In this document: one piece after another, positions 1 to 64,000 of the stretch
How positions within the stretch are numbered: position 1 is the first letter of the stretch
Layout of the letters: each line of letters starts with the position of its first letter
Assembly: GCA_016280395.1 (NCBI GenBank)
Contig: JAEEGQ010000056.1
Location: 62,001 to 126,000, forward strand
Direction: 5' to 3'
DNA: 64,000 nt
Origin: Lachnospiraceae bacterium
GTDB lineage: Bacteria; Bacillota; Clostridia; Lachnospirales; Lachnospiraceae
Notes under the pieces: model-generated
The model's database searches: none
What the model was told of the DNA's origin: nothing
The model's input: only the letters and a program-made list of their open reading frames with translations
Program-made: the position numbers and the translations under genes

Positions 1-1341
1 TTCGGTGCTCACAAGTGTGATATTCTCACCGTGAGCGTCGATTATCTCTTTTACGATGGCAAGACCAAGCCCCGTTCCGCGCTTATCCTTGCCGCGTGAC
101 GCATCTGTCTTGTAAAAGCGCTCAAACACCTTTTTCTGTGCGTCCTTAGGAATACCGATGCCGGAATCCTTGACACTTACAAACACCTTGCTGGCCTTGA
201 TATTAACCGAAATGGTTATGGTCGAATCCTGATTGCTGAATTTGATGGCGTTATCAAGAAGGTTGTAAAGTACCTGCTGGATCCGCCCCATATCTGCGGA
301 TATGAGCACCTCCGGGTCACAGAACTGCAGCTCGATCGTAATACGCTTCTTTGTGCAGGTCCCCTCAAAGGATGCGGCAGTCTTCTTGATCACCTCGTTT
401 ATGTCAAATACGGTTATATCGAGGGTGTCGTTATTATCCATCCTTGAAAGTGACAGCAGGTCTTCCGTAAGCTTTGTAAGGCGCTCTGTCTCAAAAAGTA
501 TGATGTCCAGATATCTTCCGGCCGATTCCATTGGTATGGTGCCGTCTTTTATGGCCTCAAGATACCCTTTTATGGATGTTAACGGCGATCTGAAGTCATG
601 TGAAACATTGCCTATGAATTTCTTCTGGTATTCCTCGAGACGCCCGACCTCTTCGGCAGTTACGCGCATGGCCTCGGAAATATCGCGGTACTCGGCCCGA
701 AACCTCGGGGCTTTGTACTTGTAATTCTTTTTTGCATACTCTATCGCGGCTTTTTTAAGCTTTGCAACGGGCCATATCGTCATGAACCAGATGAGGACGA
801 ATACCATCAGCAGTATAAGCGAAAAAGCGAGGATCATAAGGCTGATCGTATCGACATAAAAGCCTGCATCCTGATAAATGCTCTGCATTGATACGGCAAG
901 ACATACATAGCCTCTTATCTGGTAGTCATAAACGATCGGCTCGGACACGAGAAGGAGCGGCTCCCTTGAGATCTCGGTTATGGTGATGTCCTCGAATGTA
1001 AGGGTGGAGCTGCCTATATAGCGTTCAATGGTGTAGAATTCCTTTCCGCCGGTGTCAATGAAGACAACTCCCGCGGTATTGGTGAGAAGGACGCGCATCC
1101 CGAGGAAATGGTCGATACTTGTGAGCTGTTTTTTCAGCTCGTTTATCGTTATTCCCGAACGGTAATAGTTTTCGCCGTATTCGACGGCAACCATCTGCGC
1201 CTCCTGCAGGACCGCGTTTTTGCGGTTTGCAAGAAGAGAACGCCTGATACGGCTCTGTCCCAACGCATTGACGATGAAGAACATAGCCGTAACAGTCGCA
1301 ATATAAACAAATATAAGTCTTAGTGTGATCTTATGCCCCAT
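1..1341 (-). CDS. Sensor histidine kinase, C-terminus cut by window edge
   Basis: Membrane sensor kinase that should phosphorylate the response regulator encoded 12 bases upstream (1354-2073). The reading frame is open from an ATG at 1341 to the window edge (447 codons). It reads: a membrane segment in the first 20 residues, an extracytoplasmic sensor region, a second membrane segment near residues 170-190, a HAMP-like stretch, the H-box FIGNVSHDFRSPLTSIKGY, the N-box LLDNAIKF, DSGIGIP, an F-box with RFYKTD, and GTGLGLAIVKEI. Only the last part of the ATPase domain is missing. The layout is that of PhoR/ResE-type kinases paired with OmpR-type regulators. The signal sensed cannot be told from sequence. 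Confidence 0.93.
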   Translation of the reverse strand, partial: MGHKITLRLIFVYIATVTAMFFIVNALGQSRIRRSLLANRKNAVLQEAQMVAVEYGENYYRSGITINELKKQLTSIDHFLGMRVLLTNTAGVVFIDTGGKEFYTIERYIGSSTLTFEDITITEISREPLLLVSEPIVYDYQIRGYVCLAVSMQSIYQDAGFYVDTISLMILAFSLILLMVFVLIWFMTIWPVAKLKKAAIEYAKKNYKYKAPRFRAEYRDISEAMRVTAEEVGRLEEYQKKFIGNVSHDFRSPLTSIKGYLEAIKDGTIPMESAGRYLDIILFETERLTKLTEDLLSLSRMDNNDTLDITVFDINEVIKKTAASFEGTCTKKRITIELQFCDPEVLISADMGRIQQVLYNLLDNAIKFSNQDSTITISVNIKASKVFVSVKDSGIGIPKDAQKKVFERFYKTDASRGKDKRGTGLGLAIVKEIIDAHGENITLVSTE

Positions 1342-1353
1342 AAGTGCTCCGGA

Positions 1354-2073
1354 TCATTTTCTCAATTCGAATTTATAGCCGACGCCCCAGACAGTGGACA
1401 GACTCCAGTTCGCCCTGTCCTTTATCTTCTCGCGAAGGCGCTTGATATGGACGTCCACGGTTCTCGTATCGCCCATGTATTCATAGCCCCAGACACGGTC
1501 CAAAAGCTGCTCGCGGGAAAAGACGCGGTTAGGATGCTTTGCAAGGTAAAACAGGAGCTCAAGCTCTTTAGGCGGCATATCCACATATTCGCCGCAATAT
1601 GTGACCGTATAATTTGCAAGATCCACGATAAGATCCGCGTGGGCCACAAAGGTGTCGCTGTTTTCGGGCAGGGGTTCCTGTTTTTCCGCAGGCTCCGCTG
1701 CCGCGCCTTTACGGCGCAGGACCGCCTTTACCCTGGCAACAAGCTCTTTTGAATCAAAGGGCTTTACCATGTAATCGTCGGCTCCGAGCTCGAGCCCGAG
1801 CACCTTGTCGAAAACCTCGCCCTTTGCGGACAGCATGATTATCGGCACCTGTGAAGTCTTTCTCAGCTCCCTGCAGACCTCGTATCCGTCGATCCCCGGC
1901 AGCATAAGGTCAAGCAGGATGATATCCGGCCCGAATTCCTTGAACTTTACAAGGGCTTCCTCGCCATCTTCGGCAATCTGCGTGTCGAAGCACTCCTTTG
2001 TCAGATAAAGAGAGATAAGTTCGGCAATGTTGCCGTCGTCATCCACTATCAAAACCTTCTGTCTGTCAGCCAT
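1354..2073 (-). CDS. OmpR/PhoB-family response regulator
   Basis: DNA-binding response regulator of 239 residues. The N-terminal receiver domain has the acidic pair D11-D12, the phospho-acceptor D55 in IILLDLMLPG and the conserved lysine in MVKPFD. A spacer rich in Ala/Glu/Pro follows (about residues 122-140). The C-terminal winged helix contains NRVFSREQLLDRVWGYEY and RTVDVHIKRLREKI, typical of OmpR/PhoB. It is the partner of the downstream kinase, with which it is surely co-transcribed. A TATAAT at 2089-2094 on the minus strand lies 15 bases upstream of the start but has no good -35 box, so the promoter may need an activator or autoregulation. It is not assigned as a feature. Confidence 0.95.
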   Translation of the reverse strand: MADRQKVLIVDDDGNIAELISLYLTKECFDTQIAEDGEEALVKFKEFGPDIILLDLMLPGIDGYEVCRELRKTSQVPIIMLSAKGEVFDKVLGLELGADDYMVKPFDSKELVARVKAVLRRKGAAAEPAEKQEPLPENSDTFVAHADLIVDLANYTVTYCGEYVDMPPKELELLFYLAKHPNRVFSREQLLDRVWGYEYMGDTRTVDVHIKRLREKIKDRANWSLSTVWGVGYKFELRK

Positions 2074-2124
2074 ATGCTACCCCGTTTCATTATACTTTCC
2101 GGCCGTTATGCCCTGTTTGCCGGC

Positions 2125-4494
2125 TTATTTCTTAAATTCCACTATTGTCACGCCTCTGTCGCCCTCACCGAATTCCCCAAGCCTGAAGCTCTTAACATAG
2201 GGAGTGCGCTTCAGTTTGGCGTGTACCGCGTCACGGAGCGCGCCTGTACCCCGCCCGTGGATTATGTTAACTTTCTCTATGTGCGCAAGATATGCGTCGT
2301 CAAGGTATTTGTCCACTTCCGGAAGGGCCTCGTCAACACGTTTCCCGACTATATTGAGCTCCGGACTTACAGTCATGGATTTAGCATATCCTATGGATGC
2401 GGCCATTGAGCGCTGTGTCTGCTTCGGCTCTTCTTTTGCCTTTACAAACTCAACGTCCGATACCTTTACGGTCGTCCGCATTGCGCCAAGCTGCACGTTT
2501 ACTTCGCCTCTGGTGTTCGGGAGCGAAAGGAGGGTTCCGTTGAGATTCAGGCTTAAAACAAGGACTTCGTCCCCCACCTGAAGCTCGTGAGCGCTCTCTT
2601 TCTTCGGTTCGCGGCGTTTGATCCCGCCTGCGGCCCTGTATTCTTCATAGCGCTCCCTTAAGGCGCTGCGCTCTTCCTCCATCTCGCGGGTATGCGCCCC
2701 GCTCTTGTTTATGTTACGGATGGCCCTGTCTGCGTATTCCTTTGCTTCACGCAGCACATCCGCTGCCTTTTCTTTTGCTTCCTGAAGCATTTTTTCGCGG
2801 GCGGCATCAAGCTTTTCCTGCTTTTCGGCAAGCTTCCTCGCTGTTTCTTCCGCCTGCGCCTTAAGCATTGCGATCTCTTCTTTTTCGCGTTCCATGCGAA
2901 CCCTGTCGTTTTCAAGGCCGGAGATCACATCTTCAAAGCTCTTTTCCTGCTCGCCTATAAGCTCTTTTGCGGCTTCTATGATATCCGCCTTAAGCCCGAG
3001 CTTCTGCGAGATCGCGAAGGCATTGCTCTTTCCGGGGATACCGATAAGGAGCCTGTAGGTCGGCCTTAAGGATTCAACATCAAATTCACAGCAGGCGTTT
3101 GAAACGCCTTTTGTCTGGAGCGCAAATACCTTAAGCTCACTGTAATGCGTGGTTGCCACGGTCCTTACATCCCTTGCGTGAAGGTATTTGAGGATCGCCA
3201 TTGCAAGGGCTGCGCCCTCGGTAGGGTCTGTGCCGGCTCCGAGCTCGTCAAACAGCACCAGTGACTCGTAATCCGCCTTTTCAAGGATCGAGACCGTATT
3301 GGTCATGTGTGACGAAAACGTCGAAAGGCTCTGTTCTATGCTCTGTTCATCGCCTATATCCGCAAATACTTCTTTGAATATCCCAAGCTTTGAGCCCTCG
3401 CCCGCAGGGATATGAAGGCCTGCCTGGCCAAGCAGCGTAAAGAGGCCGATGGTCTTAAGAGCCACCGTTTTTCCGCCTGTATTCGGGCCCGTTATCACAA
3501 GAAGGTTAAAATCTTCACCCACGCGGATATCGGTGGGGACTATCTTTTTGGGGTCTATGAGCGGGTGTCTGCCTTTTTTGATGTTTATGCACCTGTCGGT
3601 GTTAAAGCGCGGGCGAACGCCCTTCTGCTGCTTTGCAAGTGTCGCCCTTGCAAAGATATAATCGAGCTTTGCGAGCATGTCACGGTTTACGGCAAGCTCG
3701 TGCTGCACCGAAACCGCCTGTCCCGTCAGGTCTTCAAGGATCTTCTCGATCTCTTTCTGCTCCTGAAGGGCCAATTCCCTCAGTTCGTTGTTGTATTTGA
3801 CAACCGCCATGGGCTCGATAAACACCGTTGAGCCGCTTGAGGACCTGTCATGCACCATTCCCGGGAATTTGCTCATGTGCTCTGCTTTAACGGGGATGCA
3901 GTATCTGCCGTCACGCATGGTGACAAGGGCATCCTGCATCATTCCGCGGGTGGCCTCCGAGATCACTATAGAATTCAGATGATCCTTGATCTTTTCGTTG
4001 GTGGTTTTTATAGCGCGCCTTACGCTTTTTAAGCCGGGGCTTGCGTCATCCGCGATAAGATCCTCGCCGAGAATGCAGCGGTCTATCTCGTGCTGCAAAA
4101 ATTCCAGCGGGCTTAATGCGTCAAAATAATGCTGGACGGCGTCATTTTCGCCTTCTTCCTCTTCCTTTGCGGCTCCGCCGTAGGCCTTTATCCTGCTTAC
4201 AGCCGTAAGGAGCGAGCTTATGCGGAGAAGCTCCACAGTGCTCAAACATGCGCCTATCTCAAGCCTTTTTAAGCTTTCTCCGATCTCGGAGATGCCGGAA
4301 AACGAGAGGGTGCCTTTTTTATAAAGTCGGGCGAGGGCGTCAGCGGTTTCGCTCTGAAGCTCTTCTATCACTTTAATGTCAGTCTGTGGCACGGTCTCAC
4401 GGCAGAGTTTTTTACCGGGAGCCGAACCCGCATAACCCGTAAGGGTTTCTATTATCTTGTTGTACTCAAGTACACGCAATACTTTTTCGTTCAT
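2125..4494 (-). CDS. mutS2: MutS2 family ATPase/Smr-domain protein
   Basis: 789-residue MutS2, the MutS relative that lacks the mismatch-recognition domain and is linked to recombination control or, in Bacillus, rescue of collided ribosomes. Visible parts: N-terminal core and clamp, Walker A ITGPNTGGKTVALK, Walker B LVLFDELGAGTDPTEGAALA, the signature THYSELK, a long charged coiled coil (about residues 515-630), a KOW-like segment, and the C-terminal Smr nuclease domain with the HGRGTGALRDAV motif. The ATG at 4494 is preferred over the more upstream 4536 because AGAGGAAAAG lies just before it and the protein then begins MNEKVLRVLEY, as in the family. It follows trmL on the same strand. Confidence 0.95.
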   Translation of the reverse strand: MNEKVLRVLEYNKIIETLTGYAGSAPGKKLCRETVPQTDIKVIEELQSETADALARLYKKGTLSFSGISEIGESLKRLEIGACLSTVELLRISSLLTAVSRIKAYGGAAKEEEEGENDAVQHYFDALSPLEFLQHEIDRCILGEDLIADDASPGLKSVRRAIKTTNEKIKDHLNSIVISEATRGMMQDALVTMRDGRYCIPVKAEHMSKFPGMVHDRSSSGSTVFIEPMAVVKYNNELRELALQEQKEIEKILEDLTGQAVSVQHELAVNRDMLAKLDYIFARATLAKQQKGVRPRFNTDRCINIKKGRHPLIDPKKIVPTDIRVGEDFNLLVITGPNTGGKTVALKTIGLFTLLGQAGLHIPAGEGSKLGIFKEVFADIGDEQSIEQSLSTFSSHMTNTVSILEKADYESLVLFDELGAGTDPTEGAALAMAILKYLHARDVRTVATTHYSELKVFALQTKGVSNACCEFDVESLRPTYRLLIGIPGKSNAFAISQKLGLKADIIEAAKELIGEQEKSFEDVISGLENDRVRMEREKEEIAMLKAQAEETARKLAEKQEKLDAAREKMLQEAKEKAADVLREAKEYADRAIRNINKSGAHTREMEEERSALRERYEEYRAAGGIKRREPKKESAHELQVGDEVLVLSLNLNGTLLSLPNTRGEVNVQLGAMRTTVKVSDVEFVKAKEEPKQTQRSMAASIGYAKSMTVSPELNIVGKRVDEALPEVDKYLDDAYLAHIEKVNIIHGRGTGALRDAVHAKLKRTPYVKSFRLGEFGEGDRGVTIVEFKK

Positions 4495-4551
4495 TTCACT
4501 TTTCCTCTTGCCGCTTAAAATAACGGCTTCTGACACATGCCGGAAAAGATG

Positions 4552-5043
4552 TCAGTCCCAGCTCAAACGGTGAAGGTTCCCTTCGGGGTTAAGCCCTTCA
4601 AAGCCGTTCTGGCGAAGCGCCTCGTAAAGCAGTGTGCATACGGAATTGCCAAGGTTAAGGGACCTTATCTCCCCGAACATCGGGATGCGGATGCAGGTAT
4701 CCTTATGCTCCACAAGGATCTCCTCGGGGATCCCGGCGCTTTCTTTTCCAAACATGATAAAATCGTTCATTTCATAGCGCGGTTCGGTATAGAGCTTCCG
4801 CGCCTTTGTTGTTGCGTAATAGATCTTTGCGTCGGGATTCTTTTCGCAAAAATCCTTATAATCGTCGTAAACATGCAGGTCTAAGTGTTTCCAGTAATCG
4901 AGCCCTGCGCGGCGCAGGTGCTTATCGTCTATCGAAAAGCCGAGAGGCCTGATAAGATGCAGCGATGAATGTGTTGCAACGCAGGTTCTGCCTATATTGC
5001 CGGTGTTGTCCGGTATTTCCGGTTCAAGTAATACTATGTTCAT
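4552..5043 (-). CDS. trmL: tRNA (cytidine(34)-2'-O)-methyltransferase
   Basis: 163-residue SPOUT methyltransferase that 2'-O-methylates the wobble base of tRNA-Leu isoacceptors. The start at 5043 gives the classic N-terminus MNIVLLEPEIPDNTGNIGRTC and has AAGGA six bases before it; a longer version to 5088 would overlap the neighbour and adds an unconserved 15 residues. The SAM-binding knot is seen as MFGKESAGIPEEI, then RIPMFGEIRSLNLGNSVCTLLYEALRQ, which are the SPOUT motifs 2 and 3. It sits between the cheX-like gene and mutS2, both on the same strand with gaps under 60 bases. Confidence 0.93.
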   Translation of the reverse strand: MNIVLLEPEIPDNTGNIGRTCVATHSSLHLIRPLGFSIDDKHLRRAGLDYWKHLDLHVYDDYKDFCEKNPDAKIYYATTKARKLYTEPRYEMNDFIMFGKESAGIPEEILVEHKDTCIRIPMFGEIRSLNLGNSVCTLLYEALRQNGFEGLNPEGNLHRLSWD

Positions 5044-5077
5044 GATATTCCTTTGCGCAAAAAGAAAAGGATGGCTT

Positions 5078-5551
5078 TTATTCGCCATCCTTAATTGCTA
5101 CGTTAATCTCCATTGCTTTGTCATCCTCATATGACAGCGGTATGCAAATGTTTGGCGCTTTTTCGCTGAAAAACTTAACAGTACCGGTTGCCATTGTGGG
5201 CGGGGTGATATCCACCGCTATAGCCTTTGTTGAGAAAACTGTTGCGGTATTTCCGAGCATCATATTGCAAAGCTCACAAATAGCACTCTTTGCAAGCTCA
5301 TCCATCTCTGCGAGAGGCATCTGGCACATCTTGGATGCAATGTCAAGAGCCACATCCGTAGGGAAGCAATAAATGACCTGTCCGGCCATCTCACCCGTAA
5401 GACCTACCATGATAAGGAACTGGTCACTGGTGTATTCACTTTCTCTTCTGTACGGCTTTCCGACTTTCGCCTGGATACCGCACATATCCTGAAGAACCTT
5501 GGTAGAGGCGATCAGAAAGGGATTCACATATTCCGCATTAATAGTTGCCAT
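5078..5551 (-). CDS. CheX/CheC-family phosphatase-like protein
   Basis: 157-residue protein with the CheX fold. CheX dephosphorylates CheY-P using a Glu and an Asn in the motif E-x2-N; here ELAKSAICELCNMMLGN carries both (E and N three apart), so catalysis looks intact. Other CheX-like features are the N-terminal helix YVNPFLIASTKVLQDMCG and the strand GLTGEMAGQVIYCF. No chemotaxis, flagellar or cheY gene is present in the window; it heads a likely operon with trmL and mutS2. It may therefore act on a CheY-like receiver elsewhere, or on a two-component regulator. Family assignment is firm, partner unknown. Confidence 0.85.
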   Translation of the reverse strand: MATINAEYVNPFLIASTKVLQDMCGIQAKVGKPYRRESEYTSDQFLIMVGLTGEMAGQVIYCFPTDVALDIASKMCQMPLAEMDELAKSAICELCNMMLGNTATVFSTKAIAVDITPPTMATGTVKFFSEKAPNICIPLSYEDDKAMEINVAIKDGE

Positions 5552-5650
5552 ACTGTACTCCTATGCCATCTTTCTTGAAAACCGCAGACTGCGGCGCTTA
5601 AACTTCGCACCCTGAAAAAAAGATACATATCTTCTTCCGTCATTTACGTA

Positions 5651-5680
5651 ATTGTACCACAGGAAAGGGTGATTTTGCAA
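5651..5680 (-). promoter_or_regulatory. Probable sigma-A promoter of cheX-trmL-mutS2
   Basis: On the minus strand a -35 TTGCAA (5675-5680) and a -10 TACAAT (5651-5656) are 18 bases apart. They lie about 100 bases before the CheX-like gene and after the end of the aminotransferase gene. Confidence 0.5.
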
Positions 5681-5719
5681 CCTATTTTTCAGCCCGGTTT
5701 CCTGCGCGTTTTTGGTACT

Positions 5720-6883
5720 TCAGCTCTTTAAGCGCGCTGTAAAATCCTCTAATCTTCCGAGGGCGACTTTCAGTTTTTCCAGCGAATATGCGTAGGAAAT
5801 CCTGAGGAACCCTTCCCCGCAGTCGCCAAAAGCGGTACCCGGCACGACCGCAAGCTTTTCTTCCTGCAGGAGCTTTGTGGCGAATTCATCCGAAGTCATT
5901 CCGAACTGCTTTATGCACGGAAAGGCATAAAAGGCGCCGAGGGGTTCGAAACAGTCAAGTCCCATGCCTCTTAGGGTACTTACGACAAAACGCCGTCTGT
6001 TATCGTAGGATTCCCTCATGCGGGCAACATCGGCATCCCCGTTCTTTACCGCTTCAACAGCGGCAAACTGGCTTGTTGACGGGGCGCACATGATAGCAAA
6101 CTGATGGATCTTGGTCATCTGCGAGATTATCTCTTTTGGTCCGCAGGCATATCCGAGGCGCCATCCTGTCATTGCGTAGGATTTTGAAAACCCGTTTATT
6201 ACGACGGTTCTCTCGCGCATACCGGGAAGCGACGCTATTGACACGTGGTCCCCGCAGTAGGTAAGCTCCGAATATATCTCGTCGGAAAGGACAAAGATGT
6301 CGTGTTTTTCTATAACCTTAGCTATTGCTTCAAGGTCGCTGCGTGTCATGACCGCGCCTGTGGGGTTGTTCGGGAAGGGGAGTATCAGCACCTTGGTCTT
6401 CGGTGTAATGGCATCCTCCAACTCCTTTGCCGTAAGCCTGAACTCGTTTTCCGCCTTAAGGTCGATAAATACCGGGGCGCCGTCCGCAAGAACGGTACAG
6501 GGCAGGTAGGAAACATAGCAGGGCTGCGGGATTATGACCTCGTCTCCGGGATTTAACATCGCGCGGAGGGCAATATCTATCGCCTCACTGCCGCCAACCG
6601 TTACAAGTGTCTCTGCAACCGGATCGTAGGAAAGGTTAAAACGTCTCTCGAGATATCTCACTATCTCTTCGCGCAGCTCCTTAAGGCCCGAATTTGACGT
6701 ATAGTGTGTTTTGCCTTTTTCAAGGGAATAAATGCCCTCTTCCCTGATATGCCAGGGTGTTTCAAAATCGGGTTCGCCGACACCGAGGGATATCGCATCC
6801 TTCATTTCGCTTACAATATCAAAAAACTTGCGGATGCCGGAGGGCTTGATCTTCGTTACTTTATCTGCTAAAGGATTTCTCAC
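5720..6883 (-). CDS. Class I/II PLP-dependent aminotransferase
   Basis: 387-residue fold-type I aminotransferase of the aspartate/aromatic group. Visible motifs: the N-terminal GVGEPDFETP, the cofactor-binding PFPNNPTGAV and DEIYSELTY, the Schiff-base lysine in NGFSKSYAMTGWRLGY, and the substrate carboxylate arginine in GFLRISYAYS. Length and motifs fit the YugH/PatA group, but substrate specificity cannot be set from the sequence. The start overlaps the last bases of the Lrp/AsnC-type regulator by four (ATGA), which implies translational coupling and suggests that the regulator senses an amino acid related to this reaction. Confidence 0.92.
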   Translation of the reverse strand: MRNPLADKVTKIKPSGIRKFFDIVSEMKDAISLGVGEPDFETPWHIREEGIYSLEKGKTHYTSNSGLKELREEIVRYLERRFNLSYDPVAETLVTVGGSEAIDIALRAMLNPGDEVIIPQPCYVSYLPCTVLADGAPVFIDLKAENEFRLTAKELEDAITPKTKVLILPFPNNPTGAVMTRSDLEAIAKVIEKHDIFVLSDEIYSELTYCGDHVSIASLPGMRERTVVINGFSKSYAMTGWRLGYACGPKEIISQMTKIHQFAIMCAPSTSQFAAVEAVKNGDADVARMRESYDNRRRFVVSTLRGMGLDCFEPLGAFYAFPCIKQFGMTSDEFATKLLQEEKLAVVPGTAFGDCGEGFLRISYAYSLEKLKVALGRLEDFTARLKS

Positions 6884-7362
6884 GGTGTTATAAGCATCCT
6901 TTCTTCTTCTGTCACATTTTCAAGCGGGATCCCGTGCTCCTTGTATTTCTTGAGCACAAAGTGCGTCGCGGTGCTTAAGACATATTCCATGGGCGCAAGA
7001 TGTCCCGATACAAAGGTTGCCACTTCGCGCATGCTCTTTCCGCGGATGACAACGGTAAGGTCGAAGCCTCCGGACATAAGGTAAACGGCCTCGACTTCGT
7101 CGTATTTATAGATCCTCTCGGCGATCTTGTCAAAGCCCTGGCCTCTCTGGGGCGTAACCTTGACTTCGATAAGCGCCGTAACATTCTCATGTTCCGCCTT
7201 GTCCCAGTTTATCAGAACGGGATAACCGCAGATAACACGGTCCGCTTCCATCTCCGCTATGCATGCCGCGACTTCATCTTCCGTTGCGCCGAGCATCTTT
7301 GCAAGGTCTTTGATCTCGATCTTCGAGTTTTTTTCGATAGCGTGTAAAATACGGTCCTTCAT
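6880..7362 (-). CDS. Lrp/AsnC-family transcriptional regulator
   Basis: 160-residue feast/famine regulator. The N-terminal winged helix reads ILHAIEKNSKIEIKDLAKML, then ATEDEVAACIAEMEADRVI; the C-terminal RAM (amino-acid-binding) domain contains VTALIEVKVTPQRGQGFDKI and VEAVYLMSGGFDLTVVIRG. The DNA-binding half is short of basic residues compared with E. coli Lrp. It is preceded by GGAGG (start at 7362) and directly coupled to the aminotransferase gene, so local control of that gene is the simplest role. Confidence 0.92.
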   Translation of the reverse strand: MKDRILHAIEKNSKIEIKDLAKMLGATEDEVAACIAEMEADRVICGYPVLINWDKAEHENVTALIEVKVTPQRGQGFDKIAERIYKYDEVEAVYLMSGGFDLTVVIRGKSMREVATFVSGHLAPMEYVLSTATHFVLKKYKEHGIPLENVTEEERMLITP

Positions 7363-7376
7363 TGGTTTTCCTCCGT

Positions 7377-7886
7377 TTATTGCTGTTTTTTTCTTTCAGG
7401 TGTAAGATATCTTTTCCCCGCTTCGCTTGTAACGACGCAGCCGTTGTCTTCCGTAAGGGTCCCAAGCACCGCACACCTTACGTCTTTTTCCTTTAATGCC
7501 GAAAGGGCCTCAAAAGGCCTGTCCGTTACGACAAGAAAGGCATTCCCGCAAGGTTCTTCGTAGGGGCTTAAGTCTGCTTTTTCAAAAATCTCGACGGTAA
7601 GCTGGTCAAGCGGTATAGCACAAAGTTCTGCCGTAAGCCCTGTCCCGAGTGCCTCATGCAGCTCCCAAAGGCCGGCAAAAACGCTCTTGTTCTTAAGCTT
7701 CTCTGTAAAAAAGACTCCGGGCAGGCTTTCGGGCTCTGTATCCAAAAGCCTTTCCTCTTCTGCATCAAGGTCCTTTTCTTTTCTTTGGAAAAACAGAGGA
7801 AAGCCTTTTTTTGCATCCTGCAGGGCAGGATCCTTTATCCTCGCGGCGCCGGCCGTTCCGGCCATGACTATAGATCGTTCTCCCAT
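7377..7886 (-). CDS. Orphan C-terminal half of an AIR synthase/HypE-like protein
   Basis: 169 residues that resemble only the second half of the HypE-like 'hydrogenase maturation factor' common in Lachnospiraceae. The match starts at IVMAGTAGAARI and continues with SVFAGLWELHEALGTGL, LDQLTVEIFEKADLSPYE and GNAFLVVTDRPFEALSAL, up to RYLTPERKK. The N-terminal ATP-binding half of the AIR synthase fold is absent and no remnant of it lies upstream: a different small gene is there. The conserved HDVTEGG segment before the GLWE motif is also replaced. The gene has a ribosome-binding site (GGGAG, start at 7886) and no stop inside, so it is a stable short form rather than a fresh frameshift. It may bind a partner or ligand without catalysis. 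Confidence 0.6.
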   Translation of the reverse strand: MGERSIVMAGTAGAARIKDPALQDAKKGFPLFFQRKEKDLDAEEERLLDTEPESLPGVFFTEKLKNKSVFAGLWELHEALGTGLTAELCAIPLDQLTVEIFEKADLSPYEEPCGNAFLVVTDRPFEALSALKEKDVRCAVLGTLTEDNGCVVTSEAGKRYLTPERKKQQ

Positions 7887-7935
7887 TCAATGTTTCTCCC
7901 GGGTGTTATTGACTTTTCCGTCCGATTTGGTATGC

Positions 7936-8043
7936 TTATCTTGTCATCGCGGGTGCGATGATGGCAAGTACCATTGCGATGATGATTATCACCGCGATAA
8001 CGATAACGACTGTGCGCTGATGTTTTTTGTTGTAGAAGTTCAT
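7936..8043 (-). CDS. 35-residue single-span membrane protein
   Basis: Small open frame with a strong ribosome-binding site (GGAAAGGATTAAT before ATG at 8043). The protein starts MNFYNKKHQRTVVIVI, has one hydrophobic helix of about 22 residues made mostly of Ile, Val and Ala, and ends PAMTR. The positive head (KKHQR) predicts the N-terminus inside. Tiny proteins beginning MNFYNKK followed by one hydrophobic stretch are, from memory, common in Lachnospiraceae, with no known role. It ends about 50 bases before the HypE-like gene and may share its transcript. Confidence 0.72.
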   Translation of the reverse strand: MNFYNKKHQRTVVIVIAVIIIIAMVLAIIAPAMTR

Positions 8044-8089
8044 ATTAATCCTTTCCGCCTTTCGGCACCCCGTTAAAGGAGCAATTATC

Positions 8090-8704
8090 ATGATGTTAGC
8101 AATCATAGGGCCTTCACTTGTCCTTGCGGCCCTTATAGCCTACGAGATCTTCAAAAATACAAAAAAAGAAAAAGAGGCCTCGGAGGAATTCTGGGATCGC
8201 GAACGCGAGGCCAATACCGCCCGTAAAAAGGACATTTCGGATCTGCCGTATATAAATGTGCCGCTGGACAAATTGCCTTTCGGCCTGTGCCCGGCCTTCG
8301 AGGAAGTGGTCGCAAACGAAAAAGCGATCGAAGAGCTGGCAAAGACCAAGATCTTAAGCCTTAAAGGCCGTTCAAATACCGAAATTAAGCTCGAATACGG
8401 GATCACAAATTTCGAGTTTTTATGCAAATGCGACGAAAACTACCTGAAACTCATCCAGGCGCTTTCAAGGGAGGCAGAGCTCCTGCTTTCCTTAAGCTTT
8501 GACCGCGAAGCGGAGACAGTCCTTAATTATTCGCTTTCCATAGGCTCTGATATACCAAAGGATTATATCATGCTCGCAGAGATTTACAAGGGGCGATTTG
8601 ACCGCAAGTCCTTAAATGACCTTATCGAGAAAGCCGATACCCTTGAGCTCCTTACAAAGAAGTCGCTTCTTGAAAAGCTTGAATCTATCGCGGATTCTTT
8701 TTAG
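8090..8704 (+). CDS. Conserved hypothetical protein with N-terminal membrane anchor
   Basis: 204 residues: one N-terminal membrane segment (MMLAIIGPSLVLAALIAYEIF), a charged stalk, a conserved-looking segment LPYINVPLDKLPFG, then an all-alpha C-terminal region (about residues 70-204) with helices rich in Leu/Glu/Lys that could form a repeat-like or coiled-coil fold. AAAGGAG precedes the start. It is divergent from the 35-residue membrane protein, whose start lies 46 bases away, and its 3' end overlaps nth by 20 bases tail to tail. I do not recognise a functional family. Confidence 0.75.
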   Translation: MMLAIIGPSLVLAALIAYEIFKNTKKEKEASEEFWDREREANTARKKDISDLPYINVPLDKLPFGLCPAFEEVVANEKAIEELAKTKILSLKGRSNTEIKLEYGITNFEFLCKCDENYLKLIQALSREAELLLSLSFDREAETVLNYSLSIGSDIPKDYIMLAEIYKGRFDRKSLNDLIEKADTLELLTKKSLLEKLESIADSF

Positions 8705-9338
8705 TCTTTTCCCACTTGCCGTAATATTCGCAGCAGTCCTTTAAGAAACAGGTATCGCACAGAGGCTTCCTTGCGTCGCAGATCTGTCTTCCGTGCGCAA
8801 TGAACTGCAGGTTTATAAGTGTCCAGTGATCTTTTGGAATGACCTTGTAGAGATCGAACTCGATCTTTACGGGGTCTTCTTCTTTTGTCAGCCCAAGGCG
8901 CCTTGAAACGCGCTTTACATGGGTATCTACGACAATGCTGTCGATGCCGAAGACATTGCCGCGCACCACGTTTGCCGTTTTCCTGCCGACTCCCGGGAGC
9001 TTTGTCAACTCCTCTATATCCGACGGCACCTCGCCCCCGTATTTCTCGAGGAGCATCTTTGCCGAATCAACAAGTGCCTTTGCTTTGTTTTTGTAGAAGC
9101 CGGTTGACTTTACGGCCTCCTCCATCTCCCCGTAGGAAGCGTTCGCAAAGGCGTTAAGGTCCGGATAATCCTTAAAAAGCTTCTTTGTCACGATATTTAC
9201 CCTTGCGTCCGTGCACTGGGCGCTTAAGATCGTTGCAAAGAGCAGCTGCCAGGCGTTTTCGTGGTCGAGATAGGTCACGAGATCCGTTCCGTAATGCCTG
9301 TCCATAAGTTCAAGTATGCGTAATGTGTTCTTTTTCAT
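8685..9338 (-). CDS. nth: Endonuclease III
   Basis: 217-residue DNA glycosylase/AP lyase that removes oxidised pyrimidines in base-excision repair. The helix-hairpin-helix LPGVGRKTANVV carries the catalytic lysine, VDTHVKRVSRRLGL carries the catalytic aspartate, and the C-terminal iron-sulfur loop has four cysteines in the spacing C-x6-C-x2-C-x5-C, so the [4Fe-4S] cluster should be present. The ATG is one base after the stop of the GH13 gene, so the two are probably co-transcribed despite unrelated functions. Full length for the family. Confidence 0.97.
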   Translation of the reverse strand: MKKNTLRILELMDRHYGTDLVTYLDHENAWQLLFATILSAQCTDARVNIVTKKLFKDYPDLNAFANASYGEMEEAVKSTGFYKNKAKALVDSAKMLLEKYGGEVPSDIEELTKLPGVGRKTANVVRGNVFGIDSIVVDTHVKRVSRRLGLTKEEDPVKIEFDLYKVIPKDHWTLINLQFIAHGRQICDARKPLCDTCFLKDCCEYYGKWEKTKKNPR

Positions 9339-9339
9339 G

Positions 9340-11511
9340 TCAGATGTACTGCGATATGTTTTTTAAGACCACCGCGGAATACGGCGCAAGCTTGAGGTTA
9401 AGCATGCCCCTGTTCGGTTTGCGTATAATGGCCTCGAAGTTGTAACCCTCGGATGTCGTTGTCAGGAGCGTGCAGATAGGCATCTCTTCAAGCATTCCCG
9501 TACGCCATACCGGGATCACAAGCTCCTGCTCGTCCGAATTGTTGTTTATCGCTATTATGAAAATGTCGTCTTTATCGAAACGGCTGTAGCACAGTATACC
9601 GTGGTTTGCGCAGAGGATCATCAGCGAACCGGTCTTTAGCGCCTGATACGAGGAGTGAAGATGGATCACTTCGCGGTGGAACGCAAGAAGCTTCTTGTCT
9701 TCATTGCCCCACGGGTAGGTACGCCTGTTGTCGGGGTCGGTATAGCCGCAGACTCCGGCTTCGTCCCCGTAATAGACCGTAGGCGCGCCGGGCCAGGTGA
9801 ACTGCATTACAACAGCTTCACGCATTACAGCCGGGTTGATGTTCATGCTTGCGGACTCGGGCCCCAAGTTTGCGCTTCGTCCGACCATGCGGTTGGTGCG
9901 GGTCATAAACCTTGAATGGTCGTGGTTTGACAGCTCATTCATTGCCGTTAACAGCGAAGAACGGTCAAACCTGTTCATGTAATATGTCATTGCCCCAAGG
10001 AAATGCTCCTGATTGCAGAGCTTGTCCTCATGGTATTCGTCACTGTGCTTTTCCATGCCGGTAAGGAACCATGTTACGGGCTCCATAAAGGCATCATAAT
10101 TCATTACAGTGTCCCACTGGTCGCCTTTGAGCCATTCCGCGGGATCGCCGTAGTGCTCCGCAATGATGATGGCTTCGGGATTAACGGATTTAACGGCTTC
10201 CCTGAACTTACGCCAGAACTTGTGGTTGTACTCGGCCGAAGACCCAAGGTCCGCGGCAACGTCAAGACGCCAGCCGTCAATGTTGTAAGGCGGGGACAGC
10301 CATTTCTTCGCGATCCCGAGTATATACTCCTCAAGCTCCGGGGACTGCTCATAGTTGAGCTTCGGAAGGGTCGCGTGGTCCCACCAGCCTGCGTAGGAAT
10401 CGTTGTCGGGCCAGTTGTTTTCGTCCCTGAAATAGAAGAAGCTGCGATAGGGACTGTCCTTGGAAACATAGGCTCCCGGCGGGTAGCCCGGAACACCGGA
10501 ATAGATCTTCTCGCGGTCGAGCCATTTGTTGAAGCTTCCGCAATGATTGAAGACACCGTCAAGGATTATCTTCATCCCTCTTCTGTGGATCTCTGCCGTA
10601 AGCGTTGCAAACATGGCATTTGCAGCCTCAAGGTTTTCCTTGTCGGCAACTCTTGTGCGGTAACGCTCGGCATGCGTATTGTCCGCATCGCCGTCCATGA
10701 GCAAAGCCCCGCCGTCCTTAACGAGCGCGGCAAAATGAGGATCAACATAGTCGTAATCCTGGATATCGTATTTATGGTTGGAAGGCGACACGAAGATAGG
10801 GTTAAGGTAGATAACCTCAACTCCGAGCTGCTGCAGATAATCAAGCTTCTTTAATACGCCCGGCAGATCGCCGCCGTAAAATTCCCTGACACCGAGGTTC
10901 GCCGGATGTTTGTACCAGTCATCGCTCCTGACGGTGGCGCCGCCAAGATAGTAATATTCACCCGTCCGCACGTCGCTTTCGGTATTGCCGTCATAGAACC
11001 TGTCGACAAATATCTGGTACATAACGGCACCCTTTGCCCAGTCCGGAGTCTTAAAGCCGGGTGTAATGCGGAAAGCGAAATCCTTGCAATGCGCTTCTTC
11101 CCCGCAGCCGGACCTGCCGTAAAACGTGCTTTCCTGACGGTTTATCACTTCAAAATAGTAAAATACCCGCTCCCTGCCGATAACAAACTCATATTCAAAA
11201 TAATCGAACAGCGATGTTCTCTTTGCAGGCTGCATTTCATGAGTCTCGCCGCCTATATGGATAATGACCTTTTCCACATTGTCCATCGCTGTCCTGATGC
11301 GGATCTTCACGCTGTCGCCCGGATTTGGCTCACAGGGCGTAAGAAAAAGCTCCGATTCATCGCTGAATATGGCATCTTTTACAAGGCAATCGGGCAGATC
11401 GTACCAGTACCTCAGATCGTAATAATCGGAACTGATGGTTTCCCCAAGGTTGTCTATGATCTCTTCAGTATTCGTTTTTGGATTCCGAAAGATGATTTCC
11501 CCAGATTTCAT
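9340..11511 (-). CDS. GH13 alpha-amylase/neopullulanase-type glycosidase
   Basis: 723-residue alpha-glucan hydrolase, intracellular (no signal peptide). An N-terminal beta-domain of the CBM34 type (residues about 40-150) precedes a GH13 barrel. The catalytic triad is visible: nucleophile D417 in GWRLDVAADL, acid/base E452 in IIIAEHYGDP, and the transition-state aspartate near D531 in NELSNHDHSRF. The layout is that of maltogenic amylase/neopullulanase (GH13 subfamilies 20/39), enzymes that trim imported maltodextrins. The start at 11511 is chosen because AAAGGTG precedes it; the frame extends 22 codons further with no such site. Promoter and preceding terminator lie at 11568-11629. Confidence 0.93.
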   Translation of the reverse strand: MKSGEIIFRNPKTNTEEIIDNLGETISSDYYDLRYWYDLPDCLVKDAIFSDESELFLTPCEPNPGDSVKIRIRTAMDNVEKVIIHIGGETHEMQPAKRTSLFDYFEYEFVIGRERVFYYFEVINRQESTFYGRSGCGEEAHCKDFAFRITPGFKTPDWAKGAVMYQIFVDRFYDGNTESDVRTGEYYYLGGATVRSDDWYKHPANLGVREFYGGDLPGVLKKLDYLQQLGVEVIYLNPIFVSPSNHKYDIQDYDYVDPHFAALVKDGGALLMDGDADNTHAERYRTRVADKENLEAANAMFATLTAEIHRRGMKIILDGVFNHCGSFNKWLDREKIYSGVPGYPPGAYVSKDSPYRSFFYFRDENNWPDNDSYAGWWDHATLPKLNYEQSPELEEYILGIAKKWLSPPYNIDGWRLDVAADLGSSAEYNHKFWRKFREAVKSVNPEAIIIAEHYGDPAEWLKGDQWDTVMNYDAFMEPVTWFLTGMEKHSDEYHEDKLCNQEHFLGAMTYYMNRFDRSSLLTAMNELSNHDHSRFMTRTNRMVGRSANLGPESASMNINPAVMREAVVMQFTWPGAPTVYYGDEAGVCGYTDPDNRRTYPWGNEDKKLLAFHREVIHLHSSYQALKTGSLMILCANHGILCYSRFDKDDIFIIAINNNSDEQELVIPVWRTGMLEEMPICTLLTTTSEGYNFEAIIRKPNRGMLNLKLAPYSAVVLKNISQYI

Positions 11512-11567
11512 ACCGACACCTTTTATCTCAAGAAAGTATTGAAAAAAACCTTCGCATAGTCGGATAT

Positions 11568-11596
11568 ATAATAGCATATTTCAAAAGTTTTTTAAA
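11568..11596 (-). promoter_or_regulatory. Probable promoter of the GH13 gene (extended -10)
   Basis: Minus strand: -35-like TTTAAA (11591-11596), 17 bases, then TATTAT (11568-11573) preceded by TGC, an extended -10. It starts within the U-tract of the terminator at 11601-11629, so terminator and promoter are packed together. The predicted leader is about 50 bases. Confidence 0.45.
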
Positions 11597-11600
11597 GCAA

Positions 11601-11629
11601 AAATAGACAGCCGGGAATGCTGTCTATTT
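11601..11629 (-). terminator. Rho-independent terminator
   Basis: Perfect 11-base stem (AAATAGACAGC paired with GCTGTCTATTT) with a 7-base loop, followed on the minus strand by TTGCTTTAAAA. It separates the lipoprotein gene, or a short transcript started near 11701, from the GH13 promoter. Confidence 0.75.
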
Positions 11630-11709
11630 TCGGAGAAGGTATTTTTGTTACTTATGGGGTGTAGCAAAAACTATATAATGTATTGGGGTTTACGAGTGTT
11701 ATTATAGCA
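11601..11709 (-). ncRNA. Candidate short transcript ending at the 11601 terminator
   Basis: An extended -10 box TGCTATAAT lies on the minus strand at 11701-11709 and the terminator hairpin at 11601-11629 follows, with no open frame of note between. A transcript started there would be about 95 nucleotides. The interval includes CCCCAATACATTATATAG and CTACACCCC, with repeated CCCC blocks. The -35 region is weak. It could equally be read-through leader or an empty spacer. Confidence 0.3.
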
Positions 11710-11724
11710 GAGCTTTGCGGAAAG

Positions 11725-11847
11725 TGTGCACAAAGATAACATAATCCCGCATTTTTTTTTGGTAAGAATGACTATATTTGTGCGACCTGTATAAAATACG
11801 TGTAAAAAGGTATCGTTTTTATCCGTCCGATTGTGCATATTGCACAA
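11725..11847. promoter_or_regulatory. Palindromic TTGTGCA sites, possible operators
   Basis: A perfect inverted repeat TTGTGCA-TAT-TGCACAA is at 11831-11847. The palindrome TGTGCACA is at 11725-11732 and another TTGTGCG lies between them near 11779. Three related half-sites in 123 bases without a gene suggest a regulator-binding region upstream of the GH13 gene, or of the short transcript. The regulator is not identifiable. Confidence 0.35.
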
Positions 11848-11877
11848 AATCCTGCGTTGTCACCCGGCTGCCCCGTC

Positions 11878-12996
11878 TTAAGGCGTTGTTTTTGGCTCGA
11901 CGATATCAAGTACTCCGAAGGTAACCTTGCAATTATCCGGTACCGTTATGATAATGCGCAGCTTTCCGCCGTTGGCAGCAACCCAGAACATCCTGTCGGT
12001 CTTTACGGTCCCGTCGCTGTATTCAAGCCTTCTGACAAAGCACTTGTGCTGTCTTGCCTCATAGGAAAGATCTTCAACGGGATAATAGAATTCGACGTTC
12101 TGCACCCAGGCATCCGCCGAAACCGTATAGGCTTTTGTAAGGGGCGTTATGACTTCTGTCTGGGTATGGGCGAAATCACGGAGATTTCCGTAATCGCCCT
12201 CTGTTAATGTCAGATTTGCGCATTTTCCGTTTTCGTCGGGCATAGCGCAGTACCAGAGCTCGTCATTGTAGTTCCGGTAATCGTATTTGAAGCATTTTCC
12301 GGTGGAAAGATCACGGTATCCGTAACTTGTCACCGCGTGCTCCTTGAGGTACGAAAGGTCGTCTTCTTCGATCTCAAGGGCATTTTCCCTTAACGAAACA
12401 ATGCTTATCTCACAGTTTTTCACCATTATCAGTTCGTCAAGGAATGCAAACTGCTCTGTATTGTCAAGATCGAGGTTCACATACCCTAAGTCAAACCCGG
12501 CAAGGCCGTCGTTAAGTACCTCCTTCAGGTTCGTGCCGTCGTACTTCGGCGAAAAGACCGATGTAACCTTGTCCGACTGTATGCGGTCAGAAGGGTAATA
12601 TTCAATACTCACGAGCCCCGGCAGCTTTTCGTTGAGCGCCTTTTTGAAAGCCTCAAATATCTCTTCCTGCTGGTAGGAGTCGGCGCCGTCGGTATTGTCC
12701 GAAAGACCGCTTATGAAAGTCAGGAATTCGCGTCCCTCGTGCTCCATCGTAACGATAACGTTACTCGTCGCCCTGCCGCCGTATCCGCCCGGGATCCTGT
12801 CTATCTCGACCCCTTTAATTACCGGCGTAAAGCCGTATTTCTGCTCTATATATGCAACTGCGTTTCTTTGCCCGCGCATCTCATTCTGTGCATTCTGCTG
12901 CTTCTGGGCAGCCGTCTCACAGGCGGTGAACAAAAGGCAGAAAATGAGCACCGCAAGCGTAAATATGCAGTTTTTCAGAAGCCGTGTTTTTCCCAT
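11878..12996 (-). CDS. Hypothetical lipoprotein
   Basis: 372 residues with a lipoprotein signal (hydrophobic stretch, then LLFTAC with the lipidated Cys at 26). The rest looks secreted and soluble, a mix of strands and acidic loops with no motif I know. A KYGF-type segment after a helix (VAYIEQKYGFTPVIKGVEI) resembles small lipoproteins in which a short N-terminal ligand domain is repeated. A ribosome-binding site (GGAGATGA) lies within the tail of the upstream terminator, so it has its own transcript start or depends on read-through from the sugar kinase gene. Function unknown. Confidence 0.8.
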   Translation of the reverse strand: MGKTRLLKNCIFTLAVLIFCLLFTACETAAQKQQNAQNEMRGQRNAVAYIEQKYGFTPVIKGVEIDRIPGGYGGRATSNVIVTMEHEGREFLTFISGLSDNTDGADSYQQEEIFEAFKKALNEKLPGLVSIEYYPSDRIQSDKVTSVFSPKYDGTNLKEVLNDGLAGFDLGYVNLDLDNTEQFAFLDELIMVKNCEISIVSLRENALEIEEDDLSYLKEHAVTSYGYRDLSTGKCFKYDYRNYNDELWYCAMPDENGKCANLTLTEGDYGNLRDFAHTQTEVITPLTKAYTVSADAWVQNVEFYYPVEDLSYEARQHKCFVRRLEYSDGTVKTDRMFWVAANGGKLRIIITVPDNCKVTFGVLDIVEPKTTP

Positions 12997-13006
12997 AAAA
13001 TCATCT

Positions 13007-13047
13007 CCAAAAAACCGCAGAAAGCCATTTTCGGGCCTTCTGCGGTT
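13007..13047 (-). terminator. Rho-independent terminator after the FGGY kinase gene
   Basis: Inverted repeat AACCGCAGAA...TTCTGCGGTT (13013-13047) with a short extension, followed on the minus strand by TTTTTT (13007-13012). It stands 30 bases after the kinase stop codon. Confidence 0.85.
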
Positions 13048-13077
13048 GTATTTTGCCTTTTATCTGTAAAGAGCGTT

Positions 13078-14676
13078 TCAGATGTTTTCAACTGCTGCGC
13101 GCTCGATCGCAAGACCCTTTGTGTAGCGCTTTAAGAATTCGTCGAAGCCTGCGACGTCTTCGGCCTTCGGAGCCATTGTAACGGCGTTCTGGCCCTTAAA
13201 TACCCTGTCGGTAAGGAATGCCGCTAGTGTCTCGCCCTGTGCCTTATTGACCATGTAGGACGCAAGGACTGCCATTCCCCATGCTCCGCCTTCGCCTGCT
13301 GTTTCCATTACGGAAACGGGCGCATTGATGGCTGCCGCAAGGATGCTCTGGCCAACGCCCTTTGTCTTGAAGAGGCCGCCGTGACCGTAGATGGTATCTA
13401 CCTTTACGCCTTCGGTCTTAAGAAGGATGTCAAGACCGGTCTTAAGAGCGCCAAGTGATGTGAACAGGTGAACTCTCATGAAGTTTGCAAGGTTGAAGTT
13501 GCTTTCGGGAGTGCGTACGAACAGCGGTCTGCCCTCGTTGAAGCCTGTTACATGCTCGCCTGAGAAATAGTTGTAGGCAAGAAGGCCGCCGCAATCCGCA
13601 TCACCTTCAAGAGCCTTGTTGTAAAGGGTTCCGTAAAGCTTGCCTGCATCTGCCTCGATACCAAAGCACTTAGCAAATTCGCCAAAAAGCCCTACCCATG
13701 CGTTAAGGTCGGAGGTGCAGTTGTTGCAGTGAACCATGGCAACGGAAGCGCCGTCGGGAGTTGTAACGATATCTATCTCGTCGTAAGGCTTTGAAAGGGG
13801 CTTTTCCATAACCACCATCGCAAATACGGAGGTTCCGGCGGAAACGTTACCGGTTCTCTTTGCAACGGAATTTGTAGCGGTCATGCCTGTTCCGGCATCC
13901 CCTTCGGGCGGAGCCACAGGACATCCGGGCTCAAGTTCGCCTGTAGGGTCGATGAAGAGCGCGCCTTCTTTGGTAAGTGTCCCGGCATTTTCGCCTGCGG
14001 AAAGTACCTTCGGGAAGAGCTTAAGGATATCAAAGCCGTATTTCTTAACTTTTTCAAGGTTGTTGAACTTTTCGGCCATATCTGTGTAGTATGTGCCGGT
14101 CGCAGAATCGATGGGGAACATGCCGGAAGCCTCGCCAACACCTGCAACACAGTTGCCCGTAACGAGCCTGTGGATGTAAACGGCAAGCGTTGTAACGTAT
14201 TTGATGTCTTTTACGTGGGGCTCGTCGTTAAGGATGGCCTGGTAAAGGTGCGCTATGCTCCAGCGCTGCGGGATGTGGAAGTTGAGCACCTTTGTGAGCT
14301 CTTCGCTCGCCTGCTCCGTTATGGTGTTCCTCCATGTCCTGAAGGGCACGAGCAATTCGTCTTTATCGTTAAAAGCCATGTAGCCGTGCATCATTGCGCT
14401 GAAGCCGAGCGCTTTTAACTTTGTGAGCTTAACGCCGTACTTGTTCTGTACGTCTTTCTTAAGATCCGCATAGCAGTCTTTAAGCCCTTTGTCAATGTCC
14501 TCAAGGCTGTATGTCCAAACGCCGTTCTCGTAGCGGTTTTCCCATTCATGCGCTCCTGCAGCAACAGGATTGTTGCTGCTGTCCACAAGCACAGCCTTGA
14601 TGCGTGTCGAACCAAATTCGATACCAAGGACTGCGCCGCCGTTTGCGATCAGATTCCTGATTTCCTCGTTACTCAT
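13078..14676 (-). CDS. FGGY-family carbohydrate kinase (ribulokinase/xylulokinase-like)
   Basis: 532-residue sugar kinase of the FGGY family. N-terminal phosphate-binding motif [16 protein letters not shown], the catalytic-region segment [16 protein letters not shown], then [12 protein letters not shown], and the C-terminal ATP-binding [13 protein letters not shown] and [13 protein letters not shown]. Kinases of this sequence type in Clostridia are usually annotated as L-ribulokinase or xylulokinase. The exact ketose is an inference and no isomerase or epimerase gene is next to it. The start at 14676 has GGAG 10 bases upstream and gives [16 protein letters not shown]; a longer frame exists but lacks support. 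The downstream terminator makes it monocistronic or the end of a ddh-kinase unit. Confidence 0.88.
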
Positions 14677-14732
14677 AATCTCTTCTCCGTATTTATATTT
14701 TTGTGTCAATGGGGACGGTGACAACTATAATT

Positions 14733-15716
14733 TTACAGTAAATGTGCGCGCTGTTCAGCGGGTGAAAGCGGGCAGAGATATGCGGGCGCGATATCGAGCA
14801 GAGTCTTGCAGCCGCGCATTCCTTCGGAATACATGCGTGAAAGAGCTCTTGCGCAGGCTACCAGCACGCTTGATGTGAATTCAGGGTTTGAATCCAGCGT
14901 AAGCTTGTATTCTATGGTCTCGGTGTTTTCGTCGTTCCAGCCGGTCTTTCCGCTCCTTAAAACTATGCCGCCGTGGGGAAGCCCGCTGTGGTTGGCCTTA
15001 AGCTCTTCCTGTGAGATAAAGTGAACGGTTGTATCGTAATCCGAGAAGTAATTGGGCATATTCTTGATCTCGGCCTCGATCCTTGCCTTGTCGGCGCCTT
15101 CCTTAGCCACTACAAAGCACTCTCTTGTATGCTTTTCGCGCGTTGTAAGCTCCGGCATTTTTCCTGCTCTTACAGCCTCAAGTGCGCTTTCTACCGGAAT
15201 GGTGTATTGCTTTGCGTCCTTAACGCCTTCAATGCGCCTTATTGCGTCCGAATGGCCCTGGCTTACGCCTTTGCCCCAGAAGGTGTAGGTTGCGCCGCCG
15301 GGCAGGATGCTCTCCGCATAGACGCGGTTTATCGAAAACAGACCCGGATCCCATCCTGCGGATATAAGAGCGATGTGGCCGTTTTCTCTCGCCGCCGCAT
15401 CAACTGCGTCAAAGTGCTCGGGAATGCGGGCATGGGTATCGAAACTGTCGATAACATTGAACAGCTTTGCTGCTGCCGGAGTCTGCACCGGAAGGTCCGT
15501 TGCGCTTCCGCCGCAGATTATGAGGATATCCACTTTGTCCTTATAAGACGCCATATCCGCTGCCGCAACTACGGGAACCCCTTCCGTCATTATCTTTACG
15601 GTCGACGGGTCACGCCTTGTAAAGACTGCGGCTAGTTCCGTATCCGGATTATGTTTTATCGCACTCTCCACCCCTTTGCCGAGATTGCCGTATCCGAGAA
15701 TACCGATCCTGATCAT
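14733..15716 (-). CDS. ddh: meso-diaminopimelate D-dehydrogenase
   Basis: 327-residue NADPH-dependent enzyme that makes meso-diaminopimelate in one step from tetrahydrodipicolinate, feeding lysine and peptidoglycan synthesis. Motifs: Rossmann start IRIGILGYGNLGKGVESA, the substrate loop SAGWDPGLFSINR, FWGKGVSQGHSDAIRRI, SGLPHGG, LDSNPEFTSSV. All match Corynebacterium-type Ddh across the full length. Its presence indicates diaminopimelate-type peptidoglycan. It is followed by the FGGY kinase gene 56 bases later on the same strand. Confidence 0.95.
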   Translation of the reverse strand: MIRIGILGYGNLGKGVESAIKHNPDTELAAVFTRRDPSTVKIMTEGVPVVAAADMASYKDKVDILIICGGSATDLPVQTPAAAKLFNVIDSFDTHARIPEHFDAVDAAARENGHIALISAGWDPGLFSINRVYAESILPGGATYTFWGKGVSQGHSDAIRRIEGVKDAKQYTIPVESALEAVRAGKMPELTTREKHTRECFVVAKEGADKARIEAEIKNMPNYFSDYDTTVHFISQEELKANHSGLPHGGIVLRSGKTGWNDENTETIEYKLTLDSNPEFTSSVLVACARALSRMYSEGMRGCKTLLDIAPAYLCPLSPAEQRAHLL

Positions 15717-15733
15717 ATTGTTCCCTCTTTCTT

Positions 15734-16111
15734 TTACAAAATATATGCGCTGATAAGCCTTAAAAGCTTAGCGACATCGGTTCCGAGCGTGAACTCGAGA
15801 TGTACCGTCCCAAGTCCCGCAAAAACAAGGTCAACGTCGGTATCGATATCGATGATACCCGCCGTTTCAACGGAAAACGCCTGCAGCTTGCTGTACGGGA
15901 ATATCGAATATTCCTTTTTCTTTCCCGTGATCCCCTGCACATCCACTACGATCATGCGTTTATTCGTAAAAACGATATAATCGCGGATGGCCTTATAGCA
16001 GGATATCGTTTCCTCCCCGTTAACGTAAAATGCCGTAACTGTGGCATCAAACATATTTTTTTCAACTTCTTTGAGTTTGAATATCTGAGAATTGTTTGTA
16101 AAATCGACCAT
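15734..16111 (-). CDS. Bacterial PH-domain protein (YvbH-like)
   Basis: About 125 residues comprising one bacterial pleckstrin-homology-like domain (DUF1696 type). Typical strands are seen: ETISCYKAIRDYIVFTNKRMIVVDV, KEYSIFPYSKLQAFSVETAG, DVDLVFAGLGTVHLEF, ending in a helix. Such proteins are soluble and of unknown role. The start is uncertain: the ATG at 16111 has only a close AGGT before it, while TTG at 16132 or ATG at 16129 would add six or seven residues. It lies between ddh and the phospholipase-like gene, all on the same strand. Confidence 0.8.
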   Translation of the reverse strand: MVDFTNNSQIFKLKEVEKNMFDATVTAFYVNGEETISCYKAIRDYIVFTNKRMIVVDVQGITGKKKEYSIFPYSKLQAFSVETAGIIDIDTDVDLVFAGLGTVHLEFTLGTDVAKLLRLISAYIL

Positions 16112-16185
16112 ACCTGTCACATGCCGCATCAACGGATCGCGGCCTGTCTTCTCCTTCCCTTATCTTATCCGCCGCCTTGCGTTTT

Positions 16186-17145
16186 TCAAAGCGCCTTCGT
16201 TTTCTCCCACGGGATCCCGGAATCGTAGGACATGTCGCCGTGGATCGCAGAAAACCTGTCTGCCGTTATATCACCTGTAAAATACCCGCGTGCCGCTTCC
16301 ATGAACTCCACCGAACGCGCAACAGCCGCCGTATAGAGCTCGTCGAAGCTCTCGTTCCGGGCCTTTTCAGGTTCCCAGGGCGAGCGCCATTCCGAGTGTT
16401 CGTTGTTGAGCATCGTGTCCCATGTAAAGCCCGAAACCGAATACGAGCCTTCAAACGCAGTAACAGGGACATTCGGCATGGTGTGGGAATCCACAAGCCC
16501 CGCAGCCTTCGTCTTTAGCGCCACCGACAAAAGCAGCGACTTCTTTTTTGCCGCGCAGCTCCTTAAAAGTTTGCAGTAAAACACGGCATCATCAAAGCTT
16601 TTCCGTACATCGCGGTATTCAAGCCCCTCTTCCGGGAACACAGCCGCAACGGCCTTGTGGAAGGCCTCCGCTATCTTGTTTTTCTCAGCCGCCTTAAGCT
16701 TTGCATATCCTCCAAACTGCAAAGGCAGCCCCTTAACGTTTCCAAGTCGCCTGTAAATATACACATCCATTGCATGCTCATACTTGCAATGCTTGTTGCT
16801 GTCAAGCTTTCCGTTATCATCAAAGGATTTTGTGAAGATGTACGGGTGGCAGACAGTATCCGTTGCATAATGCGAAAGAAAGCCGTACAGGAACGACCGC
16901 AAAAGCGCAGAATCCCTGCAGTTCTTTGCAAGTTCGTCGAGAAATGCCCCGGTCCTTTTCTTGTGGATAAGAGTGCCAAGCTTAGGTGCGCCCGTCCTGC
17001 CTTTTTTCGGGATGAATGAATAGAACAGCGGATCCGGCCCTTCAGCACCTGCAAGGACCGCATCAAGGATTATCTCTTCTTTTTCCGGCGCCCATTTTAA
17101 AACCGCGCGCGACGCCGCACATATATGTACATATGAAGCAGGCAT
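16186..17145 (-). CDS. Zinc-dependent phospholipase C-like protein
   Basis: 319 residues with the layout of the zinc-dependent phospholipase C / S1-P1 nuclease-like family. The N-terminus MPASYVHICAASRAV holds the first zinc-type His. GPDPLFY follows, then GFLSHYATDTVCHPYI and, after a spacer, KHCKYEHAMDVYIYRRLG, with the His, Asp and Glu expected to bind zinc. There is no signal peptide, unlike secreted clostridial alpha-toxins, so it is probably cytoplasmic and acts on an unknown phosphoester or lipid. The mRNA leader carries two mutually exclusive hairpins next to the ribosome-binding site (17158-17206). Confidence 0.85.
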   Translation of the reverse strand: MPASYVHICAASRAVLKWAPEKEEIILDAVLAGAEGPDPLFYSFIPKKGRTGAPKLGTLIHKKRTGAFLDELAKNCRDSALLRSFLYGFLSHYATDTVCHPYIFTKSFDDNGKLDSNKHCKYEHAMDVYIYRRLGNVKGLPLQFGGYAKLKAAEKNKIAEAFHKAVAAVFPEEGLEYRDVRKSFDDAVFYCKLLRSCAAKKKSLLLSVALKTKAAGLVDSHTMPNVPVTAFEGSYSVSGFTWDTMLNNEHSEWRSPWEPEKARNESFDELYTAAVARSVEFMEAARGYFTGDITADRFSAIHGDMSYDSGIPWEKTKAL

Positions 17146-17157
17146 ATATTGACCTCC

Positions 17158-17206
17158 CTGCCGCCTTCACGGGCAGCCGGCAGAACGGCTCGAACCACAT
17201 TCTGCC
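17158..17206 (-). promoter_or_regulatory. Leader with two mutually exclusive hairpins
   Basis: In the mRNA of the phospholipase-like gene, GGCAGAA...TTCTGCC (17179-17206) forms a perfect 7-bp hairpin. CTGCCG...CGGCAG (17158-17183) forms a second, ending right at the ribosome-binding GGGAGG. Both need bases 17179-17183, so only one can form at a time. The arrangement is that of a translation-controlling switch. No known riboswitch class is recognised. Confidence 0.35.
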
Positions 17207-17250
17207 TTTCAGAAGAAAGATTTGCTGTATCAGGCTGTAAAGCCGTTTAT

Positions 17251-17279
17251 ATTTTATAATAAATGCCTGCCCGTGTCAA
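17251..17279 (-). promoter_or_regulatory. Sigma-A promoter of the phospholipase-like gene
   Basis: Minus strand -35 TTGACA (17274-17279), 17 bases, -10 TAAAAT (17251-17256). The leader would be about 100 nucleotides long. Confidence 0.7.
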
Positions 17280-17308
17280 AGATTTTAGGATGTTTGGAGT
17301 CTTTTTTA

Positions 17309-19135
17309 CTATTCGTTCTGATACTTGTCGAGGATCTCATAAATCTTCCGATAAGGGTCTTCTCTCATCTTTATTTCCGTATTGAACTCAATGACCTGTT
17401 TGTTCTCCCCTGTTACCGGCTCCCAGCGCGGAAGCCCTTCCCCGTTCGGATCCCCTGTTTTTGCGAAGTTTACCCAGTAGGACTGCATTATTTCCGAGAG
17501 TTCGTAATCCTCCTTTGTGTAAACGGACGGATTGCTCCAAAGGTTTCCGTACGCATAGGGCATTTCGCCCGCATGGAAATTGCTTAAGCTTTTGTTGCTT
17601 TTCGTGAAATAATACTCATAGACCGGTTTATCCTGCCCGGCAACGTAATTGCTCCAAAGATAATGGCTGTAGGTAAACCAGGCGGCGCTGTAGGCTTCAC
17701 AAAGCGCACCCTTTGCGGGACCTCCCGCATCGATTATGAATTTCTGGTCCCTTGTGATGCTGCCCGCAGGGACGAGCGCCGCAAGCTCCCCGGCAAACCG
17801 TCCCGCGATCGGCTTTAACAGGGAAATGTAGTTTTCTTCAGTGGCATTGTAATTGAGCAGGAACGCATCTCCTTCTTTGGCATTAAAGCCGTTTAAGAGC
17901 GCAGTTTCGTGGTTGTTTCCCTTTTTGTAGGTAAGATACGGCTGTTCGGTTATTGCATAGCCGTCTATCATCATTGCGCTGTTTGCATACTTTGTCTTTA
18001 CAAGCTTTTCCGCGGGAACCCCGCGAAGTCCGGCAATATCCTCAACACCGAATTCCTTCATTATCTTCTTTCCCGTATCAAGTGCCGACGAAGCAGTCCT
18101 GAAAGTATGATACGGCTTCTTTGCAACAATAGAGCTGCTCTCGCCGATAGCACGGACAAAGAGCCCCTCTGTAAGCGGAGAAACGCAGAGCGCATTTACG
18201 GAAGATGAACCTGCGGATTCTCCTGCGATAGTGATGTTATCCGGATCACCGCCAAAGGCGGCGATATTCTCGTGTACCCACCTTAACGCTGCGATCTGGT
18301 CAAGCAGGCCGTAATCACCGGTCGTCCCGTTCTCCGACTCTGCAGCGAGCTCACTGTTTGCGTAGTATCCGAAGACGCCGAGTCTGTATGCGAAATTAAC
18401 GAAGACGACGCCTTTCTTTGCAAGGGATTCGCCGCGATACTCGGTATGATATGACTTTCCGGTCGTAAGGGATCCCCCATGGATGAAGAAGATGACGGGA
18501 AGCGACTCCCCGCTTCTTTCCGCAGGAGTGAACACATTAAGATACAGACAGTCTTCGCTCGCTTCTTTTCTGTAGTTGTCAAAGGGGCTTATCTTGAACC
18601 TTCTGTAACCGAAAAGATCGTAAAGTGTCTCGATCAGCGGGCTTTGCACGACCTGCATGGCCATCGGGCCGTAGGTATCGCAGACGCGGACGCCGTCATA
18701 TTTATCCGGAGCCTGGGGCTCTTTCCATCGCAGCTCGCCGACAGGCGGTTTTGCGTAAGGAATGCCTGCATATATCTCAACTTTTCCGTCTTTACTGTAA
18801 ACGCCTGTGATATCGCCTTCCGAAACGGTAACTTTGCCGGTTTTCACAGCACGGTATCCTTCGGCAACACGAACCCGTCTTACAGGCGGTACAGATATAA
18901 AATAAATGAGTGTAAGGGAAGCAAGAAACGCAAGCCACAAAAGAGCGCATTTTCCGCGCCCCCACTTGTCCCGCGCCAAAAAGTAATGTCTTACGAGGAC
19001 AGCTCCTGCGATAACACACGCCGTAAGTATCCATCCAAAGACAGTATTCTTGGAAAGTTCGATAAACAGAAGGTATAACAGGCTCACGACAACGAGCGCA
19101 ATAACAAAGCCTGCCGTTTTGCTTTTCTTTTTCAT
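17309..19135 (-). CDS. Membrane-anchored type-B carboxylesterase
   Basis: 608-residue alpha/beta-hydrolase of the carboxylesterase/lipase (type B) family. Three hydrophobic segments in the first 90 residues anchor it; the rest carries the oxyanion segment FFIHGGSLTTG, the nucleophile elbow GESAGSSSVNAL (Ser about residue 307), the acid in GFNAKEGDAF and the catalytic His in NFHAGEMPYAYG. With three predicted spans the catalytic domain should face outside. Ester substrates such as acetylated or feruloylated glycans would fit the glycan theme of the region, but this is inference. It has its own promoter at 19184-19212. Confidence 0.9.
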   Translation of the reverse strand: MKKKSKTAGFVIALVVVSLLYLLFIELSKNTVFGWILTACVIAGAVLVRHYFLARDKWGRGKCALLWLAFLASLTLIYFISVPPVRRVRVAEGYRAVKTGKVTVSEGDITGVYSKDGKVEIYAGIPYAKPPVGELRWKEPQAPDKYDGVRVCDTYGPMAMQVVQSPLIETLYDLFGYRRFKISPFDNYRKEASEDCLYLNVFTPAERSGESLPVIFFIHGGSLTTGKSYHTEYRGESLAKKGVVFVNFAYRLGVFGYYANSELAAESENGTTGDYGLLDQIAALRWVHENIAAFGGDPDNITIAGESAGSSSVNALCVSPLTEGLFVRAIGESSSIVAKKPYHTFRTASSALDTGKKIMKEFGVEDIAGLRGVPAEKLVKTKYANSAMMIDGYAITEQPYLTYKKGNNHETALLNGFNAKEGDAFLLNYNATEENYISLLKPIAGRFAGELAALVPAGSITRDQKFIIDAGGPAKGALCEAYSAAWFTYSHYLWSNYVAGQDKPVYEYYFTKSNKSLSNFHAGEMPYAYGNLWSNPSVYTKEDYELSEIMQSYWVNFAKTGDPNGEGLPRWEPVTGENKQVIEFNTEIKMREDPYRKIYEILDKYQNE

Positions 19136-19183
19136 ACAGTCACATCCTTGTTTTCATTTGTTACTCCACGCCCGATACCTACA

Positions 19184-19212
19184 AGTTTAATCGCAGGGAT
19201 GCCGTTTGTCAA
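19184..19212 (-). promoter_or_regulatory. Sigma-A promoter of the carboxylesterase gene
   Basis: Minus strand -35 TTGACA (19207-19212), 17 bases, -10 TAAACT (19184-19189). The start codon at 19135 is about 40 bases from the expected transcript start. Confidence 0.65.
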
Positions 19213-19226
19213 TAAGATCGGAGGAA

Positions 19227-19289
19227 GGCAGGTGCTATCCGGCAGACGGGAACAATCGCGTATTGCGCCCCGGCATACATACTCCTGCC
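19227..19289. other. Nested inverted repeat beside repeat copy 1
   Basis: Outer arms GGCAGG (19227-19232) and CCTGCC (19284-19289) enclose a second inverted repeat (GGG, CAAT, then ATTG, CCC near 19248-19270). It lies between the esterase promoter and repeat copy 1 and is not present beside copy 2. Confidence 0.35.
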
Positions 19290-19298
19290 GTATCTTCG

Positions 19299-19425
19299 AT
19301 CGAGTAGGCTGACTCCTACTCGATTCGACGGGTCATCTCGCGTACGAAGTCCGCTCAATGACCGTTCGCTCAGCCCTCGTCCAGCAAGCGAGCTTGCTGC
19401 CGAGGGCATTCGCTTATCGCACAAA
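19299..19425. repeat. Structured 127-bp repeat, copy 1
   Basis: Matches 32067-32193 at 126 of 127 positions (the one difference is T at 19314 against G at 32082). It holds three successive inverted repeats: ATCGAGTAGG/CCTACTCGAT (19299-19324), ACGGGTCAT/ATGACCGT (19328-19365, one bulge) and GCCCTCG/CGAGGGC enclosing GCAAG/CTTGC (19373-19407). The right end runs directly into the A-tract of the veg terminator. A 71-residue reading frame crosses it on the minus strand but has no ribosome-binding site and simply reflects the repeat. Confidence 0.9.
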
Positions 19426-19449
19426 AAAAGCGGGACCCGCAGGTCCCGC
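19423..19449 (-). terminator. Rho-independent terminator of veg
   Basis: Perfect 8-bp stem GCGGGACC/GGTCCCGC with loop of four, followed on the minus strand by seven Ts (19423-19429). The T tract touches the end of the 127-bp repeat. Confidence 0.9.
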
Positions 19450-19466
19450 CCGAAATCCGTTATTTA

Positions 19467-19715
19467 TCACTCTTCACAAAGCTCAAGCTCAACTTCTTTG
19501 GTGAGCACGTCCTTGTATGAGAAGGATTTAAGTCTGTAGCAATTGTTGTATACATCCTTGATCTGAACAAGGAATACACTGGGATATGTATCACAGATGA
19601 TGCCTTCCTCAACATCGAACTTGTTTCTGCCAAGGTTACATTTAACCATCACCTTACGTCCCACATTTCTTACCACTGTGTTTCTGATAGCACACATATT
19701 AGCCGGCTGTCTCAT
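19467..19715 (-). CDS. veg: Veg family protein
   Basis: 82-residue Veg (DUF1021). Family-typical segments are RNVGRKVMVKCNLGRNKFDVEEGII, split here as GRKVMVKCNLGRNK and VEEGIICDTYPSVFLVQI, then KSFSYKDVLTKEVELE. In Bacillus subtilis veg is a highly expressed small gene near the origin, linked to biofilm-matrix control. The gene has a strong promoter 90 bases upstream (19805-19833) and a terminator right after it, so it is monocistronic. Confidence 0.93.
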   Translation of the reverse strand: MRQPANMCAIRNTVVRNVGRKVMVKCNLGRNKFDVEEGIICDTYPSVFLVQIKDVYNNCYRLKSFSYKDVLTKEVELELCEE

Positions 19716-19756
19716 TTAGTCCTCCCCTTGAACAACATATTTAGTTTTGAACAGTC

Positions 19757-19781
19757 CCGCACGGTCCCCAAAAATGTGCGG
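19757..19781 (-). promoter_or_regulatory. Hairpin in the veg leader
   Basis: CCGCAC/GTGCGG pair across a 13-base loop in the untranslated leader of veg, 40 bases before the start codon. It is not followed by a T run and so is not a terminator; it may stabilise the mRNA. Confidence 0.4.
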
Positions 19782-19804
19782 TTTGTTGTCCATCAACGGA
19801 ATCA

Positions 19805-19833
19805 ACTATACCATATCTTGTATAATTCGTCAA
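19805..19833 (-). promoter_or_regulatory. Sigma-A promoter of veg
   Basis: Minus strand -35 TTGACG (19828-19833), 17 bases, -10 TATAGT (19805-19810). The close fit agrees with the strong veg promoter known from Bacillus. Confidence 0.8.
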
Positions 19834-19859
19834 GTATTTTTATTCATTTTTACGATACA

Positions 19860-20031
19860 TTTTGTGGTTTTTAAACAAATAATCCACAAAATCTTGTTGT
19901 GGGCATTGTTATTTCCACAACAACAAATCTCGGGATACAACCACGTCAGCTTCGCATATTTACATGAAAAGGCGCAGTCGGACCGGCCGGCTGCGCCTTT
20001 GTTTCACAAGTTTATCCACAAAATGTTGTGG
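19860..20031. other. Cluster of CCACAA/TTGTGG (DnaA-box-like) sites
   Basis: Six copies of CCACAA or its complement TTGTGG occur in 172 bases: 19862, 19884, 19897, 19915, 20016 and 20026. They alternate in orientation, forming inverted pairs: TTTTGTGG with CCACAAAA (19860-19891) and CCACAA-AATG-TTGTGG (20016-20031). One site is a perfect DnaA box, TTATCCACA (20012-20020), another is TAATCCACA. The cluster starts 27 bases upstream of the veg -35 box and encloses the clpB terminator. It could be a DnaA-binding regulatory locus or the operator of another regulator. Confidence 0.5.
19968..20000 (-). terminator. Rho-independent terminator of clpB
   Basis: Perfect 10-bp stem AAAGGCGCAG/CTGCGCCTTT around a 13-base GC-rich loop that can pair further, about 54 bases after the clpB stop codon, with the T-rich end built into the stem. 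Confidence 0.75.
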
Positions 20032-20053
20032 TCCTAATCAAATTATCCTCAGA

Positions 20054-22648
20054 TCAGTCGCCTTTTTCCACTTCGGCGTCGATAACACCGTCTTTGATGA
20101 CCATCCTGATGGTATCGCCCTCGTCAAGATCTCCCTCAAGAATACGCCTTGCGGCAATGGTCTCGACTGTCTTCTGAAGATATCTCTTAAGCGGACGCGC
20201 GCCGTAAAGCGGGTCGTAAGCATGGTCGATGATATAGGCCTTTGCCTCATCGCTTATCTCCACTCTGATGTTCTTATCCTCAAGACGGCTGTTGAGGCTT
20301 GCCACCTGAAGATCCATTATGCCGGTGATGCTCTCGGCTGTAAGAGGCTTAAAGAGTATGGTCTCGTCGATCCTGTTTAAGAACTCCGGCCTGAAATGCA
20401 TGCGAAGCTCCGTCATTACCTTGTTTTCGGCTTCTTCGCTTATCTCACCGTCCTCATTGATGCCTGCGAGCAGTGACTGTGCGCCGATATTCGAGGTCAT
20501 GATAAGGATCGTGTTCTTGAAGTCCACTGTACGTCCCTGTGAATCCGTAATGCGGCCGTCATCGAGTACCTGGAGCAGAACATTGAACACATCCGCATGC
20601 GCTTTTTCAACTTCATCGAAAAGAACCACACAGTAAGGCTTTCTGCGTACCGCCTCGGTAAGCTGGCCGCCCTCGTCGTAACCGACGTATCCGGGAGGCG
20701 CACCGATGAGCCTCGAAACAGAGTGTTTTTCCATATATTCGGACATGTCGATACGCACCATATTGGCCTCGTTATCGAAAAGTGCCTCTGCAAGCGCTTT
20801 TGCAAGCTCTGTCTTGCCGACACCCGTAGGTCCGAGGAAAATGAATGAACCGATAGGTTTCGAAGGATCCTTTATGCCTGCACGGGAACGGAGTATCGCA
20901 TCCGTAACACGCGATATGGCATCATCCTGCCCTATAACGCGCTTATGGAGCTGGTCTGCAAGATGCAGTGTCTTCTGGCGCTCGCCTTCCGTGAGCTTTG
21001 CAACCGGGATTCCGGTCCAGCGCGAGATTATCTTTGCGATCTCGTCCTCCTCGACATCCTCCTGCAAAAGCCTGTCCGCGCCATCCTTCTGCTTCTTTTC
21101 TTCTGCCTCATGCAGCTGTTTCTTTAGCTCGGGAAGCCTGCCGTATTCAAGCTCCGCGGCCTTGTTGAGGTCGTAATTGCGCTCGGCTTCCTTTATCTCA
21201 TTATTGACCTTTTCGATCTCTTCTTTTAGCTGACGGGTCCTGTCAACGTCCCGCTTCTCGCTTTCCCAGCGGGCAAGAGCCGCATTATATTCCTCACGCA
21301 AGTTTGCAAGCTCCTTCTGAAGCTCTGCGAGACGCTCCCGGCTTAACCTGTCCTCTTCTTTCTTAAGAGCAGCCTCTTCGATCTCAAGACGCATGATCTT
21401 ACGCCTTGTTTCATCCATCTGGGCAGGCATGGAGTCAAGCTCTGTCTTTATCATTGCGCAGGCCTCATCCACAAGGTCTATGGCCTTATCGGGAAGGAAC
21501 CTGTCGGTTATATAGCGGTCCGAAAGCGTGGCTGCTGCAACAAGCGCTCCGTCCGAGATCCTTACGCCGTGGAACAATTCATAACGCTCCTTGATACCTC
21601 GAAGGATCGAGATAGTATCTTCAACGGTAGGCTCCTCAACAAGCACTGTCTGGAAACGGCGCTCGAGAGCCTTGTCCTTTTCGATGTATTTCCTGTATTC
21701 GTCAAGCGTTGTTGCGCCTATGCAGTGCAGCTCACCGCGGGCGAGCATGGGCTTTAACATATTGCCGGCATCCATTGCGCCGTCGGTCTTTCCCGCTCCG
21801 ACGATAAGGTGCAGCTCATCAACAAACAGGATGATCTTGCCGTCGCTGTTCTTAACGTCTTCAAGAACGGCCTTTAAGCGTTCCTCGAATTCGCCGCGGT
21901 ATTTTGCGCCCGCAACGAGCGCGCCCATATCAAGCGAAAAAATAGTCTTATCTTTGAGGGAATCCGGAACATCACCTGCAACGATACGCTGTGCAAGTCC
22001 CTCTACAACAGCGGTCTTGCCGACACCCGGTTCACCTATCAGAACGGGATTGTTCTTGGTCTTTCTTGAAAGTATCCTTATGGCATTGCGGATCTCCGCA
22101 TCCCTGCCTATAACAGGCTCAAGTTTTCCGCGTTTTGCGCGTTCCACAAGGTCTGTCCCGTATTTCTCGAGTGTATCGTAGGTGGCTTCGGGATTATCCG
22201 TTGTTACGCGCTGGTTTCCGCGAACGGTTGCAAGTGCCTTAAGGAAATCATCCCGTGTGATACGGAAGTCTTCAAAGATGCTTTTCAGCTCTCTTGACGG
22301 GTATTTTAACAGGCTTAGGAAAAGATGCTCTACCGAAACGTAGTCATCTCCCATAGCCTTTGCTTCGTTTTCCGCGCTTATGAGGACTTTATTCAGCTCC
22401 TCGCTGACATAGACCCTTCCGCCCGTAACCTTGGGATATTTTCTGAGTGCCCCTTCAAGCTGTGCGAGAAAAACATTGACGTCAATGCCCATTTTCTCGA
22501 AAAGCTTCGGCATTATGCCCTCCCTGTCGCTAAGGAGGTTATAAAGCAGATGCTCGCAGAGCAGCTGCTGATGGCCGTACTGTCCCGCAAGGTTTTCGCA
22601 GGAATTAACGGCTTCCATTGATTTTTGCGTAAATTTGGTAAGATTCAT
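20054..22648 (-). CDS. clpB: ClpB protein disaggregase
   Basis: 864-residue Hsp100 ATPase that, with DnaK, resolves protein aggregates. Order of parts: Clp N-domain (1-145), first AAA+ module with Walker [14 protein letters not shown] and Walker [11 protein letters not shown], the long coiled-coil middle domain (about 395-520) that marks ClpB as opposed to ClpC/ClpA, second AAA+ module with [14 protein letters not shown] and [11 protein letters not shown], and a C-terminal small domain. No ClpP-binding loop is expected. The ATG at 22648 is chosen because AAGGGAG lies just upstream; a GTG- or ATG-led longer form at 22669 lacks this. It is controlled by a CIRCE operator. Confidence 0.97.
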
Positions 22649-22721
22649 AACGATCTCCCTTCCGTTCATGTATATGCGGACTGTTAACGATAATGCCCGC
22701 TTCCATGACCCTTTGTGGTGT

Positions 22722-22749
22722 ATTATACCACTTTTGTTAGCACTGTCAA
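22722..22749 (-). promoter_or_regulatory. Sigma-A promoter of clpB
   Basis: Minus strand -35 TTGACA (22744-22749), 16 bases, -10 TATAAT (22722-22727), both perfect. The -35 lies inside the CIRCE operator. Confidence 0.85.
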
Positions 22750-22763
22750 GAGGAGAGTGCTAA
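22737..22763. promoter_or_regulatory. CIRCE operator (HrcA site)
   Basis: Arms TTAGCACTG and GAGTGCTAA separated by nine bases; the consensus is TTAGCACTC-N9-GAGTGCTAA, so one base differs. It covers the clpB -35 box, so binding of HrcA should block the promoter until heat shock. Confidence 0.9.
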
Positions 22764-23111
22764 AAGTCGTTTTTGCGCTTTAAAAGTGAACCGGCGCCTG
22801 TTGGGGTCAGGCGCCGGCTCTGTTGGGGTTTAGAACAATATTTTAGGGGAGATCGTGCGTTTGGGGGTCGCACAATCTTTTGGAAAGCAGTTTTACAAGA
22901 TTTTTTATCTTGACAAATCATATATCGGACGTGAATTTTAAAACTTTATAGTAAATTTAAATATTTTTTAAAAAATTTTTTCACTCAGCTTCAGAACATG
23001 GCACGATCGGGCAAAAAATGACATATTTAGCCAAGGTGCTTCATGCCCCGGTATGATATGATAAGAATGGAAGGCTGTTGAAAACAAGGGTTGCAGCATG
23101 GAGGTTAAAAT
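22764..23111. other. Spacer with GC-rich hairpin and AT-rich tract
   Basis: No gene seen in 348 bases. A perfect inverted repeat CCGGCGCCTG/CAGGCGCCGG is at 22791-22817, and GTGCG/CGCAC with a G-rich loop is near 22854-22874. Four G-runs (TTGGGG, TTGGGG, TTAGGGG, TTGGGGG) lie between 22801 and 22865. Then comes an AT-rich tract (about 22920-22985). A TATGAT near 23051 could be the -10 of the GH18 gene but has no clear -35. Confidence 0.5.
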
Positions 23112-24440
23112 ATGAGGCGAACTATAAAAATCTTATTTATTATTGTTGTTTTGGGACTGCTCTGCTGTGTGGGATGTAAAAACGGGAACCGCGGTAACAA
23201 TGCAGGCTCTCCTGCCGGCAATCCGACCGGCCCCGCTGCGAATGAGGGGCTTAAACATATCGGCGGCAAAGAGGTGATCGTTTATTTCCCAAACTGGAAG
23301 CTTGGAACACCCAACGGAAATGTCGAAGATATCCCCTGGGATCGCGTTACGATGATCAACCATGCTTTCTTTGAGATAGTGCCCGTCGGAGAAGAGACCG
23401 AGACTTCCTTCGCAAGACGCGCTGCAGGCAAAGAAGCCAGAACGCAGTTTGCGATAGTATCCACACTGCCCGAGGCAGACAAGGAGATCTTTGAGAAATA
23501 TAAACAGTATCACAGTCTTTATCCTGATGTTAAGATCATGATTTCGATCGGAGGCTGGTCCAGATGCGGTTTCTTCAGCGAAATGGCCCACACAGCCGAA
23601 GGCAGGAACAGTTTTGTCCGGTCATGCATCGATCTGATCAAAGAAAACGAATGGATCGCAGGTATCGACATTGACTGGGAGTATCCCGCAGGAAGCAATG
23701 ACGGAGAGCGAAAGCCCGAGGGCGGAGACGATCAGGGATGCCCGATCTTCGGAACTTCTCTTGAGGACAGGATGAACTTCCCCGAGCTGCTGAAGGCGTT
23801 AAAAGAAGGTCTCGACAGGGAATTCGGCGCCGGAAAAAAGCTTGTTACCGCATGCGCGTCATCCTCGACGGGTTGGACGCTTCCGAACCAGAACTGGCTC
23901 GCAGCGTCTGAATTTGTGGACTATATAAACATCATGACTTACGATATGGCGGGCGACTGGGACAAGCAGGCCGGACATGCCTCGTCGGTCTCGGGTACAA
24001 AAAATGCAATGGCATATTTCATCAACGCCGGTGTTGACAAAAGGAAGCTTAACCTCGGGATTCCCTATTACGGAACAGGCTTTAAGCTTTCCGGGGCGAC
24101 CAAGAATCCCTTCGGTTCAAAGATCGTCGTGCCAAACGGCATAGATAAAGATTTCCTGACTGTTGCACAGGTCAAAAAATTCGAGCAGGAAGTTGTCGCA
24201 GATGATGCGGCAGGCTGGCACAAAGGCTATAACGATAAGGTAGGCGCTGCGTATCTTTGGAATGATGATGAGAAATCCGAATATTTCTGCTGGTATATCT
24301 CGTATGAGTGCACGGATGCGATCGACGGAGTGTTTGAGCTAATCGACCGCTACTCGCTTGCGGGTGTGCTGGTCTGGGAGATCACAGAGGATACCCTTGA
24401 TCACGAATTCACGAAATACCTCTCGGATATGCTGAAATAA
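23112..24440 (+). CDS. GH18 chitinase-type lipoprotein
   Basis: 442-residue glycoside hydrolase of family 18. A lipoprotein signal ends at Cys22, and a short Gly/Asn/Pro linker tethers the enzyme to the outer face of the membrane. The barrel shows KIMISIGGWS (strand 3) and the catalytic DxxDxDxE-type motif ending GIDIDWEYP, with acid E190 and assisting D188, followed by YINIMTYDMAGDWD and VLVWEITED. This complete set predicts hydrolysis of chitin or other N-acetylglucosamine-containing glycans with substrate assistance. GGAGG seven bases before ATG supports the start. A terminator follows. Confidence 0.93.
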   Translation: MRRTIKILFIIVVLGLLCCVGCKNGNRGNNAGSPAGNPTGPAANEGLKHIGGKEVIVYFPNWKLGTPNGNVEDIPWDRVTMINHAFFEIVPVGEETETSFARRAAGKEARTQFAIVSTLPEADKEIFEKYKQYHSLYPDVKIMISIGGWSRCGFFSEMAHTAEGRNSFVRSCIDLIKENEWIAGIDIDWEYPAGSNDGERKPEGGDDQGCPIFGTSLEDRMNFPELLKALKEGLDREFGAGKKLVTACASSSTGWTLPNQNWLAASEFVDYINIMTYDMAGDWDKQAGHASSVSGTKNAMAYFINAGVDKRKLNLGIPYYGTGFKLSGATKNPFGSKIVVPNGIDKDFLTVAQVKKFEQEVVADDAAGWHKGYNDKVGAAYLWNDDEKSEYFCWYISYECTDAIDGVFELIDRYSLAGVLVWEITEDTLDHEFTKYLSDMLK

Positions 24441-24504
24441 AAGGATAGTGTTGATCTGCAAACCTGAAAAAGACTCATAGGCAATCTGCACACTTCAGAT
24501 AAAC

Positions 24505-24540
24505 GATACTCCTGCACCGCATAAGCTGTGCAGGAGTATC
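24505..24540 (+). terminator. Rho-independent terminator of the GH18 gene
   Basis: Perfect 13-bp stem GATACTCCTGCAC/GTGCAGGAGTATC, loop of ten, then ATCCTTTTAG. It lies between the convergent GH18 and ATPase genes. Confidence 0.85.
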
Positions 24541-24546
24541 ATCCTT

Positions 24547-25983
24547 TTAGTCAAACAGATCATCCATCGTGATCACCTTTTCAAACGACCACCTATACTC
24601 GTTTTCCTTAATTCCATAAGTTGTAATAAGTGTATTGTGAATTATTGCTTTTTTCGGAATATGCATGCGCAGTTCTGCCTGTCTGCGCCTAAGCAGACTG
24701 TCATAATCCTTGTCAACCTCGAAATCGTCACTATAGAACTTCATTTCACACATATTTACAACATTGTCTTTTCGTACGATAAGCATATCTATCTGAGTCC
24801 CTTTGTCAACATCTCCGGCTTTTGTCCACGCTGACTGCTCGGAAACGATCCCACCTATTCCAAGAGCTCTCTTTATCTCAGGAATGTGGTTAAAACATAC
24901 ATTTTCAAACGCATAACCCCGCCAGGTCGTAATAGGGTGTGAATTTACGTTCTGTTGCCAGAAGCCGTCAGTCATGGAATCCTTGTTTTCAATGAACTTC
25001 TGGTAAAAAATACAGAACGGATCAACAAGTTTGTAGTGTTCGTCTCTTTTTCCGCATCCGAAGGGCACATACTTTATCACAAAATCGCTTGCCATAAGAG
25101 CGTTCAAGCTCCTGGTCAGGCTTCCGCCATCCGTATATCCGGTCTCATTGATTATTTCTTTCCTTGTATATCCTTTGTTTCTTGTTCCGAGAAACCTCAC
25201 TATTTTTCTTGCCATTTCAGGATTAGTGAATATCGATGAAAAAAGCCTGTAATATTCAAGAGACAGCTTTGCCCCCTTGTCAAAGAACAACTCATCTACA
25301 TTCTGAGCAAGGCTGTTTCCCCTCTTGAAGTAATTCAGGTAAAAAGGGATACCTCCAAAGATCATGTAACCCTGAACAATGTCATATCTCGAAAGGGCTA
25401 TGCCTCTTTCCTGCAACAGCAATTCGCACTCTTTCAGAGTGAAAGGCAGAAGTTTTATCTCATAGGTAACACGTCCATATAAACCGCCATGATTGTTGAT
25501 CAGTTTATCCTCCACCCACGAATTTGCGCTACCTGATATTACAACCATTATGTTCCTGTGACAGGCCCAATTATTCCAAAAGGCTTCAAACCCGGTAATA
25601 AAACCGGACTTAGGCGTATCCATCCACGGAAGCTCGTCTAAAAAGATCAGCTGTCTGGAACCGTCATCTATGCTCTGTAAAAACATTTCAAGCATAAAGA
25701 AAGCTTCCAGCCAGTCCTTCGGACAATGGTCTTTTTTCATTCCGTGTGTAATAAGAGAGTAATAAAATGCCTGTAACTGCTGCTTTAATGGCTGACCCTC
25801 GTATTCCCCATGTTCTTCAACCGGTGAGAGACCTGCATGCCTGAAGTTTATCCTGTTTTTAAAAGTCTCGTCTATCAGATATGTTTTGCCTACACGGCGC
25901 CTTCCATATACTGCAACGAGTTCAGCTTTGTCTCTGCTGTATAGCTCCAGCAGTTCTGCGGTTTCTTTAGCTCTTCCGACCAT
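24547..25983 (-). CDS. AAA ATPase with C-terminal DUF234-type domain
   Basis: 478 residues of the archaeal-type ATPase family. Walker A is GRRRVGKTYLID, Walker B LIFLDELPWMD, and the sensor segment reads VVISGSANSWVEDK. A winged-helix part follows (YTRKEIINETGYTDGGSLTRSL), then a DUF234 domain with a PD-(D/E)xK-like signature IDMLIVRKDNVVNMCEMKF. Such genes are scattered, often strain-specific, and their role is unknown; a nuclease-linked defence or mobile function has been suggested for relatives. By eye it is more AT-rich than its neighbours and stands alone between unrelated glycosidase genes, so recent acquisition is likely. Confidence 0.88.
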   Translation of the reverse strand: MVGRAKETAELLELYSRDKAELVAVYGRRRVGKTYLIDETFKNRINFRHAGLSPVEEHGEYEGQPLKQQLQAFYYSLITHGMKKDHCPKDWLEAFFMLEMFLQSIDDGSRQLIFLDELPWMDTPKSGFITGFEAFWNNWACHRNIMVVISGSANSWVEDKLINNHGGLYGRVTYEIKLLPFTLKECELLLQERGIALSRYDIVQGYMIFGGIPFYLNYFKRGNSLAQNVDELFFDKGAKLSLEYYRLFSSIFTNPEMARKIVRFLGTRNKGYTRKEIINETGYTDGGSLTRSLNALMASDFVIKYVPFGCGKRDEHYKLVDPFCIFYQKFIENKDSMTDGFWQQNVNSHPITTWRGYAFENVCFNHIPEIKRALGIGGIVSEQSAWTKAGDVDKGTQIDMLIVRKDNVVNMCEMKFYSDDFEVDKDYDSLLRRRQAELRMHIPKKAIIHNTLITTYGIKENEYRWSFEKVITMDDLFD

Positions 25984-26073
25984 ATCTGTTTCCCTTCATT
26001 ACTAAATTGGCAAGCGTTCTGTCACAAAGTTTTTATTACATTAAGACATCTTATACAAGTATATTATATAGCA

Positions 26074-26191
26074 AGGAATAAGTGACTGTCAAGCATGCTT
26101 TTATAGCGTTTCCAGCCACTTATTACCCTGTTTTTATCGGATAATCGGCGGCGAAGCATACTTTTATATCATTATCAGCCACTTATCCCTT
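26074..26191. repeat. Imperfect direct repeats with an inverted partner
   Basis: Two direct copies of about 38 bases, 26091-26128 and 26154-26191, share AAGCATnCTTTTATA and CAGCCACTTAT with roughly three quarters identity. A shorter inverted copy (GGAATAAGTGACTG, 26075-26088) precedes them. They sit in the 416-base gap between the divergent ATPase and GH43 genes. They could be operators or remains of an insertion. Confidence 0.5.
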
Positions 26192-26311
26192 GTCCTGTGT
26201 CGATAAATCCGAGCGCTTGCCTGTTACTTTCCCACAAGACAAAATATGACCGTTATACCGCAAACACCTTCAAAATCTGCGTTGCAAAAATCTACTTTCG
26301 TTCTGTTTTTC

Positions 26312-26340
26312 TTGCATGAGCCGCTTTTTTGGCATAGAAT
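26312..26340 (+). promoter_or_regulatory. Probable promoter of the GH43 gene
   Basis: -35 TTGCAT (26312-26317), 17 bases, -10 TAGAAT (26335-26340); the start codon is 60 bases further on. Confidence 0.55.
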
Positions 26341-26399
26341 GATTATAAGTTTAGCAAGATTACAGCAGGTTTGATCCGGCAAGAAAGTGAAGGTTAAGA

Positions 26400-27833
26400 A
26401 TGAAGGAGTTTATAAAGGGAGCAAATCCGTATATGCCGCTCTGGGAGCATGTGCCCGACGGTGAACCGCGGGTATTTGAGCACAACGGGGAAAAGCGTGT
26501 CTACGTGTACGGTTCGCACGACATTGAACGCACGCAGTACTGCGGGCGCAATTATGTTGTGTGGTCAGCCCCTGTGGACGATCTGACCGACTGGAAGTAT
26601 CACGGGGTCGCATACGAAACGCATTATGATTCGGTACTGTTTGCGCCCGACGTTGTAAAGAAAGGCGACAGATACTATATGTACGCGGCAGAAAAATGCG
26701 GCAGTCTTATTGTTGTGGCATCTTCTGACAGCCCTTTTGGCCCGTTTGAGGCTCCGAAAGAGACAAAGCTTGGCTTTGATCCCGGGATCCTTGTTGATGA
26801 CGACGGGCGCGTTTACGCTTACTGGGGCGGCTGCGCTGCCCCCTGCTATATAGCCGAGCTTGAAGACGATATGGCGACCATAAAAGAAGGTACAATTGTT
26901 TCGAATCCGCTCGGTCATTCCACATGCCCGTGGGACCCCAAAGACGACGGCCATATCAGCCTTGAGGACGGATTTTTCGAAGCTTCAAGCCCCAGGAAAG
27001 TCCTGGGAAAGTATGTGTATATCTATTCAAAACGCTATGAGGTTCCCGTGCCGGAACTTGGTGTGTTTGAGCCGAATAACGGCTTTTTGTCATATCGCTT
27101 CGCGGACAGTCCGTTCGGACCTTTCCATGACGGAGGCGACATAAGCTTCAACGGCGGCGAGATACTGAAAAGTCCGGAAGGTACCGGAATACAGACATAT
27201 CAATGGGGCAACAACCACGGATCGATCATGGAAGTAAACGGAAAATGGTACATTTTCTATCATCGCCAGACAGGTCTTAACGAATATTCGCGCCAGGCCA
27301 TGCTCGAGCCGGTTGATGTTGCAATGGGAAAAGACGGTAAGCTCTATATCGGCGATGTGAAATATGCCGGCGGTGAGCCCGTATCTTCGGGGCCTGCAGA
27401 GATGACATCCCAGGGAGCGCATATCAACGGGCTAGATGCCCGTAAGTGGATCTCCGCAGGTTATGCCTGCCATATATACGGCAGCAGCAAACGCGCATAT
27501 GTACGGCCGGGCTATGAAATAAGAGACGATATCTCAACGCCTGTAGCCGGTATCACAAGCGGAACCACAGTCGGTTTCCGGTATCTGCAGTTTGGTCCGA
27601 ATACACCCGGGACTGTGACTGTTGTTCTTGAGAAAGCCGTAAAAGCTGTGATAAAGGTAAGACTGGATTCATACAGGGGGCGCGCGATCGCGGAGCTTAG
27701 ATCCGACGGATCGCAAGTATTGCTTACAGAAAGCCTTTGTACCGGGGTTATCGGAAAACACGCGGTCTATTTCGAATTCCTTACGGAAGATCCGGATACA
27801 GAGATCGTATTTGACAGGTTCACATTCGATTAA
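26400..27833 (+). CDS. GH43-family glycosidase with C-terminal beta-sandwich module
   Basis: 477-residue five-bladed propeller enzyme of family 43 (xylosidase/arabinofuranosidase group), with no signal peptide and so probably cytoplasmic. The N-terminus NPYMPLWEHVPDGEPRVF with VYGSHD after it gives the usual first blade and probable catalytic base. FAPDVVKKGDRYYMYAA, LGFDPGILVDDDGRVYAYWGG and EASSPRKVLGKYVYIYSK give later blades, the last holding the probable acid E. Residues about 345-477 form a CBM6-like beta-sandwich. It would cut oligosaccharides brought in by the ABC transporter encoded nearby. GH5 follows on the same strand after 131 bases. Confidence 0.88.
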   Translation: MKEFIKGANPYMPLWEHVPDGEPRVFEHNGEKRVYVYGSHDIERTQYCGRNYVVWSAPVDDLTDWKYHGVAYETHYDSVLFAPDVVKKGDRYYMYAAEKCGSLIVVASSDSPFGPFEAPKETKLGFDPGILVDDDGRVYAYWGGCAAPCYIAELEDDMATIKEGTIVSNPLGHSTCPWDPKDDGHISLEDGFFEASSPRKVLGKYVYIYSKRYEVPVPELGVFEPNNGFLSYRFADSPFGPFHDGGDISFNGGEILKSPEGTGIQTYQWGNNHGSIMEVNGKWYIFYHRQTGLNEYSRQAMLEPVDVAMGKDGKLYIGDVKYAGGEPVSSGPAEMTSQGAHINGLDARKWISAGYACHIYGSSKRAYVRPGYEIRDDISTPVAGITSGTTVGFRYLQFGPNTPGTVTVVLEKAVKAVIKVRLDSYRGRAIAELRSDGSQVLLTESLCTGVIGKHAVYFEFLTEDPDTEIVFDRFTFD

Positions 27834-27964
27834 GCCTCTGATTTTTATGGTAAAACCTGTCTTGAAAATACATTGAAATAGCTGTCATTTACGGATATCT
27901 TTTTAATATGGATCAAAGGCTTGACATATAGCCTTAAGCTAACCTTATAAAGGGGAAGATACCT

Positions 27965-30418
27965 ATGAAAAGAATCAAAATGACAGCTGTTTTAATGATC
28001 ATTATCCTGTGTTTTGCCGCATGCGGGAAGCCGGATCCAACCGGCACGCCTTCCGCCTCTTTGACGGATACGCCCGCTACGCCTACAGATGTTCCCGCTA
28101 CGCCTACAAGCGCGCCGGATATCCTTAACGGCGCGCTTGACGGTTCGGACACAAGCGAGGCTGTGGCCGGGGCAACTAAGGATTTCATCAAAGTCTCGAT
28201 CAATGTTTACTTTAATGACGCAGAGCACAATTATTTTAAGAACGAAGCCGGCAGCGTACTGTATATCTCAAAAGAAGGCACTTATGTCATGACCTTCGAC
28301 TGTGACAAGGATCTTTCGGACGGTGCCAAAGACCTCGGTATTTCTTCGCTTTCAAACCTTACCGCGATCTACTTTCTTGACGCAGGTGTCGCGGAAGGTG
28401 CGCAGTCTCCGCTCAAAGCCGCAAACATCAAATACGAAAAGGTTGTTGTTGACGGCAAAGAACTGACGCTCACAAACAACACTCCAAAGTCCGCTTTTAA
28501 AAGCAACGGCGTTTTTGATACAAACGACCCTATAAATTCCTGGGACGGCTCCGTTGTGGAGGAAGTGGCTGTGAGCAATCATGTCCTTAACTTTACGGAT
28601 CCGTCAAGACCGAAAAAGATCAGCATAACCTTTACCCTGAGCGATCTTGTATGGGGCGGGGATGCTCCGGCGGATACTCCCACTCCCACCCCCACTCCAA
28701 CACAGGCAGCAGGCGGTAATTCCGGCACCGGCTATACCAATACCGCTGTATTCAGCAATCTTGACTTTACAAATATGGATGCGCTCACCCTTTCTAAATA
28801 TATGGGTAACGGCATCAACCTCGGAAACACTTTTGAAGCCTACGGGCACACGTCTCTGGGCGTTTTCGGGCAGGTGCAGAGCTATGAAACGCTCTGGGGC
28901 CAGCCTGTCACAACGGAAGCCATAATAAAGGGCATGAAGGACTGCGGCTTTGACACGCTCCGTATCCCTGTTGCGTGGACAAACATGATGGCTTTCGAAT
29001 CCGGTGATTACACGATCAACACAAAATACCTGGACCGCGTTCAGCAGATAGTGGACTGGGCTGTTAAAGCCGAGATGTTCGTCATCGTGAACGATCACTG
29101 GGACGGCGGATGGTGGGGAATGTTCGGCTCGAAAACACCTGAAACCGTTAATAAAGCCTGGGCGCTGTATGAATCGATGTGGAAGCAGATCGCGGAGCGT
29201 TTCAAAGACTACTCCGAACTGCTCATATTTGAATCCGCAAACGAAGAACTTGGCAACAACCTTAACGATAACACCCTTTGCACCGATTCCGGAAACCTTT
29301 CTGAACAGGGCAAATACGATACGACAAACGCGATAAACCAGAAATTCGTTGATATCGTAAGAGCATCCGGCGGCAAGAACGCAAACAGGTTCCTGCTCAT
29401 AGCCGGTTACAACACAAATATCGCCAACACACTTGACTCGCGGTTTAAGATGCCCAAAGATACCGCATCAAAGAAGCTGTTTGTATCCATACACTATTAT
29501 GACCCGTGGAACTATGCAGGCGCCGAAAACGACGCAAGATGGGGCCTTAAAAAAGAGTATGAATACATGAACGATAAATTCGCATCCTTAAAGAAGTTCA
29601 CGGATGCGGGCTACGGTGTGATCATCGGTGAATACGGCGCGCTTCCTGTCTACGACAGCGCCACAAAGACGCATACTCTCAAGCAGAACACATACGAATA
29701 TACCGAAAACCTGCTCAACAACTGCGATATTTACAACTACGTCCCCGTGCTCTGGTCCTGCAACGATTTCTATGTAAGAACAAAGCAGACAATGTGCGAG
29801 GAAAAGATGACCGAGCTGTTCACCTCGCGCTGCTATGCCGAAGAGGCAAAGAGTGGCGAAGATGCGGCCGCAAAGGCTAAAAAAGCTGTTGAAACGGCAA
29901 CGGCCGCTGCCATTGAAATGTGGGAAGATGTTGAAGCCTACGAGCCCGGAACACCTGTGGCATGGATCATGTGGAACGGCGGTGCGGGTACGTACAGCGT
30001 TGGCGATGTGTTCAACCCTGCGGATAACACCGAAGGGATCACGGCTCATAATGCTATCGTCGACAAGCCCGGCGCGTACGAGGTAAGCCTTGATTTTGCG
30101 GGCGGAAACGACGGCCTGACGTTCGCAGCGCTTGCTATCGCGGACGGCGAGGTTCTTTATCCCGGCAGCTACATCCTTATAGATTCCATAACGATCGACG
30201 GCAACCCGCTCACACTTACAGGCGTTCCCTATACTACATCCGATGACGGAAAATGCCTGCGTGTAAACCTCTTAAACGAGTGGGTTGATAAGGCGCCGGA
30301 CGGCTCGAGATGCCTGACAGCCCCGATCAGCAGCTGCTCTCCCACTGTCGTGGACAAGACACAGCTTGTGGGAATAAAGAACATTACCATTAAATTCAGG
30401 CTCATCAGACTGAACTAA
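27965..30418 (+). CDS. GH5 endoglucanase-type lipoprotein with two accessory modules
   Basis: 817-residue extracellular lipoprotein. Signal ending at Cys20, a Thr/Pro linker, an accessory beta-module (about 72-228), a second Pro/Thr linker (234-250), a GH5 barrel (about 262-620) and a C-terminal beta-module (about 665-817). In GH5, RIPVAW, NDHWDGGWW, acid/base E427 in FESANEEL, H510 in SIHYYDPW and nucleophile E556 in IIGEYGA are all present, so cellulase, mannanase or xyloglucanase activity is expected. The C-terminal module resembles residues 340-470 of the anchored protein at 36573-38771. A weak promoter (TTGAAA, 17 bases, TATCTT) is at 27873-27901. Confidence 0.93.
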   Translation: MKRIKMTAVLMIIILCFAACGKPDPTGTPSASLTDTPATPTDVPATPTSAPDILNGALDGSDTSEAVAGATKDFIKVSINVYFNDAEHNYFKNEAGSVLYISKEGTYVMTFDCDKDLSDGAKDLGISSLSNLTAIYFLDAGVAEGAQSPLKAANIKYEKVVVDGKELTLTNNTPKSAFKSNGVFDTNDPINSWDGSVVEEVAVSNHVLNFTDPSRPKKISITFTLSDLVWGGDAPADTPTPTPTPTQAAGGNSGTGYTNTAVFSNLDFTNMDALTLSKYMGNGINLGNTFEAYGHTSLGVFGQVQSYETLWGQPVTTEAIIKGMKDCGFDTLRIPVAWTNMMAFESGDYTINTKYLDRVQQIVDWAVKAEMFVIVNDHWDGGWWGMFGSKTPETVNKAWALYESMWKQIAERFKDYSELLIFESANEELGNNLNDNTLCTDSGNLSEQGKYDTTNAINQKFVDIVRASGGKNANRFLLIAGYNTNIANTLDSRFKMPKDTASKKLFVSIHYYDPWNYAGAENDARWGLKKEYEYMNDKFASLKKFTDAGYGVIIGEYGALPVYDSATKTHTLKQNTYEYTENLLNNCDIYNYVPVLWSCNDFYVRTKQTMCEEKMTELFTSRCYAEEAKSGEDAAAKAKKAVETATAAAIEMWEDVEAYEPGTPVAWIMWNGGAGTYSVGDVFNPADNTEGITAHNAIVDKPGAYEVSLDFAGGNDGLTFAALAIADGEVLYPGSYILIDSITIDGNPLTLTGVPYTTSDDGKCLRVNLLNEWVDKAPDGSRCLTAPISSCSPTVVDKTQLVGIKNITIKFRLIRLN

Positions 30419-30474
30419 AAAACAAAAACACCGTATTTTCAGCTTTTGTCTTTATTTGCGGCAAGTGTTTATGT

Positions 30475-30480
30475 TATAAT
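30475..30480 (+). promoter_or_regulatory. Likely -10 box of the YesN-type gene
   Basis: TATAAT 39 bases before the start codon. The -35 region holds no good match, as expected if an activator is needed. Confidence 0.4.
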
Positions 30481-30518
30481 GCCTTCGGGAGTAAACAACA
30501 CTTTCAGAGGCAGGAACG

Positions 30519-32060
30519 ATGAGATCACTTTACATCGCAGATGACGAAAAAGCTATAAGAGACGGCATTAAACTGTTAATAGACTGGGCAGGGTTAGGCT
30601 ATGCCCTGTGCGGAGAGGCCGGCAACGGCACCGATGCCGCAGAAGACATAGCCCGCCTTAAGCCCGACCTTGTGCTCATGGATATCCGTATGCCCGGAAA
30701 AAGCGGTCTGGACGCAATTCGCGACCTTACAACAGACGGCTTTGAAGGGCATTTTATTATCCTTTCGGGCTTTTCGGATTTCAAGTATGCCCAGGCCGCA
30801 ATGAAGTACAATGTCCGTCACTACCTTACAAAACCGATAGATGAAGACGAGCTTGTATCCGCGGTAAACGAGATATCCGCCCTGCTCGACAGCAGAGCGG
30901 ACGCAAAGTCAAAAGAACAGTTCCTTCGCAGCCGTTCCAAAAAAGAGATAATCCAGGACATCCTTAACCACAGCATAGACTTGAAGCGGCTGTCTCCCGA
31001 AGAGTTCGGGCTTAATGCTGACAAGTATCAGATCGTTGCCTATGAGGATTTTAACGAATCCGGGAAAAATCTCTCTTACCGCTTTTCCGATCTTTTTAAT
31101 GCTGCGGGCAGTGATTCGGGCGTGTCGGTGCATTTTACCTATAAGGGCTACGACCTTCTCCTGCTGCTCGGCAACCCCGGCATCATGCGTTTTGACAGAT
31201 TTCTCGCGCATTACGAGGATTCGCCCGAGGAGGGCAGCCCCCTTGACAGTATCTTTATCGCCTACGGCAGCATAGTAGATTCTCTCGGGGATATAACCGA
31301 TTCCTACAAACAGGCCGAAGAGCTGCTCAGGCGCAGGTTTTTCTGCGTTCAGGGCCAGCATGTCCTCGGTTACAAGGACCTTCCTTCCGTGAAAAACTGT
31401 CCGGAGAAACTTGAATCCTCAAGAATAGACGGATTTACAGGCGAGATAACGGATTTTCTGCAGACCTTCAACAGACGGAAGGTGGCTGAAGCCCTGTATT
31501 CCCTTGAGGAATACCTGTATCATGTTGATGCGGGCATTTCCGAAGTAAAGCTGTTCCTTGCAGATCTGTATCTCAGGATAAAGGATGTGATGACCCATCG
31601 CCACAGCACTGTCACGCTTCCCTTCGATTCAAACTCCGAGATAATCGATTTCATAAACAGACAGCATTATCTTTACGAGATAATCTTCTACTTCTCTCAC
31701 TGCTTCGAGGGCCTTATGGGTGCTCTCGGCCATTCGTCGAGAGACAGTGTTATCGACGATATCCTCTACTACATAGACCATAATTACAATACAAACCTTA
31801 AGCTTGAAACCATCGCATCCCTGTTCGGATATAACAGTTCCTACCTCGGAAAGATATTTACAAAGACCGTTGGAGACAGCTTTAACACATATGTTGACAG
31901 GAAGCGTATAGAGCACGCGACAAAAATGCTTAAAGAGGGCAATCTCAAGGTTTACGAAATAGCCGAAAAGACCGGCTACAGCAATGTCGATTACTTCCAC
32001 AAGAAGTTCAAGAAATATGTGGGCGTAAGTCCTGCAGAATATCGCGCAAAAAACAGCTGA
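30519..32060 (+). CDS. YesN-type response regulator with AraC DNA-binding domain
   Basis: 513-residue regulator. The N-terminal receiver domain carries the acidic pair after YIADD, the phosphorylation site D54 in LVLMDIRMPG and the lysine in YLTKPIDED. A long central helical region follows (about 130-400). The C-terminal AraC-type double helix-turn-helix reads NLKLETIASLFGYNSSYLGKIF and KVYEIAEKTGYSNVDYFHKKFKKY. Such regulators are paired with YesM-type kinases and control glycan-uptake operons. Here the kinase gene lies 7 kb away on the other strand (38922-40733), flanking the transporter. Its 3' end is six bases from repeat copy 2. Confidence 0.93.
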   Translation: MRSLYIADDEKAIRDGIKLLIDWAGLGYALCGEAGNGTDAAEDIARLKPDLVLMDIRMPGKSGLDAIRDLTTDGFEGHFIILSGFSDFKYAQAAMKYNVRHYLTKPIDEDELVSAVNEISALLDSRADAKSKEQFLRSRSKKEIIQDILNHSIDLKRLSPEEFGLNADKYQIVAYEDFNESGKNLSYRFSDLFNAAGSDSGVSVHFTYKGYDLLLLLGNPGIMRFDRFLAHYEDSPEEGSPLDSIFIAYGSIVDSLGDITDSYKQAEELLRRRFFCVQGQHVLGYKDLPSVKNCPEKLESSRIDGFTGEITDFLQTFNRRKVAEALYSLEEYLYHVDAGISEVKLFLADLYLRIKDVMTHRHSTVTLPFDSNSEIIDFINRQHYLYEIIFYFSHCFEGLMGALGHSSRDSVIDDILYYIDHNYNTNLKLETIASLFGYNSSYLGKIFTKTVGDSFNTYVDRKRIEHATKMLKEGNLKVYEIAEKTGYSNVDYFHKKFKKYVGVSPAEYRAKNS

Positions 32061-32066
32061 TCATCA

Positions 32067-32193
32067 ATCGAGTAGGCTGACGCCTACTCGATTCGACGGG
32101 TCATCTCGCGTACGAAGTCCGCTCAATGACCGTTCGCTCAGCCCTCGTCCAGCAAGCGAGCTTGCTGCCGAGGGCATTCGCTTATCGCACAAA
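32067..32193. repeat. Structured 127-bp repeat, copy 2
   Basis: Same orientation as 19299-19425 with a single base difference. It begins six bases after the yesN-type stop codon and ends at a bidirectional terminator hairpin. As with copy 1, the terminator of a minus-strand gene adjoins the right end; flanking sequence is otherwise unrelated. Confidence 0.9.
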
Positions 32194-32194
32194 T

Positions 32195-32232
32195 AAAGCC
32201 CGGAACCGGTCAAACAACCGGTTCCGGGCTTT
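32195..32232. terminator. Bidirectional rho-independent terminator
   Basis: Perfect 16-bp stem AAAGCCCGGAACCGGT/ACCGGTTCCGGGCTTT with a loop of six, between the converging YesN-type and substrate-binding-protein genes; T/A runs lie on both sides. Confidence 0.92.
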
Positions 32233-32261
32233 TCCTGAGAGGAATAAAAAGTTAGGAGAGA

Positions 32262-34043
32262 TTATTTTTTTGTCCTTTCTGCTTCTTCAAGGGCGTGCCT
32301 CTTTACCGCCTCGTCCTGTGACCACTTCTTGCATTTCTCGTAACCGTATGCAATCGCTGTGTTTATCATCTGCTGGACATAATAGTTGAACTCGCCGTCG
32401 GAGCTTGCGTAGATCGCTTTCCAGCTGTAATCCACGATACAGGTCGTAACCTGCTTCCAGATAAGCTCGAAATCGTCGTCCATTTCGGCCTCGGTATACT
32501 CGATCGCAGGAGCCATCCTGTAATCGAGGGTTTCCATGTATTCTCCCATTGTCTCGGCACCGGTATAAGCGGTCCAATCACGCTGGATATCGTAGTTGCT
32601 GTCAAGAAGGATGCTCCTCCAATACTTGTTGTCGTATGTATCGCCTGTAGTATTGGGATTGATCTCATTGACGGACCATGTGGTGTTGTTTATCTGAAGC
32701 TCACCGTCATGGAACGTTCCGCCCGCATAGATCCCGGCCTCTTCTTCGGTCATGATGGTGTTCTCTTTATCGTTTATTGCCTTCTTTCCGAACTCTGTAA
32801 GGCAGGCACGTCCCTGATCGTCATAATACCAGGTTACGCCTTTGGGGCCGTAAAGGGATTCCATGTAGCCGTCAGGGGTGCACAGCCAGTTGATTATCTG
32901 CATGCAAAGTTCGGGATGTTCCGTGTTCGCACCGATGGTCCATACACGGTTTCCGCCGTAAGGACTCATGCCGTAGCAGAGCGGTACGGCATCCTGGGGA
33001 ACCATCGTGTACATGTATTTACCTTCTGACATGTGTGCGTCGGTGTTGTAGCTGAGGCTGCCGGCATAGTTGAAGATAGAGAAGAATACGCCGCCGACCT
33101 TAAGTTTCTCGATCATTTCCGTGTATGTCTGTGACATGGAGTTGGGATCGAGGAGCTTTTTCTGATAGAGAGTGTTGAAGAATTTCAGGGATGTAAGGTA
33201 CGGGCCGTCCTTTTCAAGTGCATCATGGAAAGTGCCGGTGTCCGGGTCGTATATGCCGAGCTGGAACTCGTCATATCCCCAGTAAGCTGTTGCAAAGGCC
33301 TTTACGTACATTACCATGTTTCCGTCCCAGTCAGGCCAGATGGATACCGCATATGTCGGATTCCCGTTCTCATCTGTCGGGCAGATCTCCTTCATGCGCT
33401 CGAACAGTGTAACAAGGTCGTCAAGGTTCTTTACAACAGGATACCCGAGGGCCTTATAAAGATCCCAGCGGACATCCCATGTATAGAAGAACTGTTCATG
33501 GGACTCACTCGAAAGGGCAACGGAATGGCCAAAACCGTACAGGGCATTGCTTTCGCCTTCGGTAATGGTGGAGGTGAGCTTCTTGTTGGCTTCAAGCGCT
33601 GTTCCCATGTGATCCCTCATGTACTGGCCGTATTTATTCAGCAGATCGTATTTGTTCCAGTCGAGCAGCATGTCGTTCTTTACGGCTCTCTTGTAATCGT
33701 TGCCGGTCGAACCGAAAACCACTATATCTCCAAGCTTTCCGGCTTCCATACGCGTATCAAAAACACCGTCGGAATCAGGGATTATCGTGAGTTTTACGTT
33801 GAACTTGTCAAGCAGGAGCTTGGCGCACCATCCCTGCTGTTCTCCCGAATAATTGGCAAGCTGCGAATACACCACGATCTCAACGGGGTCCTTTTTATCG
33901 CCGTTACCGTTATTATTCTCGCCTGCGCCGTTTGTCACGTTGTTTTCGCCGCGCTGGCCGGTAGGCTGGTTACCGCAGCCCGCAACCGACAGCACCATAG
34001 CGATCACAAGAACGATCGCAGTCATTCTTTTAAATGCTTTCAT
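32262..34043 (-). CDS. ABC transporter substrate-binding lipoprotein
   Basis: 593-residue extracellular solute-binding protein (family 1, LipO/LplA type). The signal peptide ends in the lipobox VAGC (Cys23), followed by an Asn/Gly-rich linker. The remainder has the usual two-lobed length for binding oligosaccharides. It is the last gene of a minus-strand unit whose two permease genes precede it by 49 bases; no ATPase gene is included, as usual for this class, which shares a MsmK-type ATPase encoded elsewhere. Together with the GH5/GH43 enzymes it probably takes up beta-linked oligosaccharides. Confidence 0.93.
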   Translation of the reverse strand: MKAFKRMTAIVLVIAMVLSVAGCGNQPTGQRGENNVTNGAGENNNGNGDKKDPVEIVVYSQLANYSGEQQGWCAKLLLDKFNVKLTIIPDSDGVFDTRMEAGKLGDIVVFGSTGNDYKRAVKNDMLLDWNKYDLLNKYGQYMRDHMGTALEANKKLTSTITEGESNALYGFGHSVALSSESHEQFFYTWDVRWDLYKALGYPVVKNLDDLVTLFERMKEICPTDENGNPTYAVSIWPDWDGNMVMYVKAFATAYWGYDEFQLGIYDPDTGTFHDALEKDGPYLTSLKFFNTLYQKKLLDPNSMSQTYTEMIEKLKVGGVFFSIFNYAGSLSYNTDAHMSEGKYMYTMVPQDAVPLCYGMSPYGGNRVWTIGANTEHPELCMQIINWLCTPDGYMESLYGPKGVTWYYDDQGRACLTEFGKKAINDKENTIMTEEEAGIYAGGTFHDGELQINNTTWSVNEINPNTTGDTYDNKYWRSILLDSNYDIQRDWTAYTGAETMGEYMETLDYRMAPAIEYTEAEMDDDFELIWKQVTTCIVDYSWKAIYASSDGEFNYYVQQMINTAIAYGYEKCKKWSQDEAVKRHALEEAERTKK

Positions 34044-34092
34044 AAGCTCTCCTCTCTGTGTGAGACCGGAACTGCACCCGGCCCTCTTCCTG

Positions 34093-35058
34093 TCAGCCTT
34101 TTACGGCTCCAAGCATTATACCCTTTTCAAAATACTTCTGCATCCAGGGATAAACAAGCAGGATGGGAAGCACTGTCACCATCGCAATGGTGTATTTTAT
34201 CACCTTTCCCGAGTTCAGCTGGCTTATGATCTTTTCCAGATCCGAAGAAGACCTTCCCGTATCGATGACCGATGCGATGTTGCTGGACTGGTTGAGCCAG
34301 ATGTACAGCTTGTGCTGCAGTGTGTGCAGGTTCGGTGAGTTCTGCATGTTGATGACCGAATCCATGAAGGAGTTCCAGTGTCCCACCGCTCCGAAGATCG
34401 CTATCGTGGCGAGGATCGGTTTTGAAAGCGGAAGGATCACCTTGCGGAATATCATCATGTGACCGGCTCCGTCTATAAACGCGCTTTCTTCAAGCTCTCC
34501 CGGGATCGATTCGATGTAGGTCTTTACAAGTATGATGTTGAAGGGCTGTACTATCGCCGGGATTATATACCCGAGGAAATTGTCCGTAAGACCGAGCATC
34601 AGCATATTTGTATAGCCCGGGATAAGACCGGCATTAAAATACATGGTGATAACGAGGAATCTGTACCAGAACTTGCGGTTCCACATTTCCTTCTTTGTCA
34701 CAAGATATCCACAGAAGGCGGATGCCACCACCATCAGCGCGGTACCGATGACCGTTCTTGACACCGTTACGACGAAGGCGCGTCCAAGATCGCTCAATGC
34801 CAGAAGATCTTTGTAGTTCTGCAGTGTGAATCCTATCGGATAGAAATTGACATCACCGCGCGCCACCATCTCACTGTTTGAAACGGTGTTTATGAACAGA
34901 TAGTAAAAGGGGAAGAAGCATAAAAGTGCGAACAATCCGAATACCAGATAATCGGTGATCAAGAACGCTGCATCCCCGCCCTTTAGTTTAACATGTTTTT
35001 TCCGCTTGTTACAAGAGGCTTTTAGAACATCGATCGAGATTTCTTCCTGATTTGCCAT
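34093..35058 (-). CDS. Carbohydrate ABC permease (LplC-type)
   Basis: 321-residue inner-membrane permease with six predicted spans. The cytoplasmic EAA loop that contacts the ATPase reads ELEESAFIDGAGHMMIFRKVILPLSKP. The segment is slightly degenerate at the start (EESAFIDGAG). It belongs to the CUT1/LplC group and would form a dimer with the next permease. The start lies 24 bases after the stop of that gene. Confidence 0.93.
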   Translation of the reverse strand: MANQEEISIDVLKASCNKRKKHVKLKGGDAAFLITDYLVFGLFALLCFFPFYYLFINTVSNSEMVARGDVNFYPIGFTLQNYKDLLALSDLGRAFVVTVSRTVIGTALMVVASAFCGYLVTKKEMWNRKFWYRFLVITMYFNAGLIPGYTNMLMLGLTDNFLGYIIPAIVQPFNIILVKTYIESIPGELEESAFIDGAGHMMIFRKVILPLSKPILATIAIFGAVGHWNSFMDSVINMQNSPNLHTLQHKLYIWLNQSSNIASVIDTGRSSSDLEKIISQLNSGKVIKYTIAMVTVLPILLVYPWMQKYFEKGIMLGAVKG

Positions 35059-35081
35059 TGCAGGTCTTTGCTCCTTTCTCC

Positions 35082-36557
35082 TCAGATTATGCTTTCACCG
35101 CGAACGGTCTTTGATATCCTGTTCGCTATAAACAGCAATGTTACGCTGACAAGCGTCTTTAACATGCCTATAACGGTGGACAGAGGGATCTTGCCTGCCC
35201 CGATACCCAGCGTGTACACGTAAAGGTCGAGGACTTCGAGCGTATCCTTCGTTTTTGCGTTTGAGAACACAAGATACTGATCCATGCCGTTACTTAGGAT
35301 ACCTGCAACGGACATAAGGAGCATTACCGAATAAGTAGGCATTAACCCCGGAAGCGTTACATGGACCATCTTCTGGAAACGGCCCGCGCCATCGACCGTT
35401 GCAGCCTCGTAAAGCTGCTGGTCTATGCCGGATATGCCCGCGATATAGATTATCGCACTCCAGCCTATGCCCTTCCATATTCCCCACAGGAGCATCTTAA
35501 GGTACAAAGCATGATTATCCATCAGGTAAAGCTCGTTGTGCGGAACTCCCGTGAGTTTTGTCATTATGTTGTTGATAAAGCCTTCATTCGAGAAAATTGC
35601 AAACGCTATGGCATAAACAAGAACCCAGCTTATAAAGTTCGGTATCGTTGTCGTTACCTGAACGAGCCTTCTGAACCAGCCGCATTTTATCTCCGAAAGG
35701 AAAATGGCAAATGCCATAGCCAGCCAGCTCGTTGCTATGCCAAGACCGCTCATTATGAGCGTATTGCGCATTACACGGTAGATATCCGATCTTGTCATAG
35801 GGTTCTCGATAAGGCTCCTGAACCACTTAAAGCCCACGAAATCATCCATGTTGAGTGTCCCGGGGCCGGATTTGTAGTTAAAGAACGCGTATCTCCAGCC
35901 GTAAAGCGGAAGATATGAGAAAATAAAGGACAGAACGATAAACGGCAGGAACATTATAAAAAGCTTGTAGCTCGTTGCCATTTCGCATTTTTCGTCCTTT
36001 GCGGGCCTCGGCTGGAATACCACGAGCAGGATCGCACAGATCAGCTGCAGTATTGCGAAACCAAGCATAAAGAACAGCGCTGCCGGCAGTTTATCCGTCG
36101 CCATGTTAAAGCCGACGGTATCTGCGATCTCAAGGTCCGCCGCTTTGTAAAGGCTGTATGTTGCGAGCATCTTGAAAAAGCCCGCTATGACCGCTGCCGC
36201 GCCGCCAAGTGTAACATAGTTTGAAATGCGCTTCATCTTAAGGTTGCCAAGCGAAATGCATGCGGCAACCGAGAGTATGATCACACCGGCCACCATAAGG
36301 GCCGATGCGATCATGAGGCTGTATATATCACTTTTGAAGATGTAATTGTGGTTGATCTCATATTTGATGTTAACCACGATCCTCTCATAAGACAGAGCGG
36401 ATGTAAACAGCGACATATTCTTGTTCATCTGCGTAAGTATCCTGGCGGGATTAAACTCGCTGAAAAACACCAGAACGAACGCAAAAAGAAGACTTATCCT
36501 TGTGGGATAATAGAGCTTGTCCGTCCATCCATTGCTTATTACTATCTTCTTAGCCAT
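35082..36557 (-). CDS. Carbohydrate ABC permease (LplB-type) with extra N-terminal spans
   Basis: 491-residue permease, much longer than the usual about 300. The core after residue 205 is a normal LplB-type subunit with EAA loop YEAATVDGAGRFQKMVHVTLPG. The first 190 residues add about four further hydrophobic segments (around 20-35, 78-105, 112-140 and 160-185) with no motif I know. ATG at 36557 with GGAGAG before it is preferred to a TTG four codons upstream. It begins 15 bases after the surface binding-protein gene, so the two are co-transcribed. Confidence 0.9.
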   Translation of the reverse strand: MAKKIVISNGWTDKLYYPTRISLLFAFVLVFFSEFNPARILTQMNKNMSLFTSALSYERIVVNIKYEINHNYIFKSDIYSLMIASALMVAGVIILSVAACISLGNLKMKRISNYVTLGGAAAVIAGFFKMLATYSLYKAADLEIADTVGFNMATDKLPAALFFMLGFAILQLICAILLVVFQPRPAKDEKCEMATSYKLFIMFLPFIVLSFIFSYLPLYGWRYAFFNYKSGPGTLNMDDFVGFKWFRSLIENPMTRSDIYRVMRNTLIMSGLGIATSWLAMAFAIFLSEIKCGWFRRLVQVTTTIPNFISWVLVYAIAFAIFSNEGFINNIMTKLTGVPHNELYLMDNHALYLKMLLWGIWKGIGWSAIIYIAGISGIDQQLYEAATVDGAGRFQKMVHVTLPGLMPTYSVMLLMSVAGILSNGMDQYLVFSNAKTKDTLEVLDLYVYTLGIGAGKIPLSTVIGMLKTLVSVTLLFIANRISKTVRGESII

Positions 36558-36572
36558 TTTGCTCTCCAAGGA

Positions 36573-38771
36573 TTATTTTTTCCTGCGTAATAAAACGAAT
36601 GCTCCAACGCCTGCGAGAACGACAACACCTGCGCAGATGCCGATTATAAGACCAAGATTGCCTTTATCTGCGGGCTTACCCGAGTCGCCTGTCGGCTGTG
36701 TGGGTGTAGGTGTGCTTGTAGCTGCCTTCTCCGGAGCCTCTGTAGGGTTGTTTGCGGGTGCTTCTGTAGGAGTGGGTGTAGCAGCGGGTTCGTCTGCTTT
36801 CTTGTCATAATTGAAGCCGCTTACCGTAAAGGTGATCTCGATGCTTGTCATCGGTGTCTTGTAAGCGCCGATCTGTGCGATGTCGCCCTTACTGTAGGTG
36901 CTCTCCAGCATAACCTGCATGTAGTTGATGCTTTCCTTGTTAAGCTCCTGGGAACCTTCGGGAAGATCTATGGTCTTACCTTCAACCTTAAGGCTTATAT
37001 TGCTGATCGTGATCTCATTCGTGTTGGGGATATCCGTTGAGAGCATGATGTAGTTCATGTGGTCCTGAGAATCGAAATCACCCGAAAGATCGAGACCGTC
37101 AACGGAAACCGTATATGTTCCGTTACCTTCGATAACAACATCATGGAATTCACCGGGTCTCTTTATCGCTTTGTTGTCAGCATCCCAGCCCGTTACCTGC
37201 ATGAAGTACTCTGTTCCGTCATCTGCCTTTACTCCGCGTCCGTAGTTCGGTTCATCAAAATTGTTACGGAAGGAATAAGTCGGTGTCTGGAAGCAAAGGT
37301 ATGCATTGTACTTTCCGTCGAGATCTACAGGGCCTGCGTTTGAACCGGCCGGCTCATTTCCGCCCTGGAGATTTTCAAAAGCACCTGCAACAGTAAAGTA
37401 AACTTCGATGGTCTTTAATGCCGCAACCTGCTCGGGTGTAAGAAGTCTTGCGGTTGCCGCTGCCTTGTCGCCCGCCGTACGGCAGTCGATGTAGCCCTTG
37501 CTGTTCTCTGTTTCAAAATCGGGATTGTTCCACTCATTGTAAAGGTTTACTCGTGTATCAACGCCCATGCCGTCTGCGGAGCATGTGTAGGAAACACCCT
37601 GCAGAGCGATCTCTTCGCCGTTGAGCACGATCTTGTCGATAGTTACGGTAAAGGTGGTACCAAAGATAACTTCGCCGTTAGGGAGCGAGAGGCATTCAAA
37701 CTGTCCGCCGCCGAGAGCTTCGGGAAGCTCTGCTTTTACAACATAAGAGCCGTTGCCCTTTACGGTCGCCGTTGTGATAACTGCACCGGTATCGGACCAG
37801 TCTGCTTTGTTAAGACTTAATGTTGCTTCGGAAACTTCGCCTACAACAACGCCGCTCTCTGTATATTTTCTTACAACGAACTGTGTTCCTGCGTAGGAAT
37901 CCCAGCCGAGCGCGATAACTTCGATAACATCATCCTTTGAAGCCGGAACCATGATCTTTCCGCGAAGAGATGCGGCATCAACCGTACCTGCCCAGTTCTT
38001 GCCGTCAACGCCGCCGCTTATATCTTCGGTGCCGTCTCCGTCAACATCCCAGCCCCAGGTAACCTGTGCGCCGCCCCACTCATAATAGGACTTGGTGCCG
38101 TCGGCATGTGTAACGGCGATACCGTTTACACACCAGTCGTTATAGCTGAAGGTATCTCCGAGAGATGCAAGATACTCAACATCGATGATAACGGAATTGC
38201 ATTCGTTGGCAACGGTATAGGTCGAACCTGCCGTCTTGCCGTCAGTATACTTTACGCCGCCGCTTACGGTTGCTTCGCCGCCTTCGGTAACTTCAACGGT
38301 AAACTGTGTGCCTGCGTAAGAATCCCATGAAGTAACGATAAAATCTACAACTGCGCCTTTTTCAGCGGGAATACCGAGCGTAGCGGTAAGAGTCTCGGTG
38401 CTTGCGTTTCCGAGCCATGTTCCGCCGTTTACGCCGTAGGAATCATCTGATTTGTCTTCATCGGCATCCCAGCCCCAGCTAACCTGTGCGCCGCCCCACT
38501 GATAGTAGGACTTGCTGCCGTCAACGTGGTTTACGACAACGCCGTAACCGCACCAGTCATTAAGCGCAAAGGCTTCACCGTCTGCGGGTGAAAATGTGAT
38601 ATTTGCCGTAATTACGTTAACGTCACCGGTAACCGTATAGGAATAACTCGGTGTTTTGCCGTCTGTATACTTACATCCAACAGGATCGGCCTTTACTCCG
38701 AACCCGCCTGATGCGATGACCAGAACGGCCGCCATCAGTGCCGCGAAGAATTTTCTAAGGTTCTTCTTCAT
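36573..38771 (-). CDS. Membrane-anchored multi-module carbohydrate-binding protein
   Basis: 732 residues, secreted and anchored. Signal peptide (1-29); two tandem related modules of about 130 residues (33-160 and 173-302), both with NDWC and KSYY, followed by WGGAQV and WGWD; a third module (about 318-470) like the C-terminal module of the GH5 protein; a fourth (about 485-680); a Thr/Pro-rich stalk; and a C-terminal membrane span followed by LRRKK. No catalytic motif is seen. The first two modules are also similar at DNA level (38050-38101 against 38473-38524), a recent duplication. Gene order places it at the head of the transporter operon: it likely holds glycan at the cell surface. Confidence 0.85.
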   Translation of the reverse strand: MKKNLRKFFAALMAAVLVIASGGFGVKADPVGCKYTDGKTPSYSYTVTGDVNVITANITFSPADGEAFALNDWCGYGVVVNHVDGSKSYYQWGGAQVSWGWDADEDKSDDSYGVNGGTWLGNASTETLTATLGIPAEKGAVVDFIVTSWDSYAGTQFTVEVTEGGEATVSGGVKYTDGKTAGSTYTVANECNSVIIDVEYLASLGDTFSYNDWCVNGIAVTHADGTKSYYEWGGAQVTWGWDVDGDGTEDISGGVDGKNWAGTVDAASLRGKIMVPASKDDVIEVIALGWDSYAGTQFVVRKYTESGVVVGEVSEATLSLNKADWSDTGAVITTATVKGNGSYVVKAELPEALGGGQFECLSLPNGEVIFGTTFTVTIDKIVLNGEEIALQGVSYTCSADGMGVDTRVNLYNEWNNPDFETENSKGYIDCRTAGDKAAATARLLTPEQVAALKTIEVYFTVAGAFENLQGGNEPAGSNAGPVDLDGKYNAYLCFQTPTYSFRNNFDEPNYGRGVKADDGTEYFMQVTGWDADNKAIKRPGEFHDVVIEGNGTYTVSVDGLDLSGDFDSQDHMNYIMLSTDIPNTNEITISNISLKVEGKTIDLPEGSQELNKESINYMQVMLESTYSKGDIAQIGAYKTPMTSIEITFTVSGFNYDKKADEPAATPTPTEAPANNPTEAPEKAATSTPTPTQPTGDSGKPADKGNLGLIIGICAGVVVLAGVGAFVLLRRKK

Positions 38772-38811
38772 AAAACATCCTCCTCAAATAGTCTGTGCCC
38801 CTTTTGGAAGC

Positions 38812-38843
38812 AAAAATACCGCGCAGGAAATTCCTGCACGGTA
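38812..38843 (-). terminator. Rho-independent terminator after the YesM-type gene
   Basis: Stem TACCG-GCAGGA/TCCTGC-CGGTA with one mismatch and a loop of three, then TTTTTG on the minus strand. It separates the kinase unit from the surface-protein/transporter operon. Confidence 0.8.
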
Positions 38844-38921
38844 TATAGGATACCTTAATCGACTTCGTAAAAAAACCTGAAGGATTTGACATGAAACACT
38901 GTAAAAATTCTACCACCCGGT

Positions 38922-40733
38922 TTAAGTGTCCGTCATCTGCGGTATAACGACGGAAACCTTTGTTCCGCTGCCTTTAACGCTGCTTATGCTTATCCCGTAC
39001 TCGCTTCCGTAACTGAGCTTGATCCTGCGGTTGACGTTATACAGCCCGATACTGTCGGTCCTTTCCTCTCCTTCGTAGCTGTCCAGTCTCGCCTTAAGCT
39101 CCGCAAGTTCTTCTTCCCCGATCCCGTTTCCGTTATCGGAAATGTCGATGACAAGCTTCTTTTCGGAAGTAAACACGTCAACACGTACCAATCCGCCTGA
39201 CTCACGCCCTTCAAGACCGTGTATGATGGCGTTTTCCGCAACCGGCTGCAGGAGAAGCCCGAGCATCTTGTAATTCTCTGTCTTAAGCCCTTCCCCTACA
39301 TTGATCTCGTAATTCACACGGTCGCCAAAACGCAGCTGCTGGATCTGAAGGTATACCCGAAGATGCTCAAGCTCCTTCTGGAGCGTCGTATCGCGGGTGC
39401 CCGTGTTTTCAAGCACATAACGCATGGATCTTCCGAGGAGGCGCGTTGCGTTTGCGACCTCGGTATCGCCGGCTGTAAGCGCCTTCATGCGGATAGTCTC
39501 AAGTGTATTATAGAGGAAATGAGGGTTTATCTGGCTCGAGAGCATCTTGAACTCTATTTCCTGCTGGTTGTTGCGTATTTCCTGTGCCCTGATCTGTGCC
39601 TCGTACTGTTCGGCTTCCATGCGCTGGATGTCATGGACCATCTTCTGAAGGTCGTTAAAGGCGTCGGCAAGCTCCACGCTTCCCCAGAGCTCCTTCTTCA
39701 TATCGGCGTATTCTCCGCGGCTGGCCTTGCCCATTTCGTCACGAAGGCTCCGTACCTGCGTTGTGAACCTGCGGGTAAATATCGATATGATTATCAGAGG
39801 CAGTATGACGGCAAGTCCGAGTATGAGATAGCTGACCCTTACACCGTGCCGTATGCCGGTTATCGCTTCGGTATCATAGGAGATAAGGTACATCTTGTTT
39901 GACGAGCGCGAGATAGTGAGAGTATCAGCATTTACAAGCGCCGCTTTCCCGTTGAAATTCACCTGGCCCTCATACGTGAAATACCTGTCATCATAGTCTA
40001 TGTCGATCTCCGGACGTTTTCCGTAGAAGGCATTGGTGCTCGCAAAAGCGACCGTCTGGTCGTCAACGGAAATCATTGATGTATATCTTGAACTTGTAAG
40101 ACGGCTTGCAAGATACGAGTTTCTCACTTTTATCATTATGACCGCTTCGCCCTCGCCGCCCACAAGCACCATTTTACGCACCAGCACCAGGTTCCAGGTC
40201 TTGTTGGTATTTCTGCTGTCAAGGGACTCGTAGGCCATAAAGAACGGCAGATACTGCTCCGAAGCCTTCTGGTACCAGTCGGAGTTTCTTACCTCGTCGG
40301 TTACCTTGTGGAACTGGCCGTAATCAACCATATCCTCGCGGTCAATATATACGTAGATAGTGTCAAGGCCCGCGTATCTTGCGGTATATTTGTCGAGGAG
40401 CGATGTCCTCGACGCTGCGACCACCATGTCCTGTTCACTCTCATAGGTGCCGTTCAGGAAGCTTATGAGACTGTCGTTGTATACGATGCTGTCCGAAATG
40501 GTTATAAGCTGCGTCGTGATCTCATATATCGTCTGGCTTACGGCTTCGTTGTTGCTCGCAAGCAGGTCCGAATAGTATTTCTTCTGATTCGAGCTCACAT
40601 TTGCGATAAGGAACGAGCCTATGAGCAAAAGGGGCAAAAAAACCGCAAGGCAATAAACCATAAGCAGCTGGCTGCTGATCTTCCACCTGCCTATTGCGTG
40701 TTTATTCCTGCGGTTTTCCGTATTATCTTTCAC
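38922..40733 (-). CDS. YesM-type sensor histidine kinase
   Basis: 603-residue membrane kinase of the LytS/YesM class. One span near residues 20-45, an extracellular Cache-like sensor domain (about 50-290), a second span (about 298-320), a HAMP domain, a coiled coil, then the His-kinase box NPHFLYNTLETIRMKA and ATPase motifs QPVAENAIIHGL, ISDNGNGIG and GIGLYNVNRR-like SIGLYNVNRRI. It starts with GTG overlapping the stop of the upstream gene (GTGA), and only a weak AAGAAG precedes, so translation is probably coupled. The partner is almost certainly the YesN-type regulator at 30519. Confidence 0.93.
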   Translation of the reverse strand: MKDNTENRRNKHAIGRWKISSQLLMVYCLAVFLPLLLIGSFLIANVSSNQKKYYSDLLASNNEAVSQTIYEITTQLITISDSIVYNDSLISFLNGTYESEQDMVVAASRTSLLDKYTARYAGLDTIYVYIDREDMVDYGQFHKVTDEVRNSDWYQKASEQYLPFFMAYESLDSRNTNKTWNLVLVRKMVLVGGEGEAVIMIKVRNSYLASRLTSSRYTSMISVDDQTVAFASTNAFYGKRPEIDIDYDDRYFTYEGQVNFNGKAALVNADTLTISRSSNKMYLISYDTEAITGIRHGVRVSYLILGLAVILPLIIISIFTRRFTTQVRSLRDEMGKASRGEYADMKKELWGSVELADAFNDLQKMVHDIQRMEAEQYEAQIRAQEIRNNQQEIEFKMLSSQINPHFLYNTLETIRMKALTAGDTEVANATRLLGRSMRYVLENTGTRDTTLQKELEHLRVYLQIQQLRFGDRVNYEINVGEGLKTENYKMLGLLLQPVAENAIIHGLEGRESGGLVRVDVFTSEKKLVIDISDNGNGIGEEELAELKARLDSYEGEERTDSIGLYNVNRRIKLSYGSEYGISISSVKGSGTKVSVVIPQMTDT

Positions 40734-41257
40734 TTCTTTTTAGTTTTTTCGGTTTTTGTCTCTTTTTCAAGCTTAACGGCTTTTTCCCTGAGTCTTGCAA
40801 GGAAGCCCTTCTTCTCGGGCTTCTGGTCAAGACCGCCTCTTGCGCCCTTAACGTCAATGATGTAAATACCGTTCATAAGGACTTTTACCTCTTTTTTCAC
40901 GGGAACAAGATCGTAGATCTTCTCATCAGCGATAAGACTCATTACCTTAGGGCCAACCTTTGCCTTTACTACAGGCACTTTGGCACGGCGCATGTACTTA
41001 GGCGTCTGATCGACCACCACCTGGGGAAGACCTGCGTCTTTAAGCGGCATGCGCTTTTTGTCGATAACAAGTATAGAATAGTTCTGTGCGCCTTCCCTTA
41101 ATTGCGCCTGTGATTCCTCGGATTTCTTCTGAAGCTTTCTTCCGTAGATGGCAAGGGCGATAACGCCGCCCACCAGCAATACTGTTACAACGAGCAGAAT
41201 AATCTGCCAGGGTTTCATTCCTCCCGCAAGAACCGCGGTGTAAAATGGATTGATCAT
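40730..41257 (-). CDS. Conserved hypothetical membrane protein upstream of YesM
   Basis: 175 residues: one membrane span at about 17-40 (WQIILLVVTVLLVGGVIALAI), a short coiled region, a conserved-looking cytoplasmic domain (SILVIDKKRMPLKDAGLPQVV, KVPVVKAKVGPKVMSLIADEKIYDL) and a very basic Lys-rich tail. I recall close relatives only as unnamed Lachnospiraceae proteins. The gene overlaps the YesM-type gene by four bases, but the protein reads as a general membrane factor rather than a sensor subunit, so the link may be positional. Confidence 0.75.
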   Translation of the reverse strand: MINPFYTAVLAGGMKPWQIILLVVTVLLVGGVIALAIYGRKLQKKSEESQAQLREGAQNYSILVIDKKRMPLKDAGLPQVVVDQTPKYMRRAKVPVVKAKVGPKVMSLIADEKIYDLVPVKKEVKVLMNGIYIIDVKGARGGLDQKPEKKGFLARLREKAVKLEKETKTEKTKKK

Positions 41258-41289
41258 ATATTCCTCCTCTGATCAGCAATTTTCTTTCT

Positions 41290-42015
41290 TTAATTTTCTT
41301 TGATCTCCTCAAGCGCCTTTGCAATGCGTTCTCTTGCGAGGATACCCAGGTGTTTTTGTTCTTCCCTTGAAAGCCCGCTCATGATGATGGGCTCGCAGTA
41401 ATGGATCCTGACTTTCTGCCCTTTAACTCTCGGCATATGGAGCTCAAATATCTCGTCGGTCTTCCAGATCGCCACAGGGACTACCGGACATCCGGACTTT
41501 TCGGCCATCTTAAAGCTTCCTTCCTTGAAGGTAAGCATCTCGTCGCCATGATTCCTTGTGCCCTCGGGCATGATGCACATGCTCGATCCCTGCTTTATGT
41601 TCTCTGTCCCGCGAAGGATCGTCTTGAGTGCCTGCTTTACATCGCTCCTGTCAAGGAAGAGACAGTTCAGCAGGATCATCCACCAGCTTAAGAACGGGAT
41701 CTTCCTAACTTCTTTCTTTGCGATGATACCCGTAAGGTTCGGGACTGTGGTGTAGAACACCGGAACATCCGCGATGCTTCTGTGGTTTGCACAGAAAAGG
41801 ACCGGTTCATCGGGAACGTTCTCAAGTCCGCTCTTTTCCACCTTTACACCCGCTGCCGCAAGAACGACCTTAAACCCGGCGCTGACGATAGGCTGGCCTA
41901 TCTTTGCCGCCGTTTTGGGCGAGATCTTCCGGATCAGGAGTATCACAAGATACAGCGGAAAAGTCAGTATAAAGAACAGGACAAGTGTCAAAAAGGTCAA
42001 TATAAATCTGATCAT
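41290..42015 (-). CDS. plsC: 1-acyl-sn-glycerol-3-phosphate acyltransferase
   Basis: 241-residue acyltransferase that makes phosphatidic acid from lysophosphatidate. An N-terminal membrane segment is followed by the catalytic motif NHRSIADVPV (His and Asp four apart), the glycerol-phosphate site in FLDRSDV, and the substrate-binding PEGTRNHGD. Full length. It lies between the antiporter gene and the small membrane protein on the same strand. Confidence 0.92.
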   Translation of the reverse strand: MIRFILTFLTLVLFFILTFPLYLVILLIRKISPKTAAKIGQPIVSAGFKVVLAAAGVKVEKSGLENVPDEPVLFCANHRSIADVPVFYTTVPNLTGIIAKKEVRKIPFLSWWMILLNCLFLDRSDVKQALKTILRGTENIKQGSSMCIMPEGTRNHGDEMLTFKEGSFKMAEKSGCPVVPVAIWKTDEIFELHMPRVKGQKVRIHYCEPIIMSGLSREEQKHLGILARERIAKALEEIKEN

Positions 42016-42027
42016 AACAATCCTCCG

Positions 42028-43197
42028 TCAGGCTATCTCCCCGGCTTTCTTAAGCGCAAGCTTTGTGATGACGGGGCCTGTGAGCTCGTAGATAACGGTA
42101 CCGCAAAGGATGATGGTACGTATCTGCGGTCCGTACTGGGGTACAACCGACATCGCTGTTGTTGCAAGACCTATGGCTACTCCGGCTTGCGGAACAAGAG
42201 TAAGTCCAAGGTATTTCTGAACAACTGCGGGCGCTTTGCTGATCTTTGCTCCGGCAAAGGCACCGAGCATCTTACCTGCCACACGCATGATCACATAAAG
42301 GCCGCCGACAAGGCCTACCTTAGGCAGGATCGACAGATCGAGGGCCGCTCCCGAAAGGAAGAAGAACAGCATGAACAGCGGAGGCGTAAGCCGGTCCGTA
42401 AGCTCGAACACTGTCTCCGAAGCCTTCGAGAAATTGCAGAAAACTGCGCTTAGCATCATGCAGGCAAGGAGCTGTGACCAGCCAAGTATATCACAAATAC
42501 CGATAGTTGCAAGTATAAATGCTATTGTTATGGCAAGACGGTTGCCGCGCCCCGTGAACCACTTGCAGAGCAGCACCATCACCATTCCGAGCACCGCGCC
42601 GATACCAAGAGCTCCAAAGATCTCGGCAAGCGGCACAAGCACTGTATTTACAACAGAAAATCCGCCTTCGGACTCGATAGCCCTTGCAAGCGCAACCGAA
42701 AGCCCGAAGAACATGAGCGCGGCGGCATCATCAAGCGCAACGACCGGAAGCAGTGTATCCGTTACCGGTCCTTTAGCTTTGTACTGCCGGACAACCATAA
42801 GTGTTGCCGCAGGTGCCGTAGCTGCCGCGATAGCACCGAGTACTACGGAGAATGCGGCATCCTGTCCCGTAAGGATGAGGACAAGATCGACCACGAGAAC
42901 GGCCCCGAAAGCCTCGAGAACAGCGATTATAACAGGCGATTTCCCGACTTTTTTCAAAAAACTTATCCTGAATTCGGCGCCGATCGAAAATGCGATAAAG
43001 CCAAGCGCTATCTCAGGTATAAAGGAAAGCGTGTCTAAGGTATCTCCCGGAATTACCTTAAGACAATAGGGTCCAAATACCAGACCCACGATCAAATACC
43101 CCGTAACATTAGGAAGTTTCACTACCTTCATCAGCTTGCTTATCAGCAGGCAAAGCATAAGCGCAAGCGCAAGATAAAGATATATGTGATCATTCAT
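42028..43197 (-). CDS. CPA2-family cation/proton antiporter
   Basis: 389-residue membrane protein with about 12-13 spans, of the KefB/NapA-type monovalent cation:proton antiporter family. Visible are the repeated half-units and the charged segment ALDDAAALMFFG in the middle, where the usual adjacent Asp residues lie. It has no C-terminal TrkA nucleotide-binding domain. The overlapping upstream gene encodes a small PII-like protein, which may be its soluble regulator. Confidence 0.9.
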   Translation of the reverse strand: MNDHIYLYLALALMLCLLISKLMKVVKLPNVTGYLIVGLVFGPYCLKVIPGDTLDTLSFIPEIALGFIAFSIGAEFRISFLKKVGKSPVIIAVLEAFGAVLVVDLVLILTGQDAAFSVVLGAIAAATAPAATLMVVRQYKAKGPVTDTLLPVVALDDAAALMFFGLSVALARAIESEGGFSVVNTVLVPLAEIFGALGIGAVLGMVMVLLCKWFTGRGNRLAITIAFILATIGICDILGWSQLLACMMLSAVFCNFSKASETVFELTDRLTPPLFMLFFFLSGAALDLSILPKVGLVGGLYVIMRVAGKMLGAFAGAKISKAPAVVQKYLGLTLVPQAGVAIGLATTAMSVVPQYGPQIRTIILCGTVIYELTGPVITKLALKKAGEIA

Positions 43198-43538
43198 TGT
43201 TGTCCGCCAAGTCCTTCCACGTATGTTATCGGCAGCGCGAACATGATGCCGGTGTTAGGCGCAGCGATGTCGCCTATCACTTCCTTGATGACCTTTTTGG
43301 TGGTCTCAAGCTGTTCGTCTGTTTCCGCAAAAAGCAGCACTTTGCAGGTTTCCTTCTCCTCACCTGCAAGGATCCTGCGTAACGTGCCAAACATGGGGAT
43401 GTCCTCCATGTTGGCGAGTTTCTCTGCCATTCCCGTCCCGTCAAGGATGGTGGCTCCGGTTATCCCGTTATTTGCCAGGCTGTGTACCAGCTCATCAAAT
43501 ATTTCGGTCCGCTTCAGTATCAGTACCAAAAGCTGCAT
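43194..43538 (-). CDS. PII-like small protein coupled to the antiporter
   Basis: 114 residues predicted to have a ferredoxin-like (PII/CutA) fold: MQLLVLILKRTEIFDELVHSL, NGITGATILDGTGMAEKL and CKVLLFAETDEQLETTKKVIKEV read as strand-helix-strand units. Such proteins beside transporters bind nucleotides and gate transport. The stop overlaps the antiporter start (ATGA), so the pair should be made together. Canonical GlnB motifs around the T-loop are not present, so the ligand is open. Confidence 0.7.
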   Translation of the reverse strand: MQLLVLILKRTEIFDELVHSLANNGITGATILDGTGMAEKLANMEDIPMFGTLRRILAGEEKETCKVLLFAETDEQLETTKKVIKEVIGDIAAPNTGIMFALPITYVEGLGGQQ

Positions 43539-43550
43539 GATCTCCTCCTT

Positions 43551-43943
43551 TTACGAATCTTTACGTTTTTCAAGGATGCTCTTTTTCAGGGCATCGAAAC
43601 TGATCTCACTCATGTCATGTTCTATGCGGCAGGCGTCTTTTTCGGCAGTCTCGCGCGGCACGCCGAGGGATTCAAGCCACTCGGTAAGGATCATGTGGCG
43701 TTCATAGACCTTTTCGGCAATATCCCGCCCTTCATCCGTAAGAGCGACGATCCCGTCCGCAGACACGGTTACGAGCTTCTTTTCCCTCATGTTTTTGAGC
43801 GCAACACTAACGCTGGGCTTGGAAAATCCCAGCTCCCTGGCAATGTCGATGGCATGCGTGTCGGCTTTCTTCCGGGTAAGGAGCATGATGGTCTCGAGGT
43901 AATCCTCTAACGATTCTTCCGCTTTGTGTTGGATATAGAACAT
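43551..43943 (-). CDS. DtxR/MntR-family metal-dependent repressor
   Basis: 130 residues with a winged helix (SLEDYLETIMLL, ARELGFSKPSVSVALKNM, VTVSADGIVALTDEG) and the dimerisation/metal-binding helix region with ERHMILTEWL, EKDACRIEHDMSE containing the expected Glu, Cys and His ligands. Starting at 43943 gives the normal MFYIQHKAEESL start and avoids overlap with the upstream gene. It probably senses manganese or iron; the target is unknown. Only 12 bases separate it from the PII-like gene, so antiporter expression may fall under it. Confidence 0.9.
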   Translation of the reverse strand: MFYIQHKAEESLEDYLETIMLLTRKKADTHAIDIARELGFSKPSVSVALKNMREKKLVTVSADGIVALTDEGRDIAEKVYERHMILTEWLESLGVPRETAEKDACRIEHDMSEISFDALKKSILEKRKDS

Positions 43944-43953
43944 ATTCACCTGC

Positions 43954-45702
43954 TTATCTGATGTATTCGTTAATGATGGGCCAGACTGCACTGTCTTCCT
44001 GGCCAAGACGCCATCCCGCCACGCCGGCCACACCGGCTTCGCTTATTTCCTTAAGCTTTGCGGTAACGGAGTCAACATCCTCCATCCATATCTTGTATGT
44101 TGTGTCACCTTCGTCGGAAGTGTAGTAATGCTGTGCTTCCGTCTCATACCAGTTGCCCTTCATGCTATGGGCCTGGATAAACTTCTGTGCATCCCCCATG
44201 GACGCCGTATCGCTGTAGGTCTTATGGTTGCCGTCCGTAAGCTGTACCACGCGCCATATCCTTGTGTAGAAGGGCATTCCGATGACTACCTGGCGGGACG
44301 CCACCTTGTTCAGTGTATTTTCGAGCGCCGTCTTGACATATGTCAGGGATGCGACCGAACCGGCTTCGGTGCCCACGTAATGCTCATCATAGGCCATGAT
44401 CATGATATAATCCGCGTAACAGCTCTGTTCTGCGATATCGTAGAAGGAGTTGAAATCAAAGGGAACGTAGTTGTCGACGGAAAGGACAAGATCCTTATGC
44501 CTGCAGGCCACCGAAAGCTCCCTGATGAACTGGACATAATGGGAACCTTCTTCCTTCGTCAGGTTCTCAAAGTCGACATTGATGCCGTCAAAACCGTACT
44601 TGTCTGCGGCATCCGTAAGATTGCGGATGAGAGCCGCCCTCGCTTTTCTGTCCGACAGGAGCTTGCCCTCGTCTATGACAAGCTTGTTGGTGCCGGGGTT
44701 GAAATTGCTTACGAGCGCCCAGACCTTTATTCCCTTGTCGTGAGCCTTTTTAACGTAATCGGCGGAAGCCCTGTCCTCGATGCCGCCCTTTTCGTCCTTG
44801 GTATTGAACCATGTGGGCGAAAGAACATTGACTCCGCTCACATTTTTCATAAGGTTTGTGATGTCGTTGTTCTTCTCTTTCGATACTACTATGTTCCATG
44901 CGAGCTTCACGGATTCGCCGAGACTGTTCTTTGCGTAGGAAGCCTCTCTGAAACCGCTCGTGATATCTTCAAAAGAAGCCTTTTCGAGGAACTTTTCGTC
45001 AACATAGGCAAGTACACCGTCCTCCGTCATCGCAAGGAGGAAACCGTTTCTGTTCGCGCCGTTTGAGTCCGTAAGCTCAAGCTTTGTTCCTGCCGGAAGC
45101 TCCCGAAGAACCTTTCCTTTAACGTTGCCTTCCGAACGGAGCTGTGTATCGGCCTTGACCTTTGTGAAAAGGTACTCCCCCCACTTCGAACGGATTATGG
45201 CCCTGTTCGGGTCAAGTACAGCAGTGACAGTCACATCAAGGAATTCCTTGACAAAATCATAGGCGATATACATCACCTTATCGACTTCCCGGAGGATAAT
45301 GTAATCAACCGGACATTTTATGCCGTCCGTTACCTCGTCCCCCTCTATGAAACCGTTCTCTGACACGTATTCCTTTTCGTCGGGGGCAATAAGACGGATC
45401 TCGTCGCCTGTTGTATAAATGAGCTTTTCCGTTCCCTTGTCCCAGTAGAACCTGTCGTTGTGCTTCTGCACATAATCAAGCGGAAGATAAACGCGCCCGT
45501 CAAGATAAGGGATCTCACGCTCGGTAAGGAGGCCGTTTTCTATCACTAACATCCTGTCGTCGGCAACTTCATAAAACTCTTTGATATCCATTGTCTCGAC
45601 GCTGAGCGAATTCTTTTCCTTTATCCATCCCATCACGATATAAACCGCGATCCCAAGGAAAATCAGTATTACTATATAATCTACGATAGTCTTTTTTCTC
45701 AT
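43954..45702 (-). CDS. YaaH/GH18-like protein with SH3 and copper-amine-oxidase-type domains
   Basis: 582 residues. An N-terminal membrane span (8-26), a small beta-domain of the copper-amine-oxidase N-terminal type (about 35-175), an SH3-like segment (about 176-240), then a GH18-type barrel (about 262-582). The catalytic-type motif FDGINVDFENL keeps D377 and E379; IMIMAYDEHY is a further GH18 hallmark. Relatives are cell-wall-bound spore-germination or lysis enzymes that cut N-acetyl-glucosamine-containing polymers. Its promoter lies at 45741-45769. Confidence 0.88.
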   Translation of the reverse strand: MRKKTIVDYIVILIFLGIAVYIVMGWIKEKNSLSVETMDIKEFYEVADDRMLVIENGLLTEREIPYLDGRVYLPLDYVQKHNDRFYWDKGTEKLIYTTGDEIRLIAPDEKEYVSENGFIEGDEVTDGIKCPVDYIILREVDKVMYIAYDFVKEFLDVTVTAVLDPNRAIIRSKWGEYLFTKVKADTQLRSEGNVKGKVLRELPAGTKLELTDSNGANRNGFLLAMTEDGVLAYVDEKFLEKASFEDITSGFREASYAKNSLGESVKLAWNIVVSKEKNNDITNLMKNVSGVNVLSPTWFNTKDEKGGIEDRASADYVKKAHDKGIKVWALVSNFNPGTNKLVIDEGKLLSDRKARAALIRNLTDAADKYGFDGINVDFENLTKEEGSHYVQFIRELSVACRHKDLVLSVDNYVPFDFNSFYDIAEQSCYADYIMIMAYDEHYVGTEAGSVASLTYVKTALENTLNKVASRQVVIGMPFYTRIWRVVQLTDGNHKTYSDTASMGDAQKFIQAHSMKGNWYETEAQHYYTSDEGDTTYKIWMEDVDSVTAKLKEISEAGVAGVAGWRLGQEDSAVWPIINEYIR

Positions 45703-45740
45703 TGAAAATCAAAAATCTCCCCGGTAAACATTTGATGATG

Positions 45741-45769
45741 ATTATACCACAAAAAGAAAGCCTCTGCAA
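45741..45769 (-). promoter_or_regulatory. Sigma-A promoter of the YaaH-like gene
   Basis: Minus strand -35 TTGCAG (45764-45769), 17 bases, -10 TATAAT (45741-45746). The -35 is within the 3' arm of the preceding terminator and the spacer is its T-run. Confidence 0.65.
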
Positions 45770-45827
45770 GATACAGTAATGACGAACAAAAATATTGTCG
45801 GGGGGTCATCCGTATCCTGCAAAGGCT
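45759..45827 (-). terminator. Long nested terminator of the kinase gene
   Basis: On the minus strand a 16-bp stem (arms 45759-45774 and 45812-45827, two G-U pairs in RNA) encloses smaller stems (ATGAC/GTCAT, CGACAA/TTGTTCG), then TTTCTTTTTG. Mismatches become wobble pairs only on this strand, so RNA function on this strand is supported. It serves the kinase-ATPase gene ending at 45879. Confidence 0.7.
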
Positions 45828-45878
45828 TAAAGGTGAATGTCTGCCGTAAACCAAAGTGGTCTGATGTCGTGATGTATG

Positions 45879-47210
45879 CTATTTTGCAGACAATATCTTA
45901 CCGAACAGTTTTTCATTCTGTACGGTTGTTGTGAACGGATCGGGCGAAAAACCGAGCCATTCGTGATTAACGGAAAGATGCTTCATTCCTCCTTGTCCCG
46001 TTCTGTCCGAAAAGTTCTGCAAAAGCCACCAGCCTTTCGGATTTACGGCATGCTGCGTAAGGCGTTCCACACTGCCTTTTCTGTCCTCTCTCCATGGCGC
46101 CGAGTCAGTTACCACAAGCTTAAGCCCGCACCGCAGCAACTCCTGCATCCTGTTGTTTGAGCAGCATCCGAGATCGAGGATGCAATGATCGTACATTCCG
46201 TTTTGCGCTTTCCCTGAAAGCAGCGGGTCAGCACAGGGGTAAACCCAGATACCCCGTATGCGTAAAGGTGAACCGTCAAGAGCTCTGTTCCCTTTGTTTA
46301 CAAGACACGATAAGGCCTTTGTCTCCGAAAGATCCACAAGTGCCACCCTTCTGCCGAGCGAAGAAAGATAAGAGGCAAGCATTACGGCTGTATGCGTTGT
46401 TCCTGCTCCGTGATGTGTTCCCGCAACACCCACGGTACAGGTACTATGCAGCTTTTTTTCCGCCTTTTTTCTTCCTTTTCCGCAGATATCCCGTTTAAAC
46501 GCCTCAAAAGATGCGTACCTGCAGCCCGGATCTTCGTCCGTTGCCCTTTTTGCCGCAGCCCTGATCTTTTTCAGCAGATACCGGGAAAACAGCCCATCCG
46601 GCTCATCAGCGCAGTCACAGAGCAGCTCCGCTATGCGGCCGGCAGCGTAGATATCGGTTGCACGGGTCCGCATTTCTCCGTTCTTTTGTTCCGGAGCCGC
46701 AAAAGAAGCACTTCCGAAGGAAGAAAGCCCCATGTTTTCTCTTGTCTCCGTAACCGCGGCGCCAAAATCTATGAGCCGCAGCCTCTGCCCGCAGACCATG
46801 ATGTTCGACGGTTTAAGGTCACAGTGGACTATGCGGCCTTCCGGCGTATCAAGGGTTTCTAAGGCATCACAGAGCGACGAAAGAAAAGTGACAATAAGAC
46901 GCGCCCCAAGCGGTCTCCCCGCTTCAAGCCACGCTTCGAGCGTCTCTCCTTCGATATGTTCTTCAACAAGGACTACGCGGTCCGATGAATCGTCAAGGTC
47001 GCAGAATACCGGGACAAAAGGACTGTTTAACCCCGAAAGCACCTTTGCCTCGTTATAAAGCATTTTGGCGGCTCCGGTTCCCTTCACGGCTTCTTTTACC
47101 AGCCTTCTTACCTTAAGCCTTTCATGTTCCGCTTCATAAACTTTTCGGGTGTCATCTTGATAATAGACCTGAATCTGCCGATATTCTTTGTAGCATGATG
47201 ATTCCTTCAT
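45879..47210 (-). CDS. Protein kinase fused to a deviant-Walker ATPase domain
   Basis: 443 residues. The N-terminal half is a eukaryotic-type protein kinase: likely lysine K39 and Glu54, catalytic loop HCDLKPSNIM (129-138), DFG at 148, APE-type AAPEQ at 171-175. The glycine-rich loop is not recognisable. The C-terminal half (from about residue 258) begins VGVAGTHHGAGTTHTAVML and continues GRRVALVDLSE, as in MinD/ParA/TadZ-type ATPases, but the lysine of Walker A is replaced (G-A-G-T-T-H). No membrane span or PASTA domain. ATG at 47210 is taken because a GAGG lies upstream; 47294 is longer without support. It is monocistronic. Target and role unknown. Confidence 0.8.
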   Translation of the reverse strand: MKESSCYKEYRQIQVYYQDDTRKVYEAEHERLKVRRLVKEAVKGTGAAKMLYNEAKVLSGLNSPFVPVFCDLDDSSDRVVLVEEHIEGETLEAWLEAGRPLGARLIVTFLSSLCDALETLDTPEGRIVHCDLKPSNIMVCGQRLRLIDFGAAVTETRENMGLSSFGSASFAAPEQKNGEMRTRATDIYAAGRIAELLCDCADEPDGLFSRYLLKKIRAAAKRATDEDPGCRYASFEAFKRDICGKGRKKAEKKLHSTCTVGVAGTHHGAGTTHTAVMLASYLSSLGRRVALVDLSETKALSCLVNKGNRALDGSPLRIRGIWVYPCADPLLSGKAQNGMYDHCILDLGCCSNNRMQELLRCGLKLVVTDSAPWREDRKGSVERLTQHAVNPKGWWLLQNFSDRTGQGGMKHLSVNHEWLGFSPDPFTTTVQNEKLFGKILSAK

Positions 47211-47373
47211 GTGACTATCCGGACCTCGTTTTGTGTCTGTGATTGGAATTATAGGCTGTTTTTGGAAATTTTGCAAGACTTTTTCAATCGGCATTACGAC
47301 GAAACAGCGCCCCCGAAATTGTGCATTTTGATACGGAAAAAACGCGGTTCCCGCAAAAACACAATTCCTTCAC

Positions 47374-47402
47374 TTGACTGTTTTATACTTTATGTGTATA
47401 AT
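47374..47402 (+). promoter_or_regulatory. Sigma-A promoter of mecA
   Basis: -35 TTGACT (47374-47379), 17 bases, -10 TATAAT (47397-47402). The start codon is about 60 bases downstream. Confidence 0.8.
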
Positions 47403-47464
47403 CCATTCACACGATAAAAGGTTTTCACCGGGCATGCCCGTACTATAAAAAGGAGATGATTCGC

Positions 47465-48232
47465 TTGAAGATTGAGATAATCAGTGAGAACCAGGTAAAA
47501 TTTACGCTCAGCCGCGAGGATCTTGCATCAAGACACCTTCGCATAAGCGAACTCGCCTACGGCTCGGACAAAGCACGCGAACTTTTCTCGGAGCTTATGC
47601 AGCGTGCCACGGAACAGGGTTTTGAAGCAGAGGACCTGCCCCTTATGATCGAAGCCATACCGATGCCTTCGGAGAGCCTGATCCTTCTTGTAACAAAGAT
47701 GGAAGATCCGGAAGAGCTGGACCAGAACTTCTCGAATTTCACCCAGGGAAAAGGCCAGGCACCGGTTCCGTCCTTCCCCGCAGCCGACGAGATAATCAAC
47801 TGCGTAAAGCACCTTCGCGACATTCTTCACAAATACAACGAAGAAGCAAAAAAGCATACCGATACCAAAACTCCGGAAAAGAAGGAAGACACCCCGGAAA
47901 CAGCAGTAACGGAGGAAGAGCTTGAAAACATCCACCAGGCACTGGCAAGGGTCTATATCTTCGATAACCTGTCCGTCATCCGTAAATTTTCTGCTGCCGT
48001 GATTCCTTTCTACAAAGGTAGTAACGCTTTGTACAAAGATGGCCGCACCGGTCTGTATTATCTTGTACTCAGAATGGATACCCACACTCCGGAAGAGTTC
48101 AACAGAGTATGCAATATGGCCGCCGAATACGGTGATCCCGCAAATATTTCCTATGCGACAATGTCGTATTTTGAAGAGCACTTTACAAAGATCCTTGAAA
48201 AGGACGCACTTGAACAGATCAAAAAACTTTAA
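47465..48232 (+). CDS. mecA: MecA-type ClpC adaptor protein
   Basis: 255-residue adaptor that delivers substrates to ClpC/ClpP. The N-terminal domain that binds substrates reads KIEIISENQVKFTLSREDL, and after an acidic, low-complexity linker (about 110-155) a C-terminal ClpC-binding domain includes LENIHQALARVYIFDN and FNRVCNMAAEYGD. An ATG at 47456 is in frame but sits right against AAGGAG; the TTG at 47465, nine bases after AAGGAG, is the better start. No clpC is in the window; ClpB, which MecA does not serve, is encoded at 20054. Confidence 0.92.
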   Translation: MKIEIISENQVKFTLSREDLASRHLRISELAYGSDKARELFSELMQRATEQGFEAEDLPLMIEAIPMPSESLILLVTKMEDPEELDQNFSNFTQGKGQAPVPSFPAADEIINCVKHLRDILHKYNEEAKKHTDTKTPEKKEDTPETAVTEEELENIHQALARVYIFDNLSVIRKFSAAVIPFYKGSNALYKDGRTGLYYLVLRMDTHTPEEFNRVCNMAAEYGDPANISYATMSYFEEHFTKILEKDALEQIKKL

Positions 48233-48239
48233 AATGCAA

Positions 48240-48266
48240 AACCCCGGTCGGCAGGCCGGGGTTTTT
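48240..48266 (+). terminator. Rho-independent terminator of mecA
   Basis: 8-bp stem AACCCCGG/CCGGGGTT, loop of eight, then TTTTT, eight bases after the stop codon. Confidence 0.88.
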
Positions 48267-48338
48267 CTTATCATTATGACACATTGCCTTCGGGCATGGT
48301 AAAGGCGTTCTTTCCCGTCCGGGAGATCTGCCGTTTTC

Positions 48339-48548
48339 TTATGCTTCCGCAGACTTCTCTCCAACAACCTCATTGAGTCTTTCAACAAGCTCGTCGGGAT
48401 CGATCCCGTGCACATAGCAGGCTTCCTCGATGGATTCGCCAAGGGATGCGGGGCATCCGATGCAGTGCATTCCGATCCCCATAAGAACGGGGATCACATT
48501 TTCATTAAGGCGTAAAAGTTCGCCGATAGTCATCTCTTTTGTTACCAT
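48339..48548 (-). CDS. DUF1858 small redox-type protein
   Basis: 69 residues of the DUF1858 family: MTIGELLRLNENVIPVLMGIG, then a helix start with CIGCPA (Cys-x2-Cys) and EACYVHGIDPDELVERL. Family members, often next to hybrid-cluster or iron-sulfur proteins, are thought to bind a metal or to do thiol chemistry. GGAGG before ATG at 48548 decides the start; a frame to 48566 exists but adds six unconserved residues. It has its own promoter and a palindromic operator. Confidence 0.88.
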   Translation of the reverse strand: MVTKEMTIGELLRLNENVIPVLMGIGMHCIGCPASLGESIEEACYVHGIDPDELVERLNEVVGEKSAEA

Positions 48549-48592
48549 TTCCTTACCTCCGTACAAAGCGGTCTAAAAAATTTAAGACCTGC

Positions 48593-48607
48593 CAACAGTT
48601 ACTGTTG
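48593..48607. promoter_or_regulatory. Palindromic operator of the DUF1858 gene
   Basis: CAACAGT-T-ACTGTTG, perfect over 15 bases, placed just downstream of the -10 box where the transcript should start. A repressor bound here would block the gene. The motif is not one I can assign to a regulator family. Confidence 0.55.
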
Positions 48608-48608
48608 C

Positions 48609-48637
48609 AATATATACCAAAAACCGCGATCCGTCAA
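48609..48637 (-). promoter_or_regulatory. Sigma-A promoter of the DUF1858 gene
   Basis: Minus strand -35 TTGACG (48632-48637), 17 bases, -10 TATATT (48609-48614). It lies against the end of the PEGA-protein gene. Confidence 0.75.
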
Positions 48638-48638
48638 G

Positions 48639-50159
48639 TCAGTTTTGAGTCGGGAAGCTCAAAACCGCGGGGGCATCGGGATAAATGGTCACCGTGTAGT
48701 TCTTCGGGGTGGTCTGGCCCGTCTGGGTAGTCCTCACAAGGCCTATTACGTGATCCCCGTATTTTACCTTTATCTTCAGGTTTCCGTCATTGTCGGTAAC
48801 ACCGGCTGCTGCGCCGTCAACAAGTATCGTTGCGGACGGGAACCACGAGACCGTGATCTCTGCCTCTCCTTCGGGGAAAGGCGTAGGTTCGGGCGGATCC
48901 GTAGGGAACGGTGCCCTTGTGGGTGTCGGTGTCGGACCTTGGGGCTCATAAGGATCGTCAGTCGGTTCGGGAGCCTCTGTAGGCGTCGGTGTCGGAGCAA
49001 ACTGTTCCACAAGTTCGATGGGTATCTTCATGCTCTCTGTTCCGACAGTAATGGTGCCGCTCCAGGTCACATACCCCTGCTTTGTGACCTCTGCCCTGTG
49101 TATCCCGTAGGACAGCTTGACGGGTTCTTTCTGATCGTAAAGGAAATCATCCACAAACAGCGATGCGCCTTCGGGCTTTATCCTGAAATCAACATAGCCG
49201 TACTCCGTTTGATCCTGTTCATAGGGCTCGAGATTGATGACCACAGTGCCGTATCGGTTCATGTTTATCTCTTCTTTTCCGTTCAGGTCGCCTTTTGAGA
49301 AGGAAATCTCGTACTTTCCCTCACGGATGTTCACAGCCATGCCTTTGGTTATCTGTCCGGCATAAACATTGTCCACAAAAAGGCTTCCGCCCACGAAATT
49401 CTTCTCGTTCATCAGATACAGGGTCCCATGCCCGAGGACAAGCTCTATCACATAAACCCTGCCGTTTCTTCCGCTTATGTTTATTACGTCCGTGGCTTCA
49501 AGCGTTTTGATATCAAAAGCACCTTCCGAGCTCACTGTTGCCACATTCTTTGAAAGCCTGTAGTAATTCGGCCCAACCTTCATCATTGACTGTTCCGTCA
49601 TCATCTCCCAGTTGGCGGCTGAGGGTATTGTCCAGAAATCGTTCAGCAGATACAGGTGACAGAGCTTCCTGTCCGCGGCATTATAAGACACTTCCGCAAT
49701 GGATGCGGGTGTTAGCACCGTCGCGGACATAACGTTCCCGTAGGCCGTGCGGATGTCCGTTGCCCCGTTATAGCCCAGATCAAGATAAATATCCTTCTCC
49801 GGAATATATACCTTTACAGTCTTGTTTGCCGGATCCACGGACATAACGACTGCGTCCGCCGTAGTATCGCCGTTCTGCGCCCCGGAAGGCACAGGCGCCT
49901 GTGAATGCGTCGGAAGCGGCTTTTCTGTCGGAGTCGGTGTCCCCGCAGGCTTGTCCGTTGGTTTATCCGCGGGTTTCCCCGTCGGTCTGTCCGTCGGTCT
50001 GCCTGAGGATGTCGGTGTAGAGCCCGGAGTCTTTGTCGGGGAAGGTTTTTTGCCGGTTGTCCCGTTCAGGCCGGCATAAACAGACAGGCCTATGATGATA
50101 AGGCCTATCAGCATGATAAGGATAAACGTGACTTTTGTTGTTTTAAGGCTGTTCTTCAT
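48639..50159 (-). CDS. Membrane-anchored PEGA-domain protein
   Basis: 506 residues. One N-terminal membrane span (10-32), a Thr/Pro/Lys-rich stalk (about 35-95), a beta-rich domain, two or more PEGA-type modules (GGSLFVDNVYAGQITKGMAVNI and GASLFVDDFLYDQKEPVKLS), a second Pro/Thr linker (about 385-430) and a last Ig-like module (ILVDGAAAGVTDNDGNLKI). PEGA domains are extracytoplasmic, perhaps surface-linked. The start overlaps the end of cca by 17 bases, so the genes are co-transcribed. Confidence 0.85.
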   Translation of the reverse strand: MKNSLKTTKVTFILIMLIGLIIIGLSVYAGLNGTTGKKPSPTKTPGSTPTSSGRPTDRPTGKPADKPTDKPAGTPTPTEKPLPTHSQAPVPSGAQNGDTTADAVVMSVDPANKTVKVYIPEKDIYLDLGYNGATDIRTAYGNVMSATVLTPASIAEVSYNAADRKLCHLYLLNDFWTIPSAANWEMMTEQSMMKVGPNYYRLSKNVATVSSEGAFDIKTLEATDVINISGRNGRVYVIELVLGHGTLYLMNEKNFVGGSLFVDNVYAGQITKGMAVNIREGKYEISFSKGDLNGKEEINMNRYGTVVINLEPYEQDQTEYGYVDFRIKPEGASLFVDDFLYDQKEPVKLSYGIHRAEVTKQGYVTWSGTITVGTESMKIPIELVEQFAPTPTPTEAPEPTDDPYEPQGPTPTPTRAPFPTDPPEPTPFPEGEAEITVSWFPSATILVDGAAAGVTDNDGNLKIKVKYGDHVIGLVRTTQTGQTTPKNYTVTIYPDAPAVLSFPTQN

Positions 50160-51441
50160 TTGCTAAGAACTCTCCGGATAGCTCAAGAAGTTTTTCTTTG
50201 GTATTCAGTGAAGGCTCTGCAAGCACCCTGTCAAGCAGATACCCAAGGCATTTTCCGACAGCGGTTCCCTCATGAATACCTTTCGATACAAGATCTTTGC
50301 CGTTTACGGCAAGCATTTTCAGTGTCACGCAGTCACCGCGTTCCCGGATCTTTTCCGCCGTTCTTACGGTTTCAAGCGCCGCTTCGTGCAAGACATCATC
50401 CTGTGAGCCTGCTTTTGAACAGATATACTTTGCCCACAGGTCAAAAAGCCTGTCTCCCATACGGCTTAAAAGGCGTCTTACCGCCTCTTCCGACGGATCA
50501 GGTCCAAGTCCGGTATTTGCCGCAAGACCTGCGGCAAAGCTTATGGTCTCGTTATCGAATTTAAGCTTGTTCAGTATCGCGCGTGTAAAAGCCCCGGCAT
50601 TTACGCCGTCCTTTTCGCATACAGGGGCCGCAGCTCCGAGCAGCACGCCCCATGCGTAGATAACACGGTCCTTTTCGGTAAGCTCTTCGTTGTAAAGGAC
50701 CCTTGTGATATCACAGAGCAGGTCTTTTGCCCCGGTTTCGTCCTCAAAAAACGGAGCTGGCTCCGGCAGTACTACCTGCACTATCCCGTCCGCATACATT
50801 TCGTAAAGCTCTTCGGGATGCCTTGAAATAAGAGTCTTTGTCAGCTCTTCGCGAATTCTTTCGGCGCTGATGTTCACAAGCTTCCACGCAAGTTCCTTAG
50901 CAGCCTCCCTTGTGTCGGGCTCTATCTCAAACCCGAACCTCGCCGCAAAGCGGAAGGCGCGAAGTATCCTTAACGCATCCTCGTTAAAGCGTTCATGCGG
51001 ATTCCCGACGCATCTTATTATGCCGTTCTCCAGATCTTCCATACCACCGAAACAGTCCACAAACCCCTGTTCTTCGTTGTACGCCATGGCATTTATGGTA
51101 AAATCCCTGCGGAGCAGGTCTTCTTTCAGGCTTTTTGTAAATGTCACATCCGACGGGTGCCGTGAATCCTCGTATTTGCCGTCAATGCGGTAGGTCGTTA
51201 CCTCATATGCCCCGTCTTCCACAAGGACTGTCACCGTCCCGTGCTTGATCCCGGTATCGACAGTTCTCTTAAATATCTCTTTGATCTGCTCCGGAGTAGC
51301 GCTCGTCGTAATATCCCAGTCCTTCGGGGTGACCTTTAAGAGCATGTCCCTTACGCATCCTCCGACGGCATACGCCTCGAAGCCTGCGTCCCTTAATCTC
51401 CCGATTATTACGGATACGTTTTCCGGTAAAGTAAAAAGCAT
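50143..51441 (-). CDS. cca: CCA tRNA nucleotidyltransferase
   Basis: 432-residue class II CCA-adding enzyme that builds the tRNA 3' end. Motif A AVGGCVRDMLL with the carboxylates of DWDITTSA, motif B RRDFTINAMAY, motif D NEDALRILRAFRFAARFGF and the helical body and neck are present. Length agrees with the family. The start codon lies 44 bases from the ferredoxin promoter on the other strand. Confidence 0.95.
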   Translation of the reverse strand: MLFTLPENVSVIIGRLRDAGFEAYAVGGCVRDMLLKVTPKDWDITTSATPEQIKEIFKRTVDTGIKHGTVTVLVEDGAYEVTTYRIDGKYEDSRHPSDVTFTKSLKEDLLRRDFTINAMAYNEEQGFVDCFGGMEDLENGIIRCVGNPHERFNEDALRILRAFRFAARFGFEIEPDTREAAKELAWKLVNISAERIREELTKTLISRHPEELYEMYADGIVQVVLPEPAPFFEDETGAKDLLCDITRVLYNEELTEKDRVIYAWGVLLGAAAPVCEKDGVNAGAFTRAILNKLKFDNETISFAAGLAANTGLGPDPSEEAVRRLLSRMGDRLFDLWAKYICSKAGSQDDVLHEAALETVRTAEKIRERGDCVTLKMLAVNGKDLVSKGIHEGTAVGKCLGYLLDRVLAEPSLNTKEKLLELSGEFLANEEQP

Positions 51442-51451
51442 AAAATTCCTC

Positions 51452-51480
51452 TTGTATTTTTTAAATAAAGACTGTACAAT
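51452..51480 (+). promoter_or_regulatory. Probable promoter of the ferredoxin gene
   Basis: -35 TTGTAT (51452-51457), 17 bases, -10 TACAAT (51475-51480). Confidence 0.5.
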
Positions 51481-51485
51481 AGTCT

Positions 51486-51527
51486 TGCCGTTAAGCGGCA
51501 GGCAAAAGATCCGCCGGAGATCTTTTT
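51486..51527. promoter_or_regulatory. Hairpins in the ferredoxin leader
   Basis: TGCCG/CGGCA (51486-51500), then AAAGATC/GATCTTT followed by TTTTT (51505-51527), which resembles a terminator 20-40 bases after the expected transcript start. It could be an attenuator of the ferredoxin gene; on the other strand it would lie in the cca leader. A further 110 bases precede the start codon. Confidence 0.4.
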
Positions 51528-51636
51528 ATCAGCCCTATAAAGGCTGTGAAAAAGCCTTAAGAATCTGTCCGGCACGGAGACGAAGTTGGATATGTCCGCA
51601 TTTCCGGCTTCCATGCTCCAGATACAGGAGGTAGAA

Positions 51637-51807
51637 ATGGCATACAAAATCAATGACGGATGCATCAGCTGCGGTTCATGCGCTGCTGAATGCCCTGCGG
51701 GCGCAATTTCCGAAGGTGCCGAGCACTACGAGATCGATCCGGATCTCTGCCTTGAGTGCGGTGCTTGTGCAGCAAGCTGCCCTACAGGTTCTATCGAAGA
51801 GCCCTGA
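51637..51807 (+). CDS. Two-cluster [4Fe-4S] ferredoxin
   Basis: 56-residue clostridial-type electron carrier with two C-x2-C-x2-C-x3-C sets (CISCGSCAAECP and CLECGACAASCP), each binding one [4Fe-4S] cluster. ATG at 51637 with AGGAGG eight bases upstream is the start; upstream codons in frame are not expected to be translated. It has its own terminator and probable promoter. Confidence 0.96.
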   Translation: MAYKINDGCISCGSCAAECPAGAISEGAEHYEIDPDLCLECGACAASCPTGSIEEP

Positions 51808-51826
51808 TCGGAAATAAACTTTAAGG

Positions 51827-51857
51827 AACGGTTCTCCATTACGGAGAACCGTTTTTT
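51827..51857 (+). terminator. Rho-independent terminator of the ferredoxin gene
   Basis: Perfect 11-bp stem AACGGTTCTCC/GGAGAACCGTT, loop of five, then six Ts, 20 bases after the stop codon. Confidence 0.9.
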
Positions 51858-51881
51858 GTTTAACAGGCAAAACCACTGTCT

Positions 51882-53210
51882 TTAATGCTGTTTATTCCTG
51901 AATCTTGTGTATTCAAGCTGTGAAACGAGCTCCACAGTCCCTATGGGGCCGCGCCTCTGTTTGCCGATTATTACCTCTGCGATTCCCTTCTTGTCGGAAT
52001 CTTTATTATAATATTCATCGCGATACAGGAACATTACTACGTCGGCATCCTGCTCGATGGCTCCGGATTCACGAAGGTCTGAGAGCATGGGACGTTTGTC
52101 CGGACGCTGTTCCACAAGACGCGAAAGCTGCGAGCATGCGATTATGGGGCAGTTAAGCTCCCTCGCGAGCGCCTTTAAGGCGCGGGATATCTCCATTATT
52201 TCCTGCTGGCGGCTGTCCACCTTTTTATCGACCGTCATAAGCTGCAGATAGTCGATTATTATCAGTCCCACGTTGTGTTCTATCTTATAACGGCGGCACT
52301 TCGAACGGAGCGCGTTTATCGAGATGCCCGCGGTATCGTCTATGATGATGGGCGATTTGCTTATGACTCTCGCGCTCTCCACAAGCTTTGTCCAGTCTGT
52401 CGGATTAAGGCGGCCCGTGTTAAGGGACTGGGCGTCGACAGACGAATGCATGGCAAGTATACGGTTTACCATCTGGGTCTTTGACATTTCGAGGCTGAAC
52501 ACAAGGGTCGCAACATTGCTCCTGACCGCAGTGAATTCGGCAATGTTCAGTACGAAGGCAGTCTTACCCATTGAAGGACGCGCAGCCACGATGATAAGGT
52601 CGGAAGGCTGCAGCCCGGCTGTCTTTGCGTCAAGATCGTAAAAGCCCGTAGCGATACCGGTCACACCGCTGTTGCTGCGTGAAGCGGCCTGAATGCCCTT
52701 AAGGCTTTCCATAACGACTTTTTCTATGGGGACATAGTCGTTTGCGGTACGGCCCTGGGAAATGTCAAAAATGCGCTTTTCCGCGCCCGAAAGCAGTGCA
52801 TCCGGCTCTTCCCGTCCCGTATAGCAGGCATCGGCGATCTCCTCGCTGGTCCTTATGAGCCGTCTGAAGGCAGCCTTGTTTGCCACTATCTTTGCGTAAT
52901 GTCCGACATTTGCCGTGGTAGGTACCGAATCTGTGAGCGATGTGAGAAAACCGAAATCGCAGACATCATCCGGCGCATTGTTCTGCTTTAATTTCTCGCG
53001 CAGGATCATTACATCCACAGGCTTGTTTTCGTCATAAAGCTGCGAGATCGCTTCAAAAAGCAGGCTGTATTTCTTCTGGTAGAAATCCTCCTGCTTTAAG
53101 ATCTCCATTACAGTCGTTACCGCTTCGGGATCGAGCAGCATCGAACCTATAACCATCGCCTCGGCTTCGTCGCTGTGAGGCGGTATTTTTTTTATAATGG
53201 GTTCATCCAT
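51882..53210 (-). CDS. dnaB: Replicative DNA helicase DnaB
   Basis: 442-residue hexameric helicase of the replication fork (called DnaC in Bacillus). N-terminal primase-interaction domain MVIGSMLLDPEAVTTVMEIL; RecA-type motor with Walker A AARPSMGKTAFVLNI, Walker B GLIIIDYLQLM, QQEIMEISRALKALAREL and the arginine finger region DLRESGAIEQDADVV. No intein is seen. It follows rplI by six bases in the conserved gdpP-rplI-dnaB order. Confidence 0.97.
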   Translation of the reverse strand: MDEPIIKKIPPHSDEAEAMVIGSMLLDPEAVTTVMEILKQEDFYQKKYSLLFEAISQLYDENKPVDVMILREKLKQNNAPDDVCDFGFLTSLTDSVPTTANVGHYAKIVANKAAFRRLIRTSEEIADACYTGREEPDALLSGAEKRIFDISQGRTANDYVPIEKVVMESLKGIQAASRSNSGVTGIATGFYDLDAKTAGLQPSDLIIVAARPSMGKTAFVLNIAEFTAVRSNVATLVFSLEMSKTQMVNRILAMHSSVDAQSLNTGRLNPTDWTKLVESARVISKSPIIIDDTAGISINALRSKCRRYKIEHNVGLIIIDYLQLMTVDKKVDSRQQEIMEISRALKALARELNCPIIACSQLSRLVEQRPDKRPMLSDLRESGAIEQDADVVMFLYRDEYYNKDSDKKGIAEVIIGKQRRGPIGTVELVSQLEYTRFRNKQH

Positions 53211-53216
53211 AACTGA

Positions 53217-53663
53217 TCATTCTCCGTCAACGCGCACCCTGATCTGCGCCGTAACCTGCGGATGAAGCTTTATCTGTACCATATATGTGCCGAGGTTCTT
53301 GATGGCATCGGGGAGTACAAGCTTCTTCTTGTCGATATCGAAACCGTGCTGCTTCTTTAATTCTTCGGAAACTTCTTTGGACGAAACGGAACCGAAAGTC
53401 CTTCCGCCTTCACCCGTCCTGATCTTGCAGTTTACGGTAAGGTCGTTGAGCTTTGCGCCGAGAGCCTGAGCCTCCTCAAGGATCTCCTGCCTGCGCGCCG
53501 CTTCGGCAGCCTGCTGCGCTTCAAGGTCGGCACGGTTTTTCTTGCTTGCTTCGATGCCGAACTTCTTCGGTATTATGAAATTCTTGGCATAACCGTCGTT
53601 AACCTTGACGATCTCGCCTTTTTTGCCCAGATTCTTTACATCCTGTAAAAGTATTATCTCCAT
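53217..53663 (-). CDS. rplI: 50S ribosomal protein L9
   Basis: 148-residue L9 with the N-terminal 23S-binding domain (MEIILLQDVKNLGKKGEIV and DGYAKNFIIPK), the long connecting helix and the C-terminal domain (GSVSSKEVSEELKKQHGFDID). The start at 53663 is set by family alignment and by GGGAGAG upstream; the longer frame to 53690 would overlap gdpP. Confidence 0.97.
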   Translation of the reverse strand: MEIILLQDVKNLGKKGEIVKVNDGYAKNFIIPKKFGIEASKKNRADLEAQQAAEAARRQEILEEAQALGAKLNDLTVNCKIRTGEGGRTFGSVSSKEVSEELKKQHGFDIDKKKLVLPDAIKNLGTYMVQIKLHPQVTAQIRVRVDGE

Positions 53664-53664
53664 T

Positions 53665-55725
53665 TCAGATCTCTCCCTCTTTTTCGTCAAGCGCTTCCTT
53701 GACTTTCTGTATAGCTTCTTCTATGGTGCAATCCGTCAGCTGGCACCCGGATGCGCTCATATGGCCGCCTCCGCCGAACTTCTCCATAAGTACCTGGACG
53801 TTGTATTCGTCGATGGAACGCGCACTGACATACACCTTGTTGTTGTAATACGAGAACACGAACGAAGCCTTGATATTCGCGATCTCCATAAGCTCGTTGG
53901 CGATCTGTGCGGCAAGGACCGTAGGGCTTTCCGCATCCGTTCCCGTATCGAGCGTACCGATCGCAAAGCAGCCGTTGTAAACCTCAGCCTTTGATACGAT
54001 CGAAGCTCTTATCTGGTATTCCTTAAGCTCTGTCCTGAACATCTTCCTGATACGCGTTACATCCGCACCGTTCCTGCGCAGGAAGGCTGCGGCCTCGAAG
54101 GTCCTTACGCCTGTCTTTGAAAGGAAGTTGTTTGTGTCCACCATCATGCCGGCAAACATGGCATCAGCCTCAACCTGCTTGAGCTTGACCTCATCACCCG
54201 AATACTGCAGGATCTCCGCAACCATTTCACAGGCGGACGAAGCATACGGCTCAATATACGAGAGCACCGCATTGGACGCGATCTCGCCCGTAAGGCGGTG
54301 ATGGTCGATGATAACGCAGTTCTCCACCATTTCGACAAGCTCCGGACACTCCGTGTAGCTTGCGCGGTTAACGTCAACTATTACAAGAAGAGCATCCTTT
54401 GTGATGTTCTCCTTCGCTTCCTCACTGTTCACGAAAAGATCGTCCTCATAGTCCGGGCTGTTAAGGAATCTGCTCATCATCGGACGAAGTGACGTGGTAA
54501 CCTCGTTAATGACAATATGCGCCTTGGTATTGAGCGACTTCGCTATCCTGTAAACGCCTATTGCGGATCCGAGCGAATCCACATCCCCGATGGAATGGCC
54601 CATGACAAAGATCTCGTCCCTGGCCTCTATGAGCTCGCGGAGGGCATGTGCCTTTACACGCGCCTTTACGCGGGTATTCTTCTCGACGGACATACTCTTT
54701 CCGCCGTAATAGATGTTGTTCTCGCCTTCTCTTAATACGACCTGGTCGCCGCCGCGGCCAAGAGCAAGATCGATCGCAGCGCGCGCACGTTCATAAGCCT
54801 TGTCGTAGCTGCCTGTCTCGGCGCTTAAGCCCATACTTATCGTTACCGGAAGCTCGTTTCCGATATTCACGGAACGCACCTCGTCAAGTACCGGGAACCT
54901 GTTCTGGCGCAGGCCCGCAAGGTATTTGTTCGGGAAAAGGCAGATGTACTTGTCCTTTTCAAGTTTTTTAACGATAGCATCAACAGAGGCCATGCTCTTC
55001 TGGATCTTACGGTCTATAAGGGCCGTGAGCAGCGAGCGGCGCACCTCGTCCACGCTTTCGAGGACTTCTTCATAGTTGTCGATATAGATGAGTCCGACGA
55101 TAAGGCGCTGGTCAGACAGTTCCTTCTGCATTGCGATCCTGTCGGTCTCGTCGAGCAGGTACATGGTGATGAGGTCGCCCTTCCCGGCATCCTCTTCCTT
55201 CCTGTCCTCGTACAGCCAGTAGATATCGTCATCTGCGTTTGCGGCATTTATACGTCTGAAGACGGCAAGATAATTACGTTCCGCATGGATGATGTGGATG
55301 CTCGTATCCTCCTCGGCTGAAGGCAGTATGCCCGCGTCGATCCCGTCAAAAAGCTGGAATACATGCTGGCTCTTGGCCTTTTCAAGCCCCGTTATCTCCG
55401 CGAACGCATTGTTCAGCCAAACAACACGCCCTTCCGCATCAAGAACGGCATAAGGGAGCACAAGTTCCTTGGAAAGACGGCGCTGAAGCTTGTTATAGGA
55501 GGCCGCAAAGCGTACCATCCCCGCTATGATCTTCGGCCGCCAGAGAACATAGATGACTATGGCAAAGATGGTATAGGCAAGCGAAAAGCCGAGCGCAACA
55601 AACCCTGCCCTTAGGTCGATGGCAAAATGTATGACGGTGATAAGCGCCACAACGGGCAGCAACAGCAGCGGCCACATTATGTAAAGGCGCATGACACCTT
55701 TTATAACAACTCTTTTCTTGGTCAT
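53665..55725 (-). CDS. gdpP: GdpP-type cyclic-di-AMP phosphodiesterase
   Basis: 686-residue membrane enzyme that hydrolyses cyclic di-AMP, setting cell-wall and potassium balance. Two N-terminal spans, a PAS domain (about 85-150), a degenerate GGDEF domain (about 175-300), then DHH (VMGHSIGDVDSLGSAIG, VIIDHHRLTG) and DHHA1 (FGGGGHMSASGC) domains. The DHH metal-binding residues are retained. The gene runs into rplI, whose start is two bases away. ATG 55725 with GGAG is used rather than one four codons upstream. Confidence 0.95.
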   Translation of the reverse strand: MTKKRVVIKGVMRLYIMWPLLLLPVVALITVIHFAIDLRAGFVALGFSLAYTIFAIVIYVLWRPKIIAGMVRFAASYNKLQRRLSKELVLPYAVLDAEGRVVWLNNAFAEITGLEKAKSQHVFQLFDGIDAGILPSAEEDTSIHIIHAERNYLAVFRRINAANADDDIYWLYEDRKEEDAGKGDLITMYLLDETDRIAMQKELSDQRLIVGLIYIDNYEEVLESVDEVRRSLLTALIDRKIQKSMASVDAIVKKLEKDKYICLFPNKYLAGLRQNRFPVLDEVRSVNIGNELPVTISMGLSAETGSYDKAYERARAAIDLALGRGGDQVVLREGENNIYYGGKSMSVEKNTRVKARVKAHALRELIEARDEIFVMGHSIGDVDSLGSAIGVYRIAKSLNTKAHIVINEVTTSLRPMMSRFLNSPDYEDDLFVNSEEAKENITKDALLVIVDVNRASYTECPELVEMVENCVIIDHHRLTGEIASNAVLSYIEPYASSACEMVAEILQYSGDEVKLKQVEADAMFAGMMVDTNNFLSKTGVRTFEAAAFLRRNGADVTRIRKMFRTELKEYQIRASIVSKAEVYNGCFAIGTLDTGTDAESPTVLAAQIANELMEIANIKASFVFSYYNNKVYVSARSIDEYNVQVLMEKFGGGGHMSASGCQLTDCTIEEAIQKVKEALDEKEGEI

Positions 55726-55793
55726 AAAGATCTCCATTTTATCCGGTACGGGGCCGCCGTATCCATGCGGGCCGTCGCGGAGCTGTGAGCAAT

Positions 55794-56468
55794 TTAATAC
55801 CGGTCTTTTTCAGGGTTCCCGAGCCCCGCCCTGCGAAGGCAGACGGCTCCTGCAAGGAAGCATATCTGACCGGCTGTATTTAAGCCTTCTCCGAGCCAGT
55901 TCATGCCGGCCGAGCCAAAATCCTTCGTGGAAAGGTATCCCATCGAAAGCAGGCAGACAAAGGTAACCGAGAAGAGCGCGATGGCTGCCGGCTTCTTAAG
56001 CTTTGCTCCCATGACCGAAAGCGAAAGGCAGATAAGCCCGATCCCAAGCACCATAAAGCTTACAAAGATCATCGTGCCGGAGAACACGGGAGGCTTTTCC
56101 GTTGCTCCGGCAGTAAGTGTACCTGCAAGTACAAGGTAAAGCGGCGCAAAGGAGTTGACTTTGGCGTTGCGGTTCTTTTTTCTCAGCAGCGATGCCATCC
56201 CAAGCCCCGCCAGGATAAAACCGATGCTCTGGAGCGGGAAGAACATAGCCGAAAGCTTCTCAAAATCGCATACGCCCATGGCATACAGCAGCTTATGCAG
56301 GGCCTTTGAAAAGCCCGCAACAAAAATGTCGATGAAGCCCGCTGCCACTATGGCATATGCCCCTTTATAGAGCCTGTTGTAAAGATCGCAGAGCAGTATC
56401 ACCGCTGCTGCCCCAAAAAGGAACACAGGCACAAAATCGACTATCGCCATCGGTACCGTATAATCCAT
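55794..56468 (-). CDS. Conserved hypothetical polytopic membrane protein
   Basis: 224 residues with about seven hydrophobic spans, starting MDYTVPMAIVDFVPVFLFG, with short polar loops (LRKKNRNAKVN, GAKLKKPAA). No conserved charged motif is seen. ATG at 56468 with GGAGAG upstream is preferred to 56561, which runs through a poor N-terminus. It sits between rpsR and gdpP on the same strand, separated from rpsR by a terminator. Unknown function. Confidence 0.78.
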   Translation of the reverse strand: MDYTVPMAIVDFVPVFLFGAAAVILLCDLYNRLYKGAYAIVAAGFIDIFVAGFSKALHKLLYAMGVCDFEKLSAMFFPLQSIGFILAGLGMASLLRKKNRNAKVNSFAPLYLVLAGTLTAGATEKPPVFSGTMIFVSFMVLGIGLICLSLSVMGAKLKKPAAIALFSVTFVCLLSMGYLSTKDFGSAGMNWLGEGLNTAGQICFLAGAVCLRRAGLGNPEKDRY

Positions 56469-56606
56469 AACTCTCCGTATGCCGCGGGGTAACCCGCAGC
56501 CGCCCTCCTGCCAAAATATTTGTAAAAGGAGCGCCATTCTCCCATAACGCCATAAATACACAAGCTATATTGTACGGCTTTTTGGTCAAAAAGTCAATTG
56601 CGGATG

Positions 56607-56640
56607 AAAAAAGCCCCCGTACCCGGTGTACGGAGGCTTT
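56607..56640 (-). terminator. Rho-independent terminator of rpsF-ssb-rpsR
   Basis: Near-perfect 13-bp stem of AAAGCC and CCGTAC type (one T-G pair) at 56610-56640, followed on the minus strand by a run of six Ts, 27 bases after the rpsR stop. Confidence 0.85.
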
Positions 56641-56666
56641 GGTGTCAATATTGACTTGCTGTGCGA

Positions 56667-56942
56667 TCACTCTACTGCGTAGGGAAGAAGAGCAAGCTGG
56701 CGGGCACGCTTTACAGCTACTGTAAGGGCACGCTGATGCTTTGCGCAGTTTCCGCTGATCCTTCTGGGAAGGATCTTTCCGCGCTCGGAGACAAACTTCT
56801 TAAGCTTGTTTACATCTTTGTAATCAACTCCGGTGTACTCTTTTTCTGCACAGAAAATGCAGACTTTCTTTCTTCTGCGAATAGGTCTTTTCTTGAACTC
56901 GCGCTCTGCGCCGTCCTGACCCTTTTCATTCTTGTTATACGG
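56667..56942 (-). CDS. rpsR: 30S ribosomal protein S18
   Basis: 91-residue S18, which forms a pair with S6 on 16S rRNA. Contains [18 protein letters not shown] and [17 protein letters not shown]; three Cys and one His of the zinc-binding (C+) form are kept. GGAGGAAATT before ATG at 56942. It is the last gene of the rpsF-ssb-rpsR operon. Confidence 0.97.
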
Positions 56943-56974
56943 CATAATTTCCTCCTTATTCAATGCGCGCCGGT

Positions 56975-57415
56975 TTACGAGAACGGAAGTTCTTCGTCAA
57001 TTCCGTCCGGAATGTTCATGAAACCGTCGCCTGCCTGAGCGGGCTGCGAATTCTGGGCGGGAGTGTAACCCTCACCGTTTCCCGAACCGCTTGCGTTTTT
57101 GCTCTCGGCAAATTCTACTTCATCTACCATGATCTGCGTGCTGTAAACCTTGTTGCCGTTCTTATCGGTGTAATTGTCGTTCTGTACGGAACCGACAACA
57201 ACAACCTTTGTACCTTTTCTAAGATACTTGTCGACAAACTCGGCTGTCCTGCCAAACGCGGTACAGTTGAAGAAATCAGCTTCAGGCTGGCCTTCACGCT
57301 TAAACCTTCTGTCTACAGCAATGCTGAACCTTCCAATGGTTGTCTGACTTGCGCCCTGGCTCGTTCTTACTTCGGGATCCCTTGTAAGACGGCCCATTAA
57401 AATGACTTTGTTCAT
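56975..57415 (-). CDS. ssb: Single-stranded DNA-binding protein
   Basis: 146 residues: OB-fold with [21 protein letters not shown] and [12 protein letters not shown], then a Gly/Gln/Asn-rich linker and the acidic tip DEELPF that recruits repair and replication partners. Its place between rpsF and rpsR is the conserved Gram-positive order. Confidence 0.97.
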
Positions 57416-57433
57416 AAAAGATAATCCTCCTGA

Positions 57434-57727
57434 TTATTCTTCGTCGCCAAGTCGGATGCACAAATATCTGATCACATTCTCCATGATACGAATTCTCTGT
57501 TCGATCTCGTTCGGAGTAGTAGAATCAGCATCGAAACGGATGAAATAATAGTAACCTTCGCTCTGCTTCTCGATCTCGTAAGCAAGCTTCTTCTTACCGC
57601 CGTCGATAACTTCGGTAATGTTACCGTTGAATCGCGCAATGAGAGCTTTTACTTTGTCAAGAACAGCTGCTCTTGCGTCATCCTCGATTTTTGCACTTAC
57701 AACTACAGCTAACTCATAATTGTTCAT
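57434..57727 (-). CDS. rpsF: 30S ribosomal protein S6
   Basis: 97-residue S6 starting MNNYELAVVVSAKIEDDAR with GDEE at the end. The start is set by AGGAGG 10 bases before ATG 57727. First gene of the operon with ssb and rpsR; its promoter is at 57824-57852. In many bacteria the S6:S18 pair binds the operon's leader. Confidence 0.96.
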   Translation of the reverse strand: MNNYELAVVVSAKIEDDARAAVLDKVKALIARFNGNITEVIDGGKKKLAYEIEKQSEGYYYFIRFDADSTTPNEIEQRIRIMENVIRYLCIRLGDEE

Positions 57728-57756
57728 AGTTGTCCGCACCTCCTTCTGGTCTTTTG

Positions 57757-57780
57757 GCCCTTCTCTTATCGGAAGAGCAA
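57757..57780 (-). promoter_or_regulatory. Hairpin in the rpsF leader, possible S6:S18 site
   Basis: In the mRNA, CCTT-G-CTCTT pairs with AAGAG-AAGG around a loop containing CCGAT. Published S6:S18 autoregulatory leaders carry an exposed CCG next to a stem. The fit is by eye only. Confidence 0.4.
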
Positions 57781-57823
57781 GGATTGTGTTCTGCATACAT
57801 CACTTTGCATACCACGGAGTAAT

Positions 57824-57852
57824 ATACTATCACGCGGTCTCAAAAAATGCAA
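57824..57852 (-). promoter_or_regulatory. Promoter of rpsF-ssb-rpsR
   Basis: Minus strand -35 TTGCAT (57847-57852), 17 bases, -10 TAGTAT (57824-57829). Confidence 0.6.
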
Positions 57853-58023
57853 GCATTATTTTTTCGTCCGGTTACACAAAAACTGTTTATTTATGGTTTA
57901 GATGCTTATTATATCCTTGTATATGAAATGATTTTGTGATAAAGTTATCATGATATGATATGCTTTCATACCGAACAGAATAAAACAAACTCTAAAGCCA
58001 AACAGCTTTACACGGAGGTTTGT

Positions 58024-60078
58024 ATGATAACACGCTATACTTTCGGAAATCCCGTTGAAACATATGCCGTACCTCAAAAGCCTGAGGCCTGCGGGAAGCT
58101 CCTGCCTTTTTTTGAGCGCAGTGAAGACGGCCTTACCTACAGCATGAAGCTTAATAAGGATGAGATCGTTTACGGACTCGGAGAACAGATCCGCGGAATT
58201 AACAAGCGGGGATGGACTTACACCTCGTTCTGCGCCGATAATCCCCATCACGAGGAAGGCACGCATTCACTGTACGGAGCCCACAATTTCCTTGTGTTTG
58301 ACAGGGAAAAGCCCTTTGGCGTCTTCTTTGACCATCCGGGTGAAATGACTTTTGACATAGGGTATTCGGACCTTGATACAATAAAGATAACCGCAAGATA
58401 TCCCGACACAGACATCTACATCATTGACGGCGAGACGCCCTACGGGATAGTCAGGGCCTTCAGGAAGCTCATAGGCCAAAGCTACATTCCGCCGCTTTTC
58501 GGTTTCGGTTTCCAGCAGAGCCGCTGGGGTTACAGATGCAAAGAGGATGTGGACAGGGTCCTTGAAGCCTACAGTGCTTACGGTCTTCCTCTCGACTCCG
58601 TCTGTCTTGACATAGACTACATGGAGGATTACAAGGACTTTACCGTGAACAGCGGGCGTTTTCCGGATTTTGAGGATTATGTCGCTTCGCTGAAGAAGGA
58701 AAATATCCACCTTATCCCGATAATAGACGCAGGCGTTAAGATCGAAGAAGGCTATGACGTTTACGAAGAAGGCAGAGAGAACGGTTATTTCTGCAAAAAG
58801 CAGGACGGAAGCGACTTTGTGGCGGGAGTCTGGCCCGGCCGCACGCATTTCCCGGATTTCTTAAACCCCGACGTAAGAAAATGGTTCGGTGAAAAATATT
58901 ACAGGCTTACCGAGGCCGGGATCGAAGGCTTCTGGAATGATATGAACGAGCCCGCGATGTTCTATTCGGATGAAGGCCTTGAAAAGGCAAAACAGCAGAT
59001 TCAGGCCGTTTTTTCAAAAGAGATCGACATTGAAGGCTTTTTCGCCCTTGGCGGTCTTATGAATTCCATAAGCAACAGCCCCGCGGATTATGCTTCGTTT
59101 TACCACGAATTTGACGGCATTCGCGCAAGACATGACACCGTCCATAACCTGTTCGGCTATAATATGACCAAAGCCGCTGCCGAAGCCTTCGCCGCAAAAT
59201 ACCCCGACAGGCGCCTGCTGCTTTACTCGCGTGCGTCCTACATCGGCGCCCACAGGTACGGCGGCATCTGGACAGGCGACAACATGTCCTGGTGGAGCCA
59301 CCTGCTCCTCAACATAAAGATGATGCCGTCCCTCAATATGTGCGGTTTCCTGTATTCCGGCGCGGACCTTGGCGGGTTCGGCGCGGATACAAGCGGCGAC
59401 CTGCTCCTCCGCTGGCTGCAGTTCGGAATCTTTACCCCGCTCATGCGTGACCACAGCGCCATAGGCACCCTGCTCCAGGAGCCCTACCGCTTCGGAAACA
59501 TCGATGCCTTCAGGCGCACCCTGCAGCTTCGTTACAGGCTTATGGGCTATATCTACAGCGAGTTCATGAAAGCCGCCCTTGAGGACGAGTGCCTGTTCCG
59601 CCCCCTTGCCTTCGATTATCCCGAAGACACGTTTGCAAAACGCGTTGAGGACCAGCTGATGTTTGGCGAATCCCTGATGCTTGCGCCGGTTTATGAGCAG
59701 AATGCCAGAGGCCGCTATGTTTATCTTCCCGAGGATATGCTGTTCGTGAAGTTCATCTCACTTGAGGAAGCCGAAAATGAGCGTTTTGTGGAATATCTCG
59801 AGGACGGGACGCCTTACATCGCAAAGCCGATGCCGGCAGGACACCATTATATCGATGTCGCCCTTGACGAAACACACCTGTTTGTGCGCCCCGGAAAGCT
59901 GCTGCCGCTGCTTCGCCCGGCAAATACCACTGCGGAGCTGGATTTCACAGCACCCGAGGTGATCGCATATCCCCACGGGCAAAAAGAGCTTGCCTACAGG
60001 TATTACACGGACGATGGCGTCACAAAGGACTACACGGAAGCCTCGCACTTTAAGAATATCGTGTTTACTGTCAAATGA
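58024..60078 (+). CDS. GH31 alpha-glucosidase/xylosidase-type enzyme
   Basis: 684-residue intracellular enzyme of family 31. Barrel motifs: LDIDYMEDYKDF, GFWNDMNEPAMF with nucleophile D306, and WTGDNMSWWSHL with acid/base D419. The segment around NSGRFPDF and the C-terminal beta-domain are also present. Sequence favours an alpha-glucosidase, but alpha-xylosidase (for xyloglucan) cannot be excluded. ATG at 58024 has GGAGG five bases upstream. A weak promoter (TTGTAT, 17 bases, TAAAGT) at 57917-57945 is followed by palindromic ATCATGAT, a possible operator. Confidence 0.92.
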   Translation: MITRYTFGNPVETYAVPQKPEACGKLLPFFERSEDGLTYSMKLNKDEIVYGLGEQIRGINKRGWTYTSFCADNPHHEEGTHSLYGAHNFLVFDREKPFGVFFDHPGEMTFDIGYSDLDTIKITARYPDTDIYIIDGETPYGIVRAFRKLIGQSYIPPLFGFGFQQSRWGYRCKEDVDRVLEAYSAYGLPLDSVCLDIDYMEDYKDFTVNSGRFPDFEDYVASLKKENIHLIPIIDAGVKIEEGYDVYEEGRENGYFCKKQDGSDFVAGVWPGRTHFPDFLNPDVRKWFGEKYYRLTEAGIEGFWNDMNEPAMFYSDEGLEKAKQQIQAVFSKEIDIEGFFALGGLMNSISNSPADYASFYHEFDGIRARHDTVHNLFGYNMTKAAAEAFAAKYPDRRLLLYSRASYIGAHRYGGIWTGDNMSWWSHLLLNIKMMPSLNMCGFLYSGADLGGFGADTSGDLLLRWLQFGIFTPLMRDHSAIGTLLQEPYRFGNIDAFRRTLQLRYRLMGYIYSEFMKAALEDECLFRPLAFDYPEDTFAKRVEDQLMFGESLMLAPVYEQNARGRYVYLPEDMLFVKFISLEEAENERFVEYLEDGTPYIAKPMPAGHHYIDVALDETHLFVRPGKLLPLLRPANTTAELDFTAPEVIAYPHGQKELAYRYYTDDGVTKDYTEASHFKNIVFTVK

Positions 60079-60157
60079 CGCGCAACATTCCGGATAAAAA
60101 AACAGTATTATATACAGATAAGGATTAACGGGCCCTTTGGTCCGGAGGATGATTTTT

Positions 60158-62659
60158 ATGAAAAAAACTATCAGAAAGATAACAGCCGCCCTGCTTGCGC
60201 TGATACTCTGCGCGGGGCTCCTGCCCGTAAAGGCGCTTGCTGCACCCGCAATAGAGATCTCCGTAAAATACGGCTTTGATAATTCCGCAAGAGTCGGGAG
60301 CAAGGTCCCTTTTGCCATTACCCTTACAAACAAGGGGCAGGATTTTAACGGCTATGTGCAGGTAATAGTGCCCTCCGATTATTTAAACCGTATGGTGGAA
60401 AAGGATATAAGCCTTCCCACAGGATCGAGCAAGACCGTAACGCTCTATGTTCCCTTTGAAACAAGAGCCATGAATGCCACCATACATGTAAACAACCTTA
60501 AAGGAAAGACCGTGGCGCGACATACGGTACAGATAAAGATCCAGTCATCCCTTTCATCGCTGAACATTGGCGTATTGAGCGACGATTTTTCAGCTCTTTC
60601 CTATGCTTCGATGCTCCATATGTATACCGTTGATAACGGAAATGTCAATACAAAGCTCATCGAACTTTCAAACGAGACCTTCCCGGAAGATGGCAGCGGC
60701 TTTGACATGCTGGATATGATCCTGATCACGAACTACAGTACAGACAAGCTTTCCGATACGCAGCTCAAGGCCCTTAACGACTGGGTAAAGAACGGTGGGG
60801 CTCTTATGATCGGTACCGGAAGCACTTTGTCAAAGACACTCTCCGGTCTTAAAAACCTGCCGGCCTTTGCCCCGCTTGACTTAGGTTCCGTATCCTTTAC
60901 CACCCATAAGACCACTTACGGCCTTAAAACCGTTGATCCGAAGCATTATACCCCCAACGACCTTTACAGCCAGGGCGGGAACTCCACATACCAGTATTCC
61001 CTGCTCATGAGCTTTGGCAATGACGTCTACACAAAAGTCAGGGACGGCATACAGGCAACAGCCGCCAAAATGTATGAAGAAACAAAAGACTCCGGAGAAG
61101 AGCTCGACCCAATGGATGTAATGAAGAAGTACGGAGAAGCAAACAGCGATTATCTCTGGGCAATGTTCGGTGATTACACCGGCTACATTTACACCTACCA
61201 GACCGCTGCGGAATCCGAAAAGCCCATTATCACGGAAAAGTTTCTTGAAGAACTCTATTACCAGATGTTAGAGCCTCTTTGCGATGATGCTGTCAAAGCA
61301 GCAGGCAGCGGAGAAGAGCCCGAGATCCAGACGGATTTTTCTCCCGTTGAAGCCGAGATAGCCCATATTTCCGTAAAAATCGGCCATTCCTCCGTGAACG
61401 GCGACATAAAAGACTCAAACTCGGTATATCCGCTTGCGGACCGTTATGAATTCGGGTTTGGCACCGTTATCGTTTCCTCGGTCGATCCGACACAGAATCC
61501 GCTGGCCTCGTACAAACATAACAGCCAGGTATTCCAGTCCATACTGTCCCAGTCGTTAAACGATTATTTTCTCGCCAGGATACTGAACTACAGAGATAAG
61601 ATCAATTACAGTTACAGCCGTCCAAATATCACCGGGTTTTCCCCGAACATATATGAATCGCTGTCATCGGCTTCCGCTCCGCCTGTGCTCCTGTATGCCC
61701 TTGTGCTTATCGCATACCTTGTTTCCATACCGGTATCGTATGCGATCCTCAAGAAAAAGCGGAAAAATATCCTGTTCTGGATCACAGAAGCAGCCCTTGC
61801 CCTCGGATTTGCCCTGCTCATCCTGCTTTGCAGCTTTACGACAAAACTTAGGAACGCAGAGCTGAGAACGGCACGTATCATAAAACTTGGCGGAAACTCC
61901 GAGACCGTTACTTTACAGTCCGCCTTCGTAATGCCTAAACAAAAAACCTACAAGTTCAGTGCCGACAACTCTCTCGGGCTTGACAGATGTAATTACCGGC
62001 GTTGGTATGATAACTCGACCCAGGATATGGACAATTTTGCTTTCGGTGTCAACAGGAGGCAAAACGACAGCACCTTCATTATCAACAATACAACGACACT
62101 CGGTTATGAAACGCTTCTCGGTGTCAGTGCAAATACAGAAAAGAGCGGTTCCTTTGAAGTGATCTTCTCGGGTCTTGACCCCGTAAGTGTCACGAACAGG
62201 TCCGGCTACGATCTTAAGCATGCTTTTGTCACGACACCCAATATATGCTATTTCATAGGTGACATCGATAACGGCCAGACTGTAGCCATAGATCAGTCAA
62301 CACCGCAAGCTAACAGCAACCGGTTTGCCGGCTACACCTACAATTACACCCAGATGCTCCGTGATTACATGAGCCGGGATTCCCGCGTAAGCGCTCTTGA
62401 GTTCATGTTTGGCGGCAATGCGAGCGAATACCGGAAGACAATGCTCCGCATAGATTTCGCAAACTTCTGCAGGGATTCACACCAGATGTCACTGTCCACT
62501 ATAGTCGGCGGTTTCATGGATACGCCGTCGGATGAAAAGATCCAGACGGAAAAAGGATACGGCGAATGGAGCTATACCATGGTCTATCAGGAGATCCAAT
62601 CCGATGCAGCGCAAGGCCTTTCGCCGACGGTACCTGTACCCGAACCCTACTACAAATAA
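60158..62659 (+). CDS. Large secreted/membrane protein with GATase-like domain
   Basis: 833 residues. A signal peptide (1-29) leads to a CARDB-type beta-domain (about 35-135) and a class I glutamine-amidotransferase-like fold (about 140-235, SLNIGVLSDDFSALSY, MILITNYSTDKLS and VKNGGALMIGTGS). Two membrane spans (about 508-530 and 541-560) follow with a Lys-rich loop between them (KKKRKN), then an approximately 270-residue C-terminal region. ATG 60158 has GGAGG upstream. It precedes an ABC ATPase and a permease gene, 21 bases away, and probably is the extracytoplasmic partner of that transporter, as in gliding/GldG-type or uncharacterised ABC systems. Confidence 0.8.
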   Translation: MKKTIRKITAALLALILCAGLLPVKALAAPAIEISVKYGFDNSARVGSKVPFAITLTNKGQDFNGYVQVIVPSDYLNRMVEKDISLPTGSSKTVTLYVPFETRAMNATIHVNNLKGKTVARHTVQIKIQSSLSSLNIGVLSDDFSALSYASMLHMYTVDNGNVNTKLIELSNETFPEDGSGFDMLDMILITNYSTDKLSDTQLKALNDWVKNGGALMIGTGSTLSKTLSGLKNLPAFAPLDLGSVSFTTHKTTYGLKTVDPKHYTPNDLYSQGGNSTYQYSLLMSFGNDVYTKVRDGIQATAAKMYEETKDSGEELDPMDVMKKYGEANSDYLWAMFGDYTGYIYTYQTAAESEKPIITEKFLEELYYQMLEPLCDDAVKAAGSGEEPEIQTDFSPVEAEIAHISVKIGHSSVNGDIKDSNSVYPLADRYEFGFGTVIVSSVDPTQNPLASYKHNSQVFQSILSQSLNDYFLARILNYRDKINYSYSRPNITGFSPNIYESLSSASAPPVLLYALVLIAYLVSIPVSYAILKKKRKNILFWITEAALALGFALLILLCSFTTKLRNAELRTARIIKLGGNSETVTLQSAFVMPKQKTYKFSADNSLGLDRCNYRRWYDNSTQDMDNFAFGVNRRQNDSTFIINNTTTLGYETLLGVSANTEKSGSFEVIFSGLDPVSVTNRSGYDLKHAFVTTPNICYFIGDIDNGQTVAIDQSTPQANSNRFAGYTYNYTQMLRDYMSRDSRVSALEFMFGGNASEYRKTMLRIDFANFCRDSHQMSLSTIVGGFMDTPSDEKIQTEKGYGEWSYTMVYQEIQSDAAQGLSPTVPVPEPYYK

Positions 62660-62680
62660 GGCTTTGAAAGGATAATATAT

Positions 62681-63748
62681 ATGTTGGTAATTGAGAACTT
62701 AAATAAATATTACGGCACGTTCAGAGCCTTGAACAATGTAAACCTTACCATCAAAAAGGGTGAGCTCTTCGGCTTTGTGGGGTCTAACGGCGCCGGAAAG
62801 ACTACAACAATGAAGATCTGCGTCGGCCTTTTAAAAGCCGACAGCGGCCGCATTACCATCGACGGGAACGAGGTCGGGAAAAACACGAAGCTCCTTAAGC
62901 GCAAGGTGGGATATGTGCCGGATTTCTTCGGTGCTTACGACCACCTGACCTCCATCGAATACCTGACCTTCTTTGCAAACGCATACGGGATATACGGAAG
63001 CTCCGCAGAAAAGCTGTGCGAAGACCTGCTTGCCCTTGTAAACCTCACTGACAAGCGTAACAACGAGGTTGACGGACTCTCCCGCGGCATGAAACAGCGT
63101 CTCTGCCTTGCAAGAGCGCTTGTACACAACCCTGATCTGCTCTTCCTCGACGAGCCCGCTTCGGGCCTCGATCCCAAAGCCCGCTACGAGCTGAAGGAGA
63201 TCTTAAAGAGCCTGTCGGCAATGGGCAAGACCATAGTCATCAGTTCCCACATCCTGCCCGAACTTGCGGAGATGTGTACGTCCTTCGGCATCATAGACCG
63301 CGGCGTCATGAAGCTTACAGGGACCATGAGGGACATCCAGAATGCCACGAACATAAACCAGATGCCCATAGCCATAGTTGTCGATTCAAAAGAAGAAGAG
63401 ACCGTGAACATCCTTCGCGAGCTCCCGGGCACACAATATGTCCGTCCCCTAGCGGAAGGCCGCATAGAAGTCAATTATGCCGGCGGACGCGCGGAAGAGG
63501 TTGAACTCTTAAAGATCCTTGTCAGCAGGGATATCCCCGTTCTTTCCTACGGGCGTATGGAAGGTTCCCTTGAAAATGTCTTCCTGCAGCTCATGGGCGG
63601 CCCCGGGCCGCAGGCTCCGGCACAGCAGCCTTATCCCGCGCAGCAGGCACAACAACCCTACCCTGCACAGCAGCCTTATCCCGTGCAGCAGGCACCGCAG
63701 CCCTATCCTGCACAGCCCGGTCCGCAACAGGAGGTAATAAACAGATGA
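62681..63748 (+). CDS. ABC transporter ATPase with Pro/Gln-rich tail
   Basis: 355 residues. The first about 305 make a normal ABC-2-type ATPase: Walker A GSNGAGKTTTMKIC, signature LSRGMKQRLCLARAL, Walker B LLFLDEPASGLDP and H-loop VISSHILPE. The last about 45 are low-complexity, with PYPAQQ-type repeats encoded by near-identical DNA (63615-63725). The tail is absent from standard relatives. The stop codon overlaps the permease start (ATGA at 63745-63748). No substrate can be deduced. Confidence 0.93.
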   Translation: MLVIENLNKYYGTFRALNNVNLTIKKGELFGFVGSNGAGKTTTMKICVGLLKADSGRITIDGNEVGKNTKLLKRKVGYVPDFFGAYDHLTSIEYLTFFANAYGIYGSSAEKLCEDLLALVNLTDKRNNEVDGLSRGMKQRLCLARALVHNPDLLFLDEPASGLDPKARYELKEILKSLSAMGKTIVISSHILPELAEMCTSFGIIDRGVMKLTGTMRDIQNATNINQMPIAIVVDSKEEETVNILRELPGTQYVRPLAEGRIEVNYAGGRAEEVELLKILVSRDIPVLSYGRMEGSLENVFLQLMGGPGPQAPAQQPYPAQQAQQPYPAQQPYPVQQAPQPYPAQPGPQQEVINR

Positions 63749-64000
63749 AATTCCTGAAAAGAATAAAACTTCCAAACATAAACGCTGTCCTCTACAAGGA
63801 TATGCAGCAGAGGACAAAACGCTCGGGACTGATGATCGAGGTCTTTCTCGTAAACATGCTGTTAACGCTCATCGCCCTTATCCTGCTCGTATCGATGGGT
63901 GCTTCGGCCGCAATGTATTCACCCATAAACTACGACATCTTCCCGACGTTTTTCGTGGTACTCAGCTTCCTTGAATTCGGTTTTGTGGTGATCGTCACCC
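63745..64000 (+). CDS. ABC transporter permease, cut by window edge
   Basis: The first 85 codons of a membrane protein: MKFLKRIKLPNINAVLYKDM, a positively charged cytoplasmic start, then a membrane span (LLTLIALILLVSMGASAAMY) and a second (FFVVLSFLEFGFVVIV). The start overlaps the ATPase stop. Family expected from context: ABC-2 permease. Confidence 0.8.
   Translation, partial: MKFLKRIKLPNINAVLYKDMQQRTKRSGLMIEVFLVNMLLTLIALILLVSMGASAAMYSPINYDIFPTFFVVLSFLEFGFVVIVT

Follow-up and report, generated by a model that had tools for sequence, protein, structure and literature searches.

A membrane-anchored four-module protein as a candidate glycan-capture component of a Lachnospiraceae ABC-importer locus

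In a gut or rumen Lachnospiraceae bacterium, a gene next to a pair of ABC permease genes encodes a 732-aa protein in which sequence inspection and Pfam reveal no enzyme domain. What could such a protein contribute to a locus that combines an importer with glycoside hydrolases? The original prediction was a three-module surface protein serving a SusD-type capture step. Our analysis of the window (the whole stretch of DNA studied, 64,000 nucleotides) suggests that it is probably a non-catalytic, membrane-anchored glycan-capture protein of a xyloglucan/beta-glucan locus.

The locus and its anchored protein

By Pfam assignment, the genes for GH5, GH43, the ABC permeases, the solute-binding protein, the histidine kinase and the response regulator all lie within positions 26400-40733. 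The features of the locus are as follows (A1-A3 are family alignments of M4, of M3 with the GH5 C-terminal module, and of M1/M2, respectively):

26400..27833, + strand: GH43 (PF04616), best solved match an arabinofuranosidase/xylosidase
27965..30418, + strand: GH5 lipoprotein (PF00150), best solved match the GH5 entry 3zmr
28163..28684, + strand: GH5 N-terminal module (GH5-N), distant relative in the M3/M4 superfamily (hhalign)
29930..30415, + strand: GH5 C-terminal module (GH5-C), relative of M3 (E 1e-13; hhalign; alignment A2)
30519..32060, + strand: AraC-type response regulator (PF00072, PF12833)
32262..34043, - strand: solute-binding lipoprotein (PF13416), with no PDB sequence relative
34093..35058, - strand: ABC permease 2 (PF00528)
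35082..36569, - strand: ABC permease 1 (PF00528, 1.5e-12), with an N-terminal extension of ~190 aa
36573..38771, - strand: anchored four-module protein, 732 aa (ORF)
36573..36779, - strand: Pro/Thr-rich linker and C-terminal TM helix with RRKK (from sequence)
36780..37331, - strand: module M4, aa 481-664 (hhalign to the M3 set; alignment A1; family survey)
37332..37835, - strand: module M3, aa 313-480, homologue of GH5-C (hhalign; alignment A2)
37836..38267, - strand: module M2, aa 169-312, with a DxDGDG calcium-loop-like motif (M1/M2 comparison; alignment A3)
38268..38687, - strand: module M1, aa 29-168, with a DxDxD loop (alignment A3)
38688..38771, - strand: signal peptide, aa 1-28 (by eye from sequence)
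38813..38845, - strand: hairpin followed by a T run, between the kinase and anchored genes (fold of the leader)
38871..38892, - strand: leader box, 22 bases, upstream of the anchored gene
38922..40733, - strand: YesM-type histidine kinase (PF06580, PF02518)

Judged from its sequence, the 732-aa protein is membrane-anchored through the C-terminal TM helix. The stretch before this helix reads TGDSGKPADKGNLGLIIG... and lacks LPXTG; sortase anchoring was ruled out on that ground. The prediction needed correcting on two points: the fourth module, M4, had been missed, and the anchor is of the TM type rather than the sortase type. An M4-only protein elsewhere (locus L034, 8440-9219) has an LPKTG sortase-type end, whereas most relatives end in a TM helix and KKKK.

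As predicted, the ABC permease is the next gene, 15 bases on: the ATG of permease 1 lies at that distance from the stop codon of the anchored gene, or at 3 bases if an upstream in-frame TTG is the start. Relatives of permease 1, about 480-540 aa long, have the N-terminal extension too, whereas in L031 and L042 the permeases belonging to other systems measure 298-333 aa.

Upstream of the anchored gene, the 12-mer core of the leader box, TGTCAAATCCTT, recurs in related loci, both ahead of the orthologous gene (L025, 3600-3611; L026, 3980-3991; L028, 4580-4591) and ahead of a related gene (L070, 7503-7514), and it is kept even where the upstream gene differs. The box is possibly a response-regulator site or a promoter. 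Its use as a marker of a GH5/GH43 regulon was dropped, since the anchored gene was the only one found to have it upstream. Between the box and the start, ~45 bases upstream of the ATG, a strong hairpin and T run form a candidate terminator of the kinase mRNA or a candidate attenuator.

Two groups of modules

M1 and M2, predicted to be tandem modules with shared motifs, are 48% identical over 130 aa (E 2e-43; 0 of 500 shuffles scored as high), M1 carrying YYQWGGAQVSWGWD and M2 YYEWGGAQVTWGWD. The predicted resemblance of the third module to the C terminus of the GH5 protein proved to be true homology: M3 and GH5-C share 30% identity over 142 aa (E 1e-13, z 18.9), again with no shuffle of 500 reaching that score, and the Gly-x-x-Tyr segment followed by VNL-NEW is present in both proteins, as GVSYTCSADG...RVNLYNEW in M3 and GVPYTTSDDG...RVNLLNEW in the GH5 protein. 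Profile-profile alignment of the same pair, using family sets with module boundaries drawn by hand, gave 99.9% (E 6e-35) in hhalign. Comparisons of further sets with hand-drawn boundaries gave 97% for M3 with M4, 95% for M3 with GH5-N, 93% for GH5-C with GH5-N, 92% for M4 with GH5-C and 64% for M4 with GH5-N, as against 0.1-0.8% for M1/M2 with every other module set. These values place M3, M4 and the two GH5 modules in one superfamily, and M1/M2 in a separate one. Single-sequence comparison of M3 with M4 gave nothing convincing, so their link rests on profiles; GH5-N, on the same profile scores, is the weakest link of the superfamily. The relative of M3 forms a discrete, non-catalytic C terminus of the GH5 protein, both in the window and in related GH5s. 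Its presence in the anchored protein as well as in the endo-glucanase of the locus is typical of carbohydrate-binding modules. Elsewhere, a 1318-aa GH5 protein (L040, 7945-11901) joins GH5-N-type and M1/M2-type modules.

The membership of M3, M4 and both GH5 modules in one superfamily would also suit a docking or scaffold protein, whose related modules would keep GH5 beside the importer by binding to one another or to the solute-binding protein rather than to glycan. In L041, L076 and L078 the gene directly ahead of the importer encodes an anchored protein made of M4 alone, which fits this idea. We nevertheless regard it as unlikely: the GH5 protein itself looks like a lipoprotein, so a docking partner is unnecessary; M1 and M2, unrelated to any part of GH5, would have no role; and the modules also turn up in proteins encoded away from any importer or GH5.

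Glycan capture raises the question of which binding-module family might be involved. The 732-aa protein has no family match in Pfam, NCBIfam or the PDB; it falls below the cut-offs of the curated CBM models in Pfam, to which members of alignments A1-A3 have no convincing match, and neither the protein nor profiles A1-A3 found a convincing sequence match in the PDB. A CGTase match of A2 in the PDB was set aside as weak (E 0.005 over just 70 positions), as were Shr-like_HID, CBM_15 and other single Pfam matches (E 0.00025-0.04), each of which touched one alignment row only. AlphaFold models of M3-M4 (mean pLDDT 75; M4 better, with most blocks >80) and of M1-M2 (mean pLDDT 56) are both strand-rich, and the folds are predicted, at low to moderate confidence, to be generic beta-sandwiches. 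With the M3-M4 model, Foldseek returned 0 matches at E <= 0.001, and VIA-align no significant structural match (best Z 5.1); the best VIA-align match of the M1-M2 model, at its pLDDT of 56, was a phage tail protein (Z 8.6), to which no meaning is attached here. Since no structural match is significant, a CBM family can be neither named nor excluded for these modules.

Recurrence beside ABC importers

Lachnospiraceae MAGs contain close relatives (76-78%) as well as more distant ones. In a survey of the family, M4 matches were found in 17 of 396 genomes, and the permease was the next same-strand gene for 10 of the 18 strong matches with readable context (not for the other 8). Conversely, the N-terminal extension of permease 1, used as a query, gave 27 matches in 26 of 299 family genomes; an anchored module protein was encoded directly upstream of 11 of the 23 permeases with readable upstream sequence and was absent from 12. 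The predicted operon link is borne out by this adjacency in related loci, although the loci share descent, so that the counts are not independent trials and the recurrence partly reflects common ancestry.

Permease adjacency is kept while the N-terminal modules of M4 proteins differ (M12, M3, X, Y or none). Most importer-linked proteins have M4 in last position, which a Y module occupies in L035, L036 and L042. No other part of these Lachnospiraceae proteins is as widely shared as M4, which usually lies nearest the membrane; outside the family, a class-wide survey of 292 genomes matched it in only one. M4 is probably the common base, with outer modules exchanged between lineages. The 1084-aa product of L084 (6748-10002) has four GH5-C-like modules, one M3-like and one Y module and a TM anchor, with no importer nearby.

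Roughly half of the importers of this kind come without the anchored protein, and no importer adjoins eight of the strong M4 proteins, which counts against the capture reading. Could the protein instead serve adhesion in general, to plant fibre or to other surfaces, its co-transcription with the importer being incidental? Strong M4 proteins away from importers (L034, L038, L039, L074, L075, L080), and the existence of a long tandem-module protein without one (L084), would fit. Direct importer adjacency, however, recurs across many genera with varied module make-up, and we give an adhesin only a small chance of being the explanation. Still less probable is a sensor accessory that would offer ligand to the YesM-type histidine kinase. 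A kinase gene is immediately upstream in the window, L025, L035-L037, L070-L073 and L076, yet L125, L127 and L128 have this kinase-importer pair and no anchored gene, and in L026 and L028 a different gene precedes the anchored one.

Substrate, proposed role and known systems

Among solved structures, the GH5 protein matched 3zmr first, followed by beta-1,3-1,4-glucanase and xyloglucanase entries. The PDB describes 3zmr as a GH5 cellulase; we take it to be the Bacteroides ovatus xyloglucanase BoGH5A. Importer loci carry genes for xyloglucan side-chain enzymes (GH31, GH29, GH42, GH95, GH3): in BLAST searches at least one was present at 16 importer loci and at none of the importer-less module loci, six of the surveyed loci having themselves supplied the GH queries. 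Three GH31s of related loci exceed the curated alpha-xylosidase cut-off (>1200 bits). The window locus has GH43 and GH5 only, with no side-chain GHs adjacent; a GH31 at 57955-60078, ~19 kb away, falls below the cut-off, as does every other GH31 match in the source genome, making the substrate less certain here than for the loci of the relatives. The gene evidence points to xyloglucan or beta-glucan. Mannan was rejected as a substrate, as no supporting gene was found.

Building on the observed module homology, gene order, recurrence and sequence-based anchor, we infer binding, substrate and a role in uptake as follows. M1-M4 would keep soluble beta-glucan from plant walls, with xyloglucan the likeliest, close to the membrane for cleavage by the GH5 lipoprotein that the locus also encodes; the released oligosaccharides would then pass to the solute-binding protein and on to the two ABC permeases. 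There is about an even chance, in our estimation, that proteins of this kind are dedicated, non-catalytic surface capture proteins that serve Gram-positive ABC-type xyloglucan loci as a modular, exchangeable part; their modules would then represent two binding-module families not described before, M1/M2 and the M3/M4/GH5-C superfamily.

Of the original proposal, the module homology and the operon context hold, as does the idea of a probable capture step; the SusD label is too loose. Pfam gives no SusD match for the 732-aa protein, and import here is by an ABC system instead of a SusC partner. It is the ABC solute-binding protein that takes the SusD-like part, so the anchored protein is closer to the accessory kind, SGBP-B or SusE/SusF. 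Those Bacteroidetes proteins are likewise non-catalytic, anchored and composed of tandem binding modules, and are encoded with an importer and an endo-glycanase, as in the role proposed here; they differ in being outer-membrane lipoproteins of SusCD systems, whereas the present protein is Gram-positive, TM-anchored and linked to an ABC importer. Pfam and PDB searches found no sequence relationship to them.

The mixed-linkage glucan gpPUL of Blautia producta is also a Gram-positive glucan locus with an anchored modular protein and an ABC importer, but its anchored protein is the GH16 enzyme itself (PMC10318527), in contrast to the non-catalytic protein described here. The anchored capture candidate is of interest because gpPULs were stated to lack SGBPs, with enzyme-borne CBMs substituting (PMC10318527). 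If capture is correct, that picture of Gram-positive glycan loci would be revised, rumen and gut Firmicutes would have a polymer-capture step for hemicellulose use, and a recurring, operon-linked anchored protein would add candidate CBM families.

Sas20 of Ruminococcus bromii is, like the protein proposed here, a non-catalytic Gram-positive surface polysaccharide-binding protein; it belongs to the starch amylosome (PMC9112005), whereas the present locus is of GH5/xyloglucan type within an ABC operon. The xyloglucan cluster of Ruminiclostridium cellulolyticum comprises an ABC importer, a two-component system, GH31, GH3 and GH42, and the available part of its description mentions no anchored binding protein (PMC4780118). 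Its gene set, as given there, matches several of the related loci; the enzymes of that cluster are a cytoplasmic set, in place of which the window locus has GH5 and GH43.
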